64,000 nt of DNA from an uncultured Bacilli bacterium. GTDB taxonomy: Bacteria > Bacillota_I > Bacilli_A > RF39 > UBA660. The position numbers were made by a program, and so were the translations under genes. Under the pieces are notes generated by a model. It was given only the letters and a program-made list of their open reading frames with translations, had not been told where the DNA came from and did no database searches. Every line of letters begins with the position of its first letter. Position 1 is the first letter of the stretch. The stretch spans positions 1-64,000 of the forward strand of contig CALVUX010000009.1 of assembly GCA_944363715.1 (NCBI GenBank), written 5' to 3'. Positions 1 to 64,000 of this stretch are shown here, piece by piece.

Positions 1-84
1 CAACAAAGTTCACCTTTGTTGCTTATCAATTAATAAATTCGGATATCATTTCCGGATTTCCTAACTTAAATTGACCAGAAAAAA

Positions 85-103
85 ATAACCAAATACTGGT
101 TAT
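85..103 (-). terminator. Intrinsic terminator downstream of the zinc-ribbon/FxLYD gene
   Basis: A 7-bp inverted repeat (ATAACCA / TGGTTAT, 5-nt loop) is followed on the minus strand by a run of T. It lies 40 bp beyond the stop codon of the 142-636 gene, and a DnaA-box-containing palindrome sits in between. A separate perfect 8-bp inverted repeat (CAACAAAG / CTTTGTTG) occupies bases 1-21, but it has no T tract and may belong to a gene outside the window. Confidence 0.75.
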
Positions 104-141
104 CTGTTTTCCACATTTTTGTGGATAAAGTAATTATATTA

Positions 142-636
142 TTAATATCCTGTAACTTCACTTAACTTGTAAGATGCAACTTGACTTCCTTCACTATCAC
201 AAACTGCTTTGAATTTCCAACTTCCATAAGAATCAAGACTCATATTATAATCTCCACAAGTCCCTATGGTATTTCCTGTACTATCGTAAGCAGTGAAAGT
301 TATTGATACATAAGACAAGTCTTTATTAGAATTATTTTTTACATATCCTTCAATGTAATATAAGCCTAGAAGATCATCAACATAGCCATAATGACCATCT
401 TCTAAAGATAAATTAACTTTTTCTTTTATAGTTGAATTAGTGTAGTCAATGGAATAATCAAAATCATCACTATCAGTCCATATTCCATTTAATATAGCAA
501 TAGCAAAGAGAAAGACTAACCCTATTAATACCCCTTGAAAAATTGTTAAAGCTGAACTTTTTTGACTTCTTTTACAGTAAGGACAAACTTTAGCATTTTT
601 ATCTATTTCTTCCCTACAATACTTACATTTCTTCAT
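142..636 (-). CDS. Zinc-ribbon, membrane-anchored FxLYD-domain protein
   Basis: The product has about 164 residues. The N-terminus carries a zinc ribbon with two CxxC knuckles (CKYC and CPYC), followed by one transmembrane helix near residues 32-52 and an outward-facing C-terminal domain. That domain contains YYIEGYVKNNSNK and resembles the FxLYD fold, which is common in small Gram-positive surface proteins. The ATG at 636 is preferred over the in-frame GTG at 648 because the Shine-Dalgarno AGGTGAG overlaps that GTG. A good sigma-A promoter lies upstream. The function is unknown; sensing or scaffolding at the envelope would fit, but this is inference. The XRE regulator at 741 is divergent. 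Confidence 0.75.
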   Translation of the reverse strand: MKKCKYCREEIDKNAKVCPYCKRSQKSSALTIFQGVLIGLVFLFAIAILNGIWTDSDDFDYSIDYTNSTIKEKVNLSLEDGHYGYVDDLLGLYYIEGYVKNNSNKDLSYVSITFTAYDSTGNTIGTCGDYNMSLDSYGSWKFKAVCDSEGSQVASYKLSEVTGY

Positions 637-656
637 TTTACTTCTCACCTATTTTA

Positions 657-686
657 ATTATAATAGTTTTTTTGCATTAATGTAAA
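657..686 (-). promoter_or_regulatory. Sigma-A promoter of the zinc-ribbon/FxLYD gene
   Basis: On the minus strand, TTTACA (681-686) and TATAAT (657-662) are separated by 18 bp. The -35 hexamer is also the left arm of the palindrome at 681-699. Confidence 0.7.
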
Positions 687-699
687 GTGCTGGTTTACA
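681..699. promoter_or_regulatory. Candidate operator palindrome TGTAAA-N7-TTTACA
   Basis: Perfect 6-bp arms separated by 7 bp lie in the divergent intergenic region. One arm is the -35 of the minus-strand gene. The adjacent plus-strand gene encodes an XRE-type DNA-binding protein, so this is a plausible site for that regulator; this is inferred from position only. Confidence 0.45.
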
Positions 700-740
700 T
701 TTTTTTTCTTTTTTTTGACATAATAATAGTGGTGATTATC

Positions 741-971
741 TTGGAAATATCTAAAGAAGAATTATATACATTAATTGCTAGAAATATTAAAAAGTATAGA
801 AAAGAGAAAGGTATTACTCAAGCTGTTTTAGCAGAAGAAGTAGGTGTTTCTCATGAGTTTATTAGACGTATTGAATCAAAAAAAGGTATCAAAACTTTTT
901 CTGTTGATACCCTTTATAGAATTTCTCTTGCTTTAGATATAGATATTTCTAAATTGTTTGAAAGTGATTAA
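741..971 (+). CDS. XRE-family helix-turn-helix regulator
   Basis: The compact product is about 76 residues. It is a single HTH_3/Cro-CI domain: helices around KKYRKEKGITQAVLAEEVGV, the recognition helix SHEFIRRIESKKG and a C-terminal LYRISLALDIDISKLF segment. The frame stays open from a GTG at 687, but the upstream residues are a poly-Phe/Ile stretch encoded by the promoter's T tract. The TTG at 741, behind a GGTG ribosome-binding site, is therefore the likelier start. It is convergent with gpmI, with only 4 bp between the two ORF ends. It probably acts on its own divergent intergenic region, which holds a palindrome. No partner toxin gene is visible, so a transcriptional regulator is favoured over an antitoxin. 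Confidence 0.8.
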   Translation: MEISKEELYTLIARNIKKYRKEKGITQAVLAEEVGVSHEFIRRIESKKGIKTFSVDTLYRISLALDIDISKLFESD

Positions 972-975
972 ACTT

Positions 976-2472
976 TTATATCAAGTTATTTCCTGTCATT
1001 TCGTTTGGTTTTTCTATATCCATATATTTTAATATTGTAGGAGCGATATCTCCTAGTTTACCTGTTTTAATTTCTTTTATATTATGGTCTGTAATAATAA
1101 ATGGTACAGGGCTAGTTGTATGGGCAGTTATAACTTCTCCCTTATCATCTTCCATGATTTCAGAGTTACCATGGTCTGCTGTTATAAACATAGTAAATTC
1201 TTTTTCCTTACTTGCTTCATATAGTCTTCCTACATTTTCATTAACAGCTTTTACGGCTTCTACAACCTTATCAAATTTACCAGTATGTCCTACCATATCA
1301 CAGTTAGCAAAGTTTAAAATGATTAAATCATATTTATCCATAACTTCTATTAGTTTATCTGTTACTTCATAAGCGCTCATAGCAGGATACATATCATAAG
1401 TTGCTACATCTTTTCTTGGAATAATTATTTTATCTGTATTAGGAATATCTTTTTCTTCTCCTCCATCAAAGAAGTAAGTAACATGAGGATATTTACTAGC
1501 TTCTGCTATTCTTAGTATCTTTAATCCTTTTGATGCAGCATATTCTCCTAAAGTATTAGTTAGATGAAGTGGTGGAAAAGCAGGAGTTGCAATGACAGTA
1601 TGTTCTGGAGTCATCATTGTAACTAGTTTAACATTTTTAAAATCTACTCGTGGAAACTCTTTAAAATCTTTATTAGTAAGAGCCGTGAATGTTTGCGTAA
1701 TACGATCTGGTCTAAAGTTAAGCATTACCATACCATCATTTTCTTTAAGAGTTCCATCATCTATTAATTTAGCAGGAACAATGAACTCATCCATAATATT
1801 TTGTTTATATGATTCTTCAATATACTCTTTATATGAATCTATTTTTACTCCCTCTCCATGTACTAATAAGTCATAATACTTCTTAGTAACATTCCACATT
1901 CTTTCTCTATCCATAGAATAATATCTTCCAGAAATATCTGCTAGTTTACCAAAGCCTAGTTCATTAAGCTTATTTGTTAGAGAATCTAGGAAAGTAAGAG
2001 CGACATCTGGAAGAGTATCTCTACCATCAAGAAATGCATGAACATAGACATTATGAAAGTTTTCTTTTTTACATAAGTCTAACATTGCAAAGAAGTGATT
2101 AATATGAGAATGAACTCCTCCATCACTTAATAGTCCAAATAAATGTAGAGATGAATTATTTTCTTTACAGTGATTAATTATATCTAGTAAAACTTCATTT
2201 TTAAAGAAACTTCCATCTTCTATAGCATGATTAATTTGCATAAGTGGTTGGTCTACAACACGTCCTGCTCCTATATTTAAATGTCCTACTTCACTGTTAC
2301 CCATTTGTCCTGCAGGAAGTCCTACTGCTTCACCACTAGCTTCCAAAGTAGTATGAGGGTATTCTTTCCACAGATTTATTATATTTTCTGGGTTAGCTGT
2401 GATTATAGCATTACCTTTCTTTTCTTCTCTATATCCAAAGCCATCTATAATTGTTAATAATACTTTTTGCAT
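976..2472 (-). CDS. gpmI: 2,3-bisphosphoglycerate-independent phosphoglycerate mutase
   Basis: Interconverts 3- and 2-phosphoglycerate in the cytoplasm using two Mn ions and a phosphoserine intermediate. The 498-residue length is about normal for iPGM. The N-terminal metal motif DGFG has Asp10. The catalytic Ser60 lies in GNSEVGH, and the C-terminal metal site is ITADHGNSE. The AAGGAGAG ribosome-binding site fixes the ATG at 2472. It sits 12 bp downstream of the AAA/DUF4143 gene and apart from the gap-pgk-tpiA block 4-8 kb away, so in this genome the glycolytic genes are split into two transcription units. Confidence 0.97.
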   Translation of the reverse strand: MQKVLLTIIDGFGYREEKKGNAIITANPENIINLWKEYPHTTLEASGEAVGLPAGQMGNSEVGHLNIGAGRVVDQPLMQINHAIEDGSFFKNEVLLDIINHCKENNSSLHLFGLLSDGGVHSHINHFFAMLDLCKKENFHNVYVHAFLDGRDTLPDVALTFLDSLTNKLNELGFGKLADISGRYYSMDRERMWNVTKKYYDLLVHGEGVKIDSYKEYIEESYKQNIMDEFIVPAKLIDDGTLKENDGMVMLNFRPDRITQTFTALTNKDFKEFPRVDFKNVKLVTMMTPEHTVIATPAFPPLHLTNTLGEYAASKGLKILRIAEASKYPHVTYFFDGGEEKDIPNTDKIIIPRKDVATYDMYPAMSAYEVTDKLIEVMDKYDLIILNFANCDMVGHTGKFDKVVEAVKAVNENVGRLYEASKEKEFTMFITADHGNSEIMEDDKGEVITAHTTSPVPFIITDHNIKEIKTGKLGDIAPTILKYMDIEKPNEMTGNNLI

Positions 2473-2484
2473 TGTTCACTCTCC

Positions 2485-3762
2485 TTAATATAATTGTTCA
2501 TTTAAACAGAATATAGCATATATAGGTAAGTACCTAACATTTTTCTTTGTTGAAAAGTTATTCTCAGTAATACGATAGGCATCTGTTACAATATATTTTT
2601 TCATAAAGACTGACAGGCTCTTTACTTTAGAACCTTGTTTAGTGGCAAGTTCTATAGGAATAATTTTACCCATTCTATTTTGAATAACGAAGTTAACCTC
2701 TGCTTTTCCTTCTGACTGATAATAGTATAGAGAATAACCTGCTTCAACTAAAGTATGAGCGATATGATTTTCATATAGGGCTTGTTTAATATCATCATCT
2801 ATTTTTAATCTATTTTTAGTTAAGTTATATCTCATACTTAAAAGTCCATCATCTGGTAGATATAATTTAAAACTATCAAGTTCTCTACAACTAGATAAAG
2901 GAGACTTTGCTACTCTTATTTTGTATGAACGATAGACTAATTGGTTAGTTACTAAAAAGTTAATTGAGTTCTCATACTCTTTAGCTCTTCTACCATAACC
3001 TAAAACACCATATTGAAACTTTTTATTTTCTTTTTCTAGTTGTTTAGGAATACTTTCCATAACTTCGATACCACGTTCTATATCTATTAAGTTTTTACTA
3101 TTTAATAGTTCACTTTTATTTATATCAAAGACTCTTTCTTTAATACTATCTAGATATCCATAATGTTTCTTAGTAGCAAAGGCATCTACTACTTCAGGAA
3201 GTCCTCCTGTTATTAAATAGTCATAAAAGAAATCTAAAGCTTTAGTATGAACACTACAACTTCTATGATTATCATAAGCATATCTTATTTTATCTGCTGT
3301 TTCTTTTTCTCCAATAGCCCATAAGAATTCTTCATAGTCCATTTCTGTCATTATTTTATATTGAAATTCTTCTCCTCTAAACTTTAATAGAGAATCTCTA
3401 CTTGATGTAATAGCGATAACATGATAATCATTCTTATCATAACCAAATAGTTTTATTCCTTTAATTATCTCTTCATCTGTAACATTATCAAAGATTATTA
3501 AGGTATCATTTTTAACTATAGGAACTTCTGATATTATACTTAAAGCTTCTGCTAGTCTTGTAATAGATCTTTCTTTTTTAAATAAGTCTTTCAAAATAGT
3601 ATTATGGTCAGTATTAAAGTAAGCGACATGTTGATAGTTTTGTTTACCAAAGTCTAAAGCTGTATATGTTTTACCTACTTGCCTTGTTCCAATAATTAAT
3701 AAAGGCTTTCTTATTAAATCTGTTTTCCATTTTAGTAAGAATTTATTAATTTTTCGTTCCAT
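2485..3762 (-). CDS. AAA-family ATPase with C-terminal DUF4143 domain
   Basis: The 425-residue product has a Walker A GTRQVGKT at residues 25-32, a hydrophobic Walker B (TLIIFDNV) and a C-terminal DUF4143 module with a restriction-endonuclease-like core (EVNFVIQNRMGKIIPIELATK). This family is abundant and often multicopy in gut anaerobes, and its role is unresolved. A second member is at 58695-60005. The two share architecture but are clearly diverged: the position of the second copy's IPIEVKSS motif reads IPIELATK here, so the Glu is kept while the Lys is shifted. The GGGAGGTG ribosome-binding site and a TTGACT-17-TATACT promoter upstream indicate independent transcription. Confidence 0.85.
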   Translation of the reverse strand: MERKINKFLLKWKTDLIRKPLLIIGTRQVGKTYTALDFGKQNYQHVAYFNTDHNTILKDLFKKERSITRLAEALSIISEVPIVKNDTLIIFDNVTDEEIIKGIKLFGYDKNDYHVIAITSSRDSLLKFRGEEFQYKIMTEMDYEEFLWAIGEKETADKIRYAYDNHRSCSVHTKALDFFYDYLITGGLPEVVDAFATKKHYGYLDSIKERVFDINKSELLNSKNLIDIERGIEVMESIPKQLEKENKKFQYGVLGYGRRAKEYENSINFLVTNQLVYRSYKIRVAKSPLSSCRELDSFKLYLPDDGLLSMRYNLTKNRLKIDDDIKQALYENHIAHTLVEAGYSLYYYQSEGKAEVNFVIQNRMGKIIPIELATKQGSKVKSLSVFMKKYIVTDAYRITENNFSTKKNVRYLPIYAIFCLNEQLY

Positions 3763-3795
3763 TTAGTGTAGTCACCTCCCACATCTTCTAATATA

Positions 3796-3824
3796 AGTAT
3801 ATATATTTTCTAATTTTAAGTCAA
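3796..3824 (-). promoter_or_regulatory. Sigma-A promoter of the AAA/DUF4143 gene
   Basis: On the minus strand, TTGACT (3819-3824) and TATACT (3796-3801) are separated by 17 bp, upstream of the GGGAGGTG ribosome-binding site. Confidence 0.75.
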
Positions 3825-3841
3825 TAATTAAAAAAATAAAA

Positions 3842-3874
3842 AAGCTATAAAATTATATTGTAATTCTACAGCTT
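3842..3874 (-). terminator. Terminator after the Fic gene
   Basis: An imperfect 8-bp stem (AAGCTGTA / TATAGCTT, one G-T pair) is followed by a T-rich tract on the minus strand, 20 bp beyond the Fic stop codon. Confidence 0.6.
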
Positions 3875-3893
3875 ACAGCTTACATCTTTAAAA

Positions 3894-4631
3894 TTAATTT
3901 TGCATATCAATATCTACTTGGTCTAAAAGACTTTTATATTTTTCTAATTTCTCATCTAATCTATTTTGGCACTTTTTAAATACTGTTACTAAATCTTCAC
4001 TATTATCTGTCTTCCCTGCTTTATATAAAGCATTTCTATATTCATCATCATACTTATCATCTATAGCGATTAAGTCAATATTCCATTCTAAACATTGTTT
4101 TAGAATAATAAATCTACCTATTCTACCATTGCCATCTTGGAAGGGATGAATTTTTTCAAATTTATAATGAAAATCTGCTATGTCTTTTAGGGTAACTGTT
4201 TCTAATTCGTTATAATCAGCTAATAAATTAAACATTAAGTTATCAACTTCAACTGGTAATGCTAATTTTAAATCCACTCCTCTTAATTTATTTTCATATT
4301 TTTTCCACATACCAATATTATGTATCTCATCATCAACTGTACCTTTTTTTAGTAGTTTATGCCAATTAAATAACATAAACTTATCTAATAATTCGCTACT
4401 ATCATTAATTACTTGGTCAAAAACTTCTAAAGAGTTCTTTGTTTCAATTATATCATCTAGGGAGTGGCTACCTTCAACTTTCTTTTCAGTTAAAAGCTTC
4501 TCTAATTCATCTTTAGAAAAAGTACTTCCCTCTAAATGATTAGAGTGGTATAAAAAATCTATTTTAAATTCTTTATATATTGAGTTAGTAATTTTTGATA
4601 AATATTTCATCTTTTTACTATTAATTTTCAT
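3894..4631 (-). CDS. Fic-domain protein (AMPylase family)
   Basis: The 245-residue product carries the canonical Fic core HPFQDGNGRIGR at residues 162-173, containing the catalytic His and the phosphate-anchoring GNGR loop. Fic enzymes transfer AMP or other phosphate-containing groups to protein side chains. An N-terminal inhibitory-helix motif of the S/TxxxE(G/N) type is present as SNHLEG at residues 30-35, suggesting a self-inhibited enzyme that needs no separate antitoxin. A weak promoter (TTTCAT-17-TATAAT) and the ribosome-binding site GTAGGTGAT precede it. The target cannot be told from sequence. It lies between spo0A and the AAA/DUF4143 gene, in what looks like an accessory insertion. 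Confidence 0.9.
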   Translation of the reverse strand: MKINSKKMKYLSKITNSIYKEFKIDFLYHSNHLEGSTFSKDELEKLLTEKKVEGSHSLDDIIETKNSLEVFDQVINDSSELLDKFMLFNWHKLLKKGTVDDEIHNIGMWKKYENKLRGVDLKLALPVEVDNLMFNLLADYNELETVTLKDIADFHYKFEKIHPFQDGNGRIGRFIILKQCLEWNIDLIAIDDKYDDEYRNALYKAGKTDNSEDLVTVFKKCQNRLDEKLEKYKSLLDQVDIDMQN

Positions 4632-4697
4632 AACATCACCTACTCATTTGTTTTTTTAATTATACTATTAATTATTTTTAAATGAAAGCAAAATAAA

Positions 4698-4718
4698 AAG
4701 ACTACTACTGCTCGTCTT
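4698..4718 (-). terminator. Terminator after spo0A
   Basis: A short AAGAC / GTCTT stem with an 11-nt loop is followed on the minus strand by TTTTATTTT. Confidence 0.55.
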
Positions 4719-4728
4719 AATAATATTA

Positions 4729-5505
4729 TTACTGCCTAATTGCATCTTGATGAAATTCAAGACGAAGTTTATCTGCGACTGTGACAATAAATTCTGAATT
4801 AGTTGGTTTAGCTTTATCGATATCAACACTATGTCCAAATATTTCTTCCATTAACTGCCAATTACCTCTATTCCAACTTACTTCAATAGCATGTCTTATA
4901 GCACGTTCTACTCGAGAGACTGTTGTATCAAATTTTTCTGCTATATCAGGATATAGTTCTTTAGTAATTCCACCTATTACTTCAGGATGCTCATAAAGGA
5001 CTGTTATACCTTCTCTTATATATTGATATCCTTTAATATGAGATGGCACACCTAACTCATGTAATATCTTTGTTATTGATACTTGTAAGTTATTATATTT
5101 CATATCGATAGTTTTCTTATCATAATTATTCTTACTACTACACTCTAATATTCTCTTTTCAAGTTCAGTTAATTCAAAAGGTTTTAATATGAAGTAACTA
5201 ATACCTAATTCACTAGCTTCTCTTATAACTTCTTGAGTATTAAAAGAGGTTAAAACTATTACTTTCTTATCTAGTTTCTTTTCTCTCATATCTTTTAGAA
5301 CACTCATACCATCTTTATTAGGCATAATAAGATCAAGAACAATTACATCATAGTTATCCTGCTCATTTTCTATTAGGTTTAATCCTTCTACTCCATCATT
5401 TGCAGTTAAAGTGACATCTATTTCTTTATTATCTTTAAAGTACTCCTTCACCATTTTAACTAGTTCAATATTATCATCAATCATTAATACGTTGGTCTTT
5501 TTCAT
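4729..5505 (-). CDS. spo0A: Sporulation master response regulator Spo0A
   Basis: The 258-residue product has a CheY-like receiver domain (acidic pair Asp10-Asp11, phosphoacceptor Asp58 in [11 protein letters not shown], switch Thr in VIVLTSFN, conserved Lys in FILKPF). It is joined to the Spo0A C-terminal DNA-binding domain, whose recognition region ([20 protein letters not shown]) is intact. The ATG at 5505, behind GGAAGGAGAG, is preferred over the upstream ATG at 5520. It is transcribed alone from its own promoter, with a candidate 0A box about 20 bp upstream of the -35. Together with SpoIIQ and SpoIIR in this window it argues for a spore-forming ancestor and probably a spore former. Confidence 0.97.
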
Positions 5506-5538
5506 TTTCTCTCCTTCCATATACTACCACGCATTTTA

Positions 5539-5595
5539 ATTATATAACAGAAAGATAAATTGTTAAAGAGTAAAAAATAAGAGAATTTGTCGAAA
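5539..5595 (-). promoter_or_regulatory. spo0A promoter with a candidate 0A box
   Basis: On the minus strand, TTAACA (5561-5566) and TATAAT (5539-5544) are separated by 16 bp. Just upstream, TTTGTCGAAA (5586-5595, plus-strand reading) matches the known Spo0A-binding core TGTCGAA. This would allow autoregulation; the match is seen, the function is inferred. Confidence 0.55.
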
Positions 5596-5601
5596 AAGAA
5601 A

Positions 5602-5631
5602 AAAGTTTTAATCTTTAATAGTTAAAACTTT
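5602..5631 (-). terminator. Terminator overlapping the end of the frameshifted gene
   Basis: A perfect 10-bp stem (AAAGTTTTAA / TTAAAACTTT, 10-nt loop) is followed by TTTCTTTTT on the minus strand. The stem includes the last codons of the preceding ORF. Confidence 0.8.
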
Positions 5632-6125
5632 GTGTCTAGGTAATTCTAATTTAGGTAAGGTAGCATTTAATTGGTAAGTTGTTATCCCATTTGATTTATC
5701 TACTTCAAAATTAAAATTATCTTGTTCTGCTAATTCTTTAATATAAGAAGGTTTTATATACATATATTCTTCTTTATCTGATGATTTTATTGAAGAAACA
5801 CAAATTATAGGATTACCATTTAAATAAGCATTATTTATATAGTGTTCTAAGATTCTTGATGAAATAGTAGTATTACCAACTCTTTCGCACCATTGTGGAA
5901 AAGTTCCATTATAATCGTCAGAGAATACTTTTTTTTCATCAGAAAACGAAAAATCTAGGTCACTTAAAATACTATTCTCTGCTTCCAGTAAGATTACTTT
6001 ATTAATAAATTCTGCATAATATAGTTGACTACATTCTTTTATCTTATTTTCTATTATTTCTAAAACTTGCTCTTGTTTTTTATGGCTTCTTCCCTTATCT
6101 CTATTAATTCTTCTAAATTTGGCAT
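5608..6125 (-). pseudogene. Frameshifted hypothetical gene at the end of the tpiA operon
   Basis: An ATG at 6125, behind AAGGAAGTGAG and 21 bp after tpiA, opens a frame (MPNLEELIEIREEAIK...) that hits TAG after 21 codons. The neighbouring frame is open for the remaining ~150 codons down to TAA at 5608, without any ATG/GTG/TTG near its beginning. The two frames join at a run of six A (plus-strand T6, 6076-6081); a seventh A would give one ~172-residue acidic protein with a coiled-coil N-terminus. The downstream part (WCERVGNTTISSRILEHYIN, then a beta-rich C-terminus) is not recognised. This could be a decaying gene, a phase-variable tract or an assembly error in the homopolymer. Confidence 0.7.
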
Positions 6126-6146
6126 AATTCTCACTTCCTTAGCTTA

Positions 6147-6848
6147 CTATTGTAACTTATCAAGAAACTCTTGTAAAGAAGGAAGTTTTAAAGATATTCC
6201 TCCTAATAGAAATCCATCTATATTTTTAACTTGTTTTAATTTATCAATATTCTTTTCATTAGCACTACCACCATATAATACTTTCTTTTGATATGTTTCT
6301 TTTAACATAGTAGTTACTTTTTCAATATCACTATTTGTAGGAACAATACCTGTACCTATTGCAAATACAGGTTCATAGGCGATGATAAAGTCTTTAGATT
6401 TATCTATATCACTTAATAGATAATCCATGTCTTTTTTAATTTTATCAACATAAGTACCACTTTCATGTTCTTCTAAAGTATCTCCTATACAGATAATAGG
6501 TATTAAGTCATTAGAAAAAGCTTGTTCTAACTTTTGTTTACTCACATCAAGACTTTCATTCATCTTAGTAGTTCTTTCACTATGGTTAATTAATGTATAA
6601 GTAGCCCCTAATGATTTAATGGCTTTTGCAGTAACTTCTCCTGTATATGCTCCCATTGGTTTACTACTTACATCTTCTGATCCATATGTTATGTTATCTG
6701 GTATTAATGGTAAGTAACAGACACTTGGTATTAAAATCATTTCATGATTATAGGTATTTAAGTTTTTATAATCTTCTAAATACTTTAGTATTTCCTCTTT
6801 AGTAAAATTACTCTTGTGATTTAAGGCTACTATCATTTTTCTTTCCAT
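6147..6848 (-). CDS. tpiA: Triosephosphate isomerase
   Basis: Interconverts DHAP and glyceraldehyde-3-phosphate. The product has 233 residues, somewhat shorter than the usual ~250. Catalytic Lys12 is kept in an unusual N-terminal motif (LNHKSN instead of GNWKMN), the electrophilic His in INHSER, the catalytic Glu in AYEPVFAIGTG (loop 6), and the phosphate-binding LYGGSANEKN. The ATG at 6848 matches family numbering, although an internal ATG at 6836 has a better-spaced GGAAAG. The start lies 41 bp inside the end of the upstream glycosyltransferase, implying translational coupling in the gap/pgk/GT/tpi block. Confidence 0.95.
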   Translation of the reverse strand: MERKMIVALNHKSNFTKEEILKYLEDYKNLNTYNHEMILIPSVCYLPLIPDNITYGSEDVSSKPMGAYTGEVTAKAIKSLGATYTLINHSERTTKMNESLDVSKQKLEQAFSNDLIPIICIGDTLEEHESGTYVDKIKKDMDYLLSDIDKSKDFIIAYEPVFAIGTGIVPTNSDIEKVTTMLKETYQKKVLYGGSANEKNIDKLKQVKNIDGFLLGGISLKLPSLQEFLDKLQ

Positions 6849-8076
6849 CCTTCCATTTGTTTTTTAGTTTTTCCACAATCCTTGTGGATAAAGATTGTTT
6901 TTTATTATGTTTAGTAATCGCTACTTTATAAACTTCTAAGACACTATCTGCAAAACTTGATAAAGAATATTTCTTAATAGAACCTTCGGCTTTATCTGTT
7001 AAATTTTCTAGTTCTAATTTATTGGTAGATAACTCTTCTACTATTTGTAAACATTCTTTTTCATCTTTAAAGATACGACCATTATAGTTATCTACAACTG
7101 CACTTTTAAAGGCATCATCATCAATACAGATTACTGGTAAGGATGCTGCTAGGGCTTCTATTACTGTTAACCCCTGCGTTTCTGTAGTAGATGCTGTTAT
7201 AAAGGCATTAGAGACATGATAATAGTTTGGCATATCTATCCAAGCAACTTTACCTGTAAACTTTATTCTATCTTCAAGTCCTCTTTCTTTAACTTCTTTT
7301 TTATACTTTTCTTCATCTGGACCATAACCTACTATTAGTAGTTTGATATTCTTATTTTTAGTCTTTTCTATAACATCAAAAAGAAATGGTACGTTTTTCT
7401 CTTGAGCTAGTCGTCCTACAAATAACATAACAAAGTCTTTTCTTTTATAGCCTAATTTAGTCTTTAGTTTTAATACTTTTAATTTATCACTATTTACTTT
7501 ATAAAATCTTCTAGCATCTACTCCAGTAGGAACGATATATATATCTTTATCATAATGATATTCATCTCTAAATAAATGATATGTCTTTACGGTTGGAACG
7601 ATAAAAGCATCTGCTGTATTATCACAATAGAACTTACTTAAATATTCTATTGCTTTTTTACATCCCATATCAAAGAATTTAATATTTCTTGAAACATACC
7701 AAGTATAGTCTTTATACATTGTATGATAAGTATGAACTAGGGGAATATTATATTGTTTAGCGAAAAGTCTTGCAAATATTCCCATACTAAGTTCTGTATG
7801 TGAATGTATTATTTCTAAGTCCCATGACTTTATTCTATTAATTACTTTTAAAGGATAAATACTAGACATTCTATAATCATATATTCCTAAAGGAATACCC
7901 GGTATTCTTAGTATTCTTTCTTTTTCATCATAATCATAGGTCTTACTATCTTGTCCTACGGTAACTATATAAACGGTATGACCTTTCTGTTCAAGAGCTT
8001 TCTTTAGTGTTTCTACACTAGTTACTACTCCATTGACAGAAGGTACATATGCATCTGTAAATAGACCTATTCTCAT
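6808..8076 (-). CDS. GT4-family glycosyltransferase, probably diacylglycerol glucosyltransferase-like
   Basis: The 422-residue GT-B protein has an N-terminal nucleotide-sugar enzyme opening (MRIGLFTDAYVPSVNGVVTS) typical of the alpha-monoglucosyldiacylglycerol synthase branch of GT4. The C-terminal Rossmann domain has VGRLAQEKN and the donor-binding E-x7-E region (TETQGLTVIEALA). Known relatives transfer glucose from UDP-Glc to diacylglycerol at the inner membrane face, anchoring glycolipids and lipoteichoic acid; which lipid is used here is inference. The last ~20 residues are basic and overlap tpiA in another frame. The DnaA-box-like palindrome at 6868-6892 lies inside this C-terminal coding region. 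Confidence 0.85.
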   Translation of the reverse strand: MRIGLFTDAYVPSVNGVVTSVETLKKALEQKGHTVYIVTVGQDSKTYDYDEKERILRIPGIPLGIYDYRMSSIYPLKVINRIKSWDLEIIHSHTELSMGIFARLFAKQYNIPLVHTYHTMYKDYTWYVSRNIKFFDMGCKKAIEYLSKFYCDNTADAFIVPTVKTYHLFRDEYHYDKDIYIVPTGVDARRFYKVNSDKLKVLKLKTKLGYKRKDFVMLFVGRLAQEKNVPFLFDVIEKTKNKNIKLLIVGYGPDEEKYKKEVKERGLEDRIKFTGKVAWIDMPNYYHVSNAFITASTTETQGLTVIEALAASLPVICIDDDAFKSAVVDNYNGRIFKDEKECLQIVEELSTNKLELENLTDKAEGSIKKYSLSSFADSVLEVYKVAITKHNKKQSLSTRIVEKLKNKWKDGKKNDSSLKSQE

Positions 8077-8101
8077 AATTTTTCCTCCCTTTAGTAATAT
8101 T

Positions 8102-9280
8102 TTATTTTTCAGGTATATTTTTTAGTCCTGGTAGTTCTTTTCCTTCAAGATATTCTAAGGTAGCACCTCCACCTGTTGAGATATGATATAGTTTATCTGT
8201 TACGTTACAAGATGAAGCGGCTGCGACTATATCTCCTCCGCCAAGTACTGTTTTAGCATTAATTTCTGTTAGATATGTTAATACATCATTTGTTCCTTTA
8301 ACATAGTTTTTAAACTCATATACACCTAGTGGTCCATTCCACATAATTGTTTTAGCATTACTTAAGTTATTTTTAAAGATATTTACAGTATTAGGACCAA
8401 TATCTAAGCCCATCTCACTATCAGTTAGTTCTGTTATATCTTTAACAGTTCCTTCAGTATCCTCATATTTATCATTACAAACTACATCTACTGGTAATAT
8501 TATTTTATCTTCATTTTCTTTTAATATTTTTTTACAGAAATCAAGGGACTCTTCATCTAATAGAGAATTACCAATATTATAACCTTCTGCTTTTAAGAAA
8601 GTAAAAGCCATGCCTCCACCGATTAGAATCTTATCACATTTAGGAAGTAAGTTTTCAATTAGTCCTATCTTATCACTTACTTTAGCACCTCCTAATATTA
8701 TCATAAATGGTCTATCAGGATTAAAAAGATAAGATAAAGCATTTAATTCTTTTTCGACAAGTAGTCCTACACAACTTGGTAAGTATGTACTTATACCAAC
8801 ATTTGAAGCATGAGCACGATGTAGAGTACCAAAGGCATCGTTAATGAAGAACTCTCCTAAACTTGCCCAGTATTTAGCAAGTTCCATATCACAACCACTT
8901 TCTTTTTTACCATCTAAATCTTCATAACGAGTATTTTGCATTAGAACAATATCTCCATCTTTCATATTAGAAGTAGCTTGTTCTAACTCTTCTCCTCTTG
9001 TAGAATTTACAAAAGTTACATTTTTATCTAGTAGTTCACTAAGTCTAGTTGCAACAACACTAAGGTCATTCTTAGTTTTATCTTCTTCTGTTTTTACACG
9101 TCCTAAGTGCGACATTAAAATTATTTTAGCATTATGTTCTAGGCAGTATTTAATAGTAGGTAAACTTTTTACTATTCTTGTGTCATCAGTAATCTTTCCT
9201 TCTTTAACAGGAACATTAAAATCACATCTAATTATTACTTTTTTATTATCAATATTTAAATCTTTAACAGTTTTCTTCAT
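8102..9280 (-). CDS. pgk: Phosphoglycerate kinase
   Basis: ATP-generating glycolytic step from 1,3-bisphosphoglycerate to 3-phosphoglycerate. The 392-residue length is standard. The substrate loop RCDFNVPV is at the N-terminus, NDAFGTLHRAHAS follows near residue 165, and the nucleotide-binding glycine motif LGGGDIVAAA is near the C-terminus. The GAPDH gene upstream ends in a terminator, and pgk has its own promoter (TTGAAA-17-TACAAT), so pgk-GT-tpiA can be expressed separately from gap. Confidence 0.98.
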   Translation of the reverse strand: MKKTVKDLNIDNKKVIIRCDFNVPVKEGKITDDTRIVKSLPTIKYCLEHNAKIILMSHLGRVKTEEDKTKNDLSVVATRLSELLDKNVTFVNSTRGEELEQATSNMKDGDIVLMQNTRYEDLDGKKESGCDMELAKYWASLGEFFINDAFGTLHRAHASNVGISTYLPSCVGLLVEKELNALSYLFNPDRPFMIILGGAKVSDKIGLIENLLPKCDKILIGGGMAFTFLKAEGYNIGNSLLDEESLDFCKKILKENEDKIILPVDVVCNDKYEDTEGTVKDITELTDSEMGLDIGPNTVNIFKNNLSNAKTIMWNGPLGVYEFKNYVKGTNDVLTYLTEINAKTVLGGGDIVAAASSCNVTDKLYHISTGGGATLEYLEGKELPGLKNIPEK

Positions 9281-9301
9281 ATATATAATCCTCCTAATAA
9301 T

Positions 9302-9330
9302 ATTGTAGTCTTTTTCCGATATTTTTTCAA
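9302..9330 (-). promoter_or_regulatory. Promoter of the pgk-GT-tpiA operon
   Basis: On the minus strand, TTGAAA (9325-9330) and TACAAT (9302-9307) have 17-bp spacing, upstream of the TAGGAGGAT ribosome-binding site. Confidence 0.7.
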
Positions 9331-9366
9331 TATTGACTTCTATATAAGTATTGTAATGTAAAAGAA

Positions 9367-9383
9367 AAAGAGCTTCAAGCTCT
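9367..9383 (-). terminator. Intrinsic terminator after gap
   Basis: A 7-bp stem (AAGAGCT / AGCTCTT, 3-nt loop) is followed by TTTTCTTTT on the minus strand; it begins at the gap stop codon. Confidence 0.85.
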
Positions 9384-10387
9384 TATAGGTTTGCAACGTA
9401 TTTAGCTACTCTAACATACTGTGCAGTATAACTCATTTCATTATCATACCAAGCGACTACTTTAACTAGTTGTTCTCCATCTACTTCACTAATTGATGTA
9501 AGTAGACTATCAACTAAACTACCATAGTGCATTCCTATTGTATCACTTGATACGATTGGATCAGTTGTATATCCTAGAGTTTCATTAGTATTATTTTTTA
9601 ATACTTCATTGATTTCTTCAACTGTAGTATTTTTATTAAGTTTTAATACTAAATCAACAACTGAACCTGTAGTTACAGGAACTCTCATTGCTGCTCCTTC
9701 CATCTTTCCTTCAAGGTTAGGTAATACTTTTCCGATAGCAGAAGCTGCACCAGTTGATGCTGGAACGATATTAGCAGCACTTGCTCTACCACGACGTGCT
9801 TTTATTCCTTTTTTATGAGCAACGTCTAGTGTAGCTTGGTCATTTGTGTAAGCGTGTACTGTTGTCATATATCCTTGCTTAATACCAAAGTTATCATCTA
9901 ATACTTTTAGAACAGGTGCAAGACAGTTAGTAGTACAACTAGCAGCAGAGATAATCTTCTCGCTTCCATCTAGTATGTCGTGATTAACATTATAAACAAT
10001 AGTTTTAACATCTCCTTTAGCAGGAGCTGATATAATAACTTTTTTAGCACCAGCATTAATATGAGCCATAGCTTTCTCATCACTTGTAAATTTACCAGTA
10101 CATTCTAGTACAATATCAATATCTAAATCTTTCCATGGTAATAGATTAGGATTTGTTTCAGCATATACTTTAATCTTCTTATCTCCTACTACGATATTAT
10201 CTCCTTCAAAAGATATATCATCTGTTCTATATCTTCTGTGTGAAGTATCATATTTAAGTAAGTAAGCAAGTTGTTCTGCATCTGTTAAATCATTAATAGC
10301 TACTACTTCCATTTCTGGATCTTCATCTAATAATCTAAATGCCAACCTTCCTATTCTTCCAAAACCATTAATTGCAACTTTTTTCAT
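9383..10387 (-). CDS. gap: Glyceraldehyde-3-phosphate dehydrogenase, type I, NAD-dependent
   Basis: Phosphorylating GAPDH of glycolysis with 334 residues. The Rossmann motif NGFGRIGR is at the N-terminus. Asp33 in AINDLTD selects NAD over NADP. The catalytic Cys151 is in SCTTNCLAP, with His178 in [10 protein letters not shown]. The CCT/NCL features and [13 protein letters not shown] near the C-terminus are canonical. Its ribosome-binding site lies in the Glu codons at the end of the small upstream gene 10396-10587, so the two are probably coupled. No CggR-type regulator gene is adjacent, unlike the B. subtilis arrangement. Confidence 0.98.
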
Positions 10388-10395
10388 ATTCTTTC

Positions 10396-10587
10396 TTATT
10401 CCTCCTCTTCTTCAGTAGATGGTGAGATGAACATACCATCTTCTTTTTCTACAGCTTTTACTGGCGAATCCTTTTCAACTCCATTGTTATAGGCTAAAAC
10501 CATAACAGCGATAAGTACAATGATAAATATTCCTATAAATATTAACATTGTACTCATACCAAAACCTCTATTATTTAATTTACCCAC
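10396..10587 (-). CDS. Small single-pass membrane protein with prepilin-like N-terminus
   Basis: The 63-residue product begins with [15 protein letters not shown], continues with one hydrophobic helix (residues 14-36) and ends in a charged tail with five Glu. A short basic leader followed by R-G-F and then a hydrophobic helix resembles a class III (type IV prepilin) signal, but the conserved Glu at +5 is absent and no pilus or competence genes are nearby. It lies 8 bp upstream of gap and 15 bp downstream of a nucleotidase gene. The function is unknown; a membrane adaptor is as likely as a pseudopilin. Confidence 0.6.
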
Positions 10588-10602
10588 ATCATCACCTTCT
10601 TA

Positions 10603-11205
10603 TTAAATTATTTCAACGGCAGCAAATTTATTTATTATTTCTTGATATATTTGGTACCAAGAATAAACTCTTATGACATTTTTACCAGTACAGTCCTGAT
10701 TGTATGGAGCATCAAAAACCATAACGGGAATTATTTTAGAAATATCATCTACATTGCTAGCTTTATCTTCTATCATTAGGTCAAGGCCTATACTTAGACA
10801 TTTTTCTCTTTTATTACTAGTATTAATTACTATCTCATCATACTCAATATTATACTTATCTAGCCAAGCTTTAACATAGTAATCTATCATACCACTGTAT
10901 TGATGAGTTAAGTATTGATTATCTCTTGCTGATAATATAATTATTTTGTGTCCATCTTTACGTAGTTTATGAATAACTTCACTGGCATAGGGTCTTATTG
11001 GAATAGCGATTAATAAATCAAAAATGTATTGACGCCAAAACTCTATGTTCTCTTCACTTGTTAAGTGGAATTGATCTTCCATATAATAACCTTTAGGATT
11101 AAAGCCTCGGTTTATATTTTGTTCTAAACAAAACTTAGAGCCACAGGCAAAATGCCACTCTGCTACATCGTTTAATACGCCATCTAAATCAACACCTATA
11201 CGCAT
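10603..11205 (-). CDS. HAD-superfamily 5'(3')-deoxyribonucleotidase-like phosphatase
   Basis: The ~200-residue HAD protein has motif I DLDGVLND at its N-terminus and motif II in IIILSAR; it belongs to the NT5C-type 5'-nucleotidase group. Relatives dephosphorylate (deoxy)nucleoside monophosphates in the cytoplasm. The motif III/IV acidic region appears as LMIEDKASN. The ATG at 11205 is preferred over the upstream TTG at 11214 because GAAGGGA is correctly spaced only for the ATG. It heads a small operon (nucleotidase, 63-aa membrane protein, gap) just after the rpoC terminator. Confidence 0.8.
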   Translation of the reverse strand: MRIGVDLDGVLNDVAEWHFACGSKFCLEQNINRGFNPKGYYMEDQFHLTSEENIEFWRQYIFDLLIAIPIRPYASEVIHKLRKDGHKIIILSARDNQYLTHQYSGMIDYYVKAWLDKYNIEYDEIVINTSNKREKCLSIGLDLMIEDKASNVDDISKIIPVMVFDAPYNQDCTGKNVIRVYSWYQIYQEIINKFAAVEII

Positions 11206-11253
11206 TTTAACCAATCCCTTCTTTTATTATTGTAACAAAAGTCACAAAAAAAA

Positions 11254-11285
11254 GGAATAGTGTTTATAAAATTTGACACTATTCC
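11254..11285 (-). terminator. Strong intrinsic terminator after rpoC
   Basis: A perfect 10-bp stem (GGAATAGTGT / ACACTATTCC, 12-nt loop) is followed by eight T on the minus strand. It overlaps the rpoC stop region and closes the rpoBC unit. Confidence 0.92.
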
Positions 11286-14200
11286 ATAAATTCATCTTCT
11301 AGTTTTTCTAATGGTTCTTCATCAGCGAACTCATCTTCTAATGTATATTCAACATCACGGTATTTTTTTAGACCAGTTCCAGCAGGTATTAATTTACCTA
11401 TTAGAACGTTTTCTTTTAATCCTTCAAGATGGTCTACTTTTCCATGAATTGCAGCATCTGTTAAGATTCTTGTTGTCTCTTGGAATGAAGCTGCTGATAA
11501 GAATGAATCTGTTTCAAGAGAAGCTTTAGTAATACCAAGTAGTACTGGACGACCTGTTGCAGGACGTTTACCACTGATGATTACTTCTTTATTACCTTCT
11601 GTAAATTCTCTAAAGTTAACTAGAGAACCTGGTAAGAACTTAGTATCTCCGCCTTCTACGATTCTAATCTTAGAAATCATACGACGAGCGATAATTTCAA
11701 TATGCTTATCGGCGATATCAACACCTTGAGAACGATATGTGTTTTGTACTTCTTTTAAGATGTACTCTTGTGTTGTAATTGGATCTGTTACATCTAGTAA
11801 TTCTTTAGGTGAGATAGCTCCTTCTGTTAATTTATCTCCACAAGAAACTGTATCACCTTTTTCTACGCAAAGTTTAGCGCCATAGTTAGTTGTATGTTCT
11901 TTAGTTTCAACTTTGTTTGTAATACTGATTTTGTATTTACCATGATCTTCAGCGATTTTAGTAACTTTACCATCAATTTCGGCAATAGTTGCTTTACCTT
12001 TAGGGTTACGTGCTTCGAATAGCTCTTGAACACGTGGAAGACCTTGAGTGATATCTTCACCACCAGCAACTCCACCTGTATGGAATGTACGCATGGTAAG
12101 TTGGGTACCAGGTTCACCAATTGATTGAGCAGCCATAACACCAACTGCTTCACCAATTTCAACGATATTACCTGTTGCAAGGTTTCTACCATAACATTTA
12201 CGGCATACACCTTTTTCAGTGTTACATGTAAGAATTGATCTAATTTCAACTTCTTCAATACCTGCTGCAACTATTTTATCAGCAAGTGCTTCTGTGATAT
12301 ATTCATCTTTATCAACAATTACTTCTTTTGTTTCAGGATTAATTACTTTCTTGCTAGCAAATCTACCAACAATACGGTCATATAGGCTTTCAATAACTGC
12401 TCCTGTTTTCTCATTAACAAAGTCACGAGCTACAACTCCTTGTTCTGTACCACAATCATCTTCTTTAACAATGATATCTTGAGATACATCAACAAGACGA
12501 CGTGTTAAGTAACCAGAGTCTGCAGTTTTTAAAGCTGTATCGGCACTACCTTTACGAGCAGAGTGAGTTGATAAGAAGAATTCTGATACTGATAGTCCTT
12601 CTTTAAAGTTTGAGATAACTGGTATTTCAATTGGGTCTCCATTTGGTTTTTGCATTAGTCCACGCATACCAGCAACTTGAGTAAACTGAGAAATACTACC
12701 ACGTGCTTTAGAATGCATCATGATGAAGATTGGGTTATCTACTTGTTCTTTAGAGATATCTTCAAGTTCAGCTTGAACTTTATCTTTAACTCCATACCAA
12801 GTTTCAATAACTTTCTCATGACGTTCTTCTTCAGTGATTAAACCACGAGTATATTGTTTATTAATCTTATTAACTAAAGCTTGTCCTTCATCTATATATT
12901 CTTGTTTATGTTCACTTGTTGCAACATCACTCATTGATATAGTAATACCAGCAATAGTTGAATAATAGAATCCTAAATCTTTCATCTTATCAAGCATTTC
13001 TGATGTTTCTGTAGTCTTATAACGTTTAAATACTTGGTCGATTACTTTTTCAAGTGTTCCCTTAGCGAAAGGTTTTACTAAAGGCATTTTACTAATTTCT
13101 TCTTTAATATTAGCACCTTTAGATAAGAAATACTTATTAGGTGTAATATTTTGAATATTATCATCTGTTGGTTCATTAATATATGGGAATGAATCTGGTA
13201 AGATTTCATTAAATTTAATTTTACCAACAGTTGTTATTAAGTATTTACCTTTTTGTGATGATGTAAATAACTTGTATTTAAATGAATCTACAGGAACGGC
13301 AATTCTTGTATGAAGAGTTATTTCACGTCTTTCATAAGCCATTAGAGCTTCATTAGAATTTTTGAATACTCTTCCTTCTCCATCTTCACCTGCTTTTTCC
13401 ATAGTTATATAGTAGTTACCTAAAACCATGTCTTGAGCTGGTGTAACGATTGGTTTTCCATCTGAAGGTTTCAAGATGTTTCCTGAACCTAACATTAGAG
13501 TTCTTGCTTCTGCCTGAGCTTCTTCTGATAATGGTACGTGTACTGCCATTTGGTCTCCATCGAAGTCAGCATTGAAAGCAGGACAAACTAGTGGATGTAG
13601 TCTTATCGCTTTACCGCCTACTAAGATTGGTTCAAATGCTTGGATACCTAATCTATGTAGAGTAGGGGCACGGTTTAGTAATACAGGATGTTCTTTAATT
13701 ACATCTTCTACAATATCCCAAACTACTGGATCTCTATTTTCAATAAGCCGTTTAGCAGCTTTGATATTGTGAGCGATATCACGGTCTACTAGGCCATTGA
13801 TAACATGTGGTTTAAATAATTCTAGGGCCATTTCTTTTGGAATACCACATTGATACATCTTAAGTGATGGTCCAACAACGATAACTGAACGACCAGAATA
13901 GTCAACACGTTTACCTAATAGGTTTTGACGGAAACGTCCTTGTTTTCCTTTTAACATGCTAGAAAGTGATTTTAAAGCACGATTTCCTGCACCTGTTACA
14001 CTTCTACCACGACGTCCATTATCAAATAGGGCATCAACTGCTTCTTGTAACATACGTTTTTCATTTTGAATAATGATACCAGGAGCTCCTAAATCTATAA
14101 GTTTCTTTAAACGATTATTACGGTTAATAACACGACGATATAAGTCATTTAAATCACTTGTTGCAAAACGGCCACCGTCTAATTGAATCATAGGACGAAG

Positions 14201-14911
14201 TTCTGGAGGTATTACGGGAATACAATCTAGAATCATCCATTCTGGTTTTTGATCAGAACGATAGAAAGCATCCAGAACATCTAGTCTTTTTAATAGTCTT
14301 GTTCTTTTTTGTCCTTGAGCATTTTCTAGTTCTTTATTAATTTCATCAATATCATGTTTTAAGTCTACTTTCTTAAGTAGTTCTTTAATCGCTTCTGCAC
14401 CCATACCTACTTTGAATCCGTTACCATATTTTTCATAGTATGCACGATATTCTTTTTCTGATAGGGTTTGTTTGTTTTCTAAAGGAGCATTTCCTTTATC
14501 AATTACAACATAACTAACAAAGTATAATACTTCTTCTAGGTCTCTAGGACTCATATCAAGAACAAGTCCCATTCTTGAAGGAACTCCTTTAAAGAACCAG
14601 ATATGAGAGACAGGACTAGCAAGTTCAATGTGTCCCATTCTCTCACGTCTTACTTTAGATTGAGTTACTTCAACACCACAACGGTCACAAACTATATTTT
14701 TATAACGAACTCTTTTGTATTTCCCACAAGCACATTCATAATCTTTAGTTGGTCCAAAGATTTTTTCACAGAACAAACCATCACGTTCTGGACGAAGAGT
14801 ACGGTAGTTAATTGTTTCTGGTTTCTTTACTTCACCGTAACTCCATTCACGAATTTTTTCAGGAGAAGCGATACCAATTTTAATAGCATCAAATTTATTT
14901 ACTTCTATCAT
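11279..14911 (-). CDS. rpoC: DNA-directed RNA polymerase subunit beta'
   Basis: The 1210-residue largest RNAP subunit has an N-terminal zinc-binding cluster (CACG and CDRCGVEV) and the invariant catalytic Mg loop [12 protein letters not shown] second zinc site is [13 protein letters not shown], followed by the bridge-helix/trigger-loop region with TMRTFHTGG. The length is typical of Firmicutes. The ATG overlaps the rpoB stop codon by one base (TAATG), so the two are translationally coupled. Confidence 0.99.
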
Positions 14912-17900
14912 TATTCTTCATCTCCTTTACTAAGTTCGTCTTCTACATTTATTATATCTTCTTCAAAAGTATCTTCTTCGAAGTCTTCATTATCTGTTTC
15001 TTCTTCATCTTCAGTTTCAGAAGTTTCTTCTTTAGCATCTTCTGTATTTATCTTAGTGATGTTTACTTCTTCATTTAGCGGTTCTCCCACATCATCATCA
15101 CTTTCTTCTATTTGTTTTAAGCCAAGAGACTCTCCATCTTCATTGATTATTGAAATATCAAGTCCTAAAGCTTGGAACTCTTTCATTAATACTCTAAATG
15201 ATTCTGGAACTCCTGCTCTATTTACTTCTTCACCTTTAACTATCGCTTCATAGACTTTGACACGACCAATGACATCATCTGATTTAACGGTCATCATTTC
15301 TTGAAGGGTATAGGCTGCACCATAAGCATATAGAGCCCAAACTTCCATTTCTCCGAATCTTTGTCCACCAAATTGAGCTTTACCTCCAAGTGGTTGTTGT
15401 GTTACTAAGGAGTAAGGTCCTGTACTTCTAGCGTGTAGTTTATCATCTACCATGTGGTGTAGTTTAATCATGTACATTACACCAACAGAGATACGATTAT
15501 CAAATGGCTCACCAGTGCGTCCATCATATAGAACTGTTTTACCATCAGGATCCATTCCGGCTTCAGCCATAATTTCTTCAATATCATCGATATGAGCACC
15601 ATCGAATACTGGTGTTGCGATATGTACACCTAACTTCTTAGCAGCCATACCCATATGCAATTCTAGGATTTGTCCTAAGTTCATACGAGATGGAACACCT
15701 TGTGGGTTAAGCATAATATCTACAGGACGTCCATCTGGTAAGTAAGGCATATCTTCTTGAGGTAAGATTAGGGAAATAACACCTTTGTTACCATGACGAC
15801 CTGACATTTTATCTCCTACTTGAATTTTACGTTTTTGAATGATATAAACTCTTATTACTTTAGATACACCTGCTGGTAGTTCATCATTATCTTTACGAGA
15901 GTAAATCTTAATATCATGAACAATACCATCCCCTCCATGTGGTACACGAAGGGAAGTATCTCTAACTTCACGAGTCTTTTCACCAAATATAGCATGTAAT
16001 AGTTTCTCTTCACTAGATAACTCAGCCATTCCTTTAGGAGTTACTTTACCAACTAAGATATCTCCTTCTTTAACTTCAGTACCAATTGTAACGATACCAT
16101 TTTCATCAAGGTTCTTCTTAGCTTCTTCACTAACATTTGGAATGTCACGAGTAATTTCTTCTGGTCCTAGTTTAGTTTCACGGCATTGCATCTCATAATC
16201 TTCTAGGTGAAGTGACGTATATTTATCATCTTTAACTAGGTTTTCATTAAGGATTACGGCATCCTCATAGTTATATCCATTGAAAGTCATGAAAGCGACT
16301 ACAACGTTTTTACCTAAAGCAAGTTCTCCATTATCACAACTATTACCATCAGCGATAATATCACCCATTTTAACTTTGTCTCCAACTCTAACAATTGGTC
16401 TTTGATGTGAACAGATACTAGAGTTTGCAAGTTCAAAGTTGGCAAGGTAATATGTATCTTTACCTTTAGCATTAGCAACAATGATTTTCTTAGCATCAAC
16501 ATAATCAACAACACCATCTGCTTTAGCAATTACACATACACCTGAGTCCTTAGCAGCGACATGTTCAACACCTGTTCCAATGAATGGAGCTTCTGTTTTT
16601 AATAGTGGCATTGCTTGACGTTGCATGTTAGCACCCATCAAGGCACGAGTTGCATCGTCATGCTCTAGGAATGGAATACAACTTGTTGTTACTGATACAA
16701 CTTGTTGAGGTGATACATCGATATAGTCAACTTGTTCTGGTTTTGCAAGAATATTTTCATCACGGAATCTTGCAGCGACTGTTTTATCAATGATTACATT
16801 ATCTTCATTTGTATTTACTGTTGATTCAGAAATAATATAGTCTTGTTCTTCATCTGCTGTGAAGTAAACTACTTCATCTGTTATCTTACAATCAACAACT
16901 TTACGATATGGGGTCATTATAAATCCATATTCATCTATTTTTGCATAACTTGCAAGTGAAGTTATAAGTCCAATGTTTTGTCCTTCTGGTGACTCGATAG
17001 GACAGATTCTACCATAGTGTGAAGCATTAACGTCACGTACTTCTACACCTGCTCTATCACGAGAAAGTCCACCTGGTCCTAATGCTGACAAACGACGTTT
17101 ATTAGTAAGCTCAGCGATAGGGTTAGTTTGGTCCATGAATTGTGATAATTGAGATGAACCAAAGAACTCTTTCATAGCAGCAGTTACTGGTCTGATGTTG
17201 ATTAATGTCTTAGGAGTTACTTCTTCCATTTCTTGAGTAGTCATTCTCTCACGAATAACTCTTTCCATACGAGAAATACCAATTCTAAATTGATTTTGTA
17301 GTAATTCTCCTACTTGTCTAATACGACGGTTACCTAAATGGTCGATTTCATCATAATTACCAACACCGTGTAAAAGGTTTAAGTAATAAGAAGTTGCAGC
17401 ATAAACATCTGATATTGTTAAACGCTTAGAATCAATTGATTGATCATTACCAATAACAATTAGTTTTTTCTTCTTATCAAATGGATCATAAATAGTAACT
17501 TTTTGAATCTTGTTATAGGTATCAAGTTCATCATTAATTTTAACTTCTTCTACACCATAACCATTAGCAAAGATTTCTCTTAAATCTTCTAAAACATCTT
17601 TAGTTACAACTGTTCCTTTAGCAAATTTAGTCTCTCCATCTACTACGATATCTTCTGCTAATGTTTGATTCAATAGACGGTCAACGATATTTAATTTACG
17701 ATTAAATTTATAACGTCCTACTTTTGCTAAATCATATCTAAATTCATCAAAGAATCTAGTTATAATATGGTTTTTAGATGAATCTAGTGTAGCAGGTTCA
17801 CCTGGTCTTAATTTTTCATATATTTCGATTAATGCTTCATCTAAGTTCTTAGTAGCATCTTTAGCGATAGTATTCTTAAGGAAATCGTCTTCTCCAAATA

Positions 17901-18528
17901 GTTTTAAGATATCATCATCACTAGAAAGACCAAAAGCACGTAATAATGTTGTTAAGGTTACTTTTCTAGTTCTATCTATTCTTACATATAATACATCTCT
18001 AGCATCTGCTTCAAATTCTAACCATGTACCACGTGTAGGAATGATTTGAGATGTGATTAACTCACGTCCATTCTTATCAATTTCTCTATTATAATAGACA
18101 CTTGGTGAACGAACTAATTGAGAAACAATAACACGTTCTGCTCCGTTTATTATAAATGTTCCACTATCAGTCATGATAGGCATATCACCTAAGAAAATTT
18201 CTTGTTCTTTAACTTCGCCTGTCTCACGATTAAAAAGACGCACTTCTACCTTTAGTGGTGCTGCATAAGTAGTTTCTCTATCTTTACTAGCTTTGATAGA
18301 ATATCTTGGTTCTTCAAAATGATAATCACCAAACTCTAAAGATAGTGTACCTGAAAAGTTTTCAACTGGAAATAAGTCTTCAAAAACTTCTTTAATTCCT
18401 GTTGTAACAAACCAATCATATGATTTCTTTTGAATTTCTAATAAATCCTTTAGCTCATAAGTATTTCTTATTCTTGAATAATTTCTTCTTTCACGTTTTT
18501 TTCCATATTCTACAATTTTATATGACAC
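14911..18528 (-). CDS. rpoB: DNA-directed RNA polymerase subunit beta
   Basis: 1205 residues, starting at GTG (18528) behind GGGGTGA. The rifampicin-pocket segment [20 protein letters not shown] is fully readable. The position equivalent to E. coli His526 is Asn here (residue 476, codon AAT), a natural substitution linked to rifampicin resistance in Mollicutes. The [12 protein letters not shown] active-site region is intact. The C-terminal tail is very acidic (about 65 residues rich in Asp/Glu), longer than in most Bacilli. It has its own promoter overlapping the end of the upstream methyltransferase gene. Confidence 0.99.
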
Positions 18529-18597
18529 TAAAATTCACCCCATTACCATAGTTTTTTACATTTATTATTCCAAAAAATAATACATTGCCAATTTATA

Positions 18598-18626
18598 TTA
18601 TTAACATAACTTTATCAACAAGTCAA
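18598..18626 (-). promoter_or_regulatory. Promoter of rpoBC
   Basis: On the minus strand, TTGACT (18621-18626) and TAATAA (18598-18603) have 17-bp spacing. A second, weaker candidate (TTGGCA with an AATAAT-like -10) lies about 40 bp downstream. Confidence 0.6.
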
Positions 18627-19213
18627 CACTTTTTTGCACTAATTATATAAAAACCTTTACTTTTATTAACAATACTTACATCATAATATTTTTTTAAGTC
18701 AGATATTGCCGATTTTGCTCCTTGTTCTTTTCTTATTACTAAGTACAAAGTTCCATCAGGTTCTAAATGATTTCTAGCATTAAGCAAGATATCATAGACT
18801 ATTTTTTTACCTGCTCTAATCGGAGGATTTGTAATAATAGTCTTATACTTTTTCGTGACATTTTCATAACAGTCACTTTGAAATACATTTATATTAATAC
18901 ATTTATTTTCTTTAACATTTCTTTTAGATAGATGTAAGGCTCTTTTATTAACATCTATCATATCTACATCTAAATTAGTCTTTTTATTAACAATAATGCC
19001 TAGCACCCCATAGCCACAACCAACATCTAGTACTGGTCCTTTTAATTCTTCATACGGCAGAGACTCTAAAAGTAATCTGCTACCATAATCTAGACCGTGT
19101 TTAGCGAAGACGCCATTATCCGTATAAAAAATAAAATTCTGATTAAATAGTGTTGTTGTAGTCTTTTTCAAATTACTAGGGAGATTCTGGTCATTTTCAA
19201 AATAATGACTCAT
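18623..19213 (-). CDS. RsmC-like class I methyltransferase (YbxB family)
   Basis: The ~196-residue SAM-dependent methyltransferase has motif I LDVGCGYGVLG and the nucleobase-N-methylating motif TNPPIRAG. The family is related to the C-terminal half of 16S rRNA G1207 methyltransferase RsmC. In B. subtilis ybxB sits between rplL and rpoB, as it does here. The start at ATG 19213 is chosen because GAGGTG is correctly spaced; the frame is open 12 codons further upstream through a leader hairpin. The rRNA target is inferred from the family. It has a strong promoter of its own. Confidence 0.85.
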   Translation of the reverse strand: MSHYFENDQNLPSNLKKTTTTLFNQNFIFYTDNGVFAKHGLDYGSRLLLESLPYEELKGPVLDVGCGYGVLGIIVNKKTNLDVDMIDVNKRALHLSKRNVKENKCININVFQSDCYENVTKKYKTIITNPPIRAGKKIVYDILLNARNHLEPDGTLYLVIRKEQGAKSAISDLKKYYDVSIVNKSKGFYIISAKKC

Positions 19214-19224
19214 TAACATCACCT

Positions 19225-19277
19225 CAAAACAAAGAAAGAGACAAGCCATTATACAAAAGTATATAGTTTGTCTCCTT
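19225..19277 (-). promoter_or_regulatory. Leader hairpin upstream of the methyltransferase gene
   Basis: On the minus strand, GAGACAA and TTGTCTC form a 7-bp outer stem with a smaller nested stem (ATATAC / GTATA-like) and are followed by TTTCTTTGTTTT. It lies between the promoter at 19288-19316 and the ribosome-binding site, so it resembles an attenuator. An in-frame ATG inside it could encode a short leader extension. Confidence 0.5.
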
Positions 19278-19287
19278 TCGTAGTGTT

Positions 19288-19316
19288 ATAATACACTATT
19301 TTTTCTATTTCGTCAA
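19288..19316 (-). promoter_or_regulatory. Promoter of the methyltransferase gene
   Basis: On the minus strand, TTGACG (19311-19316) and TATTAT (19288-19293) have 17-bp spacing. Confidence 0.75.
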
Positions 19317-19383
19317 CACTTTTTTTGAAGTTGTTTCTGAAAATTACCATTTGACAGTTTAGAAGTTATATCAAATTACATTT

Positions 19384-20022
19384 TTAATAACATGTTATTC
19401 TTATAATAATAGTTATCATTGTAACTAGAAGGTATAATGTAGATATCATAAATATAAGATAACTTATAGCATGATGATTTAATAATTTATTTTTAATAGT
19501 AGTTATTACAAGCTTAAGCATGGCAAAGACTATAAGTATTATTATGGGGATTAATAATAAAGATAGGTAAATTCTATGTCCATTGTTTGCCACTGCTAGT
19601 GGATAGAAAAATGGAAAACAAATACTGATACCTGCAAAAATACTAAAGTATAAGTTTAATATTAATGATAGTAAGGAGAAGTTTTTATAATAAATGAATA
19701 ATGCTAGAGGTATAAATATTATTAACCAGATAGGATAATTAGTTATTACTTTGAAAAGGAAAGGATAATCTTCAATATAAGTAAAGTAATAGTAACTTAG
19801 GGCGTATGCTAGTAATATTATGATAATGCTTATAACAAAAAGGGGAATTTCTTTCTTAAAGCTAAACTTCTTGTTTCTTACATCATCTTTAAAACTTTCA
19901 TACGAACTTTTCTTTAAATCTACTTCTTTTATATCTTTATATATTTCTTTATTAATAGTTCCACAATATGGGCAACTAAATAGATTATCTTTATATTCTT
20001 TTTTACAATTAGGACACTTCAT
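19384..20022 (-). CDS. Zinc-ribbon polytopic membrane protein
   Basis: The ~212-residue product has an N-terminal zinc ribbon (CPNC at the start, then CPYC 14 residues later), a short charged linker and about five hydrophobic helices filling residues 55-212. The start at ATG 20022 is set by AAAGGTGAG; the upstream GTG lies inside that ribosome-binding site. No enzymatic motif is seen. Zinc-ribbon plus membrane domains are frequent and mostly uncharacterised in Firmicutes. It is one of two membrane-protein genes inserted between rplL and the methyltransferase gene in an otherwise canonical ribosomal/RNAP block. Confidence 0.65.
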   Translation of the reverse strand: MKCPNCKKEYKDNLFSCPYCGTINKEIYKDIKEVDLKKSSYESFKDDVRNKKFSFKKEIPLFVISIIIILLAYALSYYYFTYIEDYPFLFKVITNYPIWLIIFIPLALFIYYKNFSLLSLILNLYFSIFAGISICFPFFYPLAVANNGHRIYLSLLLIPIIILIVFAMLKLVITTIKNKLLNHHAISYLIFMISTLYLLVTMITIIIRITCY

Positions 20023-20067
20023 ATCTCTCACCTTTATTTAAGTATAACAAGTTTTATTTAAAAGAAA

Positions 20068-20087
20068 AAGAGGTTTGCTTTCCTCTT
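20068..20087 (-). terminator. Terminator after the 20088-20795 gene
   Basis: A 6-bp stem (AAGAGG / CCTCTT, 8-nt loop) is followed by TTTCTTTTA on the minus strand. Confidence 0.75.
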
Positions 20088-20795
20088 CTACTGATTATTA
20101 CTTGTACCATTTATTATAGGAGCTAGGTCATAAAGTGTTCCATCTTTAGTTTGAGCTAATATGCTAACACTTCCACTCATACCTGCTGATGCGTTTACAG
20201 TATAAAACTTAACAACATCTGTTATGTTAGGTAAAACTCCATAAGAAGTTAGACCTTCTATTCCGTTAGATAGTAAAGCTTGATATACAGGAATATATTC
20301 AACAGTCCCGTCACTCATTAAGAATAAAATTATATCACCAGTTGCATCTTGTCCAATGCCGCCAAAATAAATATCTTTTATTTCTTTTTCAAAGTTAAGT
20401 TGCTTGTTTTCATAAACATAGTCTTCTACTCCAGTTAAATCCCAATTTAATGTGTAAGTGTCTGATAAAACTTTTCTATTGTAACTAAGAGTTGCTACTT
20501 TTCTTGTTTCATCTAAACTAATATTGATAGTATGACCATTATTAACTAGGGTATATGTATCAGAATTACCATTAACAATCTTACTAGTATCAAAATCTAG
20601 TGAATTATCACTTATATCTTCTTCTGTTTCTTTATTCAATTCATTATTAGTTTCTGTTTTTTCAGGTTCTTCTACTTGATTAAATGTTAGATAACCTAGA
20701 CTGTACGTTGCAAAAACTACACCTCCACAAATTATTATTCCTAATAATATGCCTACAAAAACATGTAACCCCGTTTTACTCTTCTTATTTTCCAT
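20088..20795 (-). CDS. Membrane-anchored extracellular protein of unknown function
   Basis: The ~235-residue product has a short basic cytoplasmic start (MENKKSKTG), one transmembrane helix (about residues 10-32), a Glu/Asn/Thr-rich linker and an outward-facing, beta-rich C-terminal domain with repeated short strands (YTLVNNGH, VEYIPVYQ, GTLYDLAPI). The strand pattern suggests a propeller-blade or lipocalin-like surface domain, but no family is recognised. The ATG at 20795 fits AAGGAAGGTGA; the GTG at 20804 overlaps it. It lies after the rplL terminator and has its own terminator. Confidence 0.6.
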   Translation of the reverse strand: MENKKSKTGLHVFVGILLGIIICGGVVFATYSLGYLTFNQVEEPEKTETNNELNKETEEDISDNSLDFDTSKIVNGNSDTYTLVNNGHTINISLDETRKVATLSYNRKVLSDTYTLNWDLTGVEDYVYENKQLNFEKEIKDIYFGGIGQDATGDIILFLMSDGTVEYIPVYQALLSNGIEGLTSYGVLPNITDVVKFYTVNASAGMSGSVSILAQTKDGTLYDLAPIINGTSNNQ

Positions 20796-20852
20796 TACTT
20801 TCACCTTCCTTATGATAAGTTTAACACAAAAGTAGATAAAATTGCATAAAAA

Positions 20853-20874
20853 AGAAGCTAGTTATTTAACTTCT
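20853..20874 (-). terminator. Terminator after rplL
   Basis: A hairpin (AGAAG / CTTCT outer stem, TTA/TAA inner pairs) is followed by six T on the minus strand; it overlaps the end of rplL. Confidence 0.75.
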
Positions 20875-21236
20875 ACTGTAGCACCAGCTTCTTCTAATTT
20901 AGCTTTGATTTCATTAGCTTCTTCAACAGAAATGTTTTCTTTAATTGCAGAACCAGCATTATCAACTAAATCTTTAGATTCTTTTAATCCTAATCCTGTA
21001 ATTTCACGAACTACTTTGATAACTGCAACTTTAGCAGCTCCTGCATCAGTGATTGATACTGTAACTGTAGATGGAGCAGCATCTTCTGCAGCACCAGTAG
21101 CTCCTGGAGCAGCAACTGCAACAGCTGATGGATCTACACCAAACTCTTCTTTCATTGCGTCTACTAATTCTTTAATTTCTAAAAGATTCATTTCTTTTAA
21201 TGAGCTAATAAATTCTTCTTTTGTTAATTTAGCCAT
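20862..21236 (-). CDS. rplL: 50S ribosomal protein L7/L12
   Basis: The 124-residue stalk protein has an N-terminal dimerisation domain ([20 protein letters not shown]), an Ala/Pro-rich flexible hinge and a C-terminal factor-binding domain ([20 protein letters not shown]). It recruits translation factors. The ribosome-binding site GAGGAGG is strong. It is 21 bp after rplJ and forms with it the L10-L12 operon under the L10-type leader. Confidence 0.99.
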
Positions 21237-21257
21237 GTTTATTTTCCTCCTCTAATA

Positions 21258-21752
21258 TTAATTTTCTTCTTTTTGTTCACTATATAAATTTAAGCAGATA
21301 GATAGGTCGCGAACAAGTCCTATCATACCACCTGCAAGCATAGTAAGTAAGCCATCTCTTGATGGAATCTTTGCATATTCTGTAAGTTTAGCTTGATCTG
21401 CAACTTCTCCATCAACATAACCAATCTTTAATGTTAAATTCTCATGATCTTTAGCAAAATCTGATAATACTTTGATTGGAGCTATTTGGTCAGTACTATA
21501 AGCAAATGCACTTGGTCCTTCTAAAGCTTCTTTAACATCAATGTTTAAATCATTGAATGCTCTAGCCATTAAAGTATTTTTATATACTTTATAAACAGCA
21601 CCTGCATCTCTTAGGGCACATCTTAGCTCTTTAATCTCAGCATCTGTTAGACCACGATAATCAAATAATACGAAAGTCGCACCATTATTAACATTATCTT
21701 TGATTTCATCAATAACTTCTTGCTTCTTTGCTAAGATTTTTTGATTAGCCAT
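21258..21752 (-). CDS. rplJ: 50S ribosomal protein L10
   Basis: The 164-residue stalk base protein binds 23S rRNA and anchors L7/L12 dimers through its C-terminal helix. The typical N-terminal half FVLFDYRGLTDAEIKELRCA and the following KVYKNTLMARAF are present. It is the first gene after a structured leader that matches L10-type autoregulatory leaders, so L10/L12 feedback on its own mRNA is expected. Confidence 0.98.
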   Translation of the reverse strand: MANQKILAKKQEVIDEIKDNVNNGATFVLFDYRGLTDAEIKELRCALRDAGAVYKVYKNTLMARAFNDLNIDVKEALEGPSAFAYSTDQIAPIKVLSDFAKDHENLTLKIGYVDGEVADQAKLTEYAKIPSRDGLLTMLAGGMIGLVRDLSICLNLYSEQKEEN

Positions 21753-21764
21753 TTTTCCCTCCTA

Positions 21765-21900
21765 TTTTTTAGTCAGTTTAAATAGTCCCTAGAAAGTTAA
21801 AAGTTCTCGAGATTTTCCCCAAGAACTTTTATTTATAGTAATTAGTCCTCGGTAGGATTTACGTTTTTACCTACTGTCTTGGGTACTTGTTAACTGATTT
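21765..21900 (-). ncRNA. L10-type ribosomal protein leader
   Basis: On the minus strand the 5' leader carries the conserved AAGACAGTAGGT and, about 20 nt later, CCTACCGAGGACTAAT, the paired blocks that define L10 leaders. A second hairpin follows (AAAAGTTCT / AGAACTTTT), which could act as terminator or attenuator before rplJ. L10-L12 binding to such leaders is established in other bacteria. Confidence 0.85.
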
Positions 21901-21907
21901 CTTTCTT

Positions 21908-21936
21908 ATTATATTCTATAATCTTCTATTTGTCAA
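21908..21936 (-). promoter_or_regulatory. Consensus sigma-A promoter of rplJ-rplL
   Basis: A perfect TTGACA (21931-21936) and TATAAT (21908-21913) with 17-bp spacing on the minus strand, overlapping the last codons of rplA. The strength fits the high demand for stalk proteins. Confidence 0.92.
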
Positions 21937-22624
21937 AAGAATTAATTTGAATCTTAATTCCAGGACCCATAGTAGATGAAATAGATATATTTTTAATATA
22001 GTCTCCTTTTACTGTAGCAGGTTTAATTTTGATGATTTGGCTAACTACAGCATTTAGGTTTGCTAATAGGTCTTCTTCAGTAAATGATACTTTACCAATG
22101 ATAGTATGGATATTACCAAAACTATCTGTACGGTATTCAACACGTCCTGCTTTAGCATCTGTTACTGCTTTAGCAACATCTGTTGTTACAGTTCCTGTTT
22201 TAGGGTTAGGCATTAATCCTTTTGGTCCAAGGATACGTCCTAACTTACCAAGTAAAGGCATCATATCTGGAGTTGCAATCATAGTATCAAATTCAAACCA
22301 ATTTTCATTAGCAATTTTATCTAGATAATCTTGATCTCCAACATAGTCTGCTCCTGCAGCTTCAGCAGCTTTAGCATTATCACCTTTAGCGATAACTAAA
22401 ACACGATTTGTTTTACCTGTTCCTTTTGGTAGAACAATAGCACCTCTTAGTTGTTGATCAGCTTTTTTAGTATCAAGATTTAAGTTCATTGCAACTTCTA
22501 CTGAAGAATCAAACTTAGTAATACTAGTTTCTTTAACTAATTTTACAGCTTCTTCTTTAGTATATAGTTTATTCTTTTCTACTTTAGTAGCAGCTTCACT
22601 ATATTTTCTACTTCTTCTTTTCAT
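21926..22624 (-). CDS. rplA: 50S ribosomal protein L1
   Basis: The 232-residue two-domain L1 stalk protein contains the signature region [27 protein letters not shown] and the RNA-binding residues of domain I. It guides deacylated tRNA out of the E site and in many bacteria represses its own L11-L1 operon. The intergenic segment upstream (22638-22683) folds into a stem that could be its mRNA site. Ribosome-binding site AAGGAGG. Confidence 0.99.
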
Positions 22625-22637
22625 TATTTTTCCTCCT

Positions 22638-22698
22638 TATGTGGTTATTCGGGTAAGCAATTAGTGTTACATCCTCCCACATAGGTATAACCTATATG
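22638..22698 (-). promoter_or_regulatory. Structured rplK-rplA intergenic region, candidate L1 autoregulatory site
   Basis: On the minus strand TATGTGG and CCACATA form a 7-bp stem enclosing a GGG/CCC pair and a GGGAGGATG segment. It partly overlaps an alternative hairpin CATATAGG / CCTATG. The rplA ribosome-binding site lies at its 3' edge. Resemblance to L1 mRNA sites is suggestive only. Confidence 0.35.
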
Positions 22699-22706
22699 TT
22701 TAATTT

Positions 22707-23150
22707 TTAATTTTCTTCTTTTGTTTCAACGGCAACACCCATGTTCTTTGCTGTTCCAATTACTGTTTTCTTAGCTGCTTCAATATCATAGCAGTTTAAA
22801 TCTGGTAATTTAGTTTCAGCTATTTCTGTTACTTGGGCATCTGTTAAGGTTGCAACTGTTTCATTCTTTCCTTTTGTTGATCCTTTATTGATTTTAGCAT
22901 ACTTCTTAATTAAGAATGGAACTGGTGGAGTCTTAATTACAAAGTCAAAGCTTCTATCTTCATAAATAGAAATTTCAACTGGTAAAATATCTCCCATCTT
23001 ATCTCTTGTTGCATCATTATATTTTGTACAAAATTCCTGTAAGTTAATTCCAGCAGGTCCTAAAACTGTTCCAACTGGTGGTGCAGGTGTTGCTTTTCCT
23101 GCAGGAATTTGTAACTTTATTTTCTTTACAACTTCTTTTTTGTTTGCCAC
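22707..23150 (-). CDS. rplK: 50S ribosomal protein L11
   Basis: The 147-residue GTPase-centre protein contains the N-terminal KIKLQIPAGKATPAPPVG with the conserved prolines, then LGPAGINLQEFC and the C-terminal rRNA-binding domain. The frame is open 18 codons further upstream, but family alignment and AAAGGATG place the start at GTG 23150. A 5' leader of about 140 nt follows a good promoter just after nusG. Confidence 0.98.
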   Translation of the reverse strand: MANKKEVVKKIKLQIPAGKATPAPPVGTVLGPAGINLQEFCTKYNDATRDKMGDILPVEISIYEDRSFDFVIKTPPVPFLIKKYAKINKGSTKGKNETVATLTDAQVTEIAETKLPDLNCYDIEAAKKTVIGTAKNMGVAVETKEEN

Positions 23151-23297
23151 GAAAAACACATCCTTTCTTACTCGTTTTCGCGAGTGGTTATAATAGCTTT
23201 TCAATATCAGGATTGTTTAATCCCAACATTTTGCATTTTATGCACTTTTTGCTTCCCACTAATATTAATCTATATATAAAATTAATATAGCCCCTAA

Positions 23298-23326
23298 ATA
23301 ATAGCATACTTTTTCTTATTTGACAA
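23298..23326 (-). promoter_or_regulatory. Promoter of rplK-rplA
   Basis: On the minus strand, TTGTCA (23321-23326) and TATTAT (23298-23303) have 17-bp spacing. It overlaps an imperfect AGCATA / TATGCT hairpin that may end the nusG transcript. Confidence 0.75.
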
Positions 23327-23333
23327 GAGAAAA

Positions 23334-23867
23334 CTATGCTTTTTCTATTTGAGTTAATTCAACTTCAACTTGAGTTTCTTGTCCAAATAAATCAACATTA
23401 AGAACAATTTTCTCATTAGCACTATCAACTTCTTCGATAACTCCATACATTCCTGTGAATGGTCCACCGATGATTTTAACTTTAGTACCAGGTTGTAATT
23501 CTTTATCAATATCAATTCTGCTAATACCCATATTTCTTAGGATATGGTCTACTTCACTAGGTTGTAATGGAGTAGGTTTAGCACCTTTACCACTTGATCC
23601 GATAAATCCTGTAACTCCTGGAGTATTACGAACTATATACCAAGCTTCATCTGTCATAATCATTTCTACTAAGATATATCCTGGGAATAGTTTTTTTACT
23701 TTTGTCTTTTTAACTCCATCTTTTATCTCAGTTTCTTCTTGTTCTGGAACAATAACTCTAAATATATAATCTTGCATATTCATTGATTCAGCACGCATTA
23801 AAAGTTTTTCTTGAACTTTCTTTTCATGTCCTGAATAAGTATTAACGACATACCATTGTTTTTCCAT
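23334..23867 (-). CDS. nusG: Transcription elongation/termination factor NusG
   Basis: The ~177-residue product has an N-terminal NGN domain (QWYVVNTYSGHEKKVQEKL, KKLFPGYILVEM) that binds the RNAP clamp. The C-terminal KOW domain contains GTKVKIIGGPFTGMYGVIEE. The ATG at 23867 is favoured over 23873 by spacing to AGGAAGG. It directly follows secE with 13 bp between them, the usual arrangement. Confidence 0.98.
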   Translation of the reverse strand: MEKQWYVVNTYSGHEKKVQEKLLMRAESMNMQDYIFRVIVPEQEETEIKDGVKKTKVKKLFPGYILVEMIMTDEAWYIVRNTPGVTGFIGSSGKGAKPTPLQPSEVDHILRNMGISRIDIDKELQPGTKVKIIGGPFTGMYGVIEEVDSANEKIVLNVDLFGQETQVEVELTQIEKA

Positions 23868-23880
23868 AACCATTTCCTTC

Positions 23881-24177
23881 CTATTTACCTAATGAATGAA
23901 GTGCCGCTATTATTACATCTATTAAATAGAAGAATAATGAGCAACAAATAATAAATATTATAGTAGCGATAGAGTATTTAACCATTTCTTTTCTTGAAGG
24001 CCATTTTACTCTTTTAAATTCTGTTTTTACACCACTAAAAAAGTTAGCTATTTTGGTAAATACACTTACCTTTTCTTTCTTTTTACCTTTAGAAGAAGTC
24101 TTCTTGTTTTCTTTTTTAGTTACTTCTTTTAAAGACTCTTTTTTCATTTCTTTAGTTTCTTCTTTTTTCTTTGCCAT
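23881..24177 (-). CDS. secE: Protein translocase subunit SecE
   Basis: The ~98-residue product has an extended Lys/Glu-rich N-terminus (residues 1-40), then the conserved amphipathic segment EFKRVKWPSRKEM and a single C-terminal transmembrane helix. It stabilises SecY in the inner-membrane channel. The first ~40 highly charged residues are longer than in many Bacilli SecE proteins. Expressed with nusG from a promoter at 24237-24265. Confidence 0.95.
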   Translation of the reverse strand: MAKKKEETKEMKKESLKEVTKKENKKTSSKGKKKEKVSVFTKIANFFSGVKTEFKRVKWPSRKEMVKYSIATIIFIICCSLFFYLIDVIIAALHSLGK

Positions 24178-24213
24178 ATACACATCTTCCTTTGTATTTT
24201 TTTCTAAAAGAAA

Positions 24214-24254
24214 AACACTTTCCAGTGCTTAAGCATACATTACCACAAAGTGTT
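24214..24254 (-). terminator. Terminator of the radical SAM gene, overlapping the secE promoter
   Basis: An 8-bp stem (AACACTTT / AAAGTGTT) with a 25-nt loop is followed by TTTCTTTT on the minus strand. The -10 of the secE promoter lies in its loop, so read-through and new initiation could compete. Confidence 0.6.
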
Positions 24255-24265
24255 TCTTTAGTCAA
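24237..24265 (-). promoter_or_regulatory. Promoter of secE-nusG
   Basis: On the minus strand, TTGACT (24260-24265) and TAATGT (24237-24242, preceded by TGG) have 17-bp spacing. Confidence 0.65.
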
Positions 24266-24275
24266 TACATTTTTG

Positions 24276-25115
24276 TCATTTCTTAAATCTATTTTTATAA
24301 TAACAACTTTGACACAGTTTTTCAACACATTTATTATCTCTAAATCCATCTATAATTTTTTTAGTTTTTTCTTTTTCTAATATATCTTTTAAATTTTCTT
24401 CAAAGATATTTCCTAAATTGATAAGACCATCATCATCTAGACAGCATGCTATAACTGTACCATTTGATAGTATGGCTATTTGACTTTTTAAACCTTCACA
24501 AAAACCATTAGTTTTATCATTTGTCACAACAGGCCATTCAAAAAGATTATCTTTATCCACATATTTGTTGATATCTATTTTAATATTTTTCTCTTTTTTG
24601 ATTTTTTCAACAGTTTCTGTGGATAAACAATAATACTCTTTAAGTTTTTCCACTACTTCTGTAGATTTTTTATCTAATTTATTTTCTTTTTGAGCCCAAA
24701 GTCTATATATTATTATTTTATCCTGTGGAAAAATAGAAACTGCTTTAAATATATCATTAAGATAATTTAAATTATTTACTTCAGCATTTAAAGATATATG
24801 TATCTTAGATAATGATTTATGTTTAACTAGCTCTTTTATTTTAGCTTTTAATAGTGTTCCATTAGTAGTTAGACTTATACTTATATTATTGTCATCACAG
24901 ATATTTAAAATTTCATTTAAATTAGAATGTAGTAAAGGTTCTCCTTTTACATGAAGACAGATAGTATTAGTATAGTCTTTTACTTTAGATATTACTTCTT
25001 TAAATTCACTTACTGACATTTCTTTTAAAGGTCTTGTTGATTTTTTACAGAATGAGCAAGATAGATTACATTTATTTGTGATTTCTATATAAATACGATT
25101 AAATCTTTTCTTCAT
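24276..25115 (-). CDS. Radical SAM protein with C-terminal SPASM-like cluster
   Basis: The 279-residue product binds the [4Fe-4S]/SAM cluster through Cys16, Cys20 and Cys23 (CNLSCSFC). The GGE-like motif appears as VKGEPLLH. The C-terminus has the SPASM-type cysteines (FCEG, IACCLDD, CVEKLCQSCYY) expected to hold an auxiliary Fe-S cluster. SPASM enzymes often modify peptides or act as sulfatase/anaerobic maturases, but no precursor peptide or sulfatase is adjacent. It starts 2 bp after uvrB ends, so it is in the uvrB transcript. The substrate is unknown. Confidence 0.88.
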   Translation of the reverse strand: MKKRFNRIYIEITNKCNLSCSFCKKSTRPLKEMSVSEFKEVISKVKDYTNTICLHVKGEPLLHSNLNEILNICDDNNISISLTTNGTLLKAKIKELVKHKSLSKIHISLNAEVNNLNYLNDIFKAVSIFPQDKIIIYRLWAQKENKLDKKSTEVVEKLKEYYCLSTETVEKIKKEKNIKIDINKYVDKDNLFEWPVVTNDKTNGFCEGLKSQIAILSNGTVIACCLDDDGLINLGNIFEENLKDILEKEKTKKIIDGFRDNKCVEKLCQSCYYKNRFKK

Positions 25116-25117
25116 AA

Positions 25118-27070
25118 CTATTCACTCTTCATTTCAAACAAAGCATTCCTTAACTCCATCGCTCTTTCAAAGTCAAGATTCTTAGCTGCTTCTTTCATTT
25201 CTTGTTCAATTCTCTCTATTTCTAGCATCTTTTCTTTCTTAGTTAATTTTTTCTTAGGTTTAGTAGTATCTTTTGTATCGACATTACTAATAACTTCTCT
25301 TATTTCTTTTTCAATTGTTTTAGGAACTATACCGTGTTCTTTATTATAAGCTTCTTGAATTTCACGACGACGTTTTGTCTCTTTAATCGCTTTATCCATA
25401 GAGTCTGTAATATTATCTCCATACATGATAACATGTCCATTAGCATTTCTTGCACAACGTCCAATTGTTTGGATAAGACTTCTCTCACTTCTTAAGAATC
25501 CTTCTTTATCAGCATCTAATATTGCGATTAGAGATACTTCTGGAATATCTATACCTTCACGTAAAAGGTTTATTCCAACAACAACATCATAGATTCCACA
25601 TCTTAAATCGTGAATGATTTGTAGACGTTCTAGAGTTTTTATTTCAGTATGAAGATATGCTACTTTGATATCTAAGTCTTTTAAGTAGTTAGTTAACTCT
25701 TCACTCATTCTAATAGTTAAGGTTGTAATTAAGACTCTTTCATTTTTCTTAATACGTTCATTTATCTCTCCAACTAAATCATCTATTTGTCCTTCTGTCT
25801 TTCTAACTTCAATAGTTGGGTCAAGTAATCCTGTTGGTCTAATGATTTGTTCTACAAACTTACCTTGTGTTTTTTCGAGTTCATAATCACCTGGTGTTGC
25901 AGATACATATATTGCTTGTTTTATTTTCTTTTCAAACTCATCAAACTTTAAAGGACGGTTATCAAGAGCACTAGGTAGACGAAATCCATAATCAACTAGG
26001 TTTTGTTTTCTTGCTCTATCTCCATTATACATTCCTCTTACTTGAGGTAGAGTTACGTGGGATTCATCAACTATTAAAAGATAATCATCACCAAAGAAGT
26101 CCATTAGAGTTGTAGGAGTTTCACCAGGACTACGTCCTGCCATAGGTGCAGAATAGTTTTCAATACCATGACAGAAACCTGTTTCTTCTAGCATCTCTAA
26201 ATCATAGTTAGTTCTTTGCTCTAGACGTTCTGCAGCAAGAAGTTTATTTTGACTCTTAAGTTCCTCTAAACGTTCTTGTAACTCTTTTTTTATTCTTTTA
26301 ATCGCTTCTTTTAATTTATCATCACTAATTACAAAGTGACTGGCTGGGAAAATACTAACGTTTTTCTTATTAGATATTACTGTTCCTGTTAAAACATCTA
26401 TTTCACTAATTCTATCTATTTCGCTACCAAAGAATTCTATTCTATAACCTGTTTGATTTTGATTAGTAGGAATTATTTCTAAGACATCGCCTCTTACTCT
26501 AAAAGTACCACGATGGAAGTCTAAATCATTTCTTGCATATTGCATTTCCACAAGCTTTACTAAAACTTCATTTCGCTCTATTTCTTCTCCTATACTTAGT
26601 GTTAACATTTTATTTTTATATTCTTCTACTTCTCCAATACCATAGATACAAGAAACACTAGCGACAACAATAGTATCTTTTGATGAGAGTAATGCAGATG
26701 TTGCAGCATGACGAAGTTCATCTATTTCATCGTTTATAGATGAATCTTTTTCAATATAAGTATCAGTACTAGGAACATATGCTTCCGGCTGGTAATAGTC
26801 ATAATATGAGACAAAGTACTCAACATTATTCTCAGGGAATAATTCTTTCATCTCTGAATAAAGTTGACCTGCTAGAGTCTTGTTATGGGCTAGTATTAAA
26901 GTAGGTTTATTAACTTGTGCGATTACATTAGCCATGGTAAAAGTTTTACCTGTTCCTGTCGCACCTAATAAAACTTGTTCTTTCTTACCTTCTTTTATTC
27001 CTTCTACTAATTCTTTTATCGCTTCTGGTTGGTCTCCACTTGGTTTGAATTTTGATACTAATTTAAACAT
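25118..27070 (-). CDS. uvrB: Excinuclease ABC subunit B
   Basis: The 650-residue nucleotide-excision-repair helicase has Walker A GATGTGKT near the N-terminus and the beta-hairpin with [12 protein letters not shown] that locks DNA. Helicase motifs ([22 protein letters not shown]) and the C-terminal UVR domain that contacts UvrC are also present. The ATG at 27070 is chosen from AAGGAGTG; the frame extends six codons upstream. uvrA is not adjacent; a radical SAM gene follows instead. No clear LexA-type site is seen at its promoter. Confidence 0.98.
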
Positions 27071-27090
27071 AGGTATCACTCCTTGCAAGT

Positions 27091-27119
27091 ATTATATCAT
27101 TAAGATTATATAGTGACAA
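27091..27119 (-). promoter_or_regulatory. Promoter of uvrB
   Basis: On the minus strand, TTGTCA (27114-27119) and TATAAT (27091-27096) have 17-bp spacing. Confidence 0.85.
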
Positions 27120-27188
27120 AGAAATTTGCTTATAAAAACTACCTTTATCTATTTTTAACTGTTATAATATAGCTAAAGGAGAACGATT

Positions 27189-27716
27189 ATGAAAAAGTTA
27201 GTTATTTTAATAATAGTTATTTCTATAATAACTATTATCTCTACTGTTAGTATTTTGCTTTTATCAAGACCTGATAAAAATACTGAACGTATTAATTCTA
27301 CACTTTATCAAAGATTTCAAGATTCTACTTATAGTTTTACAGGTAAAAGTAATAACTTTGAATTTAAAATTGGAAGAGCTTATCTTACAGATAGTGAAAA
27401 TAGGATTTATTTAGATGATTTTAGACAAACAAAAGAAATAAATGGTGTAGAATCTTTATATCTACATATTTACTTTAATAATGAACTAAGTGGTACTTAT
27501 CTTAATACTGATAAGTTAAATAATTTAAATAATACTTTTGATAGCCTTTCTTTTTATGAAGGCAAAATCTGTCCTAATAATAATGGAGAATGTCTGTATA
27601 GTCCTTTTGAAAATGCTACTAAAGATAATTTCAAAGATGGTATTAAAGTAGTAATAGAATATTGTTTAGAAAATAAAACTTGTAAAGAGGAAACATTTAA
27701 ATTAAGTTATGAATAA
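27189..27716 (+). CDS. Membrane-anchored extracellular protein, unknown
   Basis: The 175-residue product has an N-terminal hydrophobic helix (residues 3-25, very Ile-rich) and no lipobox cysteine, so it is a signal anchor. The rest is a soluble, Asn/Ser-rich domain with two Cys pairs near the C-terminus (CPNNNGEC and CLENKTC) that could form disulfides outside the cell. The ribosome-binding site AAAGGAG is strong and a TATAAT lies at 27163-27168. It is one of the few plus-strand genes and is divergent from uvrB. No family is recognised. Confidence 0.65.
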   Translation: MKKLVILIIVISIITIISTVSILLLSRPDKNTERINSTLYQRFQDSTYSFTGKSNNFEFKIGRAYLTDSENRIYLDDFRQTKEINGVESLYLHIYFNNELSGTYLNTDKLNNLNNTFDSLSFYEGKICPNNNGECLYSPFENATKDNFKDGIKVVIEYCLENKTCKEETFKLSYE

Positions 27717-27745
27717 AGAACTCTAGCCAAAGACTAAAGTTCTTT
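27715..27745. terminator. Terminator after the 27189-27716 gene
   Basis: An 8-bp perfect stem (AAAGAACT / AGTTCTTT, 15-nt loop) is followed by TTATTT on the plus strand. It can also serve the convergent operon ending at 27749. Confidence 0.8.
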
Positions 27746-27748
27746 TAT

Positions 27749-28042
27749 TTACATACCTATTAAATCAAAGTTAATAGAGTCTTCTTTAAGTAATTCAATA
27801 ATATTAGTATTAGAATGTTTTTCTATTCTTTCCTTTATAGAATTAACATCATCATAAAATAGATTAGGTTTATTTATTATAATATCTTTTATATTAGTAA
27901 GTCCTATTGATAAGAAGTAATCTATTATCGATGATACTCTTTCTTCATTTAACTCTAATTCTAGTTTATCCTCTTCATCTATAGTGTTAATAATATCATT
28001 AATATCTTCTGCAGTTAGATTATATTTAGTTAGATACTCCAT
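27749..28042 (-). CDS. Small helical protein, last gene of an unrecognised operon
   Basis: The 97-residue, entirely alpha-helical acidic protein contains a segment (YFLSIGLTNIKDIIINKPNL, then an ERI helix) resembling the helix-turn-helix-P-helix pattern of mTERF-type repeats. This similarity is by eye and weak. Its start overlaps the end of the 28030-29871 gene by 13 bp, so it belongs to that operon. It may be a detached repeat unit of the larger upstream protein, which ends in similar helical repeats. No catalytic motif is visible. Confidence 0.65.
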   Translation of the reverse strand: MEYLTKYNLTAEDINDIINTIDEEDKLELELNEERVSSIIDYFLSIGLTNIKDIIINKPNLFYDDVNSIKERIEKHSNTNIIELLKEDSINFDLIGM

Positions 28043-29871
28043 CCATACTCACCTCTTCCTTTTACTGATGTTTTAATTAAGTTAAATGTCTTTTCATCTA
28101 GGTACATACCTCTAGTAACTGAATATAAGAAAGCATTATCATCAGTAATACCTTTCTCTTTTAAAGCACTATAGCATCTTAAAACTTTTAATCTACAGAT
28201 AATCTCTTCACCTATTTTATATTGATATGGATTGTTATCAACACGATAATTTTCTTCTAAAGTCTTTATATTTTCATCTGTTAATATATCATCTTGATAA
28301 GTAATAGGATTTTCTTTTGTAATTATTTCTTCATACTTGCTCGCATTAGGAATATAAGTATCATTCATTTGATTTATAAAATTTTCTTGTTTGAATGCTT
28401 CTATTTCTTCAACTGTTCCAAGATTATATCCAAATTTTTTAGAGCATTTAGTAGTTAAACATCTATTTAACAATTGCCTATATCTTTGATATTGCGAAAA
28501 TATAATATTATAATAATCTTCTATACTATTTTCTCTTTTTAATTTATATAGTAGAGCAAAGTTTTCTTCTCTCATACAATTAATGACAGATGGATTACTA
28601 ACAGCATAATTAATATTAAAATTATGTAATAGACCTAGTTCTACTAATCTGTCACATTTATCTGCTACTTTGGAAAAAGAAAAAGCAGATGGTGGGAAAG
28701 AAGACATATCTCTGTTGAAGAAGCCATACGTTTTATAAGTTCGAACATTCTCTTCTATTTTTTCTCTAGGTGTTTGTAATACTTTAATATTAGTCTTATT
28801 AGAAATAGAGACATTAAGACCTAAACTTGTCAAGTATTCTTCATTAGATAGCATCTCTTCATAAGAAATCATATTAGCATAACCACGCAACCTATGGTTA
28901 TTACCACTTCCACCTCTATTGCCTGATGGAGATTTATGTCTCGCTCTTGCTTTTTTAGGTAAATTGTTTACCCATATACTAGGCATCTCAAAAAGTGCTG
29001 GAAATAGAGCTTTACGTTCTTTTAAATCTTTATAACGTTTGCTAATTGTACTCTCATTACTATATAAAACAATTGCTAGTAAAGCTCCTTTTGAGAATTT
29101 GTCTAATATTTTATTGTTTCCTAAAAAGGTTAATATATCTCGTGTATTACTTAAGTCTATATTTCTAGATATTTCTTCTTTATTTCTATCAATATATTTT
29201 AGCATATCTTCGCTAAGACCAAAGTTTCTAAAACACTCTTTAACTTCTTCTATATCAGTAGTTACTAATATCTTTTTATTTTGTTTTTTGATATTTTCGT
29301 TATATTCAATTACACTGCTTAATAAATCTATTTTTATTTTAGAAGAAGTATCTTTATCTTCAAGTATTATAGATAAAGTTTTAAAGTCTTCTAAATTTAA
29401 CAAGGAATAATCTTCTTTATCATTAACTTTTTCATATAAGTATTCTAAATTTAAAATAGCTTCTTCAATAAATGATACTTCTTCTTTAATTTTACTAACT
29501 TTTTCTGCTTCTTTTTTAACAGTTTCTACTAATGAGTCTTTCTTTTCCACTAACTCTTCTATTAGTTTTTTTACAACTTCAAGTTGAGTAGTAGTTAAAT
29601 CAACTGATAAGTTAGCTTCATACTTAGCTTTTAAAACAAGTTTTATATTATTTAAATCTTCTTCTTTTATAGAAACATAATTACTTATATCTTGATACTG
29701 TAAATCTTTTATATTTTTTATATCTTTACTTAGTATTTCAATTAAGTTTGTAAGTTTATTTATGTCTTCTTTTAAAGATTCAATTTTTTCCTTGTTATTT
29801 TCAAGATTAATATTATTGTAAGTTTCATACAAGTTATCACGTTTTGTTTTTATAATTTCTGCTAATGTCAT
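28030..29871 (-). CDS. Large coiled-coil protein with C-terminal helical repeats, unknown
   Basis: About 613 residues with no recognised family. Residues 1-150 form a long coiled coil. A central helical region leads to a strongly basic Gly/Ser/Arg/His linker (KKARARHKSPSGNRGGSGNN) near residue 320. The second half shows repeating helical units of roughly 38 residues with G and P at fixed places (KTYGFF ... FPPSAFSFSK, VELGLL ... SNPSVINCMR), reminiscent of mTERF or other helical-repeat nucleic-acid binders. The start at ATG 29871 fits AGGTGAT. The basic linker plus repeats suggest nucleic-acid binding, which is inference. Confidence 0.7.
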   Translation of the reverse strand: MTLAEIIKTKRDNLYETYNNINLENNKEKIESLKEDINKLTNLIEILSKDIKNIKDLQYQDISNYVSIKEEDLNNIKLVLKAKYEANLSVDLTTTQLEVVKKLIEELVEKKDSLVETVKKEAEKVSKIKEEVSFIEEAILNLEYLYEKVNDKEDYSLLNLEDFKTLSIILEDKDTSSKIKIDLLSSVIEYNENIKKQNKKILVTTDIEEVKECFRNFGLSEDMLKYIDRNKEEISRNIDLSNTRDILTFLGNNKILDKFSKGALLAIVLYSNESTISKRYKDLKERKALFPALFEMPSIWVNNLPKKARARHKSPSGNRGGSGNNHRLRGYANMISYEEMLSNEEYLTSLGLNVSISNKTNIKVLQTPREKIEENVRTYKTYGFFNRDMSSFPPSAFSFSKVADKCDRLVELGLLHNFNINYAVSNPSVINCMREENFALLYKLKRENSIEDYYNIIFSQYQRYRQLLNRCLTTKCSKKFGYNLGTVEEIEAFKQENFINQMNDTYIPNASKYEEIITKENPITYQDDILTDENIKTLEENYRVDNNPYQYKIGEEIICRLKVLRCYSALKEKGITDDNAFLYSVTRGMYLDEKTFNLIKTSVKGRGEYGWSI

Positions 29872-29879
29872 AATATCAC

Positions 29880-30080
29880 CTACCATTCCATTAATATTCG
29901 ATATGTTTCTAAATAAAAGGAGAAGTCTTTAATTCTAGTTTGAAAATTAGAGATAAATTCTCTAGAACTGATTCCTAAGGCAAAAGATATCTCTTCTAAA
30001 CTCACATCTTTTTCTCTAATTAGGTTCATGCAGTCATTTTTAATATTTAGAAATAAACTATCTAGTTTTTCATCTATCAT
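29880..30080 (-). CDS. 66-aa protein with a helix-turn-helix-like segment
   Basis: The small soluble protein has a central stretch (EKDVSLEEISFALGISSREF) that fits a helix-turn-helix with the usual small residue in the turn. This would make it a DNA-binding or adaptor subunit of the operon. It starts at the stop codon of the upstream coiled-coil gene and ends just before the start of the 613-residue protein, so all are translationally coupled. Too short for confident family assignment. Confidence 0.6.
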   Translation of the reverse strand: MIDEKLDSLFLNIKNDCMNLIREKDVSLEEISFALGISSREFISNFQTRIKDFSFYLETYRILMEW

Positions 30081-31477
30081 TATTTATGTTCATCTCCTTT
30101 TGTTTTTATTTGTTCTTTAAAATATTCTACAAATTCTTTTTGTGTTTCTAAGAAAGTAACATTATTATTTTTTATATTAGCTAAAGCCTCATCGATTAGA
30201 TAATCAAAGTTTAAAGCGATTGGTTCAGTATTATCAAATACTTCTTTAAAATCAGCGAAAGTTAGTATTAATACTTTATTATCTTTAGTTCTAATATAAG
30301 ATACACACATATTGGAACTTCTATTGATGTAGATATTATTTTTCTTATAGTTAGATTTAAATTTAGTATGTTTTTTACCTTTTTCATGATCATGAACACC
30401 TTTTTCAAACTTTTCTATAAGAGCTTGACACCGTTTTTTATCATCTTTACTAAATTTATCCATATCAAAGAAAGGACTATTACTTTCATCTAGTAGAAAA
30501 TATATTTCATTAGTTGTTTTTTCTTCTTCTATTTTTTCTTCTGTTAGAATGCTATCTAATGCTATAGCTTTATTATAATCTTCTTTAAGAATATTAAAGT
30601 AGTCACTTATGTCTTCTAAAGTAGTGTTAGGATTATCTAGTTGTAATTCTAACTCTTGTTTTGTTTCAAGCATATCTAATATTAATACTGTCATAGAAAT
30701 ATCTTTATATTGAAATTCATCAATACCAAGTGTAGAGAGGTTTAGATTATCTTGACTTTCTTGTGCTTTAATAGCTTTTGCCATTTCTCTATTGTAATTT
30801 ATATACTTTTCATCTTTACCATTTATTAAATAATAGTATTTACTTATAATACTCTCTATACTATCTTTAAGTTTAAGATATTCTTCTTTTAGTTTATTAA
30901 GTCCTTCTTTATTTACATTTACAGTTACTTCTTCAGGAAATAATGTCTCTATTTCTTTAGATTCTTTTTCTTTTTCTTTAATGATATTTTCTTCTTTTGT
31001 TGTAGCATTCTTACAACTTTCATAAGCAAGTTCTTTTAGAATACTTATTTTTTCTTCATCACTAATACTTGCTTTTAAAATAAAAGAAGCTTTAGCGGTA
31101 AGACTTTTTTCATCTAACTCTTTTATTTCTGACTCTAATTTTTTTACTTGAAGTTCATACTTTTCTTTATTATTAAGACAGTCTTTTACTCTCTCATCTG
31201 TTAATATATTATTTAGTGCAATTGTAACTTGCTCTAATTCTAAAGCATTGTTTTCCCAAAAGAAATTAATAATTTGCACGTTAGAAGTTAATTGGGGAAA
31301 TAAAAGAAGTAGTGTCTTTTGATTTTCTAATAAGTTTGATATATATTTTTGTATATCATCTTTAGGCATACTTAAAATTTCGGCACTTTTTATCATGGCT
31401 CTGTAATTATCAAGTTCTCTTTTTAGCTCTTGTAATTGTTCTTCTATTAATTGTTCATATTTTTCTTTTGGTTCCAT
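30080..31477 (-). CDS. 465-aa coiled-coil protein with compact C-terminal domain, unknown
   Basis: First gene of a four-gene overlapping operon. The first ~350 residues are Glu/Lys/Leu-rich and predicted helical or coiled coil (EQLIEEQLQELKRELDNYRA and similar). The last ~110 residues form a distinct mixed alpha/beta domain: a basic segment (EKGKKHTKFKSNYKK) followed by strands NIYINRS, MCVSYIRT and KVLILTF. That layout resembles small RelE/ParE-like or nucleic-acid-binding folds, but no motif proves it. The ribosome-binding site AAAGGAGGAT is strong. A terminator and a 34-codon ORF precede it. Confidence 0.7.
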   Translation of the reverse strand: MEPKEKYEQLIEEQLQELKRELDNYRAMIKSAEILSMPKDDIQKYISNLLENQKTLLLLFPQLTSNVQIINFFWENNALELEQVTIALNNILTDERVKDCLNNKEKYELQVKKLESEIKELDEKSLTAKASFILKASISDEEKISILKELAYESCKNATTKEENIIKEKEKESKEIETLFPEEVTVNVNKEGLNKLKEEYLKLKDSIESIISKYYYLINGKDEKYINYNREMAKAIKAQESQDNLNLSTLGIDEFQYKDISMTVLILDMLETKQELELQLDNPNTTLEDISDYFNILKEDYNKAIALDSILTEEKIEEEKTTNEIYFLLDESNSPFFDMDKFSKDDKKRCQALIEKFEKGVHDHEKGKKHTKFKSNYKKNNIYINRSSNMCVSYIRTKDNKVLILTFADFKEVFDNTEPIALNFDYLIDEALANIKNNNVTFLETQKEFVEYFKEQIKTKGDEHK

Positions 31478-31507
31478 ATATTTATCCTCCTTTATTTTAA
31501 CATTAAA

Positions 31508-31535
31508 AAGAACAGAATATATTTATCCTGTTCTT
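31508..31535 (-). terminator. Terminator between the 34-codon ORF and the coiled-coil operon
   Basis: An 8-bp perfect stem (AAGAACAG / CTGTTCTT, 12-nt loop) is followed by TTTAAT on the minus strand. The stop codon of the small ORF is in its loop, and the operon's first gene starts ~30 bp later. It can therefore control read-through into the operon. Confidence 0.8.
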
Positions 31536-31627
31536 AACTCACCATGAAAGAAAGTAATTTTATTATTACTTATGTTTTTATTAATACTACCCCCAAGGTA
31601 ATAAATTGTAAACGTATATTTTGTCAT
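31523..31627 (-). CDS. 34-residue small ORF upstream of the coiled-coil operon
   Basis: ATG at 31627 behind AAAGAAGG, with a strong promoter 31 bp upstream, encodes a 34-residue peptide starting MTKYTFTIYYLGG and ending in HGELRTG. Translation ends inside the loop of the intrinsic terminator at 31508-31535. This is the layout expected of a leader peptide that controls attenuation, or of a small independent peptide gene. It has no transmembrane segment or signal peptide. No run of a single regulatory codon is evident, which weakens classical amino-acid attenuation. Confidence 0.55.
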   Translation of the reverse strand: MTKYTFTIYYLGGSINKNISNNKITFFHGELRTG

Positions 31628-31657
31628 TTTATTACCTTCTTTCTTTTTACTATCTTA

Positions 31658-31686
31658 ATAATATCACAATATACTTAAACTTACAA
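31658..31686 (-). promoter_or_regulatory. Promoter of the small ORF and coiled-coil operon
   Basis: On the minus strand, TTGTAA (31681-31686) and TATTAT (31658-31663) have 17-bp spacing. Confidence 0.7.
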
Positions 31687-31745
31687 TTATTACTTTGTTT
31701 TTACTGACATAATTTTACTTTTACTTTTTGGTTTTTTACTAGATT

Positions 31746-31901
31746 TTAAGATATCTTTAAACCATTTTCTACTTTACTATCTAGATTTAGTAAAACAACT
31801 CCTAGTACTAAAACTTCACTTGTTACTTCTGATATATGAATAGGCTTAAAGTTAACTACTGCTATTATTTGTTTTCCTATTAAATCTTCTAACGTTATCA
31901 T
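31746..31901 (-). pseudogene. csaA: Truncated csaA remnant (tRNA-binding domain C-terminus)
   Basis: A 51-codon ORF reads LIGKQIIAVVNFKPI followed by SEVLVLG and NGLKI, closely matching the C-terminal half of CsaA/MetRS-type tRNA-binding (OB-fold) domains (B. subtilis CsaA has LINKQVIAVVNF and SEVLVLG). The N-terminal ~55 residues are missing and the loop after SEVLVLG has lost several residues. The position of the missing half is taken by the terminator of the M23 gene. Most likely a decaying deletion remnant rather than a functional small protein. Confidence 0.75.
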
Positions 31902-31904
31902 ATT

Positions 31905-31927
31905 AAAAGCATAGGACTAGCCTATGC
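31905..31927 (-). terminator. Terminator after the M23 hydrolase gene
   Basis: A perfect 7-bp stem (GCATAGG / CCTATGC, 5-nt loop) is followed by TTTTAAT on the minus strand. Confidence 0.85.
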
Positions 31928-31932
31928 CATAA

Positions 31933-33090
31933 TTATCTTCCATTCCACCAAACTCTTAGTCCTGATGGAAATCCTATATATTGTCTTGGATTAATTGTAC
32001 TTTTCTGGTATGTTGCCCAAGTACAACCACCACCTGCATGCCAATCACAAGTTGTAAGTTCTAGGTGTAAGTGTGCTCCGAAAGAGTATCCTGTATTACC
32101 CATTCTACCAATTACAGTATCTGGTGTTACTACATCTCCTACATTTACATACCATGCTGACAAATGTGCATATGTTGAGTAAATATATCTACCATTAACA
32201 TTATGTCTTATTTTTAAAACTAAAGCTCCATATGTGTCATAGTATTTTGCAAAGACTACTCCACTTGCTACTGGATATATTTCTATTGTTTTATTTGTAT
32301 TTGATAAATCAATTCCTAAATGTCCAGCATTCATCCAATTTTGTGTAACATAACCGCTAACCATTGGACGGTAGAATCCTGATGCTGATGGAACAGAATT
32401 ACCATTTACTCTCATTTCACAAGATGTTATATCTTCATTTTCTCCACATCCAAGTTTTTTATAATAAGCTAGTTGTTTTTCTGCTTCTTCTTTTTGTTTT
32501 TCAACACTTGGCATTGCATCTTTAATAGCAGCAGTTTCGGCATTAATCTTAGACTGTTCTGCTTCTAGTTCATCTGTTAATTTTTCCAACTCTTGATTTT
32601 TTGCAGCAAGTTCTTCTTTTCTTTGTTTATTATCTTCAATTAGTTTTGTAAGATCATCCATAACTTGTTCATTATATTCTGTTAATTGCTCAACTATAGC
32701 CATACGATAAACCATATCAGTAACATCTGTCGCTCCAAAAATATACTCTACATAAGCATTTTCTCCTTCACTAACTTGAAGATATTGAAATAAAGATTTA
32801 CTTTGTTCACTCTTTTCAGCGATTTCGTTGTTTGACTCTTCTATTTCTTGCTCTAAAACCTCTGTTTCACTTTTTATTGAGCTAATTTGATTTTCATAAT
32901 CAGCTATTTTTTGTTTTATTTCTGCTACTTCAGCATCATTAGCAGCGATTTGATTATTCTTACTTTCAAGGTCTGCAGTAAACTTATTTACTTCTTCTTC
33001 TAGTTGTTTCAAAGTTTTAGCATTTGTATTAACTGGTATTATAAATACTGCTAATAAAATTAATAATATAACTGAACTTATCTTTTTCAT
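31933..33090 (-). CDS. Secreted M23 peptidoglycan endopeptidase with coiled coil, FtsEX partner
   Basis: The 385-residue product has a signal peptide (residues 1-24), a long periplasm-facing coiled coil (about 25-215) and a C-terminal M23/LytM domain. Zinc ligands are visible in HLGID, and HAHLHLELTT-like AHLHLEL follows further on. The layout matches EnvC/PcsB-type hydrolases, whose coiled coil docks on FtsX. Gene order ftsE-ftsX-hydrolase supports this: FtsEX uses ATP to open the enzyme at the division septum or sidewall. An extra Trp/Cys-rich loop near the C-terminus (TCDWHAGGGCTW) is unusual. Confidence 0.92.
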   Translation of the reverse strand: MKKISSVILLILLAVFIIPVNTNAKTLKQLEEEVNKFTADLESKNNQIAANDAEVAEIKQKIADYENQISSIKSETEVLEQEIEESNNEIAEKSEQSKSLFQYLQVSEGENAYVEYIFGATDVTDMVYRMAIVEQLTEYNEQVMDDLTKLIEDNKQRKEELAAKNQELEKLTDELEAEQSKINAETAAIKDAMPSVEKQKEEAEKQLAYYKKLGCGENEDITSCEMRVNGNSVPSASGFYRPMVSGYVTQNWMNAGHLGIDLSNTNKTIEIYPVASGVVFAKYYDTYGALVLKIRHNVNGRYIYSTYAHLSAWYVNVGDVVTPDTVIGRMGNTGYSFGAHLHLELTTCDWHAGGGCTWATYQKSTINPRQYIGFPSGLRVWWNGR

Positions 33091-33121
33091 TGAAACACCT
33101 CCATTTATTCTCTTTTTTATC

Positions 33122-34021
33122 TTATACTTTTAAATATTTTCTAACAGCAGAAGCTGAACCTATCATACCTACAATTATACCTATTACTAAGACTATTCCT
33201 GATACCATATAGATAAATGGTTCTGGCTCGATTAAAGTTATCATTCTACTATATAAATAACCATCAAAGTGATTATATAGAGCAATATAGCCAAAGCATA
33301 CTATTAATATTGGAATAATTGAACCTAATAGTCCTAAGACCATACCTTCTATTATAAATGGTGTTTTAATTGTAAAGTTAGATGCTCCTACTAGTCTCAT
33401 TATAGATATTTCTCTTTTTCTTGAGAAAATTGTTAGTTTAATTGTATTGATAATTAAGAATACTGTTACTAGTATTAAAGCTATTACCATTCCATATGAG
33501 ACATTTTGTGCTGCTTCAAATGCTTCTATTAAGTTATCTACCATACCTTCACCATATTTAACAGAACTTACTTTATCAATTTTTTCTATATTTTTAGCAG
33601 TATTTGAAATTCTTTCAACTACTTTTACTTTTACTTGAAAAGTATCTTTTAGAGGATTATCTTCATCATCCCAAGTACTCATTACTTCATTGAAAACTTC
33701 ATTTTCTTGGCTCATTTCTTCTTTTACTGAAGCTTTACTTTGATAAGTCAAAGACTCAACATTACTCATAGATTCTAATTTATCTCTTATCTCTTCTACT
33801 TCTTCTTCAGTTGTATCTGTATCTAGAAAGACAACTATGGTTAAATCTTTTTCCATTTCTTTAGTAAAGTTTTGAACATTGAAAGTAACTATTATTGAAA
33901 CTGCAACTATAATTAGTGTAATTGTTATACACGAAATAGAAGCTAGGGAAAGACTGAAGTTTCTAAAAACACTTTTGAAAGCATCTCTTATACTTCTTCT
34001 TAACATTCTGAAAAATTTCAT
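33122..34021 (-). CDS. ftsX: Cell-division ABC transporter permease FtsX
   Basis: The 299-residue product has an N-terminal TM helix, an extracellular domain of about 110 residues (beginning FTKEMEKDLTIVVFLD) and three C-terminal TM helices with the conserved RMVGASNFTIKTPFIIEG-type coupling loop (here RLVGASNF). It transmits ATP-driven movement of FtsE to the M23 hydrolase encoded next. Its ATG overlaps the ftsE stop codon. Confidence 0.95.
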   Translation of the reverse strand: MKFFRMLRRSIRDAFKSVFRNFSLSLASISCITITLIIVAVSIIVTFNVQNFTKEMEKDLTIVVFLDTDTTEEEVEEIRDKLESMSNVESLTYQSKASVKEEMSQENEVFNEVMSTWDDEDNPLKDTFQVKVKVVERISNTAKNIEKIDKVSSVKYGEGMVDNLIEAFEAAQNVSYGMVIALILVTVFLIINTIKLTIFSRKREISIMRLVGASNFTIKTPFIIEGMVLGLLGSIIPILIVCFGYIALYNHFDGYLYSRMITLIEPEPFIYMVSGIVLVIGIIVGMIGSASAVRKYLKV

Positions 34022-34707
34022 TCTTCATAGCCTCCTTTCTCAAGATGTTTAATAAGTCTACCATCTTTTAGGAGAACTACTTCTTTTTGCATTTTATTAA
34101 CTATTTCTTTGTCATGAGTTGCCATGATAATAGTTGTACCACATGTTTTATTGATTTCCTCTAGGACTTTGACTATTTCCATACTACGGTCTGGGTCAAG
34201 GTTTCCTGTTGGTTCATCACAAAGTAATATTCTTGGTTCATTAACAATCGCTCTTGCAATGGCAACACGTTGTTGTTCTCCTCCTGATAATTGGTCTGGG
34301 TAGTTATGTATCTTAGCTTTAAGTCCTACTAGTTCTAAAGCTTTTAAGACTTTTTTTCTTGTTTCCTGTTTAGTCGCACCAATTGATTCCATGGTAAAGG
34401 CAACATTTTCATAGACTGTTAGTTTGGGTAGCAAACGGTAATCCTGGAATACTATACCTAGTTTTCTTCTTAGTTTATAAACTTTAGAATTTCTTAGTTT
34501 TGCAACATTAATACCACCTACATAGATTTCCCCACTAGTTGGTTTTTCTTCACGGTATAGCATTTTGATAAAAGTGCTTTTACCAGAGCCTGAACCACCT
34601 ATTACAAAGACAAAAGAACCTTTCTTTATATTAAGGCTTAAGTCATAGATAGCAGTTACACCATTTTTATATTGTTTATTTACATTTTTAACTCTAATTA
34701 AATCCAT
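34018..34707 (-). CDS. ftsE: Cell-division ABC transporter ATPase FtsE
   Basis: The ~229-residue ABC ATPase has Walker [12 protein letters not shown]-loop FQDYRLLP, signature [14 protein letters not shown] and Walker [12 protein letters not shown]. The QDYRLLP Q-loop is characteristic of FtsE. The ATG at 34707 is chosen on AGGATG; earlier in-frame starts lack a usable site. It is the first gene of ftsE-ftsX-M23. A candidate 0A box (TTGTCGAAA, minus strand) lies in its promoter region near 34742-34752. Confidence 0.97.
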
Positions 34708-34801
34708 TAACATCATCCTATTCATAGAACAGTATAACATATTTCGACAATATATGTATATAGTAAATTATTGGCAACTTTACATTTTAGAGTCAAAAAA
34801 A

Positions 34802-34818
34802 GAGGATTTATTTTCCTC
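34802..34818 (-). terminator. Terminator after the second YitT gene
   Basis: A GAGGA / TCCTC stem is followed by seven T on the minus strand; it overlaps the stop region and separates the prfB-YitT operon from ftsE. Confidence 0.75.
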
Positions 34819-35653
34819 CTTTCACTTCATAAGCATCTGTTACTACAAAGAAGGCTTTAGGATCTATTTCTTTAATGCCTTCCTTTAATCTAAAATAATC
34901 TCTTGTAGGTACAACTGCTAGCAACACTCTTCTTTTCTTTTGTAAGAAACCACCTTTAACATCGAATATCGTAACTGTATGATGTAATTTATTTATTAGA
35001 TATTCTTTTACTTGTTCTTCTTTACTTGTTGTTATATAGAAAGCTTTATTTTTAGATATTCCTAGTATTACTTTATCTATTACAAATCCACTAATATATA
35101 TAATTATAAAAGCATATAACATCATATTAAAGCCAAAGTAGACACCGCCGATTAAGACAACAATAAAATTAATTACCATGGTTGTTTTAGCAAGAGATAT
35201 ATGAAAATATTTATAGACTATTTGGCTAATTATATTTAGGCCACCATTACTAAAACCTACTTTATACATGAGACCATTGGTTATTCCTAGTAGTATTCCT
35301 ATTAAGATACTCATTAAGATTAAGTCAGATGTATCTATTACAATATATCTTGCTAAGGGTTCTGTTAGTGATACAAATAAGGGATAAACTAGGGTTGCGA
35401 TTAAAGCACCACTTGTTTGGTCTAGACCTAAAAATAGATAACTTAGTCCTAATAAAATAAGTGAACCTACTAAAATAACTAATGAGGGAGATATATCAAA
35501 GATGTGATTTAATATTATGGCAACACCATTCATTCCTCCTGTTACTAAGTCTGTTGGGTATAGTAAAAGATTAAATACTAATGATGAGATAAAAAGACTA
35601 AATATTAAAACTCCATATCTATACCATAGTTTAGTCTTATCAATTTTTACCAC
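34808..35653 (-). CDS. YitT-family membrane protein, copy B
   Basis: The 281-residue product has five to six N-terminal TM helices (YitT_membrane, with the conserved NLLLYPTDLVTGGMNG motif) and a cytoplasmic C-terminal DUF2179 domain (VVPTRDYFRLKEGIKEIDPK) resembling a PII/ACT-like ligand-binding fold. The transported or sensed molecule is unknown. It lies 2 bp after its tandem paralogue; the two share motifs but many positions differ, so the duplication is old. Confidence 0.9.
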   Translation of the reverse strand: MVKIDKTKLWYRYGVLIFSLFISSLVFNLLLYPTDLVTGGMNGVAIILNHIFDISPSLVILVGSLILLGLSYLFLGLDQTSGALIATLVYPLFVSLTEPLARYIVIDTSDLILMSILIGILLGITNGLMYKVGFSNGGLNIISQIVYKYFHISLAKTTMVINFIVVLIGGVYFGFNMMLYAFIIIYISGFVIDKVILGISKNKAFYITTSKEEQVKEYLINKLHHTVTIFDVKGGFLQKKRRVLLAVVPTRDYFRLKEGIKEIDPKAFFVVTDAYEVKGGK

Positions 35654-35655
35654 TA

Positions 35656-36504
35656 CTAAGCACCACCTTTTACTTCATAGGAATCCATGGCAACAAAGAA
35701 AGCATTTTTATCTATATTATGGATTCCTTCTTTTAATTTATAGTATTCTCTTGTTGGAACAACACTCATAAGAACAGTTTGATTTTCACTGTTATAACCA
35801 CCTTTAGCATTAAACTCTGTTACTCCATGTTTAAGTTCATTTATAACGAAGTCTTTAACTTCTTTTTCTTTACTAGTAATAATATAAAAAGCTTTAGAAT
35901 CAGATATTCCTAGGACTACTTTATCTGTTAGGGTAGAAATCAGGTAAAGGATTATAAGTGAATACATTAAGTGATTAAAGCCAAAGACAAAAGCTCCTAT
36001 TAGAATGATAGTTCCATCAGTAAAGAACATACTGTTACCAAGACTAATTTTAAATATTTTAGAGACTATCATATTTAAGATATCTGTTCCACCTGTTGAA
36101 TAACCTGCTCTAAATATAAGACCAGCTCCTAGACCTTGTAATACTCCTCCAAAGACAGCGATTAGTATCATTTCACTTTCTTTAAAACTTATATAAGTAG
36201 ATAAATGTTCTGTTATGCTTACAAATATTGGAAAAAGAATAGAACCAAGTATTGTCGCTTTAGTTTTTTCTTTTCCTAAAACTAGGAATGATAATATAAT
36301 TAGGAAAACGTTAGCGACAGAGATAATAGTTGAAGGATTAAGACCAAAGAAGTGTTTTAATATTAAAGAAAAACCACTTACTCCTCCTGCTACTAAATTG
36401 TTAGGGGACATAAATAGATTGAAAGCTAAGGCTACTAGGAAACAACCTATGATAAATTCTATTAACTCTTTAAATTTTATTTTATGATTTATCACTTTCT
36501 TCAT
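35656..36504 (-). CDS. YitT-family membrane protein, copy A
   Basis: 282 residues with the same architecture as the next gene: TM region with NLFMSPNNLVAGGVSG and C-terminal DUF2179 with VVPTREYYKLKEGIHNIDKN. The start overlaps the prfB stop by 23 bp, so translation is coupled to release factor 2. Pairs of YitT paralogues are common in Firmicutes; heteromer formation is a possibility but unproven. Confidence 0.9.
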   Translation of the reverse strand: MKKVINHKIKFKELIEFIIGCFLVALAFNLFMSPNNLVAGGVSGFSLILKHFFGLNPSTIISVANVFLIILSFLVLGKEKTKATILGSILFPIFVSITEHLSTYISFKESEMILIAVFGGVLQGLGAGLIFRAGYSTGGTDILNMIVSKIFKISLGNSMFFTDGTIILIGAFVFGFNHLMYSLIILYLISTLTDKVVLGISDSKAFYIITSKEKEVKDFVINELKHGVTEFNAKGGYNSENQTVLMSVVPTREYYKLKEGIHNIDKNAFFVAMDSYEVKGGA

Positions 36505-37601
36505 TTAGTCCTCCTTTTAGACTACTTTCAATAAACTCATCTATCTCTCCATCTAGTACTCCTTTAGTATTACTAGTTTCATAATTAGTTCTATGATCTT
36601 TAACTAGAGAATAAGGATGTAAAATATAACTTCTTATTTGACTACCAAAATCTATATTAGATTGAATACCTTTTTCTTTAGCAAGTTCTTGTTCTTTTTT
36701 TTGTTCTTCTAATACATATAACTTACTTTTTAATACTTGTAAAGCGGTTTCTTTATTTTGAATTTGACTTCTTTCATTTTGACAAGTTACAACTATTTTA
36801 GTAGGTAAGTGAGTAATACGTACGGCACTATCAGTAGTGTTTACTCCTTGACCTCCGGCTCCTGTTGAACGATAGACATCTATTTTTAAATCTTTTTCAT
36901 TTATATCTATTTTAATATCTTTAGATATTTCAGGAGTTACATCAATACTTGCAAAAGAAGTATGACGACGATTAGAAGAATCAAAAGGTGATAATCTAAC
37001 TAGACGATGAACTCCTTTTTCATTTTTTAAATAACCATAGGAATATGCACCTTTTACTTTAAAAGAAACACTCTTAATTCCTGCTTCTTCTCCGGGTTGA
37101 TAGTCAAGTAATTCTATCTTAAAGTTCTTTTTCTCACAGTATCTTGTATACATTCTATAAAGCATATTAGCCCAATCACATGACTCAGTTCCACCTGCTC
37201 CTGGATGTATTTCAATAATACAATTATTTTTATCATATGGTTTATTAAAGAGTAGATAAATACTTAAATTTTTTAATTCTTCTTTAATAGTTTTATTATC
37301 AGATTCTAGAGTTTGTAATAATTCTTTATCGTTTTCTTCATCTAACATTTCTAAAAGTTCTATAGAGTCTAATATCTTTTTCTTTAAATCTATTAAATTA
37401 GATGTACTTTCTTTTAGACTCTTTAACTCACTAATTACAGTTTCAGCTTTACTTGTATCATTCCAAAAACCTTCTTTAGTTGTTTCTTTTTCTAGATTCT
37501 CTTGTTCTTTTAGTTTATTATCAGTGTCAAAGTGACCTCCATAAACTTAGTATTTCTTCTTTTTCATTTGTTAATTCTTTTAATAATTCACTTTTATTCA
37601 T
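36482..37601 (-). CDS. prfB: Peptide chain release factor 2, with programmed +1 frameshift
   Basis: Recognises UGA and UAA stop codons. A first frame (ATG 37601, behind a weak site) runs 24 codons to an in-frame TGA at 37527-37529. The site reads GGAGGT, then CA CTT TGA C, the classic Shine-Dalgarno-CUU-UGA-C slip site of RF2. Shifting +1 continues without a gap into the rest of the protein. The SPF tripeptide (VRLSPFDSSNRR) and GGQ loop ([12 protein letters not shown]) confirm RF2 over RF1. Full length ~372 residues. The YitT gene overlaps its end. Confidence 0.97.
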
Positions 37602-37660
37602 TTTTATCACTCTTTCTATTAGTATTATACAAGATATTTATTTTTATAACAAAATATTTT

Positions 37661-37690
37661 TTGTATATTTTAAAGAAACTTGCATATAGT
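37661..37690 (+). promoter_or_regulatory. Candidate plus-strand promoter of a small RNA
   Basis: TTGTAT (37661-37666) and TATAGT (37685-37690) have 18-bp spacing on the plus strand, upstream of a double-hairpin segment ending in a strong terminator. Confidence 0.4.
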
Positions 37691-37696
37691 ATTAAT

Positions 37697-37771
37697 GAGG
37701 AAGGTTCACTATTAAGTGTGAAGATCCTCTAAATATAGATTTAGGAGCCATAATAGGCTCCTTATTTTTTT
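37697..37771 (+). ncRNA. Candidate plus-strand small RNA with strong terminator
   Basis: Between two minus-strand genes, the plus strand holds a hairpin (GAGGA / TCCTC outer, TTCAC / GTGAA inner) and then a 7-bp GC-rich stem (AGGAGCC / GGCTCCT, loop 6) followed by TATTTTTTT. No convincing ORF lies in it (only a 6-codon ATG frame) and no plus-strand gene ends here, so the terminator is otherwise unexplained. Predicted length ~75 nt. It runs head-on into the end of the 37762-38385 gene and could be an antisense or trans-acting RNA. Confidence 0.45.
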
Positions 37772-38385
37772 AGTTTTTGTAATTTTTTATTATAGAGATA
37801 TTCCTCAATATGTATTTGATGATAATTAGGATTATATTCACTTAAACTATTATACATATTCATAAAAACAAAGTTATATGGCTCATATCTACTCCCACTA
37901 TTTCTAAATCTTATGGCATAAGTAGGAAAACCAAAATCTTCTTTTCCTTGATGAAATGTTATTATATATTTATCTTCTTGAGATTTTATTTCTAACATAC
38001 TTGCTTCTTCTAGTGGAGCATCATCTGAATACCATTTAATTATACCATTTTGAAAAAGATTTTTATAAGAATACTGTGATCTTGGTGATTCATTTATAAG
38101 TTTGGATGAATCAAAGACTGTAGAGACATTTTCATCTTTAGATTGATAGGGTTTTTGTTCTTTAATATTTTTATAAAGTTCATCAAGCTTTTGATAGATA
38201 AAATAATTCTCTTTGCTAATAGTAAAAGTTTTTGCTAAAGGCCAATCTTTATAATTTTCTTCTGGCCAGTAATACCAATATAAATCAAGATTTCCTCCAA
38301 ACATTATATCAAAACTTCCATTTTCGGTTGTTATTTTAAATCTATCATAACCTTCTACATCTTTTACTTTGTTAATTTCAACCAT
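37762..38385 (-). CDS. Hypothetical soluble protein rich in aromatic residues
   Basis: The 207-residue product has no signal peptide or TM helix. It has many Tyr/Trp/Phe (YWYYWPEENYKDWPLAKTF; later YEPYNFVFMNMYN), a beta-rich core and a charged C-terminal helix. The sequence is typical of an uncharacterised cytoplasmic Firmicutes family and gives no catalytic motif. It stands alone between the small-RNA candidate and the LysR gene, with a 33-bp gap to the latter. Confidence 0.65.
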   Translation of the reverse strand: MVEINKVKDVEGYDRFKITTENGSFDIMFGGNLDLYWYYWPEENYKDWPLAKTFTISKENYFIYQKLDELYKNIKEQKPYQSKDENVSTVFDSSKLINESPRSQYSYKNLFQNGIIKWYSDDAPLEEASMLEIKSQEDKYIITFHQGKEDFGFPTYAIRFRNSGSRYEPYNFVFMNMYNSLSEYNPNYHQIHIEEYLYNKKLQKLKK

Positions 38386-38418
38386 ATTTGCCTCCTGCTT
38401 TTATATTAGTATAACAAT

Positions 38419-39306
38419 TTATTTTCTTAGTATTAATTCAATTAGCTTTTTAGCACTATAGTTAGGAATAGTTTTATTTAATGTAACTATACCTACTTCT
38501 CTTTCAGGAATTTTAGGTGTTACTTTAATTTCATACAGTCTTTTTTCTTTTAAGTCATCTTCTATAAACTCTTTAGTGGCATAACCAATACCAAAGCCTG
38601 CTTTAACAAAATCAAGAACTAAACTATTACTTACTATTTCATTTGGAATATTAGTAGAAATATTGTTGCTTTTTAAATATTTATTTAAAAATAATCTTGT
38701 ATTACTAGGCTCTTTTTGAGTAATTAAGGGACAGTTAAATAAATCTTCTAATTTTATACTTCCTTTAGTCTTATTATAATACTCTTTATTACCAACAAAA
38801 ATATCATGTACTTCATGAATAGGAATAATTTTTAAATCTTTAGATTCTTCCATAGGAAGATTTACAACTAATAAATCTAAATTTCCATTTCTTAAAGCAG
38901 TTACTAAATTAGAAGTTAAATCGTTTGTTATCTTAATATCTACTTTAGGATATTTTAGATGAAACTTTTCAAGATATGGCATAACTATATTTTTAGTTAT
39001 AGTGGTACTGGCACCTATTCTAATAGAGCCACTATCTAAATTAAGATAATTTAAAAAGGCATTTTCTCCATTTTTAAAATTCTCTACTCCTTTTTTGATG
39101 TAATTAAATAGAATTTTACCTTCTTCTGTTAAAACTATACCTTTCTTTGTTCTAATTAAGAGTTTACCACCAAGTTTTTCTTCTAAGTTCTTAATAGACT
39201 GAGTAACAGCAGGTTGGGATATATACATAGACTCACTTGCTTTAGAAATGCTTCCATTTATAACTACTTCATATAATACTTTATATAACTCATAATTAAT
39301 ATTCAT
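38419..39306 (-). CDS. LysR-family transcriptional regulator
   Basis: The 295-residue product has an N-terminal winged HTH (ISKASESMYISQPAVTQSIK) with the linker helix, and a C-terminal periplasmic-binding-like effector domain (SIRIGASTTITKNIVMPYLE). It is divergent from coaB, with a 9-bp inverted repeat spanning both -10 elements in the shared 86-bp region. It most likely controls coaB and itself. The effector is unknown; a pantothenate-pathway or thiol-related signal would fit, but this is inference. Confidence 0.92.
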   Translation of the reverse strand: MNINYELYKVLYEVVINGSISKASESMYISQPAVTQSIKNLEEKLGGKLLIRTKKGIVLTEEGKILFNYIKKGVENFKNGENAFLNYLNLDSGSIRIGASTTITKNIVMPYLEKFHLKYPKVDIKITNDLTSNLVTALRNGNLDLLVVNLPMEESKDLKIIPIHEVHDIFVGNKEYYNKTKGSIKLEDLFNCPLITQKEPSNTRLFLNKYLKSNNISTNIPNEIVSNSLVLDFVKAGFGIGYATKEFIEDDLKEKRLYEIKVTPKIPEREVGIVTLNKTIPNYSAKKLIELILRK

Positions 39307-39341
39307 ATAATTTCTCCTTATATTTAATATAAATAATATAT

Positions 39342-39372
39342 ATTATACTTATATCATGTTTTTAAGTATAAT
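39342..39372. promoter_or_regulatory. Face-to-face promoters with a 9-bp inverted repeat
   Basis: ATTATACTT and AAGTATAAT are separated by 13 bp. The left arm contains the -10 of the LysR gene (minus strand) and the right arm the TATAAT -10 of coaB (plus strand). One LysR dimer/tetramer site could thus switch between two overlapping promoters. Confidence 0.5.
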
Positions 39373-39392
39373 GCAATTAAGGAGGAAGAGAT

Positions 39393-40160
39393 ATGAATAA
39401 TAAAAATATAATTGTAACTAGTGGCCCTACTAATGAGAGGATAGATGCTGTTATGAAAATTACTAATATGTCGACTGGTGCTTTAGGGGCAATGGTTGCT
39501 GATGAATTGTTAAAGGAAGAAGGGTTGGGTAAATTATACTATATATCGCCTAAACTTGCTTATAAGCCAAAAACTAAAAGTGAAAAGCTTGAACTTGTCC
39601 AGATTGAATCTGCTTTAGATTTGCTTAAAGCTTTAAAAGATATTATTACTAATAATGATATTTATGGCGTAGTTCATTCTGCTGCTGTCGGGGACTATTA
39701 TGGAGAATATGCTATTACTGGGGAACAACTTGCTTCTTTAATTGCTAAAGAAATATATAATAAGAAATTAGATAAGGATATGTTAGAAAAAACTATTTTA
39801 GATGTTATAAAAAATCCTAGTATTGTTACTGATAATAATCATAAGATATCTTCATATCAAGATAATTTAATGGTTAAATTAGGTCTTACTCCTAAAGTTA
39901 TAAGTAGTATTAAAAACTGTAACCCCAATATAAAATTAATTGGCTTTAAATTACTTGATAGTGTTTCTAAAAAGGAATTAATTAAGGTTGCAGATAATTT
40001 AAGAGAAAAAAATAATGCAGATTACATCGTTGCTAATGATTTATCTAAAGTTGGTAATGGGAAACATTATGCTACTATAATTAATGATGATGGTATTTAT
40101 AAAGAATGTGAAACTAAAAATGATATTGCTAAAACTCTTAGAAAAATATTATTTAAATAG
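39393..40160 (+). CDS. coaB: Phosphopantothenate-cysteine ligase, monofunctional
   Basis: The 255-residue product joins phosphopantothenate and cysteine in CoA synthesis. It contains the nucleotide-binding start NIIVTSGPTNERIDAV, the N-D-type active-site region VHSAAVGDYYG and the C-terminal DYIVANDL motif. The CoaC (decarboxylase) half of the usual fused CoaBC is absent, as in streptococci, where coaB and coaC are separate. Ribosome-binding site AAGGAGG. One of few plus-strand genes; divergent from a LysR gene. Confidence 0.9.
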   Translation: MNNKNIIVTSGPTNERIDAVMKITNMSTGALGAMVADELLKEEGLGKLYYISPKLAYKPKTKSEKLELVQIESALDLLKALKDIITNNDIYGVVHSAAVGDYYGEYAITGEQLASLIAKEIYNKKLDKDMLEKTILDVIKNPSIVTDNNHKISSYQDNLMVKLGLTPKVISSIKNCNPNIKLIGFKLLDSVSKKELIKVADNLREKNNADYIVANDLSKVGNGKHYATIINDDGIYKECETKNDIAKTLRKILFK

Positions 40161-40161
40161 T

Positions 40162-40186
40162 AAAAGACTCCTAAAACGAGTCTTTT
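40162..40186. terminator. Bidirectional terminator between coaB and proS
   Basis: A perfect 9-bp stem (AAAAGACTC / GAGTCTTTT, 7-nt loop) has T tracts on both strands; it separates convergent coaB and proS. Confidence 0.88.
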
Positions 40187-41459
40187 ATATGTTCTTAAAA
40201 TAATTAACTATTTCTTTTATTTTAACTGTATCTGTAGTATTATCTTTTGTATTTTCTATACAATAGTTTTCTTTATCAAATTTATTTCCTAATATAATCA
40301 TTTTAGGAGTGCCTAGAACATATACATCATTAATTCTATTACCAATAGTTAAGTTTTCTCTATCATCAATAATAGCATTGATATTATTATCAGCTAATTC
40401 TTTATATAATTCTTCTGCTTTATCTTTATTATTCTCATTATAGATAATTTGGACTTTATAAGGAGCGATTTCATAAGGTAGTGCGAAGCCTTTAATTTTA
40501 TCATCTTTTCTAATAACATTATTTTCTATTAGACAAGCGATTATTCTACCTAATCCTATACCATAGCATCCCATATAATATGGCTTATTATTACCATTTT
40601 CATCTATATAGAACAATTTCATGCTTTCTGAATATTTTGTTCCTAATTGGAAATTATTACCTAACTCTACTGCTTGATATTCTTTTAATTTACTAGTATC
40701 AGTTATATTTAATTGTTTTAAATAGTCGTCTTTATTATCAAATTCTAATACTTCTTTGTTAATACCTAGATTTTGTTCTTCATCATAAAGGACAGTATCT
40801 TCTCCAAGTTTAGTTGCTGCTTGAAATTCTTCGGCAACACTTCCACCTATTACACCATTATCACTTACAGTAGTCATTATTTTAATACCTAATCTTTTAA
40901 AAATATTTAGATATGCTTCATGCATTAAGTCATAAGTTTTTTTCATATCTTCTTCTGTTTTATCAAAAGAATAAGCATCCATCATAACAAATGTTCTTGG
41001 TCTAAAAAGATAACCTCTAGTTCTTATTTCTTTTCTAAACTTCTCTCCTATTTGATAGTATATAGCAGGTAAATTTTTATATGAAGGAAGTCTATTAGCA
41101 CCAAACAAAGTAGCACATTCTTCTGCTGTTGGTGCAAGTCCATATTCTCCTAGATTATTATCTAAGGTAAACATAATATCTCCATCTTTAGTATACATAT
41201 CCCATCTATTAGATTGTTCCCATATTTTCTTTGGTTGTAGTTTAGGAAACTCTACTTGAATACATCCTACTTTATCTAATTCTTCAATAATAATATTTTC
41301 AACAATTCGCTCTAATTTAGTCCAAAGATTTCCATATCCATAAATACCACTTTCATATTGATAAAGTTCTCCAAGTTTCATTAAGATATCTTGACCAGAA
41401 TAGTTCTTATCAATATCATTTAAGTTAATCTTTTTAATATTTAATCTACTAAGTCTCAT
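40185..41459 (-). CDS. proS: Prolyl-tRNA synthetase, short form without editing insertion
   Basis: Class II aminoacyl-tRNA synthetase of about 424 residues: motif 2 region FRKEIRTRGYLFRPRTFVMM, motif 3 GCYGIGLGRIIACLIE and a C-terminal anticodon-binding domain (VQIIYNENNKDKAEEL). In full-length bacterial ProRS, a ~180-residue INS editing domain separates motifs 2 and 3. Here only ~75 residues lie there, so Ala-tRNA(Pro) editing must be missing or supplied in trans. The start is set at ATG 41459 by AGAGGAATT. The neighbour is an amino-acid dehydrogenase-like gene. Confidence 0.88.
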   Translation of the reverse strand: MRLSRLNIKKINLNDIDKNYSGQDILMKLGELYQYESGIYGYGNLWTKLERIVENIIIEELDKVGCIQVEFPKLQPKKIWEQSNRWDMYTKDGDIMFTLDNNLGEYGLAPTAEECATLFGANRLPSYKNLPAIYYQIGEKFRKEIRTRGYLFRPRTFVMMDAYSFDKTEEDMKKTYDLMHEAYLNIFKRLGIKIMTTVSDNGVIGGSVAEEFQAATKLGEDTVLYDEEQNLGINKEVLEFDNKDDYLKQLNITDTSKLKEYQAVELGNNFQLGTKYSESMKLFYIDENGNNKPYYMGCYGIGLGRIIACLIENNVIRKDDKIKGFALPYEIAPYKVQIIYNENNKDKAEELYKELADNNINAIIDDRENLTIGNRINDVYVLGTPKMIILGNKFDKENYCIENTKDNTTDTVKIKEIVNYFKNI

Positions 41460-41523
41460 AATAATTCCTCTTTTCTTTAATGATATTATATGGGTATTTT
41501 TCTTGTACGTCAAATTAAAATTA

Positions 41524-41551
41524 AAAGATGCTAGTATAAAATAGCATCTTT
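41524..41551 (-). terminator. Terminator upstream of proS
   Basis: A 10-bp stem (AAAGATGCTA / TAGCATCTTT, 8-nt loop) is followed by TAATTTTAATTT on the minus strand. It ends the 41581-42642 gene; a second palindrome (TCCACA-N5-TGTGGA) lies just before it. Confidence 0.8.
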
Positions 41552-41580
41552 AGCTTTTTCCACAGATACTGTGGATATTT

Positions 41581-42642
41581 TTATTTGTTTGATTCTTTTA
41601 AGTATTTTAACTCTCCCATACGTGATGTAGGGATGAAACCAGCTTCATTTGCAATAACATCAGGAATTCTATTAACAATCGCTGCACAGGTTAATCTTAC
41701 TGTATCTGGCTTTTCAATTACTAGAGTTGTATCAGGTTCACCATAGATTGTCCAAACATTCTTATCAAACTCATCTTTATTGTATACTTTACCAATACAT
41801 TCTGTTTCTAAAGTAATTCCTTCTTTTGTTTCTGTTGTAACAACGGCACTCATACCTGTGGCCATACCTGATTTAACAGTCATTTTCAAAGTACTAGATT
41901 CAATATCATAATCATTGAACTGAGGTACACATTTCTGACGTTGGCTTACTACTGTTAAACCTAATTTATCGCAAAGCCAACCATTAACATTCCACATATA
42001 TGATGGAGCATAAGCACCACTTTCTATTACTTTTCTTCTTTCTTCGTCACTTATTTCATCGGCACTAGCTACTTGTGCATCAAACTCTTCTGTTGTTAGC
42101 CCTGCTCCGTGAGCTTTAGCAAGAGCGATACCATAGTCTTCTACATTGTAAGAAGAGCTTCCTTTTATCTTAGTGATATTATGACTTGATCCAATTAAAG
42201 TAGTAATTAGATTACCCCAGAAAGCATCTTGATAACCACTACCTGTAATTGTACAATTATTCTCTTTAGCAAGTTTATCAATTTTTTCTGTTAAATTAGG
42301 ATTAGAGTTCATTGGGAAGAATGCTTCTTCACATGTAGTAATAGCATTAACTCCACATTTTGCACATACCATTAAGGCATCTTCTACATCAGAAAGTAAA
42401 CTCATAGTTGTAACGATAACACAGTCAGGTTTTAATTCAGTTAGAAGTTCTTCTACTTTATCAACACTATCAACAACTACTCCTACTTTATCTCCTCCCA
42501 TTATTTCTCCGATATCTTTTCCTATAACATCTGGATTAATATCGACAGCACCAACTATAGTACCACCGTTTTCTATGACAAATTTCATAGTATAGACACT
42601 CATCTTTCCACAACCATATTGGAATATTCTTAATCCTTTCAT
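41581..42642 (-). CDS. DapB-fold NAD(P)-dependent dehydrogenase (2,4-diaminopentanoate dehydrogenase-like)
   Basis: The ~353-residue Rossmann enzyme has a glycine-rich start (YGCGKMSVYT), an acidic NAD-selective end of beta2 (AVDINPD) and the DapB-type C-terminal half (GSGYQDAFWGNL). Among DapB-like proteins it best fits the group that includes 2,4-diaminopentanoate dehydrogenase of anaerobic ornithine breakdown. No other ornithine-pathway gene (ortA/B, oraE/S) is in the window, so the substrate is open. ATG at 42642 is favoured by GAAAGGATG. Highly expressed-type codons and a TGCTATAAT -10 suggest steady expression. Confidence 0.75.
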   Translation of the reverse strand: MKGLRIFQYGCGKMSVYTMKFVIENGGTIVGAVDINPDVIGKDIGEIMGGDKVGVVVDSVDKVEELLTELKPDCVIVTTMSLLSDVEDALMVCAKCGVNAITTCEEAFFPMNSNPNLTEKIDKLAKENNCTITGSGYQDAFWGNLITTLIGSSHNITKIKGSSSYNVEDYGIALAKAHGAGLTTEEFDAQVASADEISDEERRKVIESGAYAPSYMWNVNGWLCDKLGLTVVSQRQKCVPQFNDYDIESSTLKMTVKSGMATGMSAVVTTETKEGITLETECIGKVYNKDEFDKNVWTIYGEPDTTLVIEKPDTVRLTCAAIVNRIPDVIANEAGFIPTSRMGELKYLKESNK

Positions 42643-42705
42643 TTTTACCATCCTTTCTATATTTATTATAGCATTTTAACTCTACTAAAATATGTAATTA
42701 ACAAA

Positions 42706-42731
42706 AAAGTTATACTTTTTAGCATAACTTT
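42706..42731 (-). terminator. Terminator after the secA-like fragment
   Basis: An 8-bp stem (AAAGTTAT / ATAACTTT) is followed by TTTGTTAATT on the minus strand. It may be the original secA terminator now displaced by the inserted GNAT module. Confidence 0.7.
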
Positions 42732-42749
42732 ACAGTTTATTTGTTTTTT

Positions 42750-42787
42750 CCACAGCATTGTTTATATTTCTTACCACTTCCACATGG
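42750..42787 (-). repeat. Left copy of a 38-bp direct repeat (secA SEC-C codons)
   Basis: Identical at 37 of 38 positions to the end of secA (44602-44639); the only difference is G/A at 42755. On the minus strand it would encode PCGSGKKYKQCCGKNK then TAA, i.e. the zinc-binding SEC-C tail of SecA. Confidence 0.85.
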
Positions 42788-43011
42788 CTAGCATTTTTAA
42801 GGCTTTTTACCACTAACCACTCGTTAATTTCCTTTAAAAATGGGGTTTTTATTACCTTTATGTTTTAGTTTATTCCAGCTAATCTCTAGCAGAGTGGCTC
42901 TAAAAGTGGCTCCAGAATTGCAAATTTTCCACATCTTTTATACTTTATCTTTAACTACAATATACCATTTAATCCATTATAAGTCCATACAACTTGGCAT
43001 TTGTTAGAATT

Positions 43012-43434
43012 TTAGTCATCAAATCCATCTAATATCATGCCACTTCCAAGATTGGCATCTTCTCTTTTAATAAATCCAAATCTTTCATAAAATTTTTCTT
43101 TTCCTTTTGAAGCACCCAAATAAACTCTTACATATGGATTTTCTATTTTTATTTGATTGACTTTTTCAAGTAATTTATTCATTATTTGTGAACCTATTTT
43201 TTTATTTTGATATTTAGGAATAACCATAACATCATGTATGTATAAAAAACAAATTCCATCTCCGATTATTCTTCCATAACCAATTATTTTATCATCATCA
43301 TACACAGATACTGAATACATGGTATTCGCTAATGCTTTTTCTGATACTTTTTCGTCATAACTTTCCCATCCAACAGCATCGTATAAATAATTAAATTCTT
43401 CAATACTATTAACATTTTCTTTTATTAATATCAT
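43012..43434 (-). CDS. GNAT N-acetyltransferase 1
   Basis: The 140-residue GNAT fold has the acetyl-CoA-binding motif A as VMVIPKYQNKKIGSQIM (Q/RxxGxG/A type) and a C-terminal FYERFGFI typical of aminoglycoside/amino-acid-type acetyltransferases. The substrate is unknown. Third and last gene of a tandem of three unrelated-looking GNAT genes, 16 bp after GNAT 2. Confidence 0.88.
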   Translation of the reverse strand: MILIKENVNSIEEFNYLYDAVGWESYDEKVSEKALANTMYSVSVYDDDKIIGYGRIIGDGICFLYIHDVMVIPKYQNKKIGSQIMNKLLEKVNQIKIENPYVRVYLGASKGKEKFYERFGFIKREDANLGSGMILDGFDD

Positions 43435-43450
43435 TTATACCTCCTAAAAT

Positions 43451-43933
43451 CTATATTTTCTTTATCATTGTTTCCATTCTTGCATGATAATCTTTTTTAT
43501 TATAAAAATTCTTACCAATATCATTGTAGGCGAATACATCAACTATTACATATTCACATCCAACGGATTTAAAGTATTCTTCCATTTTATTTATTAGTTC
43601 TTGACCTATGCCTTTACTTCTAATTTTATTTGTAACGATTAATTCTGTAATTTCTCCTCTTTTTGGACATTTATAGTCTAGATAATCATATTCATCATAT
43701 GGGAATATGCAACCCATGATTAAGCCAATTGCTTTATTATTTTCTACTGCCAAATAACATTTACCGTTGTTCTTATTAACTTCTTCTAAATCTAAAACTG
43801 CCATTTTTTCCCTATATTCAGGATGAACTTGATCCAAATGATCTTTATCTATTGATACAATATACTCTTCAAGTTCAACTAATAAATCTCTAACATCTTC
43901 TAAATACTTATTTTCATATTCTACTATTTGCAT
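43451..43933 (-). CDS. GNAT N-acetyltransferase 2
   Basis: The 160-residue product has motif A ELIVTNKIRSKGIGQELI with the Q/R-x-x-G-x-G loop as RSKGIG, and a C-terminal NFYNKKDYHARMETM. An extended N-terminal helix (EYENKYLEDVRDLLVELEEY) distinguishes it from its neighbours. Its sequence is too different from GNAT 1 and 3 to be a recent duplicate. Substrate unknown. Confidence 0.88.
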   Translation of the reverse strand: MQIVEYENKYLEDVRDLLVELEEYIVSIDKDHLDQVHPEYREKMAVLDLEEVNKNNGKCYLAVENNKAIGLIMGCIFPYDEYDYLDYKCPKRGEITELIVTNKIRSKGIGQELINKMEEYFKSVGCEYVIVDVFAYNDIGKNFYNKKDYHARMETMIKKI

Positions 43934-43945
43934 AAATTAACACCT

Positions 43946-44422
43946 CTATTTATTATTAAAAATGAATACATCCTCTATTCCATCATTTTTAGTTATATAA
44001 TTACCATTTGTATATTCTGATATAATATTCTTCCAAAATGAATATGCAATAGGATTATTATCCATCGGTTGAACTTCCCAATTGCCTTTAAATTTTTCAA
44101 ATATTTCATATGCAACCTTTTTACCAATATGATTTCTTCTGAATCTTGGCATTATTAGGAACTCGGCAATGCATTTACCGTCTTTATTAAATTTCAAATT
44201 CTCGTTTACCATAACCATTCCTACATAGGCATTTCCACTTTTAATAAAATATGAATTTCGATCATTATCGGTAAAATAATTATCAAACCATCTATATTCA
44301 AATATACAATCTTCATTTATGTCATTATCAATGTATTGCGAACCATCATATAAAGCATACTGTAATAATTTATATAACTTTTCTTTTTCCTCTTGTTTTA
44401 CATCAATTATTTCATAATTCAA
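43946..44422 (-). CDS. GNAT N-acetyltransferase 3
   Basis: The ~158-residue GNAT protein has motif A FLIMPRFRRNHIGKKVA and downstream NPIAYSFWKNI. The probable start is TTG 44422 (reading MNYEIIDVKQ), spaced well from GGTG; GTG 44431 and TTG 44434 are alternatives. A TGGTATAAT extended -10 at 44447-44452 precedes it, making it the first gene of the three-GNAT cassette between the duplicated secA ends. Confidence 0.8.
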   Translation of the reverse strand: MNYEIIDVKQEEKEKLYKLLQYALYDGSQYIDNDINEDCIFEYRWFDNYFTDNDRNSYFIKSGNAYVGMVMVNENLKFNKDGKCIAEFLIMPRFRRNHIGKKVAYEIFEKFKGNWEVQPMDNNPIAYSFWKNIISEYTNGNYITKNDGIEDVFIFNNK

Positions 44423-44557
44423 TTTAATCACCAACTTTCATACATAATTATACCATGAACCCATAATAAATTTTACTTGTATAGTCCAATATTTAAATCA
44501 AAATGGCTCCAAAGTGGCTCCAGCCCATATTTTGGGCAATTTTTTGATAAAAAGAAA

Positions 44558-44596
44558 AACTCGCGTTTTCCCTTATTTTATCGGGCTTTGCGAGTT
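44558..44596 (-). terminator. Terminator of secA
   Basis: A 7-bp stem (AACTCGC / GCGAGTT) around a 25-nt loop is followed by TTTCTTTTT on the minus strand, starting at the secA stop. Confidence 0.75.
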
Positions 44597-47087
44597 ATTT
44601 ACCACAACATTGTTTATATTTCTTACCACTTCCACATGGACAAGGGTCATTTCTACCTACTTTTTTAACTTTCTTAGGTGTTTTCTTTGTATCTTTAACA
44701 TCATTAGTTTGTTGATTTTTAGCGACTTGTTTTCTTTCAATATTTTGTCTAATTTCTGCTTTAAGTAAGAAGACTGTAATATCTCTATCTATTTTTTGAA
44801 GCATATCATCAAATAGTCCATAACCTTCTGTAGTGTATGCTCTTAGTGGGTCATCTTGTCCATATTGACGAAGATAGATACCTTCTCTTAAGTGAGACAT
44901 AACATTTATTTGTTCCATCCAGTAGTTATCTATAACTTGTAGTGATAAAGCTTTTTCAAATTCATTACTAATTTCTACTGGTACTTCTTTAATCTTAGCT
45001 TCATATTCTCCTTTAGCTTTCTCATAAATATATTCTATTATATCATCAGCATCTCTATTTTCTAATTCTACTTTACTTATATCATTCTTTAGTAAGTTTT
45101 CATTAGCAAAATCTGTAATACTTTGTAATTCTTCATCAGTAATTGTACTATCAGCATTTCTTGATTTAACTAGGTCTGTAACATGATTATGAATAGAGTT
45201 TAACACTGTTTCATGAATAGATTCACTATCTAGGATTTCATTACGTTTACCATACATGATTTCTCTTTGAGTATTCATAACATCATCATATTGTAGTAAA
45301 TGTTTTCTAGCATCAAAGTTATTTCCTTCTACACGTTTTTGAGCAGTTCCTATTGCTTTAGTAAAGGTTTTACTTTGAATAGCTTGATCTCCAAAACCAA
45401 AGCTTTTCATCATCTCTCTAATATGTTCACTACCGAATCTAATCATCAAGTCATCTTCCATAGAAACAAAGAACTGAGTATAACCTGGATCTCCTTGACG
45501 ACCAGAACGTCCTCTTAACTGATTATCAATACGACGTGATTCATGACGTTCTGTACCTATTACACAAAGTCCTCCAAGTTCTCTTATTTCATCTGATAGT
45601 TTGATATCAGTACCACGGCCTGCCATGTTAGTAGCGATGGTAACAGAGCGATGTTCTCCAATTTTAGAAATAATTTCTGCTTCACGAGCATGGTTTTTAG
45701 CATTTAATATTTCATGAGGAATATGTGCTTTCTTTAATAAGTCACTAATTAATTCACTGGTTTCAATGGCTATAGTACCAATTAAAACTGGTTGTCCTTT
45801 ATCATAACGACTCTTTACCTCATTAATAATAGCTTTATACTTAGCGCTACGTGTTGCAAAAACTAAATCTGGGGCATCTACTCTTATAACTGGTTTATTA
45901 GTAGGTATTTCAATAACATACATATTATAAATATCTCTAAACTCTTCTTCTTCTGTTTTAGCAGTACCAGTCATACCTGATAGTTTCTTATACATTCTAA
46001 ATAAGTTTTGGAAGGTAATAGTGGCAAGTGTTTTAGTTTCTTGGTTAATCTTAACTCCTTCTTTAGCTTCTATCGCTTGATGGAGTCCATCACTATAAGC
46101 TCTTCCTTTCATTAAACGTCCAGTAAATTGGTCTACTATTACTATTTCATCATCTTGAACAACGTAGTCTACATCTTTTTTCATAGCATAGTTAGCACGT
46201 AGGGCTTGGTTAATATAATGTAGTAAAGTTGCATTTTCTATTTCATATAGATTTTTAATCTTAAACATTTTCTCTGCTTTTTCACTACCTTCATCAGTAA
46301 GTGATACGCTGATTGTACTTTTACCTGTCTCATCACAGATATAATCAGTCTCTTCTTTAAGAGATTTTGCAAATTTGTCGGCATCTATATATAGGTTGGC
46401 ACTATGTTGTGCTCCTCCTGATATTATTAATGGAGTTCTTGCTTCATCAATTAGAATAGAGTCAACCTCATCGACGATAGCGAAGTTTAGAGGACGTTGT
46501 ACCCTATTTTCTTTTCTAATTACCATGTTATCTCTTAAGTAATCAAATCCTATTTCATTATTAGTTGAATATAAAATATCACAATTATAAGCTTCTTGTT
46601 TTTCTTTAGGAGACATATCTCTTGTATTAACACCTACTGTTAAACCAAGAAACCTATGTATTCCTCCCATCCATTCAGCATCACGAGTTGCAAGATATTC
46701 ATTAACTGTAATAATATGAACACCTTTTCCTTCTAAGGCATTAAGATAGGCAGGCATTACACAAGTTAGAGTTTTACCTTCACCAGTTTTCATCTCCGCT
46801 ATATTACCATAATGAATAGCAAGTGCACCTAGTACTTGAACATAGAATGGTTTTTCTCCTATAACACGGTATGCTGCTTCTCTTGCGACAGCGAAACCTT
46901 CTACTAAAATATCTTCTAGTGTTTCTCCGTTTGCTAATCTTTCTTTAAACTCTTCTGTTTTATGTTTTAATTCATCATCACTTAACTTAGTCATCTCTTC
47001 ATCAAGTGCTACTATTTTATCTGCTTTTTCAGTAAATTTTTTTAATTCTTTATATTCATGATCAAATAGTTTTCTAAATAATCCCAT
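44595..47087 (-). CDS. secA: Preprotein translocase ATPase SecA
   Basis: The 830-residue motor drives export through SecYEG. Walker A is in EMKTGEGKT, the DEAD-type Walker B in AIVDEVDSILID, and nucleotide-domain-2 motifs include NMAGRGTDIKL and QLRGRSGRQGDPG. The C-terminal SEC-C zinc motif CPCGSGKKYKQCC is intact. The ATG at 47087 is preferred over 47096 because AAGGAG is correctly spaced. The last 38 bp are repeated at 42750-42787 on the far side of the GNAT genes. Confidence 0.98.
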   Translation of the reverse strand: MGLFRKLFDHEYKELKKFTEKADKIVALDEEMTKLSDDELKHKTEEFKERLANGETLEDILVEGFAVAREAAYRVIGEKPFYVQVLGALAIHYGNIAEMKTGEGKTLTCVMPAYLNALEGKGVHIITVNEYLATRDAEWMGGIHRFLGLTVGVNTRDMSPKEKQEAYNCDILYSTNNEIGFDYLRDNMVIRKENRVQRPLNFAIVDEVDSILIDEARTPLIISGGAQHSANLYIDADKFAKSLKEETDYICDETGKSTISVSLTDEGSEKAEKMFKIKNLYEIENATLLHYINQALRANYAMKKDVDYVVQDDEIVIVDQFTGRLMKGRAYSDGLHQAIEAKEGVKINQETKTLATITFQNLFRMYKKLSGMTGTAKTEEEEFRDIYNMYVIEIPTNKPVIRVDAPDLVFATRSAKYKAIINEVKSRYDKGQPVLIGTIAIETSELISDLLKKAHIPHEILNAKNHAREAEIISKIGEHRSVTIATNMAGRGTDIKLSDEIRELGGLCVIGTERHESRRIDNQLRGRSGRQGDPGYTQFFVSMEDDLMIRFGSEHIREMMKSFGFGDQAIQSKTFTKAIGTAQKRVEGNNFDARKHLLQYDDVMNTQREIMYGKRNEILDSESIHETVLNSIHNHVTDLVKSRNADSTITDEELQSITDFANENLLKNDISKVELENRDADDIIEYIYEKAKGEYEAKIKEVPVEISNEFEKALSLQVIDNYWMEQINVMSHLREGIYLRQYGQDDPLRAYTTEGYGLFDDMLQKIDRDITVFLLKAEIRQNIERKQVAKNQQTNDVKDTKKTPKKVKKVGRNDPCPCGSGKKYKQCCGK
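44602..44639 (-). repeat. Right copy of the 38-bp direct repeat (functional secA 3' end)
   Basis: Partner of 42750-42787 (37/38 identical). It encodes the terminal SEC-C residues of intact secA. The spacing between copies is about 1.85 kb and encloses the three GNAT genes. Confidence 0.85.
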
Positions 47088-47167
47088 TATAAACATCTCC
47101 TTGCATATAGTATTTTATCAAAAAATTAAGATAATAAAAAGGTTTTAGAGTTATTTTGTCAAAAAAA

Positions 47168-47189
47168 GAATGATATTTTCATACCATTC
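47168..47189 (-). terminator. Terminator after hpf
   Basis: A 9-bp stem with one G-T pair (GAATGGTAT / ATATCATTC, GAAA tetraloop) is followed by seven T on the minus strand. Confidence 0.9.
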
Positions 47190-47213
47190 TCAGTTATTTA
47201 ACTTTATTTAGCT

Positions 47214-47741
47214 TTACTCAGCTTCTATTATACCATAGCCACCATTTTTTCTTTTATAAACAACTGCTTCTTTGTCAGTGTCAACATTTTTAAATAAGTA
47301 AAACTCATGACCTAGTAATTCTAATTGAAGTATTGCTTCTTCTTCATCCATTGGCTTTACTTCTATTTTCTTATGTTTGATAATATTATTTTCTTCATGT
47401 TCCTCTTCTTCAATATCTACAATACTAAAGTCAATTCTAGTTTTTGCTTCTTTAGCTTTAATCTTAGTCTTGTTCTTTCTAATTTGACGTTCTATAACAT
47501 CTATAGCTTTATCTACTGATGCATAGAAATCATCTTGAGTCTCTTCAGACCTAATAATAAAATTGTGAAGTGGAATTGTAATTTCGACAGTTTGCATATG
47601 TCCTTTAACTTTTACTACTACGTTAGCACGTACATTATCACTATTTTCTAGATACTTTTCTAGTCTTTTCAATTTCTCATTGATGTAGTCTTTCATAGCA
47701 GCAGTTACTTCAATTTTGTCACCACGAATAATTATTTCCAT
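47214..47741 (-). CDS. hpf: Ribosome hibernation promoting factor, long form
   Basis: The 175-residue product has an N-terminal S30AE domain (IIIRGDKIEVTAAMKDYINE) that occupies the ribosome A/P sites, a charged linker and a C-terminal dimerisation domain (EEAILQLELLGHEFYLFKN) that pairs two 70S ribosomes into 100S dimers. The ATG at 47741 is fixed by AAGGAAGGTGAT; an upstream in-frame start has no site. It is expressed with the cold-shock gene just upstream or from a promoter within it. Confidence 0.97.
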   Translation of the reverse strand: MEIIIRGDKIEVTAAMKDYINEKLKRLEKYLENSDNVRANVVVKVKGHMQTVEITIPLHNFIIRSEETQDDFYASVDKAIDVIERQIRKNKTKIKAKEAKTRIDFSIVDIEEEEHEENNIIKHKKIEVKPMDEEEAILQLELLGHEFYLFKNVDTDKEAVVYKRKNGGYGIIEAE

Positions 47742-47791
47742 ATTATCACCTTCCTTGATATTACTATACCACAAAAGGAGCAAAAAACCAA

Positions 47792-48010
47792 CTATTTTGC
47801 TAAAGCTGGTTCTTTTATTGGTGTAACATCGACTGCTTGATATCCCTTGCTAGTTTCAAGTAATGTAAATTCTACATATTGACCTTCAGACAAAGTTTTA
47901 TAACCGTCACAATTAATAGTTGAATAATGAACGAAAATATCTTCGTTTTCTTTGTACTCGATAAATCCGTAGCCTTTTTCATTATTAAACCACTTTACTT
48001 TTCCAATCAC
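47792..48010 (-). CDS. Cold-shock protein (CspA family)
   Basis: The 72-residue OB-fold RNA chaperone has RNP1 KGYGFIEY and RNP2 DIFVHYST. The GTG at 48010 behind GGAGGTGAG matches the family N-terminus (IGKVKWFN); the frame extends five codons upstream. The ~60-nt 5' leader contains CCACCT that could pair with the AGGTG of the ribosome-binding site, consistent with temperature-sensitive translation, as known for other csp mRNAs. Confidence 0.95.
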   Translation of the reverse strand: MIGKVKWFNNEKGYGFIEYKENEDIFVHYSTINCDGYKTLSEGQYVEFTLLETSKGYQAVDVTPIKEPALAK

Positions 48011-48076
48011 TAGGCTCACCTCCACATCTTTCTATTCCTTCTTAGGTGGCTACTTCTTTTCAAACGATGTGAGTCT

Positions 48077-48085
48077 ATTATAGCA
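48077..48085 (-). promoter_or_regulatory. Extended -10 promoter of the cold-shock gene
   Basis: TGCTATAAT on the minus strand with no clear -35. Confidence 0.6.
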
Positions 48086-48163
48086 ATTACTATAAAGATA
48101 TTTGGAAGTTTACCGGCAATTGTTAATTTCAGGCCTTAAATTGCTTTTTTCATAAAAAAAATG

Positions 48164-48244
48164 TGTCGAAAATACAGTTAATAGTTCAAATTATGTATTT
48201 TATAGAAAGTTTATATTTTTAAAACATTATAGGTCTATAATGTT
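48164..48244 (+). promoter_or_regulatory. agrBD control region: 0A box, AgrA-like half-site and -10 palindrome
   Basis: In order on the plus strand: TGTCGAAAA (0A-box core, from about 48164); TACAGTTAAT (48173-48182), close to the AgrA consensus ACAGTTAA; and a perfect 22-bp palindrome AACATTATAG-GT-CTATAATGTT (48223-48244) that contains the TATAAT -10 (48236-48241). The -35 is poor, as expected for an activated promoter. Binding by each factor is inferred. Confidence 0.55.
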
Positions 48245-48263
48245 AATAGCATAGGAGGATGAT

Positions 48264-48857
48264 ATGAAGGAAGCATTTTTAAATCATACTGTGAACTTTA
48301 TTGCAAGTAATCAAGGAAACTTAAACGATGAAGAAAAAGAAAAATTACAATATGGCTTAGAAGGTTTATATATGACTATAACTAAGCTTGTAGTAATCTT
48401 TCTAGTAGCTTTTCTTCTAGGATTTATTAAAGAGTTTATTATTACGTTAATACTTTTTAATATAATTAGATTCCCTGGTTTTGGATTTCATGCAAGTAAG
48501 TCTATAGTTTGTTTAATTACGAGTACACTTTTGATATTAGGACTACCATATTTATTTACTAGTATCGAAGTTGGTCTTAATATTAAGATAATTCTATGTA
48601 TAGTTTCAGTTATAACATTTATAATATGTGCTCCTGCTGATACTTGGAAAAGGCCTTTAACTAATAAGAAGAAAAGAGTACTTAGAAAAGTAGCGGCTTG
48701 TAGTTTGGCAGTTTTATATAGTGTACTTATTATAGTGTTTAATGGTATGGAAATAAGTAATTTATTGATGGCAGCTTTACTTATTGAAACAATTTTAATA
48801 TCTCCTATTATGTATTTAATATTTAAAGAGCCATATAGAAATTATAAAAAGGTTTAA
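48264..48857 (+). CDS. agrB: AgrB, peptide pheromone processing membrane protease
   Basis: The 197-residue, multi-pass product carries the catalytic pair His76 and Cys83 (HASKSIVC), at the same spacing as His77/Cys84 of S. aureus AgrB. AgrB cuts the AgrD C-terminus and forms the thiolactone. The ribosome-binding site TAGGAGGAT is strong. It is followed after 46 bp by agrD. It is transcribed toward the agrA-agrC pair, unlike the collinear agrBDCA of staphylococci. Confidence 0.95.
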   Translation: MKEAFLNHTVNFIASNQGNLNDEEKEKLQYGLEGLYMTITKLVVIFLVAFLLGFIKEFIITLILFNIIRFPGFGFHASKSIVCLITSTLLILGLPYLFTSIEVGLNIKIILCIVSVITFIICAPADTWKRPLTNKKKRVLRKVAACSLAVLYSVLIIVFNGMEISNLLMAALLIETILISPIMYLIFKEPYRNYKKV

Positions 48858-48903
48858 ACATTTTATGTTTAAATAAATAGTAGTAAAGAAAGGAATGAGA
48901 AGG

Positions 48904-49023
48904 ATGAAAAAGAGAATGGCTGGTATGTTAGCTGCAGTTGCTATGTTACTTACTGCTACTGCTAGTGTTGGTTGTGTTTTATTTATTATTGAGGAGCCTA
49001 AAGCTTTAAAGAATATGGATTAA
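48904..49023 (+). CDS. agrD: AgrD, autoinducing-peptide precursor
   Basis: A 39-residue precursor has an N-terminal amphipathic/hydrophobic helix (MKKRMAGMLAAVAMLLTAT), a core with a single Cys24 and the acidic C-terminal leader EEPKALKNMD. The Cys is followed by V-L-F-I-I and then EEPK, matching AgrD layout (compare CFMFV before YEPK in Listeria). The mature signal is predicted to be a thiolactone ring starting at Cys24, probably CVLFI, with a short tail such as ASVG. Exact ends need mass spectrometry. Confidence 0.9.
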   Translation: MKKRMAGMLAAVAMLLTATASVGCVLFIIEEPKALKNMD

Positions 49024-49025
49024 GA

Positions 49026-49070
49026 AAAGAGGTACTTACGATTTATATTTTATAGTAAGTACTTCTTTTT
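49026..49070. terminator. Bidirectional terminator between agrD and agrC
   Basis: An 8-bp perfect stem (GTACTTAC / GTAAGTAC, extendable) has T tracts on both sides. It serves convergent agrBD and agrAC. Confidence 0.9.
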
Positions 49071-49077
49071 TTAATAA

Positions 49078-50373
49078 CTATATTTCTTTAATACTGATTT
49101 TTTGAATGAAATATTCATTTAAAAACATTTGTTCTGATTTGAAGTTTTTAGATTTTGATAATAATTTGTTGGCATAATAGAAACCTCTACCATGGCCTTC
49201 TCCTTTTGTTGTATAACCATCAAATTTCATTTTTTCTATAGGTATCATTTCTTTATAAGTATTTGAGATTACAAAAAATAATTGTTTGTTACTTTCATAT
49301 ATTTCTAATGTTACATTTTTCTTTTTAGACTTAGATGATGCTTCCATAGCATTATCTATGTATATTCCTAACACTATACATAAATGTTTTAGATCTTTAT
49401 CAGTTATTTTCTTTAATTTTTTTGTTACCTTGGGGCTTATTTCTATAGTTAAATTTATATTATTATTCTTTGCTAAGGCAATCTTGTAGTATATTAATCC
49501 TTTTAGGCCACCTTTCGGAATATCTTTCAAACATTCTATATCGTTTTCATCTAAAATAATACTAAACTTTAACATATCATCTATTTTGTCGGTGATTTTT
49601 TTATTTCTTGTCATACTTCGGATAATTGATAAATTATTCTTTAGTTCGTGTCTATACATTTGTTCATCATCAATCCAATCCTCGAAAGTTTGAATGTACT
49701 TAAAAATAGTATTATACTCTTGATTTAAATTATTATAATTATTACATTCTTTTACATATAAATAATATAAAACTAGTAACATAATTATAATTACAGAAGT
49801 AATCGCATAAGTTGGTATAGAAGTTAGATGATTAGCAAGGTTAAAAAATGATATTATTATTATACAAAAGCTTACTATTGCAAAAAAAATAACAGAAATA
49901 AGGCTATTATCATCTATTTTTAAACAGAACTTTTGAAACTTTGCTCTTAGAATTTTTATTTTTGAAATTAATAAAGCTAAAGTTAAAACTATTATATTAC
50001 TTATTATACTGATGTACCACACATTTCTAATACTTTCATAGTCTACAAAATGTATTTCTATTGGTATAGTAATAAAATCAACAAATGCAATTATTACTAT
50101 TGCAATACTCATCACTAATATCGATGTTGATAGTTTTATTTTAAATAATCTTTTATATACAATAATTGCTATTAAAAATGTTAATATTGTTGTTATACCA
50201 TTATATTCGGGGCTGTAAGATATGCAAGCGGGTAGTGATACTATTATTATTGCAAGTAAAGTTTTGATATTAAAATATCTGTAATTGTTATTTACTAAAT
50301 TTTTTACTATTAAAAAAATAGATACAGACATGATTAATCCTATGATTATTTTAACTATTAGTGACATACTCAA
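49078..50373 (-). CDS. agrC: AgrC-type receptor histidine kinase (GHKL)
   Basis: The 431-residue product has about six TM helices in residues 1-205, then the kinase core with phosphoacceptor His241 in YRHELKNNLSII. The GHKL ATPase has an N-box as DNAMEASSKSKKK and a G-box as GEGHGRGFYYANKL. It would sense the AgrD pheromone at the cell surface. It follows agrA (overlap 23 bp), so the operon order is A-C and it faces agrBD. Confidence 0.93.
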   Translation of the reverse strand: MSMSLIVKIIIGLIMSVSIFLIVKNLVNNNYRYFNIKTLLAIIIVSLPACISYSPEYNGITTILTFLIAIIVYKRLFKIKLSTSILVMSIAIVIIAFVDFITIPIEIHFVDYESIRNVWYISIISNIIVLTLALLISKIKILRAKFQKFCLKIDDNSLISVIFFAIVSFCIIIISFFNLANHLTSIPTYAITSVIIIMLLVLYYLYVKECNNYNNLNQEYNTIFKYIQTFEDWIDDEQMYRHELKNNLSIIRSMTRNKKITDKIDDMLKFSIILDENDIECLKDIPKGGLKGLIYYKIALAKNNNINLTIEISPKVTKKLKKITDKDLKHLCIVLGIYIDNAMEASSKSKKKNVTLEIYESNKQLFFVISNTYKEMIPIEKMKFDGYTTKGEGHGRGFYYANKLLSKSKNFKSEQMFLNEYFIQKISIKEI

Positions 50374-51079
50374 TCAACTCCTTCTTACCTGATCTAGATA
50401 TTAGGTTAGTAGTAACACCATTATCAAATAGTACTTCATTTTCTTTGATATCATAACTTCGTATTTTATCTGTATTCAGTATTAGACTTTTATGTACTTT
50501 TAAAAATCTTTTATCTAGTTGTTTAGCTATTGCACTAAGTGTAAATGGTGCTTTGAATGTTCCATAAGTAGTGTGAACAATACATCTTTTACTATCTTGT
50601 TCTTTTTCAATAAAGATTATGTTCTTAAGCTCTATTTTGTATAAAGTATAGTTATATTCATAGTTAAGGCATTTTTCTCTACTGTTATATTGTTTATAAA
50701 TTATCTTTAAAGTTTCCTTTAACTTAGTTTTACAGTTATCAAACTTACTAATAAAGTCTAAAAGATATAATCTATTAGATAATGCTTCATATCTATACTC
50801 TGCAAAAGCAGTTATGATTATAATAATAGAATTCCAGTCATCTAGTTCTTCTCTTATAAATCTCGCTGCATCTAATCCAGAACCGTTCTTAGTCTTAATA
50901 TCAAAGAAATAGACTTTGAAACCCATCTCTTTTCTAGCAAGTGCTTCAAAATCTTCTTCATAACTTTCACATTCATATTTCTTATAGTCTACATCATAAT
51001 TCATCATGAATTTATCAATCTCACCTTTGATTAAATCTCTAAATTCCTTTTCGTCATCACATATAATAAAATTTAACAC
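50351..51079 (-). CDS. agrA: AgrA-type response regulator (receiver + LytTR)
   Basis: The ~242-residue product has a receiver with acidic pair Asp8-Asp9 and phosphoacceptor Asp60 (YFFDIKTKNGSG), then a LytTR DNA-binding domain (KNIIFIEKEQDSKRCIVHTT; KVHKSLILN). LytTR proteins of this type bind direct repeats such as ACAGTTAA, one of which is upstream of agrB. The GTG at 51079, behind AGGAGGAGG, is the likely start; earlier GTGs lie in or before that site. Confidence 0.93.
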   Translation of the reverse strand: MLNFIICDDEKEFRDLIKGEIDKFMMNYDVDYKKYECESYEEDFEALARKEMGFKVYFFDIKTKNGSGLDAARFIREELDDWNSIIIIITAFAEYRYEALSNRLYLLDFISKFDNCKTKLKETLKIIYKQYNSREKCLNYEYNYTLYKIELKNIIFIEKEQDSKRCIVHTTYGTFKAPFTLSAIAKQLDKRFLKVHKSLILNTDKIRSYDIKENEVLFDNGVTTNLISRSGKKELIEYVTNS

Positions 51080-51157
51080 TACTACCTCCTCCTTCTTCAC
51101 TACACACACCCTTAAATTTTACCATATATTTCCAGTTTAAAGGAATTTTGTCAAAAA

Positions 51158-51184
51158 AAAATAGTAGCTATTTAGCCCTATTTT
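51158..51184 (-). terminator. Terminator after tagO
   Basis: A 7-bp stem (AAAATAG / CTATTTT) with an inner GGCTA/TAGCT-like pairing is followed by a T tract on the minus strand. Confidence 0.7.
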
Positions 51185-52292
51185 TAATTTTTTTAGATTT
51201 AGGTTCTTTTTTTATAACTTCTCCTACTTTTTCGATTATATTATCAGTTACTTCTTTATTCTTTTTAGAGATAACTGTCGTTCTTAAAACAAACCAAACT
51301 ACTATGATAAATATTATTATATATAGTATTTTACCCATAAAAGGATCTTTTAAGGAATAGAAGATAGATGCAAAGGCAAATAGAATGTTAAAGCCATAGA
51401 TAATTAATACTGTTGTTCTTTGAGAAAAGTTCATACCTAATAATTGATGATGAATATGTTCTTTGTCTGGTGAGAACGGTGCTTGATGCTTTAATAATCT
51501 TCTAATGATAGCGAATAGTGTATCTAGTATTGGTATTCCTAAAATCATTAGAGGAACAAATAAACTTGTTAAAGCTGGTCCTTTAAACTCTAAAAGAGTA
51601 ATTACTGCTATCATAAATCCTAAGTACATAGCACAGTCACCACAGAATATTTTAGCAGGATAGAAGTTATGTAATAGAAAGCCTAAAGTCGCTCCTAACA
51701 TAATAAATGTTAATATCATAACTAAAGTACCACTACGTCCTTGGAAGTATCCAATTATACCTATAGTTAAGAAGAAGATACTACTAATTCCTCCACTTAA
51801 TCCATCTAGTCCATCAATTAAGTTTATTATATTAACACATGCTACTATAAAGAGGATTGTTAAAGGATATGAAAACCATCCAAAGTTTATTGTATAACCA
51901 AAAGCAGTTATATTATTTAAAAGAAATCCTCCATAGAATACAAGAATTGAAGCAGCGATTATTTGTCCTATTAGTTTTGTTCTTGCTCTTAACGACTTAA
52001 TATCATCTGCTATTCCTGTTAAAATTATAATAAAACTTCCTATTAATATAGAGTTCATCTGGACACTTTCTGTTCCAAATAACATATAACCTATTAGAAA
52101 TGCTAAAAATATTCCTACACCACCTAATTTAGGTGTCGCTTTCGTATGAATATGTCTATGTCCCTCATCACTTCTTGGTATATCCATCGCTCCTATATGT
52201 TTAGCTATTCTTTTCATAAAGGGCATTATTAAAGCAGAACAGATAAAGGTAGTTATAACTATCTTTAGAGTCTCTATTATTTGTTGATTCAT
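51168..52292 (-). CDS. tagO: Undecaprenyl-phosphate GlcNAc-1-phosphate transferase (TagO/WecA family)
   Basis: 374 residues with about ten TM helices. Loop motifs of polyprenyl-phosphate N-acetylhexosamine-1-phosphate transferases are present: ADDIKSL, NLIDGLDGLSGG, FCGDCAMYLGF and HIHHQLLG. It starts wall teichoic acid or other surface-polymer synthesis by loading GlcNAc-1-P on undecaprenyl phosphate. MraY is excluded by the HxHH motif. Upstream of mbl. Confidence 0.9.
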   Translation of the reverse strand: MNQQIIETLKIVITTFICSALIMPFMKRIAKHIGAMDIPRSDEGHRHIHTKATPKLGGVGIFLAFLIGYMLFGTESVQMNSILIGSFIIILTGIADDIKSLRARTKLIGQIIAASILVFYGGFLLNNITAFGYTINFGWFSYPLTILFIVACVNIINLIDGLDGLSGGISSIFFLTIGIIGYFQGRSGTLVMILTFIMLGATLGFLLHNFYPAKIFCGDCAMYLGFMIAVITLLEFKGPALTSLFVPLMILGIPILDTLFAIIRRLLKHQAPFSPDKEHIHHQLLGMNFSQRTTVLIIYGFNILFAFASIFYSLKDPFMGKILYIIIFIIVVWFVLRTTVISKKNKEVTDNIIEKVGEVIKKEPKSKKIKNRAK

Positions 52293-52353
52293 AGTTCTTC
52301 CTCTTTTCTAAAATAATTATAACAAGTGTAATAAAAATTTACAACAAAAGAAA

Positions 52354-52374
52354 AACTAAAGCTTATCTTTAGTT
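52354..52374 (-). terminator. Terminator after mbl
   Basis: An 8-bp perfect stem (AACTAAAG / CTTTAGTT, 5-nt loop) is followed by TTTCTTTT on the minus strand. Confidence 0.9.
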
Positions 52375-53361
52375 ATCTTCTAATAGTTTAATATTGTCTA
52401 ATAGTACTCCTGTTCCTTCTACTACACAAGTTAGAGGACTATCTGCTATTAAAACTGGTACTTTTAATTCTTTTTTTAGGACTTCATTTAATCCTTTAAG
52501 CATTGAACCTCCTCCAGTTAATATTATACCTTTATCCACAATATCTGCGGATAACTCTGGTGGAGTTTGTTCTAAAACATTAGTTGCTGCTTTTACTATT
52601 TTATAGATTGATTCGTGTAGAGCTTCTTCTGTTTCTTGCTCATTTATTTCAATCGTATTAGGAAGTCCTGTTACTAAATCCCTTCCTCTTACTTCTAATT
52701 TATTTTTCTTATCAGGTTCATATAGGTTTGCAAATTCTATTTTTATATCTTCTGCTGTTTTTTCTCCTATTAATAACTTATATTTTTCTTTAATATATTT
52801 AACAATGTCTTGATCAAAAACATTTCCTGCTATACGGACTGAAGAACTACTAACTATATCATTTAAAGAAAGAATAGCAATGTCTGTTGTTCCTCCTCCA
52901 ATATCTATTACCATGTTAGCGCTAGGTTTAGAGATATCCATACCTGCTCCTATAGCTGCTACTTTAGGTTCTTCTTCTAGATATACTTTTCTTGCACCAG
53001 TACGCTCTGCTGCTTCTTTAATAGCATTCTTTTCAACTGGAGTCACATTAGTAGGACAACATATTAATATTCTAGGTCTTGATATGAAGTTTCTAGCATG
53101 TATTTTTCTAATAAAATAATCTAACATTATTTCTGTAATCTCAAAATCTGCTATTACACCATCTTTCATAGGCTTAATAGCTTTTACTTTTTCAGGAGTT
53201 CTTCCTAACATTTCACTAGCTTCTTTACCTACTGCTACAACTTTCTTATTATCTGTATCAATAGCAACAACGCTAGGTTCATTTAAGACTATTCCTTGTC
53301 CTTTTATATATATTAATACATTTGCAGTTCCTAAATCTATACCAATATCTTTTGATAACAT
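52369..53361 (-). CDS. mbl: MreB/Mbl rod-shape actin homologue
   Basis: The 330-residue actin-fold protein has phosphate-1 GIDLGTANVLIYI, phosphate-2 VIDIGGGTTDIAI and the adenosine motif IILTGGGSMLKG. It guides peptidoglycan synthesis along the sidewall. Neighbourhood (spoIIQ immediately upstream, then DUF1146 and murA) matches B. subtilis mbl rather than mreB, so Mbl is the preferred name. mreC/mreD are not adjacent. Confidence 0.9.
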   Translation of the reverse strand: MLSKDIGIDLGTANVLIYIKGQGIVLNEPSVVAIDTDNKKVVAVGKEASEMLGRTPEKVKAIKPMKDGVIADFEITEIMLDYFIRKIHARNFISRPRILICCPTNVTPVEKNAIKEAAERTGARKVYLEEEPKVAAIGAGMDISKPSANMVIDIGGGTTDIAILSLNDIVSSSSVRIAGNVFDQDIVKYIKEKYKLLIGEKTAEDIKIEFANLYEPDKKNKLEVRGRDLVTGLPNTIEINEQETEEALHESIYKIVKAATNVLEQTPPELSADIVDKGIILTGGGSMLKGLNEVLKKELKVPVLIADSPLTCVVEGTGVLLDNIKLLEDN

Positions 53362-53433
53362 TCTATCACGTCCTTTTACTGTTAATATTTTAGCAGAAAT
53401 ATATGCTATTGTAAATTGTTTTTCTTAGAAAAA

Positions 53434-53453
53434 AAACGGCATTTACTCCGTTT
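53434..53453 (-). terminator. Terminator after spoIIQ
   Basis: A 6-bp stem (AAACGG / CCGTTT, 8-nt loop) is followed by TTTTTCT on the minus strand. Confidence 0.85.
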
Positions 53454-54156
53454 CTTCATTAGTGTTACTATTATCATTTGTATCTTCAGTAGTTGTTCCG
53501 TTAGAAGTACTATTCTCTTCAGTAGTATCACTAATTACTTGATCAAAGTATTTGCTAGGATCTACTACTTCACCTGATTTGTAAAGTTCAAAATGTAAAT
53601 GATTACCTAAGTCTTGATCAATTGTATTTGTACCACTTTTACCTATTACTTGTCCTTGTTTAACTATATCATTTTTCTTAACTGATACTTCACTTAGACT
53701 TTGATAACTACTAATGAAGTCATTATCATGCTTTATTTCGACAACTGTACCAAGAAGTTCATCTTCTCTTACATCTACTACTGTTCCATCTAAAACTGAT
53801 ACTACATCAAAGGTATCTGTTAGGCCAAAGTCCATACCTGAGTTTTGGATGTAAGTATTTTCATGATAAAGTATTGATTTTTCTTGAGTTTCTGCTTCTG
53901 CTTGATAATCATAGAAGTATTTAAGAGTTTGTACTTCTTCATTTGTATATGGCTTTACCATTTTAACATCTTCTTTGATTACTTCTCTATCCTCTTTATC
54001 ATCAATAATAGATGAGTTAACATATTCTATGTCTTCTTCAGTAGGATTATTCGCTTGCATATTTTGACTTACAAAGAAAGCACTCATTCCTGTTAGGGAG
54101 AAAGCAATTAGGTATGCTCCGATAATAGCTCCTTTTTTTAATCTTAATTTTTTCAT
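53443..54156 (-). CDS. spoIIQ: Stage II sporulation protein Q, degenerate M23 domain
   Basis: The 237-residue product has one N-terminal TM helix (about residues 8-30), an extracytoplasmic linker and a LytM/M23 domain. The first zinc-ligand motif (HxxxD) reads NSGMD, so the His is Asn, while HLHFEL is kept. Loss of this ligand is also found in B. subtilis SpoIIQ, where the domain is a scaffold of the forespore-mother cell channel (with SpoIIIAH), not an enzyme. A Thr/Glu/Asn-rich tail ends the protein. ATG 54156 is set by GAGGTG. Confidence 0.85.
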   Translation of the reverse strand: MKKLRLKKGAIIGAYLIAFSLTGMSAFFVSQNMQANNPTEEDIEYVNSSIIDDKEDREVIKEDVKMVKPYTNEEVQTLKYFYDYQAEAETQEKSILYHENTYIQNSGMDFGLTDTFDVVSVLDGTVVDVREDELLGTVVEIKHDNDFISSYQSLSEVSVKKNDIVKQGQVIGKSGTNTIDQDLGNHLHFELYKSGEVVDPSKYFDQVISDTTEENSTSNGTTTEDTNDNSNTNEETE

Positions 54157-54217
54157 TAACATCACCTCATTAAGAGTTTTAACGAAAATGAAAAAATTAT
54201 ACTTTAAATTTTATTTT

Positions 54218-54415
54218 TTAAACAATAATTGCAGATTCGTATAAGTCATAGATACAGTTTGTTACTAGGTAGATTAGTGCAATTGCTAGGAAGAAATAGA
54301 ATACTCTTGCTTGCCAAATTTTATTTTTTTTAAAAATAGCATTGATATTAACAGAATCTAAGCTCCATACTACGATAATTGTTACGATTAGATATAGAAA
54401 GTATTTAACACTCAT
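54218..54415 (-). CDS. DUF1146 (YwzB-like) small membrane protein
   Basis: 65 residues with two TM helices (YFLYLIVTIIVVW and VFYFFLAIALIYLV), typical of DUF1146/YwzB. Its place near spoIIQ-mbl-murA is conserved in Bacilli. The function is unknown. It overlaps the end of rpiB by 11 bp and is coupled to it. Confidence 0.82.
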   Translation of the reverse strand: MSVKYFLYLIVTIIVVWSLDSVNINAIFKKNKIWQARVFYFFLAIALIYLVTNCIYDLYESAIIV

Positions 54416-54851
54416 TATTTACCTCATATTCTTTTATTTTATTTACTCTTCTAATATGTCTTTCTTCTGTTGAAAAAGGAGTTGTTATAAAGGTTATTAT
54501 TAGGTTATAAGCATAGTCTACATCCATGTTTTCATTTAAGCAGATAATATTAGCATCATTATCATTCCTTGTTTCTATTACATCTTCTATTGAAATAACT
54601 CTAGCAGCACGTATTCCTTTTACTTTATTACAGGCGATAGATATACCTATGCCACTACCACAGATTGCAATACCAAAGTCTATTTCTTTATCAGTTAATG
54701 CTTTTCCTAATTTAAAAGCATAATCAGGATAGTCGACATTTTCTGTTCCTTTAGCACCATAGTCTATTACTTCATAATCTTTTTTTAATTTTTCTAAAAG
54801 TTCTACTTTTAATTTATAACCTCTATGGTCATTGGTTATTCCTAGTCTCAT
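54405..54851 (-). CDS. rpiB: Ribose-5-phosphate isomerase B
   Basis: The 148-residue RpiB/LacAB-family isomerase has the N-terminal substrate pocket ITNDHRGY, the catalytic-region motif GICGSGIGISIACNKVKGIRA and a C-terminal HIRRVNKI. It interconverts ribose-5-P and ribulose-5-P. The conserved Cys in ICGSG supports RpiB over galactose-6-P isomerase. In B. subtilis the orthologue (ywlF) lies in the same region near prfA. Confidence 0.93.
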   Translation of the reverse strand: MRLGITNDHRGYKLKVELLEKLKKDYEVIDYGAKGTENVDYPDYAFKLGKALTDKEIDFGIAICGSGIGISIACNKVKGIRAARVISIEDVIETRNDNDANIICLNENMDVDYAYNLIITFITTPFSTEERHIRRVNKIKEYEVNNEC

Positions 54852-54918
54852 ATTTTCCTCTTTTCTTTTTTATTATGTATTTTAACACTTATAGTATACC
54901 ATACTTTAAAAGAAAAAA

Positions 54919-54932
54919 GCAGTAAACCCTGC
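54919..54932 (-). terminator. Terminator after rpmE
   Basis: A short GCAG / CTGC stem (6-nt loop) is followed by TTTTTTCTTTT on the minus strand. Confidence 0.7.
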
Positions 54933-54933
54933 C

Positions 54934-55149
54934 TTATTCTGAATCTTTTTTATTAAAACCATATTTCTTATTAAACTTTTCTACTTGTCCTGCTTTAGAT
55001 GCTCTTCCTTGTTTTCCTGTATAGAATGGATGACAATTTGAACATACTTCAACTGTAAGCTCATCTTTGTTAGACATAACTTCAAATGTTGCACCACAAG
55101 CACATGTTACTTTACATGGTCTATAGTTTGCTGGATTATTTTTTGCCAT
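54934..55149 (-). CDS. rpmE: 50S ribosomal protein L31, zinc type
   Basis: The 71-residue product has four Cys of the zinc ribbon (CKVTCACG and [10 protein letters not shown]), so this is the zinc-containing paralogue. The start at ATG 55149 is set by GAAAGGAGAG; the frame is open further up. The promoter and a 7-bp hairpin in the leader precede it. Confidence 0.95.
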
Positions 55150-55159
55150 TTTTCTTCTC

Positions 55160-55178
55160 TCCTTTCGCCATGATAATT
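55160..55178 (-). promoter_or_regulatory. rpmE leader hairpin
   Basis: ATGATAA / TTATCAT (5-nt loop) lies just upstream of the rpmE ribosome-binding site; it could affect translation. Confidence 0.3.
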
Positions 55179-55223
55179 TATTTATCATAGAAATCATCCC
55201 TTTAAGGAACTAATTCGCTACTT

Positions 55224-55252
55224 AATATATCAAATTATTTAAGATTTGACAA
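55224..55252 (-). promoter_or_regulatory. Promoter of rpmE
   Basis: On the minus strand, TTGTCA (55247-55252) and TATATT (55224-55229) have 17-bp spacing. Confidence 0.75.
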
Positions 55253-55336
55253 GGTTTTTAATGGATTTTCATCCTTAAAAATCAAATCTAAAATTGCGTT
55301 TACGAAAATTCGTAACTTTTTTATTACATTTTTTTC

Positions 55337-55365
55337 TTGTATTAAAAGAAATAGTATGATACTAT
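55337..55365 (+). promoter_or_regulatory. Promoter of the small hydrophobic toxin gene
   Basis: TTGTAT (55337-55342) and TACTAT (55360-55365) have 17-bp spacing on the plus strand. Confidence 0.65.
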
Positions 55366-55426
55366 TAGCTTAGGAACATTTAATAGTTGGGTGAAGCCAA
55401 ACTCTATAAACGAGGGAGGTGTTAGA

Positions 55427-55510
55427 ATGAACAAGAAAGATTTTTTAATTTTTTCTTTAGTAATTATAATCTTCCTTTTACTATTCTTACTGTTTATAGT
55501 ATTAATATAA
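55427..55510 (+). CDS. 27-aa hydrophobic peptide, probable type I toxin
   Basis: A perfect ribosome-binding site (GGGAGGTG) precedes ATG 55427. The product is a short basic start (MNKKD) followed by one uninterrupted hydrophobic helix of about 22 residues (Ile/Leu/Phe/Val) and no tail. Immediately after the stop is a strong hairpin, and an antisense RNA from the minus strand converges on the gene. This is the architecture of type I toxin-antitoxin modules (Fst/holin-like peptides). Such toxins damage the membrane when freed from antisense control. The peptide itself has no named family that I recognise. Confidence 0.75.
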   Translation: MNKKDFLIFSLVIIIFLLLFLLFIVLI

Positions 55511-55625
55511 AAGAAAGTCACCTAACTCACAACGTGGATTAGGTGGTTTAACAATTATATGTTGGCGCACTCAACACGGAAATATTAAGTGTTCCTTTTA
55601 CTATTGTATAAAAATTTTTCTTACA
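55505..55625 (-). ncRNA. Antisense RNA of the type I toxin locus
   Basis: A minus-strand promoter (TTGCAT 55654-55659, 17 bp, TAATAT 55631-55636) would start an RNA of about 120 nt. It ends at the hairpin 55519-55545 followed by ACTTTCTTTTATATT. It overlaps the toxin stop codon and 3' UTR. Confidence 0.6.
55519..55545. terminator. Shared hairpin terminator of the toxin and antisense RNAs
   Basis: A CACCTAA / TTAGGTG 7-bp stem with an inner 4-bp extension (TCAC / GTGG) and AAC loop. The minus strand has the better T tract (TTTCTTTT); the plus strand has only GTTTAAC. Confidence 0.8.
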
Positions 55626-55679
55626 TATACATATTATCACATAAGTATCTTTTATGCAAGAGTGTTTTTAAGCTCTTAT

Positions 55680-56402
55680 CTATAAATAATTCTCTATTAT
55701 TTTTGTGGCAATTATTTGGTAAGCTTCTGTTGTTGGATATATGTTAGTAGGATTATCTATGTAATCTTTATTTTTCTTAAATAGATTATAAATATCTAAA
55801 TATTCTATATCATAGGTTTTACAAAGATCTTTAGTATTTGTTATTAGATAAGTATAGAGTCTTTCTGTGGTTAGGGAATCTTCTTCTAAAGGATTATAAA
55901 AGCCTATAAATATTATATCTTCTTTAGCATATTTCCTTAATTCTTTAAAAAGAGAATCTAGCTCATCTACTGTTTTATCTACTATTGTAGTTATTTCTTT
56001 GTTAGATAGATTTTTCACAGATACTGTGGATAAAGTTAATTCTGTTAAGATATCATCCATTCCTACTGATAAAGTTACTAATTCAGCTTCACGAAGACAT
56101 TTTTTTAAAGATAAAGATTTACCATCTTTTTTTATAGTCCAGTTTGTTTCAAGTTTATTTTTTAAATCTATTATTCTAGTACCACTTGTAGAAAAATAGT
56201 TATTGTAACTTTTTAATAAATCTTTATCTTTAAGATAGTTGGCAAGATAATTACTATAACCATAGTTTGTATTACCATTAGAGTCTATTCCGACACTTAA
56301 AGAGTCTCCTATTGATATATAAGTTATTTTATCTGTATGGTTGAAGTAATAGATTGTATAAACTAAAAGACATATGATTAAAAGGCATAGTATTTTTTTC
56401 AT
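55680..56402 (-). CDS. Membrane-anchored SGNH/GDSL-family protein with degenerate active site
   Basis: The ~240-residue product has an N-terminal TM/signal anchor (residues 2-20) and an extracellular SGNH fold. The nucleophile block GDSLS (Ser34) is intact. The block III Asn is replaced (SVGMDDI), and the C-terminal catalytic His is Tyr (NPTNIYPTTEAYQ instead of HP). With two of four catalytic elements changed, hydrolase activity is doubtful; a binding role is possible. ATG 56402 is set by GGAGGTAAA. A DnaA-box-like palindrome lies inside the coding region at 56011-56034. Confidence 0.8.
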   Translation of the reverse strand: MKKILCLLIICLLVYTIYYFNHTDKITYISIGDSLSVGIDSNGNTNYGYSNYLANYLKDKDLLKSYNNYFSTSGTRIIDLKNKLETNWTIKKDGKSLSLKKCLREAELVTLSVGMDDILTELTLSTVSVKNLSNKEITTIVDKTVDELDSLFKELRKYAKEDIIFIGFYNPLEEDSLTTERLYTYLITNTKDLCKTYDIEYLDIYNLFKKNKDYIDNPTNIYPTTEAYQIIATKIIENYL

Positions 56403-56418
56403 TTTTACCTCCAAAAAA

Positions 56419-56457
56419 AGACTAGAGTCATATATTATAATTATATTTCTCTAGTCT
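56419..56457 (-). terminator. Terminator after murA
   Basis: A 9-bp perfect stem (AGACTAGAG / CTCTAGTCT) is followed by TTTTTTTGG on the minus strand. Confidence 0.9.
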
Positions 56458-56470
56458 CTTTTTAATGCTT

Positions 56471-57724
56471 CTATATGTCTTTTAATTCTAGATTAGCGCC
56501 TACTCCTATTAGTTTTTCAACGATATTTTCATAACCTCTAAGTATGTGTTCAACATTAGTTATTTTAGTTGTTCCTTTAGCCATTAGACCAGCGATTACA
56601 AGGGATGCTCCTGCTCTTAGGTCAGTTGCAACTACATCTGTTCCTGTTAATTTAGTAGGACCAATAATAGTTGAAGTTTGATTTTTTACTCTTATATCTG
56701 CACCCATTTGATTTAAGTATGGAATATGCATAAATCTATTTTCATAAATTGTTTCTTCTATTTTACTTCTACCATTACACATAGTAAGAAGCGGTGTTAG
56801 GGGTTGTTGTAAGTCTGTGGCAAAACCTGGATAAGTTTGTGTTTTAACATTTACTGGCTTATAATCTTTTCCACTACTTACAATTATATAGTCTGTTCCT
56901 ATATCAAGAAATACTCCCATTTCTTCTAGTTTGCTAGTTAGTGCTTCTATATGTTCTGGGATAATATTAGATATTTTTAGATTATTACCGATAGCAGCGC
57001 CAAGTATTACATAAGTACCTGCTTCTATTCTATCAGGGATTACTTCATGGAAACATTTACCAAGTTTTTCTACTCCTGTTATTTCAATACTACTTGTTCC
57101 TGCTCCTCTTATTTTAGCGCCCATATTGTTAAGGAGAGTTGCTACATTAACGATTTCTGGTTCTTTAGCAGCATTATCGATAATGGTTGTTCCTTTTGCT
57201 AAAACACTTGCTAACATGATGTTAATAGTTGCTCCTACACTTGCGAAGTCAAGGTAGATATTGGCACCTTTTAACTCTTTAGCTTCTACGGTATAAATAT
57301 TTTCTTTATTAGTTACAGTTGCCCCTAAAGCTTCAAAACCTTTAAGATGAAGATTAATTGGTCTTGCACCGATTGAACAGCCTCCAGGTAAGGCCATAGT
57401 TACTTTTTTATATTTACCAAGCATTGCTCCCATAAAATAGTATGATGCTCTTAGCTTTTTAGTATACATACTAGGAATTTCTTTATTTTCCATGTTTGCT
57501 GGATTTATAACTAGACTTTCTGTTGCCCGTTTTACATCAACATTTAAAAACTCTAATATTTCACAAAGAGCAGCGGTATCAGTAATATCAGGGACATTAC
57601 AGATTGTTACTTCTTCACTTGATAAAATCGCTGCTGGTATTAATGCCACAACACTATTTTTAGCCCCACTTATTCTTATTGTTCCAGTAAGAGGATTACC
57701 TCCTTTTATTTCAAGCATTTTCAT
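56471..57724 (-). CDS. murA: UDP-N-acetylglucosamine 1-carboxyvinyltransferase
   Basis: First committed step of peptidoglycan synthesis. The 417-residue EPT/RTPC fold has the PEP-reactive Cys in GGCSIGARPIN (the fosfomycin target, so sensitivity is expected). The N-terminal NPLTGTIRISGAKNS and C-terminal TDVVATDLRAGASL are canonical. Start ATG 57724, with a weak Shine-Dalgarno. It lies next to fba as in other Bacilli. Confidence 0.97.
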   Translation of the reverse strand: MKMLEIKGGNPLTGTIRISGAKNSVVALIPAAILSSEEVTICNVPDITDTAALCEILEFLNVDVKRATESLVINPANMENKEIPSMYTKKLRASYYFMGAMLGKYKKVTMALPGGCSIGARPINLHLKGFEALGATVTNKENIYTVEAKELKGANIYLDFASVGATINIMLASVLAKGTTIIDNAAKEPEIVNVATLLNNMGAKIRGAGTSSIEITGVEKLGKCFHEVIPDRIEAGTYVILGAAIGNNLKISNIIPEHIEALTSKLEEMGVFLDIGTDYIIVSSGKDYKPVNVKTQTYPGFATDLQQPLTPLLTMCNGRSKIEETIYENRFMHIPYLNQMGADIRVKNQTSTIIGPTKLTGTDVVATDLRAGASLVIAGLMAKGTTKITNVEHILRGYENIVEKLIGVGANLELKDI

Positions 57725-57762
57725 AGTTAATCACACACTTTCTACTATATTATATTATTAAT

Positions 57763-58620
57763 TTAATTTTTGGAACTAATATGATTTGGGTTAAAAACAT
57801 CTACAAGTTCACTTACTTTATCTTTCATAGCAGCTTCACCGCTACCTATTACTTTTCTTGGGTCATAAACACTAGGATTTGCATTAATAAAATCGGCTAC
57901 TGCTTTATGCCAAGTTACTTGTAGTTCTGTATTTATATTTATTTTACTAATTCCACAACTTATCGCTTTTTTTATCATATCATAAGGAATACCTGTTCCT
58001 CCATGTAGTACTAAAGGAATAGATAAAGTTTCATTTATCTCTTGCATCCTTTCAAAGTCAAGATTAGGTTCTCCTTTATATAATCCATGAACTGAACCTA
58101 GGGCAGGTGCTAGAGCATCTATTCCTGTTTTAGAGATTTCTATACAGTCTTCTAGAGTTGCTCTAAAAACATCACCATAAACATTATCTTCAGTACCACC
58201 AACATGACCTACTTCTGCTTCTACTGATACACCTTTAGAGTGAGCATAATCTACTACTTCTTTAGTTATCTTTTTATTAGTTTCTAAATCATATTTACTA
58301 GCATCTATCATAACACTAGAAAAACCAGCATCTATCGCTTCTTTACATGATTCAAAACTACTTCCATGGTCTAGATGTAGACATACAGGGATAGTTATAT
58401 TTAAATCTTTAATTAGACCTTCTACCATACATCTAATTACATAAAAACCTCCCATATATTTTTTAGCACCTTCACTAACTCCTAATATTACAGGAAGATT
58501 CTCTTCTTGCATTTTCTCTAAAATGTATTTTGCCCATTCCAAATTATTAATATTAAAATGAGGAACGGCATATTTCTTTTCTTTTGCGTCTTTTAACATT
58601 TCATTAAAATTTACTAACAC
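57763..58620 (-). CDS. fba: Fructose-bisphosphate aldolase, class II
   Basis: The 285-residue zinc aldolase has N-terminal AVPHFNINN, the metal-binding HLDHGSSFE and [10 protein letters not shown], and the phosphate-binding GGTGIP and NINTELQ. GTG 58620 behind AAGGTGAT is the likely start. Glycolysis/gluconeogenesis. Its location beside murA and upstream of rpmE agrees with the B. subtilis rpoE-fbaA-murA-rpmE order. Confidence 0.97.
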
Positions 58621-58639
58621 TATTATCACCTTCATATAT

Positions 58640-58669
58640 ATAATAAAGCAAGTATCTAGTGTTTGTCAA
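58640..58669 (-). promoter_or_regulatory. Promoter of fba
   Basis: On the minus strand, TTGACA (58664-58669) and TATTAT (58640-58645) have 18-bp spacing, immediately after the terminator of the AAA/DUF4143 gene. Confidence 0.8.
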
Positions 58670-58678
58670 AAGAAAAAG

Positions 58679-58696
58679 AGGAAAGATTACTTTCCT
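58679..58696 (-). terminator. Terminator after the second AAA/DUF4143 gene
   Basis: A 7-bp perfect stem (AGGAAAG / CTTTCCT, 4-nt loop) is followed by CTTTTTCTTTT on the minus strand. Confidence 0.9.
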
Positions 58697-60005
58697 AACT
58701 ATTGTTTTCTATTATGTTATTTATATACTCAATAAGGTATAATGGTATATTTATTATATTACCGCTTTTATCTAAATTATCTAATGATAGTCTTACCATT
58801 ATATCAGGATTATATTTTTCATTATATTTAGTTAAACTTATATGGTTTCTATTTCTACTTGATTTTACTTCTATTGGAATAGTTTTGTTTTTATATTGAA
58901 TTATAAAGTCTACTTCATTTCTTTGAAATGTAAAATAATAAGGAATCTCATCATTTATGTAAGTTAAAATATTTAAACAGTAGTTCTCTGAAAATGAACC
59001 TTTAAATTCTTCAAATAATTTATTTTCTTCTAAAATAATACTACTATCTAAATTAGACATTCTTCTTAAAAGTCCTACATCATTCATATATATTTTAAAA
59101 GAGTCTAAATCTACATAAGCTTTTAATGGTACATCAGGTTTAGTAATATTATATACCTTTGTAATTAAATTAGCATCATTTAACCAATTAAGAGCACTTT
59201 CATATTCTCTAGCCCTTGCTCCTTCCTTCAAAGCTTTGTATACAAATTTTTTATTTTCTTTAGCAAGTTGTGAAGGAATATTGTTCCATATTATAGATAT
59301 TTTATTCGCTTCACTATTAGTTGTGTGTTTAGAAAAGTCTGTTTCATAAGAATTTAAAATATTTCCTTGAAGATAATTAACTCTTTCTATATCTTTATCT
59401 TCAGTCCAAGATTTTACTACTTCTGGCATTCCTCCAATAATAAAATAAGTTTTTAGTTTTTCTTCTAATTCTATTCTAAATACATCGGGTATTTTTTCTG
59501 CTTTGGTGATACCTTTCATAAACTCTACTAAATTTTCTTTACCATCGGCGATAAGAAATTCACTAAAGGTCATAGGATACATATTTAGAAAATCTACTTT
59601 ACCTACTGGAAAAGAAGTATGTGATAATCTTATTCCAAGAAGACTTCCTGCACAGACAATATGATATTCATTAGCTTCTTCATAAAAATATTTAAGAGAA
59701 TTAAGAGCATCACTACATTCCTGTATTTCATCGAAAAATATTAACGTTTCCCCTGGTACTATTTTTTTACCGTGTACTAATATTAGCTGTTCTATAATTC
59801 TTTTAGGATCTTTACTATTTTTAAAAAGACTTGCTAAAGACTCATCATAATCAAAGTTAAAATATGCAAGGTCAAGATACTCGTTCTTTGCAAATTCTTT
59901 CAATATATATGTTTTTCCTACCTGTCTTGCTCCTTTTAATATTAAGGGTTTTCTATTTTTATCATTTTTCCATTTAACTAATTTTTCCATAATAAAACGT
60001 TGCAT
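58695..60005 (-). CDS. AAA-family ATPase with C-terminal DUF4143 domain, second copy
   Basis: The ~436-residue product has Walker A GARQVGKT (residues 25-32), Walker B TLIFFDEIQ (more canonical than in the first copy), sensor region HIVCAGSLLGI and a DUF4143 C-terminus with the nuclease-like ENEVDFIIQYKN-type motif (NEVDFIIQ then IPIEVKSS). The catalytic-type Asp/Glu/Lys are kept here, unlike the 2485-3762 copy. ATG 60005 sits behind AGGAGGTG. Three 32-bp-spaced direct repeats occupy its promoter. Confidence 0.87.
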   Translation of the reverse strand: MQRFIMEKLVKWKNDKNRKPLILKGARQVGKTYILKEFAKNEYLDLAYFNFDYDESLASLFKNSKDPKRIIEQLILVHGKKIVPGETLIFFDEIQECSDALNSLKYFYEEANEYHIVCAGSLLGIRLSHTSFPVGKVDFLNMYPMTFSEFLIADGKENLVEFMKGITKAEKIPDVFRIELEEKLKTYFIIGGMPEVVKSWTEDKDIERVNYLQGNILNSYETDFSKHTTNSEANKISIIWNNIPSQLAKENKKFVYKALKEGARAREYESALNWLNDANLITKVYNITKPDVPLKAYVDLDSFKIYMNDVGLLRRMSNLDSSIILEENKLFEEFKGSFSENYCLNILTYINDEIPYYFTFQRNEVDFIIQYKNKTIPIEVKSSRNRNHISLTKYNEKYNPDIMVRLSLDNLDKSGNIINIPLYLIEYINNIIENNS

Positions 60006-60037
60006 ATGTAACACCTCCTATATGTAGTATATACTAT

Positions 60038-60065
60038 ATTATAGCATTTAATCACACTTTTGCAA
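60038..60065 (-). promoter_or_regulatory. Promoter of the second AAA/DUF4143 gene
   Basis: On the minus strand, TTGCAA (60060-60065) and TATAAT (60038-60043) have 16-bp spacing. The -35 lies inside the first direct repeat. Confidence 0.7.
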
Positions 60066-60126
60066 CGTTTTTCAAACTTTTTATCACACTTTTGCAGGTT
60101 TTTTAGATAAAAATATCACACTTTTG
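60051..60126. repeat. Three direct repeats ATCACACTTTTG with exact 32-bp period
   Basis: Copies begin at 60051, 60083 and 60115. The first two share 14 bp (ATCACACTTTTGCA), the third 12 bp. They cover the -35 and the upstream region of the AAA/DUF4143 promoter. A 32-bp period is about three helical turns, so bound proteins would line up on one face. Confidence 0.85.
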
Positions 60127-60151
60127 TTTAGAGTGTCAAAAAAAAGAAGTG

Positions 60152-60262
60152 TCATTTAACTTCTTTTACAAGTGGGTTTACAGTATGAAATCTTAAAGGA
60201 AGTATTTCTTTTTTGATAATCTCTTCCATCTCTTCATCACTGATTAATCTTTTTATACTCAT
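60152..60262 (-). CDS. 36-residue small ORF after mntP
   Basis: ATG 60262 behind GGGTGAAG gives MSIKRLISDEEMEEIIKK followed by EILPLRFHTVNPLVKEVK and TGA. It is soluble and helical, then extended. It is directly followed by a GAAGT / ACTTC hairpin and eight T, so it is likely transcribed and ended as a real unit. Not recognised. Confidence 0.5.
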   Translation of the reverse strand: MSIKRLISDEEMEEIIKKEILPLRFHTVNPLVKEVK

Positions 60263-60302
60263 AAAACTTCACCCAATTATAGTTTTTACAAAAAATTACT
60301 TT

Positions 60303-60839
60303 TTATTCGAAGAAATAGGTAAGTGCTAAGACCAATAATAAAATGCTTCCTATAATATTGGCAATTTTACCAAATTTTAAAGTTAAAAATTTACCTATAT
60401 TAAGTCCTACAAGGGTAAAGATAAAACTTGTTATAGCGAATAGTGTTCCTGCTAAAATAATATTTTCATTATGAGTGCCTAAAGCTATTCCTACTGAAAA
60501 GCTATCTATACTAACACTAAAACCAAATATAAAAGCATTCGCTAGACTTTTAAAATCTTTTTTCTCTTCATCTAGTTCTTTTATATTAAGTAACATTTCG
60601 ATACTTAGAACAGTAAATATTATTCCTACTAAAATATCTGGATTACTTATTATATGATTTACAATAAATAGTCCCAATATACTTCCTAATAGTGGCATTA
60701 TGAAGTGAAATATTCCTACTGTTATACTTAAAAAGTTTTTAATTTTATTTGATAGATTTAAAGTACCATAAACGATAGATAAAGAAAAGGCATCCATGCT
60801 TAGACCTATCGCCAATATTATTAACTCTAAAATATTCAA
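60303..60839 (-). CDS. mntP: MntP-family manganese efflux pump
   Basis: The 178-residue product has six TM helices in two related halves, each with the diagnostic acidic motif (GLSMDAFSLS and SVSIDSFSVG) of MntP/DUF204 exporters. The TTG at 60839, spaced from AGGTGAT, is the likely start; GTG 60848 is less well placed. The ribosome-binding site lies in a 7-bp hairpin. In B. subtilis the orthologue (ywlD) is also close to spoIIR. Confidence 0.88.
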   Translation of the reverse strand: MNILELIILAIGLSMDAFSLSIVYGTLNLSNKIKNFLSITVGIFHFIMPLLGSILGLFIVNHIISNPDILVGIIFTVLSIEMLLNIKELDEEKKDFKSLANAFIFGFSVSIDSFSVGIALGTHNENIILAGTLFAITSFIFTLVGLNIGKFLTLKFGKIANIIGSILLLVLALTYFFE

Positions 60840-60846
60840 AGTAATC

Positions 60847-60872
60847 ACCTATCAAATTTTATTCAGATAGGT
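60847..60872 (-). promoter_or_regulatory. Hairpin covering the mntP ribosome-binding site
   Basis: ACCTATC / GATAGGT (7-bp stem, 12-nt loop) includes the Shine-Dalgarno AGGTGAT of mntP. It has no T tract, so it is not a terminator. It could mask translation. The known yybP-ykoY Mn riboswitch consensus was not found. Confidence 0.4.
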
Positions 60873-60881
60873 ATATATTTA

Positions 60882-61409
60882 TTATAAGTATTTGTCTATC
60901 ATTTCTTTTACAAATGATTTATATTCAACTTCATCAGGATTAGTTTCTTCGCCTTCCATTAGACATAGGGGAGGAAATAAAACACACCACCAGTTTTCGC
61001 CATTACCACTTCCAAGAGTTACAACTAAAGATTCATAATAACCTTCTTCATAGATAACTCCTTTATAGTTTTTTTCTGGGAAGTAATTAATTCCAAAATT
61101 AACTTTATAGCCCGTATTTATTTTATTTGTTAAAAGTGTTCTTTCTACTAGATATTCAAAATGATTTTGATTTTCTTTTAAAATAGATCTTGTTTCATCA
61201 ATTGAAGTACTATTCTTTAAAAGTGTATCTAAATCATCTTCTAAAACTTCTTTTACGATTGTTTTAGTTTCTTGGTCTTCTTTGGTGTTAGACTCTGCTA
61301 CTACTCTAAATCTAATTGCTTCATCAGGAATTATAATTTCATCACTTTCTTTATTTAAATTTGGTATAAATACTAAGATTAAACTTGCTAAGATTAAATA
61401 TTTTTTCAT
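60882..61409 (-). CDS. spoIIR: Stage II sporulation protein R
   Basis: The 175-residue secreted protein has an N-terminal signal (MKKYLILASLILVFIP). The conserved region includes IRFRVVAESNTKEDQETK, and the C-terminus holds ENWWCVLFPPLCLM. SpoIIR is made in the forespore and triggers SpoIIGA processing of pro-sigma-E in the mother cell. Its presence with Spo0A and SpoIIQ supports true sporulation. It is flanked by prmC and mntP as in Bacilli. Confidence 0.95.
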   Translation of the reverse strand: MKKYLILASLILVFIPNLNKESDEIIIPDEAIRFRVVAESNTKEDQETKTIVKEVLEDDLDTLLKNSTSIDETRSILKENQNHFEYLVERTLLTNKINTGYKVNFGINYFPEKNYKGVIYEEGYYESLVVTLGSGNGENWWCVLFPPLCLMEGEETNPDEVEYKSFVKEMIDKYL

Positions 61410-61412
61410 ATA

Positions 61413-61454
61413 AAAATATCACCCTTTCTACACTTAATTAATGAGTGATATTTT
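61413..61454. terminator. Bidirectional terminator between prmC and spoIIR
   Basis: A perfect 10-bp stem (AAAATATCAC / GTGATATTTT, 22-nt loop). On the plus strand it continues TAATTTTTT; on the minus strand it has TTTTTATATG. Confidence 0.75.
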
Positions 61455-61460
61455 AATTTT

Positions 61461-62288
61461 TTAATCAATATTTTTTTCGACAAAAAGCATTCTATCTTTA
61501 TTACTTAAATCTTTTTTAATAATTACTTTACTATTAGGTAAAGTATCTTTGATTAACTCTTTTAAATCTTGTCCTTCAAGATAACCTATTTCAAAGGCTA
61601 TTAGATAGTTATTTTTTAAATAGTTATTAATATCTTTTAAAATATTTCTATAACAATCTAGACCATCTAATCCACCATATAAGGCTAGATGTGGTTCATT
61701 CTTTCTTACTATCTCTTCTATTTCTTCATCAGTTTTAATATATGGGGGATTTGATACTATAACATCATACTTATCTAAAGGTATGTTTTCAAACCAATCA
61801 CTTTTTATGAAGTTAACATCTAAAGCTAGACTTTTAGCATTATCTCTTGCTACTCCTAAGGCTTCATCACTTATATCAACTAAAGTAACATCTGCATCTT
61901 TAAAAAAGTTTTTCAAAGTTAGGCCTATAACACCACTGCCACAACCTAAATCTAATATTTTAAGATTAGTTATATTTTTCTTTTCAAGATAATTCTTTAT
62001 ATTTTCAACTAACTCTTCTGTCTCAAATCGTGGTATTAGGACATTTTCATTAACTTTAAACTTTAATCCATAGAAATTAACATGACCTATTACATATTGA
62101 ATAGGTCTATTTTCACTTAAGGCTTTTAATGATTCTTTATAAAGATTAATAATACTATCATCTACTACTTTGTCTAAAATAGTTAATAGTTCTAGTGGGT
62201 TAACTTCAAGGAATGTTGCAAGTAACATTTTAGCATGAGTACTACTTGTATATTTTTTACCATAGACAATTAACTCTTCAACTGTCAT
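61461..62288 (-). CDS. prmC: Release-factor glutamine methyltransferase PrmC
   Basis: The 275-residue product methylates the GGQ glutamine of RF1/RF2. SAM motif [10 protein letters not shown] and catalytic NPPY (VSNPPYIKT) are intact. The N-terminal helical release-factor-binding domain spans residues 1-90. Its ATG overlaps the prfA end by 4 bp, the usual prfA-prmC coupling; both substrates (prfA and prfB) are in this window. Confidence 0.97.
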
Positions 62289-63346
62289 TCTTCTTCTCCT
62301 GCTAATTTTCTTCTTTGGTCTTCCATAGTTAAGGCCTCTATTATTTCATCTAGGTCTCCGTTCATAACTCTATCTAAATTATTAGTAGTAAAGCCAATTC
62401 TATGGTCTGTTACTCTATTTTGAGGATAGTTATAGGTTCTTATTTTTTCGGCTCTATCACCTGTACCTATTTTATTACGACGAGATTCTCCTAACTCTTC
62501 TTCTTGTCGTCTTAACTCTTGTTCATAAAGTCTTGCTTTTAATACTTTCATCGCTTGTTCTTTATTTTGAATTTGACTTCTTTCATTTTGACAAGTAACT
62601 ACTGTATTAGTTGGTAAGTGAGTGATACGAACAGCACTATCGGTTGTATTAACTCCTTGTCCTCCACAACCAGATGAACGATAGATATCTATTCTAAGGT
62701 CAGATGGATTTATTTCGATATTAACATCTTCTGCTTCTGGCATTACAAGAACTGTTGCAGTTGATGTTTGAATTCTTCCATTACTTTCTGTTACAGGAAT
62801 TCTTTGAACTCTGTGAGACCCACTTTCATATTTAAGTTTAGAGTAAGCACCACTACCTTTAACCATAAATTCTACTTGACTAAAGCCTCCTGCTGTTCCT
62901 TCTTCAGCATTGATTAATTCTGTTTTGAAGCCTACTTTGTCAGCATATTTAGAATACATTCTATAAAGGTCTCCTGCAAAGATATTAGCTTCATCTCCAC
63001 CTGCTGCTCCTCTTATTTCGACAATAACGTTTTTATTGTCGTTAGGATCTTTTGGTATTAAAAGTATCTCTAAGTCATGTTCTAACTTTTCTTTCTTTTC
63101 TTCTAAATCTTTTAACTCTTCTTTAGCGATATCTTTTAATTCATCATCTTTTAACATTTCTTTAGTCTCAGGAATAGCTTCAATAACCTTTTTATATTCA
63201 CGATAAACTGTTACTACTTCTTCTAGTTCAGACATTTCTTTTGATAATTCTCTTGTTTTATTAATATCTTTTAGGACTTCTTCACTCATTAGTTCTTTTT
63301 GTAAGTCCATATATTTCTTTTCTGTAGCTTCAAGACGTTCTATCAT
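62285..63346 (-). CDS. prfA: Peptide chain release factor 1
   Basis: Reads UAA and UAG. The 353-residue product has the RF1 PxT anticodon-like tripeptide (RIPVTESNG) and the GGQ loop [12 protein letters not shown]. Length and termini are normal for RF1; there is no frameshift, in contrast to prfB. Upstream is the gap after rpoE; downstream prmC overlaps. Confidence 0.98.
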
Positions 63347-63422
63347 AATAACCAGTCCTTTCTTTTTCTTTGTAATTATAGCATAAGTATAATAGAAATA
63401 TCAATGTTTTTATACATATGAA

Positions 63423-63449
63423 AAGATATTACAAATAATGCAATATCTT
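63423..63449 (-). terminator. Terminator after rpoE
   Basis: An 8-bp perfect stem (AAGATATT / AATATCTT, 11-nt loop) is followed by TTC ATATG-like weak T tract on the minus strand; the stem includes the rpoE stop. Confidence 0.7.
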
Positions 63450-63894
63450 AACTCTCTTCTAATTCATCTTCATCAACTACAACTAAATCTTTTAAATCTT
63501 CATTAGCATCATCATAATCATCATCTTCATCTGCATCACCAGAGTCATAATTATCTTCTTCAGATTCATCTGGTAAGATTGTATCTTCTTTAATTTCTTC
63601 TTCCTCTTCTTCGTCTTCATCTTCTGTTACTTTAACTATTTTATCAGATGTATGACGACTTCTTAAGTCCCAGTTTCCATCTTCTAGAAGAATGAATCTT
63701 TTATCAGTTGTAAGAAGTGTATAATAGTCACCTATTTTTTCTTCAAAAGTTTTATTAGGAAGCTCTAGTAATGTTACTACTCTTTTAAAAAGATCAGCAG
63801 TATTCATTTTTCCTTCTTCTTCTAATATATAATATGTTATATCCTTATGCGATAATAGTTCTAAATCTTCTTTTTTCATTTTAGCTAACTTCAT
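63448..63894 (-). CDS. rpoE: RNA polymerase delta subunit
   Basis: The 148-residue product has an N-terminal HARE-HTH domain (residues 1-90, including EEEGKMNTADLFKRVVTL) and a disordered, extremely acidic C-terminal tail with many Asp/Glu. The delta subunit is restricted to Firmicutes and speeds RNAP recycling. It starts behind AGGAGGAA; a TATAAT lies near 63920. It is the first gene of the rpoE-prfA-prmC-spoIIR region. Confidence 0.95.
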   Translation of the reverse strand: MKLAKMKKEDLELLSHKDITYYILEEEGKMNTADLFKRVVTLLELPNKTFEEKIGDYYTLLTTDKRFILLEDGNWDLRSRHTSDKIVKVTEDEDEEEEEEIKEDTILPDESEEDNYDSGDADEDDDYDDANEDLKDLVVVDEDELEES

Positions 63895-64000
63895 AAAAAT
63901 TCCTCCTATAGCTAAGACATTATATGTAATAATTTTTTATTTGTGTATTAAATCAGATAAAGTTATAGCATGATTTCATATAAAAGGCAATACTTTTTTA

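Follow-up and report, generated by a model that had tools for sequence, protein, structure and literature searches.

A patchily distributed operon of uncultured gut Bacilli pairs a predicted RelE/HigB-fold protein with mTERF-like repeat proteins

Introduction

What might four overlapping genes of no recognised family, two of which appear to encode helical repeats, be doing in a gut bacterium? Such a cluster, whose genes we call A to D, occurs in the window considered here, the whole 64,000-nucleotide stretch of DNA that was analysed, which comes from a metagenome-assembled genome of 1.4 Mb and low GC content. A first-pass annotation had likened the repeats to those of mTERFs, which have been described as eukaryotic modular proteins (PMC7909791) with repeats placed in metazoans and plants (PMC7909791, PMC3471360); the literature that was searched contained no account of mTERF proteins from bacteria. 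The analysis presented here suggests that the operon is an undescribed RNA- or ribosome-targeting system.

Results

The four genes are co-directional and each overlaps the next, by 1 nt between A and B, 7 nt between B and C and 13 nt between C and D (Table 1). The earlier claim of four overlapping genes with no recognised family is borne out by the ORF calls and by searches of Pfam and NCBIfam, which returned nothing usable for any of them, and of PADLOC, which assigned no family. The outer edge first given to the cluster, position 31627, has to be revised, as the start codon found there belongs to a 34-codon leader ORF and not to A. Measured against orthologues in other species of the genus, dN/dS reaches at most 0.42 (A, 0.25-0.37; B, 0-0.13; C, 0.18-0.25; D, 0.14-0.42), compared with 0.03-0.04 for uvrB; A to D are coding, constrained and fast-evolving, and are real genes under purifying selection.

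Table 1. Features of the operon and of the DNA just upstream of it, with positions in the window.
Feature	Position	Strand	Size or extent	Basis or remark
Genes A-B-C-D	27749-31477	-		co-directional, overlapping
Gene A	30080-31477	-	465 aa	ORF call
Predicted RelE/HigB-fold domain of A	30158-30520	-	residues about 320-440	
Gene B	29880-30080	-	66 aa	ORF call; HTH-like (plausible)
Gene C	28030-29886	-	618 aa from first ATG, 613 from next ATG	
Coiled coil of C	29422-29865	-	residues 8-155	AlphaFold2 secondary structure
mTERF-like helical-repeat region of C	28177-29271	-	residues about 206-570	VIA, hhalign
Gene D	27749-28042	-	97 aa	ORF call; regarded as one mTERF-like module (Pfam, profile, PDB matches)
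Leader element	31508-31660	-	about 160 bp	RBS, short ORF and hairpin upstream of A
Leader ORF	31523-31627	-	34 codons	contains G tract
Terminator-like hairpin	31508-31535	-		just before RBS of A
CsaA-type fragment	31746-31901		51 aa	upstream of the operon, not a member of it

Of the 35 genus genomes, 9 share the order A-B-C-D, which is also found across the GTDB family, where the proteins have diverged to about 20-30% identity. Profile searches recovered C from 19 of the 193 family genomes scanned for it and D from 177 of 385, representing 64 of 121 genera, and in a phylum-wide scan of 295 genomes solid matches again lay only within the same family. Beyond it, the matches in two genomes (G499 and G671) are weak, and one in a third (G657) falls by chance within a methyltransferase-like protein, leaving no convincing occurrence outside the family. 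The operon appears to be confined to one family of uncultured gut Bacilli, with D not convincingly present elsewhere.

Within the family, D keeps constant company. Each of the 78 distinct D loci has a same-strand upstream neighbour no more than 120 bp away, and at 69 of the 78 this neighbour, whose median length is near 600 aa, overlaps D or is separated from it by at most 4 bp. The loci fall into type I, with A-(B)-C-D, and type II, in which two genes that seem to share the role of C precede D and which often adjoin an ABC transporter operon; variants exist, some loci being without B and the type II loci without an A-type gene. At two loci D and the upstream protein are joined into a single chain with D at its end (L146:5368-6957, 529 aa; L127:7082-7705, 207 aa), and such fusions in some species support a physical link between C and D. 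From the recurrence of the order, the dN/dS values and the linkage of D to its neighbour, the four-gene arrangement is more than chance, and the operon is conserved but accessory and patchy.

In other species of the genus, the orthologues sit in the same order between csaA and uvrB, a gap that is a variable spot in the genus, occupied by other genes in some genomes and essentially empty in two (G022 and G010). In G003 and G020 (L163 and L162) this spot carries a Sir2-like gene (241 aa) and a 158-aa NTPase resembling Nhi/AbiO. In the window genome the csaA beside the operon appears truncated: the 51-aa ORF upstream of A is what remains of a CsaA-type tRNA-binding protein, the intact csaA product of relatives being 108 aa long. 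At L018 and L173 (G013 contig 8) the operon adjoins a 5' fragment of uvrB, 97 codons long, and a complete uvrB lies about 20 kb away in G013, behind a multi-gene island that is also present in G024 (L169); the fragment together with the distant full copy fits an integrative element that entered and replaced the 5' end of uvrB. Other genera carry the operon at different sites, but the site is shared within a subclade, and outside the genus it is often beside housekeeping genes (upstream of rpoB in L080 and L083, between ftsZ and rpsO in L085), not in islands.

The conserved 161-bp leader sequence upstream of A, which the first-pass annotation had not noticed, is a dispersed repeat, present in 32 of 35 genus genomes, with 13 copies in the window genome and up to 25 in others. 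The copies that were inspected (L222-L237) precede large membrane-anchored, surface-type proteins with an N-terminal membrane segment, which often carry the motif ITTGSITMTYEE..DNTISLNGALPTTD; the G tract in these copies is usually longer than in the leader of the operon, and the frame downstream of it varies from copy to copy. The element looks like a phase-variable attenuator, in which the length of the G tract would set whether ribosomes reach the hairpin and would thereby cause phase-variable read-through, and the operon may have come under its control in the window's genus only. RNA repeats of the type III toxin-antitoxin kind were also considered upstream of A and rejected, there being no tandem array and no Rfam match.

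The model of A, obtained with AlphaFold2 from a 19-sequence alignment (pLDDT 80, pTM 0.35), is confident for the individual domains and not for the packing between them. AlphaFold2, Foldseek and VIA together delimit a helical N-terminal half, a four-helix bundle (residues about 186-315) and a C-terminal RelE/HigB-like domain, which is built of a strand, a helix and four strands (E-H-EEEE, 324-409). The best Foldseek matches are the toxin of S. pneumoniae HigBA (probability 0.97-0.99) and P. horikoshii RelE (0.94); VIA-align gives Z scores of 9.0 with 6af4_C, 8.4 with ribosome-bound M. tuberculosis HigB1, 6.4 with Cami1 and 5.9 with 70S-bound RelE, and aligns many further chains of the RelE/HigB superfamily to residues 320-440. 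A divergent relative of A (L155) matches Pfam ParE_toxin in the corresponding domain (E 9.4e-4). A is predicted to end in a BECR-type RelE/HigB toxin fold, and this modelled fold, likewise unnoticed in the first-pass annotation, is the strongest clue to function. A search of A against PDB sequences gave chance matches only, and hhalign found no relation between A and the bacterial mTERF profile (P 0.9). A PADLOC match of A to Cas11a (E 9e-4), 50 residues long and lying across part of the RelE-fold strands, was set aside as chance.

The arginine at the position resembling R61 (xYRxxY; we take the numbering to be that of E. coli RelE) is replaced by Cys, Ala, Ser or Ile in the window's clade; it is kept in the deep branches L155, L085, L120, L089, L140 and L090, and L080 and L083 have Lys. 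The absence of the RelE-type arginine makes catalysis by A in the window's clade doubtful, and A may have a ParE-like or non-catalytic role.

B lies directly downstream of A and has a conserved tail, R..DFSFYL.TY.LL..W, in the family alignment. It is plausibly a small HTH-like protein, as had been proposed, although its matches to Pfam HTH families are all weak (RecQ-type E 0.0026, AraC-type 0.015, Cro/C1-type 0.043); comparison with HigA gave no significant match, and its profile matches in the PDB are to other molecules. By position B stands where HigA would, right after a HigB-like gene, and higBA has a toxin-first gene order (PMC11980606).

C was predicted from sequence to have an N-terminal coiled coil and C-terminal helical repeats, and both are seen in its AlphaFold2 model (pLDDT 85, pTM 0.70), in which an mTERF-like alpha-solenoid follows the coiled coil and the basic Gly/Arg/Ser linker is a low-confidence stretch (313-329); the protein ends in the signature Y.Y.IG..IISR.KVLR.YS.LK. 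VIA aligned the model to eight mTERF-family entries with Z scores of 6.0-8.3, values that are suggestive and middling; models of helical proteins often score below 8. The best is 6z1p_BY of the Tetrahymena mitoribosome (Z 8.3), which we take to be an mTERF-type protein; MTERF3 scores 7.4, MTERF1 7.1 and MTERF4 6.4. In hhalign, C matches the bacterial mTERF profile with a probability of 59% (P 9.3e-5; reversed, 0.84), and the type II C proteins match mTERF with P 1.7e-4 (reversed, 0.41). Pfam mTERF is absent among the 25 families listed for 27 C members, a search of C against PDB sequences gave chance matches only, and the top Foldseek matches are the superhelices of TALE and BurrH, with probabilities of at most 0.6 and E-values above 0.1.

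For D the case rests on sequence. Pfam mTERF (PF02536) is matched by 5 of 20 D relatives, with a best E-value of 8.5e-4 that falls short of the Pfam cut-off, and is the sole family matched by several of them; among PDB sequences MTERF3 is the second-best match of D (E 0.012). A search of family genomes with PF02536 yielded genuine mTERF-repeat proteins that pass the curated cut-off, in 9 of 117 genomes and in 0 of 14 controls. These proteins (L196:9567-13132, L197:7840-8953, L199, L201:225-1404, L202:74-979, L203), several of them in tandem, sit in bacterial contexts, for example beside spore, tyrS or proS genes. When the D profile was run on all ORFs of these loci, with reversed controls, it matched the mTERF-repeat proteins only (best E 7.3e-8) and none of the controls; hhalign of D with the mTERF profile gave 95.9% and P 5.6e-9, the reversed controls being at 0.02 or worse. 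An HMM of a single mTERF unit showed weak enrichment of C and D. We regard D as an mTERF-type module, the further repeat unit that it had been suspected to be, and C as probably mTERF-type, given its model, its profile match and the sequence of D. The proposal of mTERF-type repeats has therefore fared unevenly, standing for D by sequence and more weakly for C, where P is 9.3e-5 and Z 6.0-8.3.

Discussion

The reading that we favour, with a probability of roughly two in five, is that the products of this accessory operon of one family form a complex that targets RNA or ribosomes and that descends from a toxin-antitoxin-like module. The solenoid of C and D would recognise nucleic acid, perhaps invading or stress-related RNA, DNA or rRNA, in a complex assembled through the coiled coils of A and C, and recognition would free the RelE-fold domain of A to act on, or dock to, the ribosome or mRNA. 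B might restrain A and repress the operon, much as HigA acts on HigB. The variants without B and the type II loci without an A-type gene do not fit this A-D model as it stands. Counting against it, too, are the doubtful catalysis in the window's clade, the lack of a significant HigA match for B and the middling fold match of C.

What such a complex would be used for is a further question. A nucleic-acid-binding machine or a defence-type system, as first suggested, is possible. The patchy presence, the variable insertion spot and the fast divergence make defence against phages or mobile elements the likeliest use, and we put the chance that the operon serves defence at about one in three; conditional control of translation or ribosome assembly comes second, as the main rival to defence. 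Against defence, PADLOC found nothing convincing on the operon, and outside the genus the usual neighbours are often housekeeping genes instead of islands. The genes might also have proved to be phage structural or surface proteins, and no such match came up: neither the IMG/VR scan nor phage records held relatives, the best fold match in BFVD was poor (E 0.03, probability 0.30), and a phage or viral origin was rejected.

A targeting complex of this kind has to be weighed against a factor for the cell's own gene expression, which we judge the less probable of the two, and somewhat unlikely. C and D would then bind a site in rRNA or DNA, and A would be a non-catalytic module docking to the ribosome, the whole tuning translation, ribosome assembly or transcription termination as the mTERFs of organelles do. 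The structural neighbours of C do include mitoribosome-bound mTERFs (6z1p_BY; MTERF4 in 7o9k and 9hcg), and the absence of the RelE-type arginine from the window's clade, the conservation of the site inside genera, next to rpoB, ftsZ or rpsO in some, and the purifying selection on A to D all suit such a role. Against it, the operon is absent from about half of the family genomes and from three quarters of the genus, its genes diverge several-fold faster than uvrB, and it is typical of toxin-antitoxin modules for a RelE-fold protein to have an HTH partner next to it.

More improbable still is that the likeness of C to mTERFs reflects nothing beyond the common shape of alpha-solenoids, the operon being structural or of unknown mobile origin. 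The Foldseek E-values of C and the prominence of other superhelices among its top matches are what a generic helical scaffold would give, as are Z scores in a range common for helical models, but D matches mTERF specifically by sequence, with clean controls and independently of fold, C matches the same family unlike its reversed control, and no viral match was found. That A and B are a plain HigBA pair placed by chance before two unrelated genes is very improbable, for all the HigB-like fold of A and the toxin-first order, as A is 4-5 times longer than HigB and is missing the RelE-type arginine in the window's clade, B shows no significant match to HigA, and D always has a co-directional partner gene just upstream.

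A more far-reaching reading, which we hold to be doubtful, is a protein-guided immune complex aimed at RNA or ribosomes, in which the mTERF-like protein recognises nucleic acid and directs or triggers the RelE-fold effector. Were it true, the mTERF fold would be a bacterial module for nucleic-acid recognition and not only an invention of eukaryotic organelles. The mTERF unit is found here in bacteria in two settings, in plain repeat proteins that pass the Pfam cut-off and in a conserved RelE-fold operon, which bears on the origin of mTERFs. Recognition by helical repeats coupled to an effector with a toxin fold is a testable combination. It also gives a first lead on the function of a set of orphan genes carried by about half of the genomes in a large uncultured gut family.

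To our knowledge, no known system combines these parts. The mTERFs (MTERF1-4 of mitochondria and the plant mTERFs; PF02536) have helical units of the same kind, some 30-40 residues long and marked by Gly and Pro positions, D being related to them by sequence and C probably similar in fold; unlike known mTERFs, the proteins here are bacterial, encoded in an operon and below the Pfam cut-off, and C is fused to a coiled coil. TALE and BurrH, the top Foldseek matches of C, share with it a helical superhelix, which in them binds DNA, but the match is of low probability and C has neither RVD-type repeats nor sequence similarity to them. With HigBA and RelE-ParE modules the operon would share the RelE/HigB fold of A, the gene in the toxin position coming first, an HTH-like gene second and overlapping frames; it differs in the long helical N-terminus of A, the loss of the RelE-type arginine in the clade and the two additional mTERF-like genes. 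CoCoNuT systems, predicted to target RNA, likewise have an overlapping operon, coiled coils, helical repeats and an RNase-like subunit (PMC11090510), but no McrB GTPase or HEPN was found in the A-D operon. Multidomain RelE-fold operons are proposed defence loci (PMC11980606), and in ptuXYZ, ToxM (PMC11980606) and Cami1 the same RelE-fold domain lies at the C-terminus of a larger protein, ptuXYZ being, like A to D, a multi-gene operon (PMC11980606); in place of the ATPase, restriction enzyme, CARF or membrane part of those systems, A to D have an mTERF-like partner. Each part of the operon belongs to a known superfamily, and it is the mTERF-like partner of a RelE-fold operon that is unprecedented.
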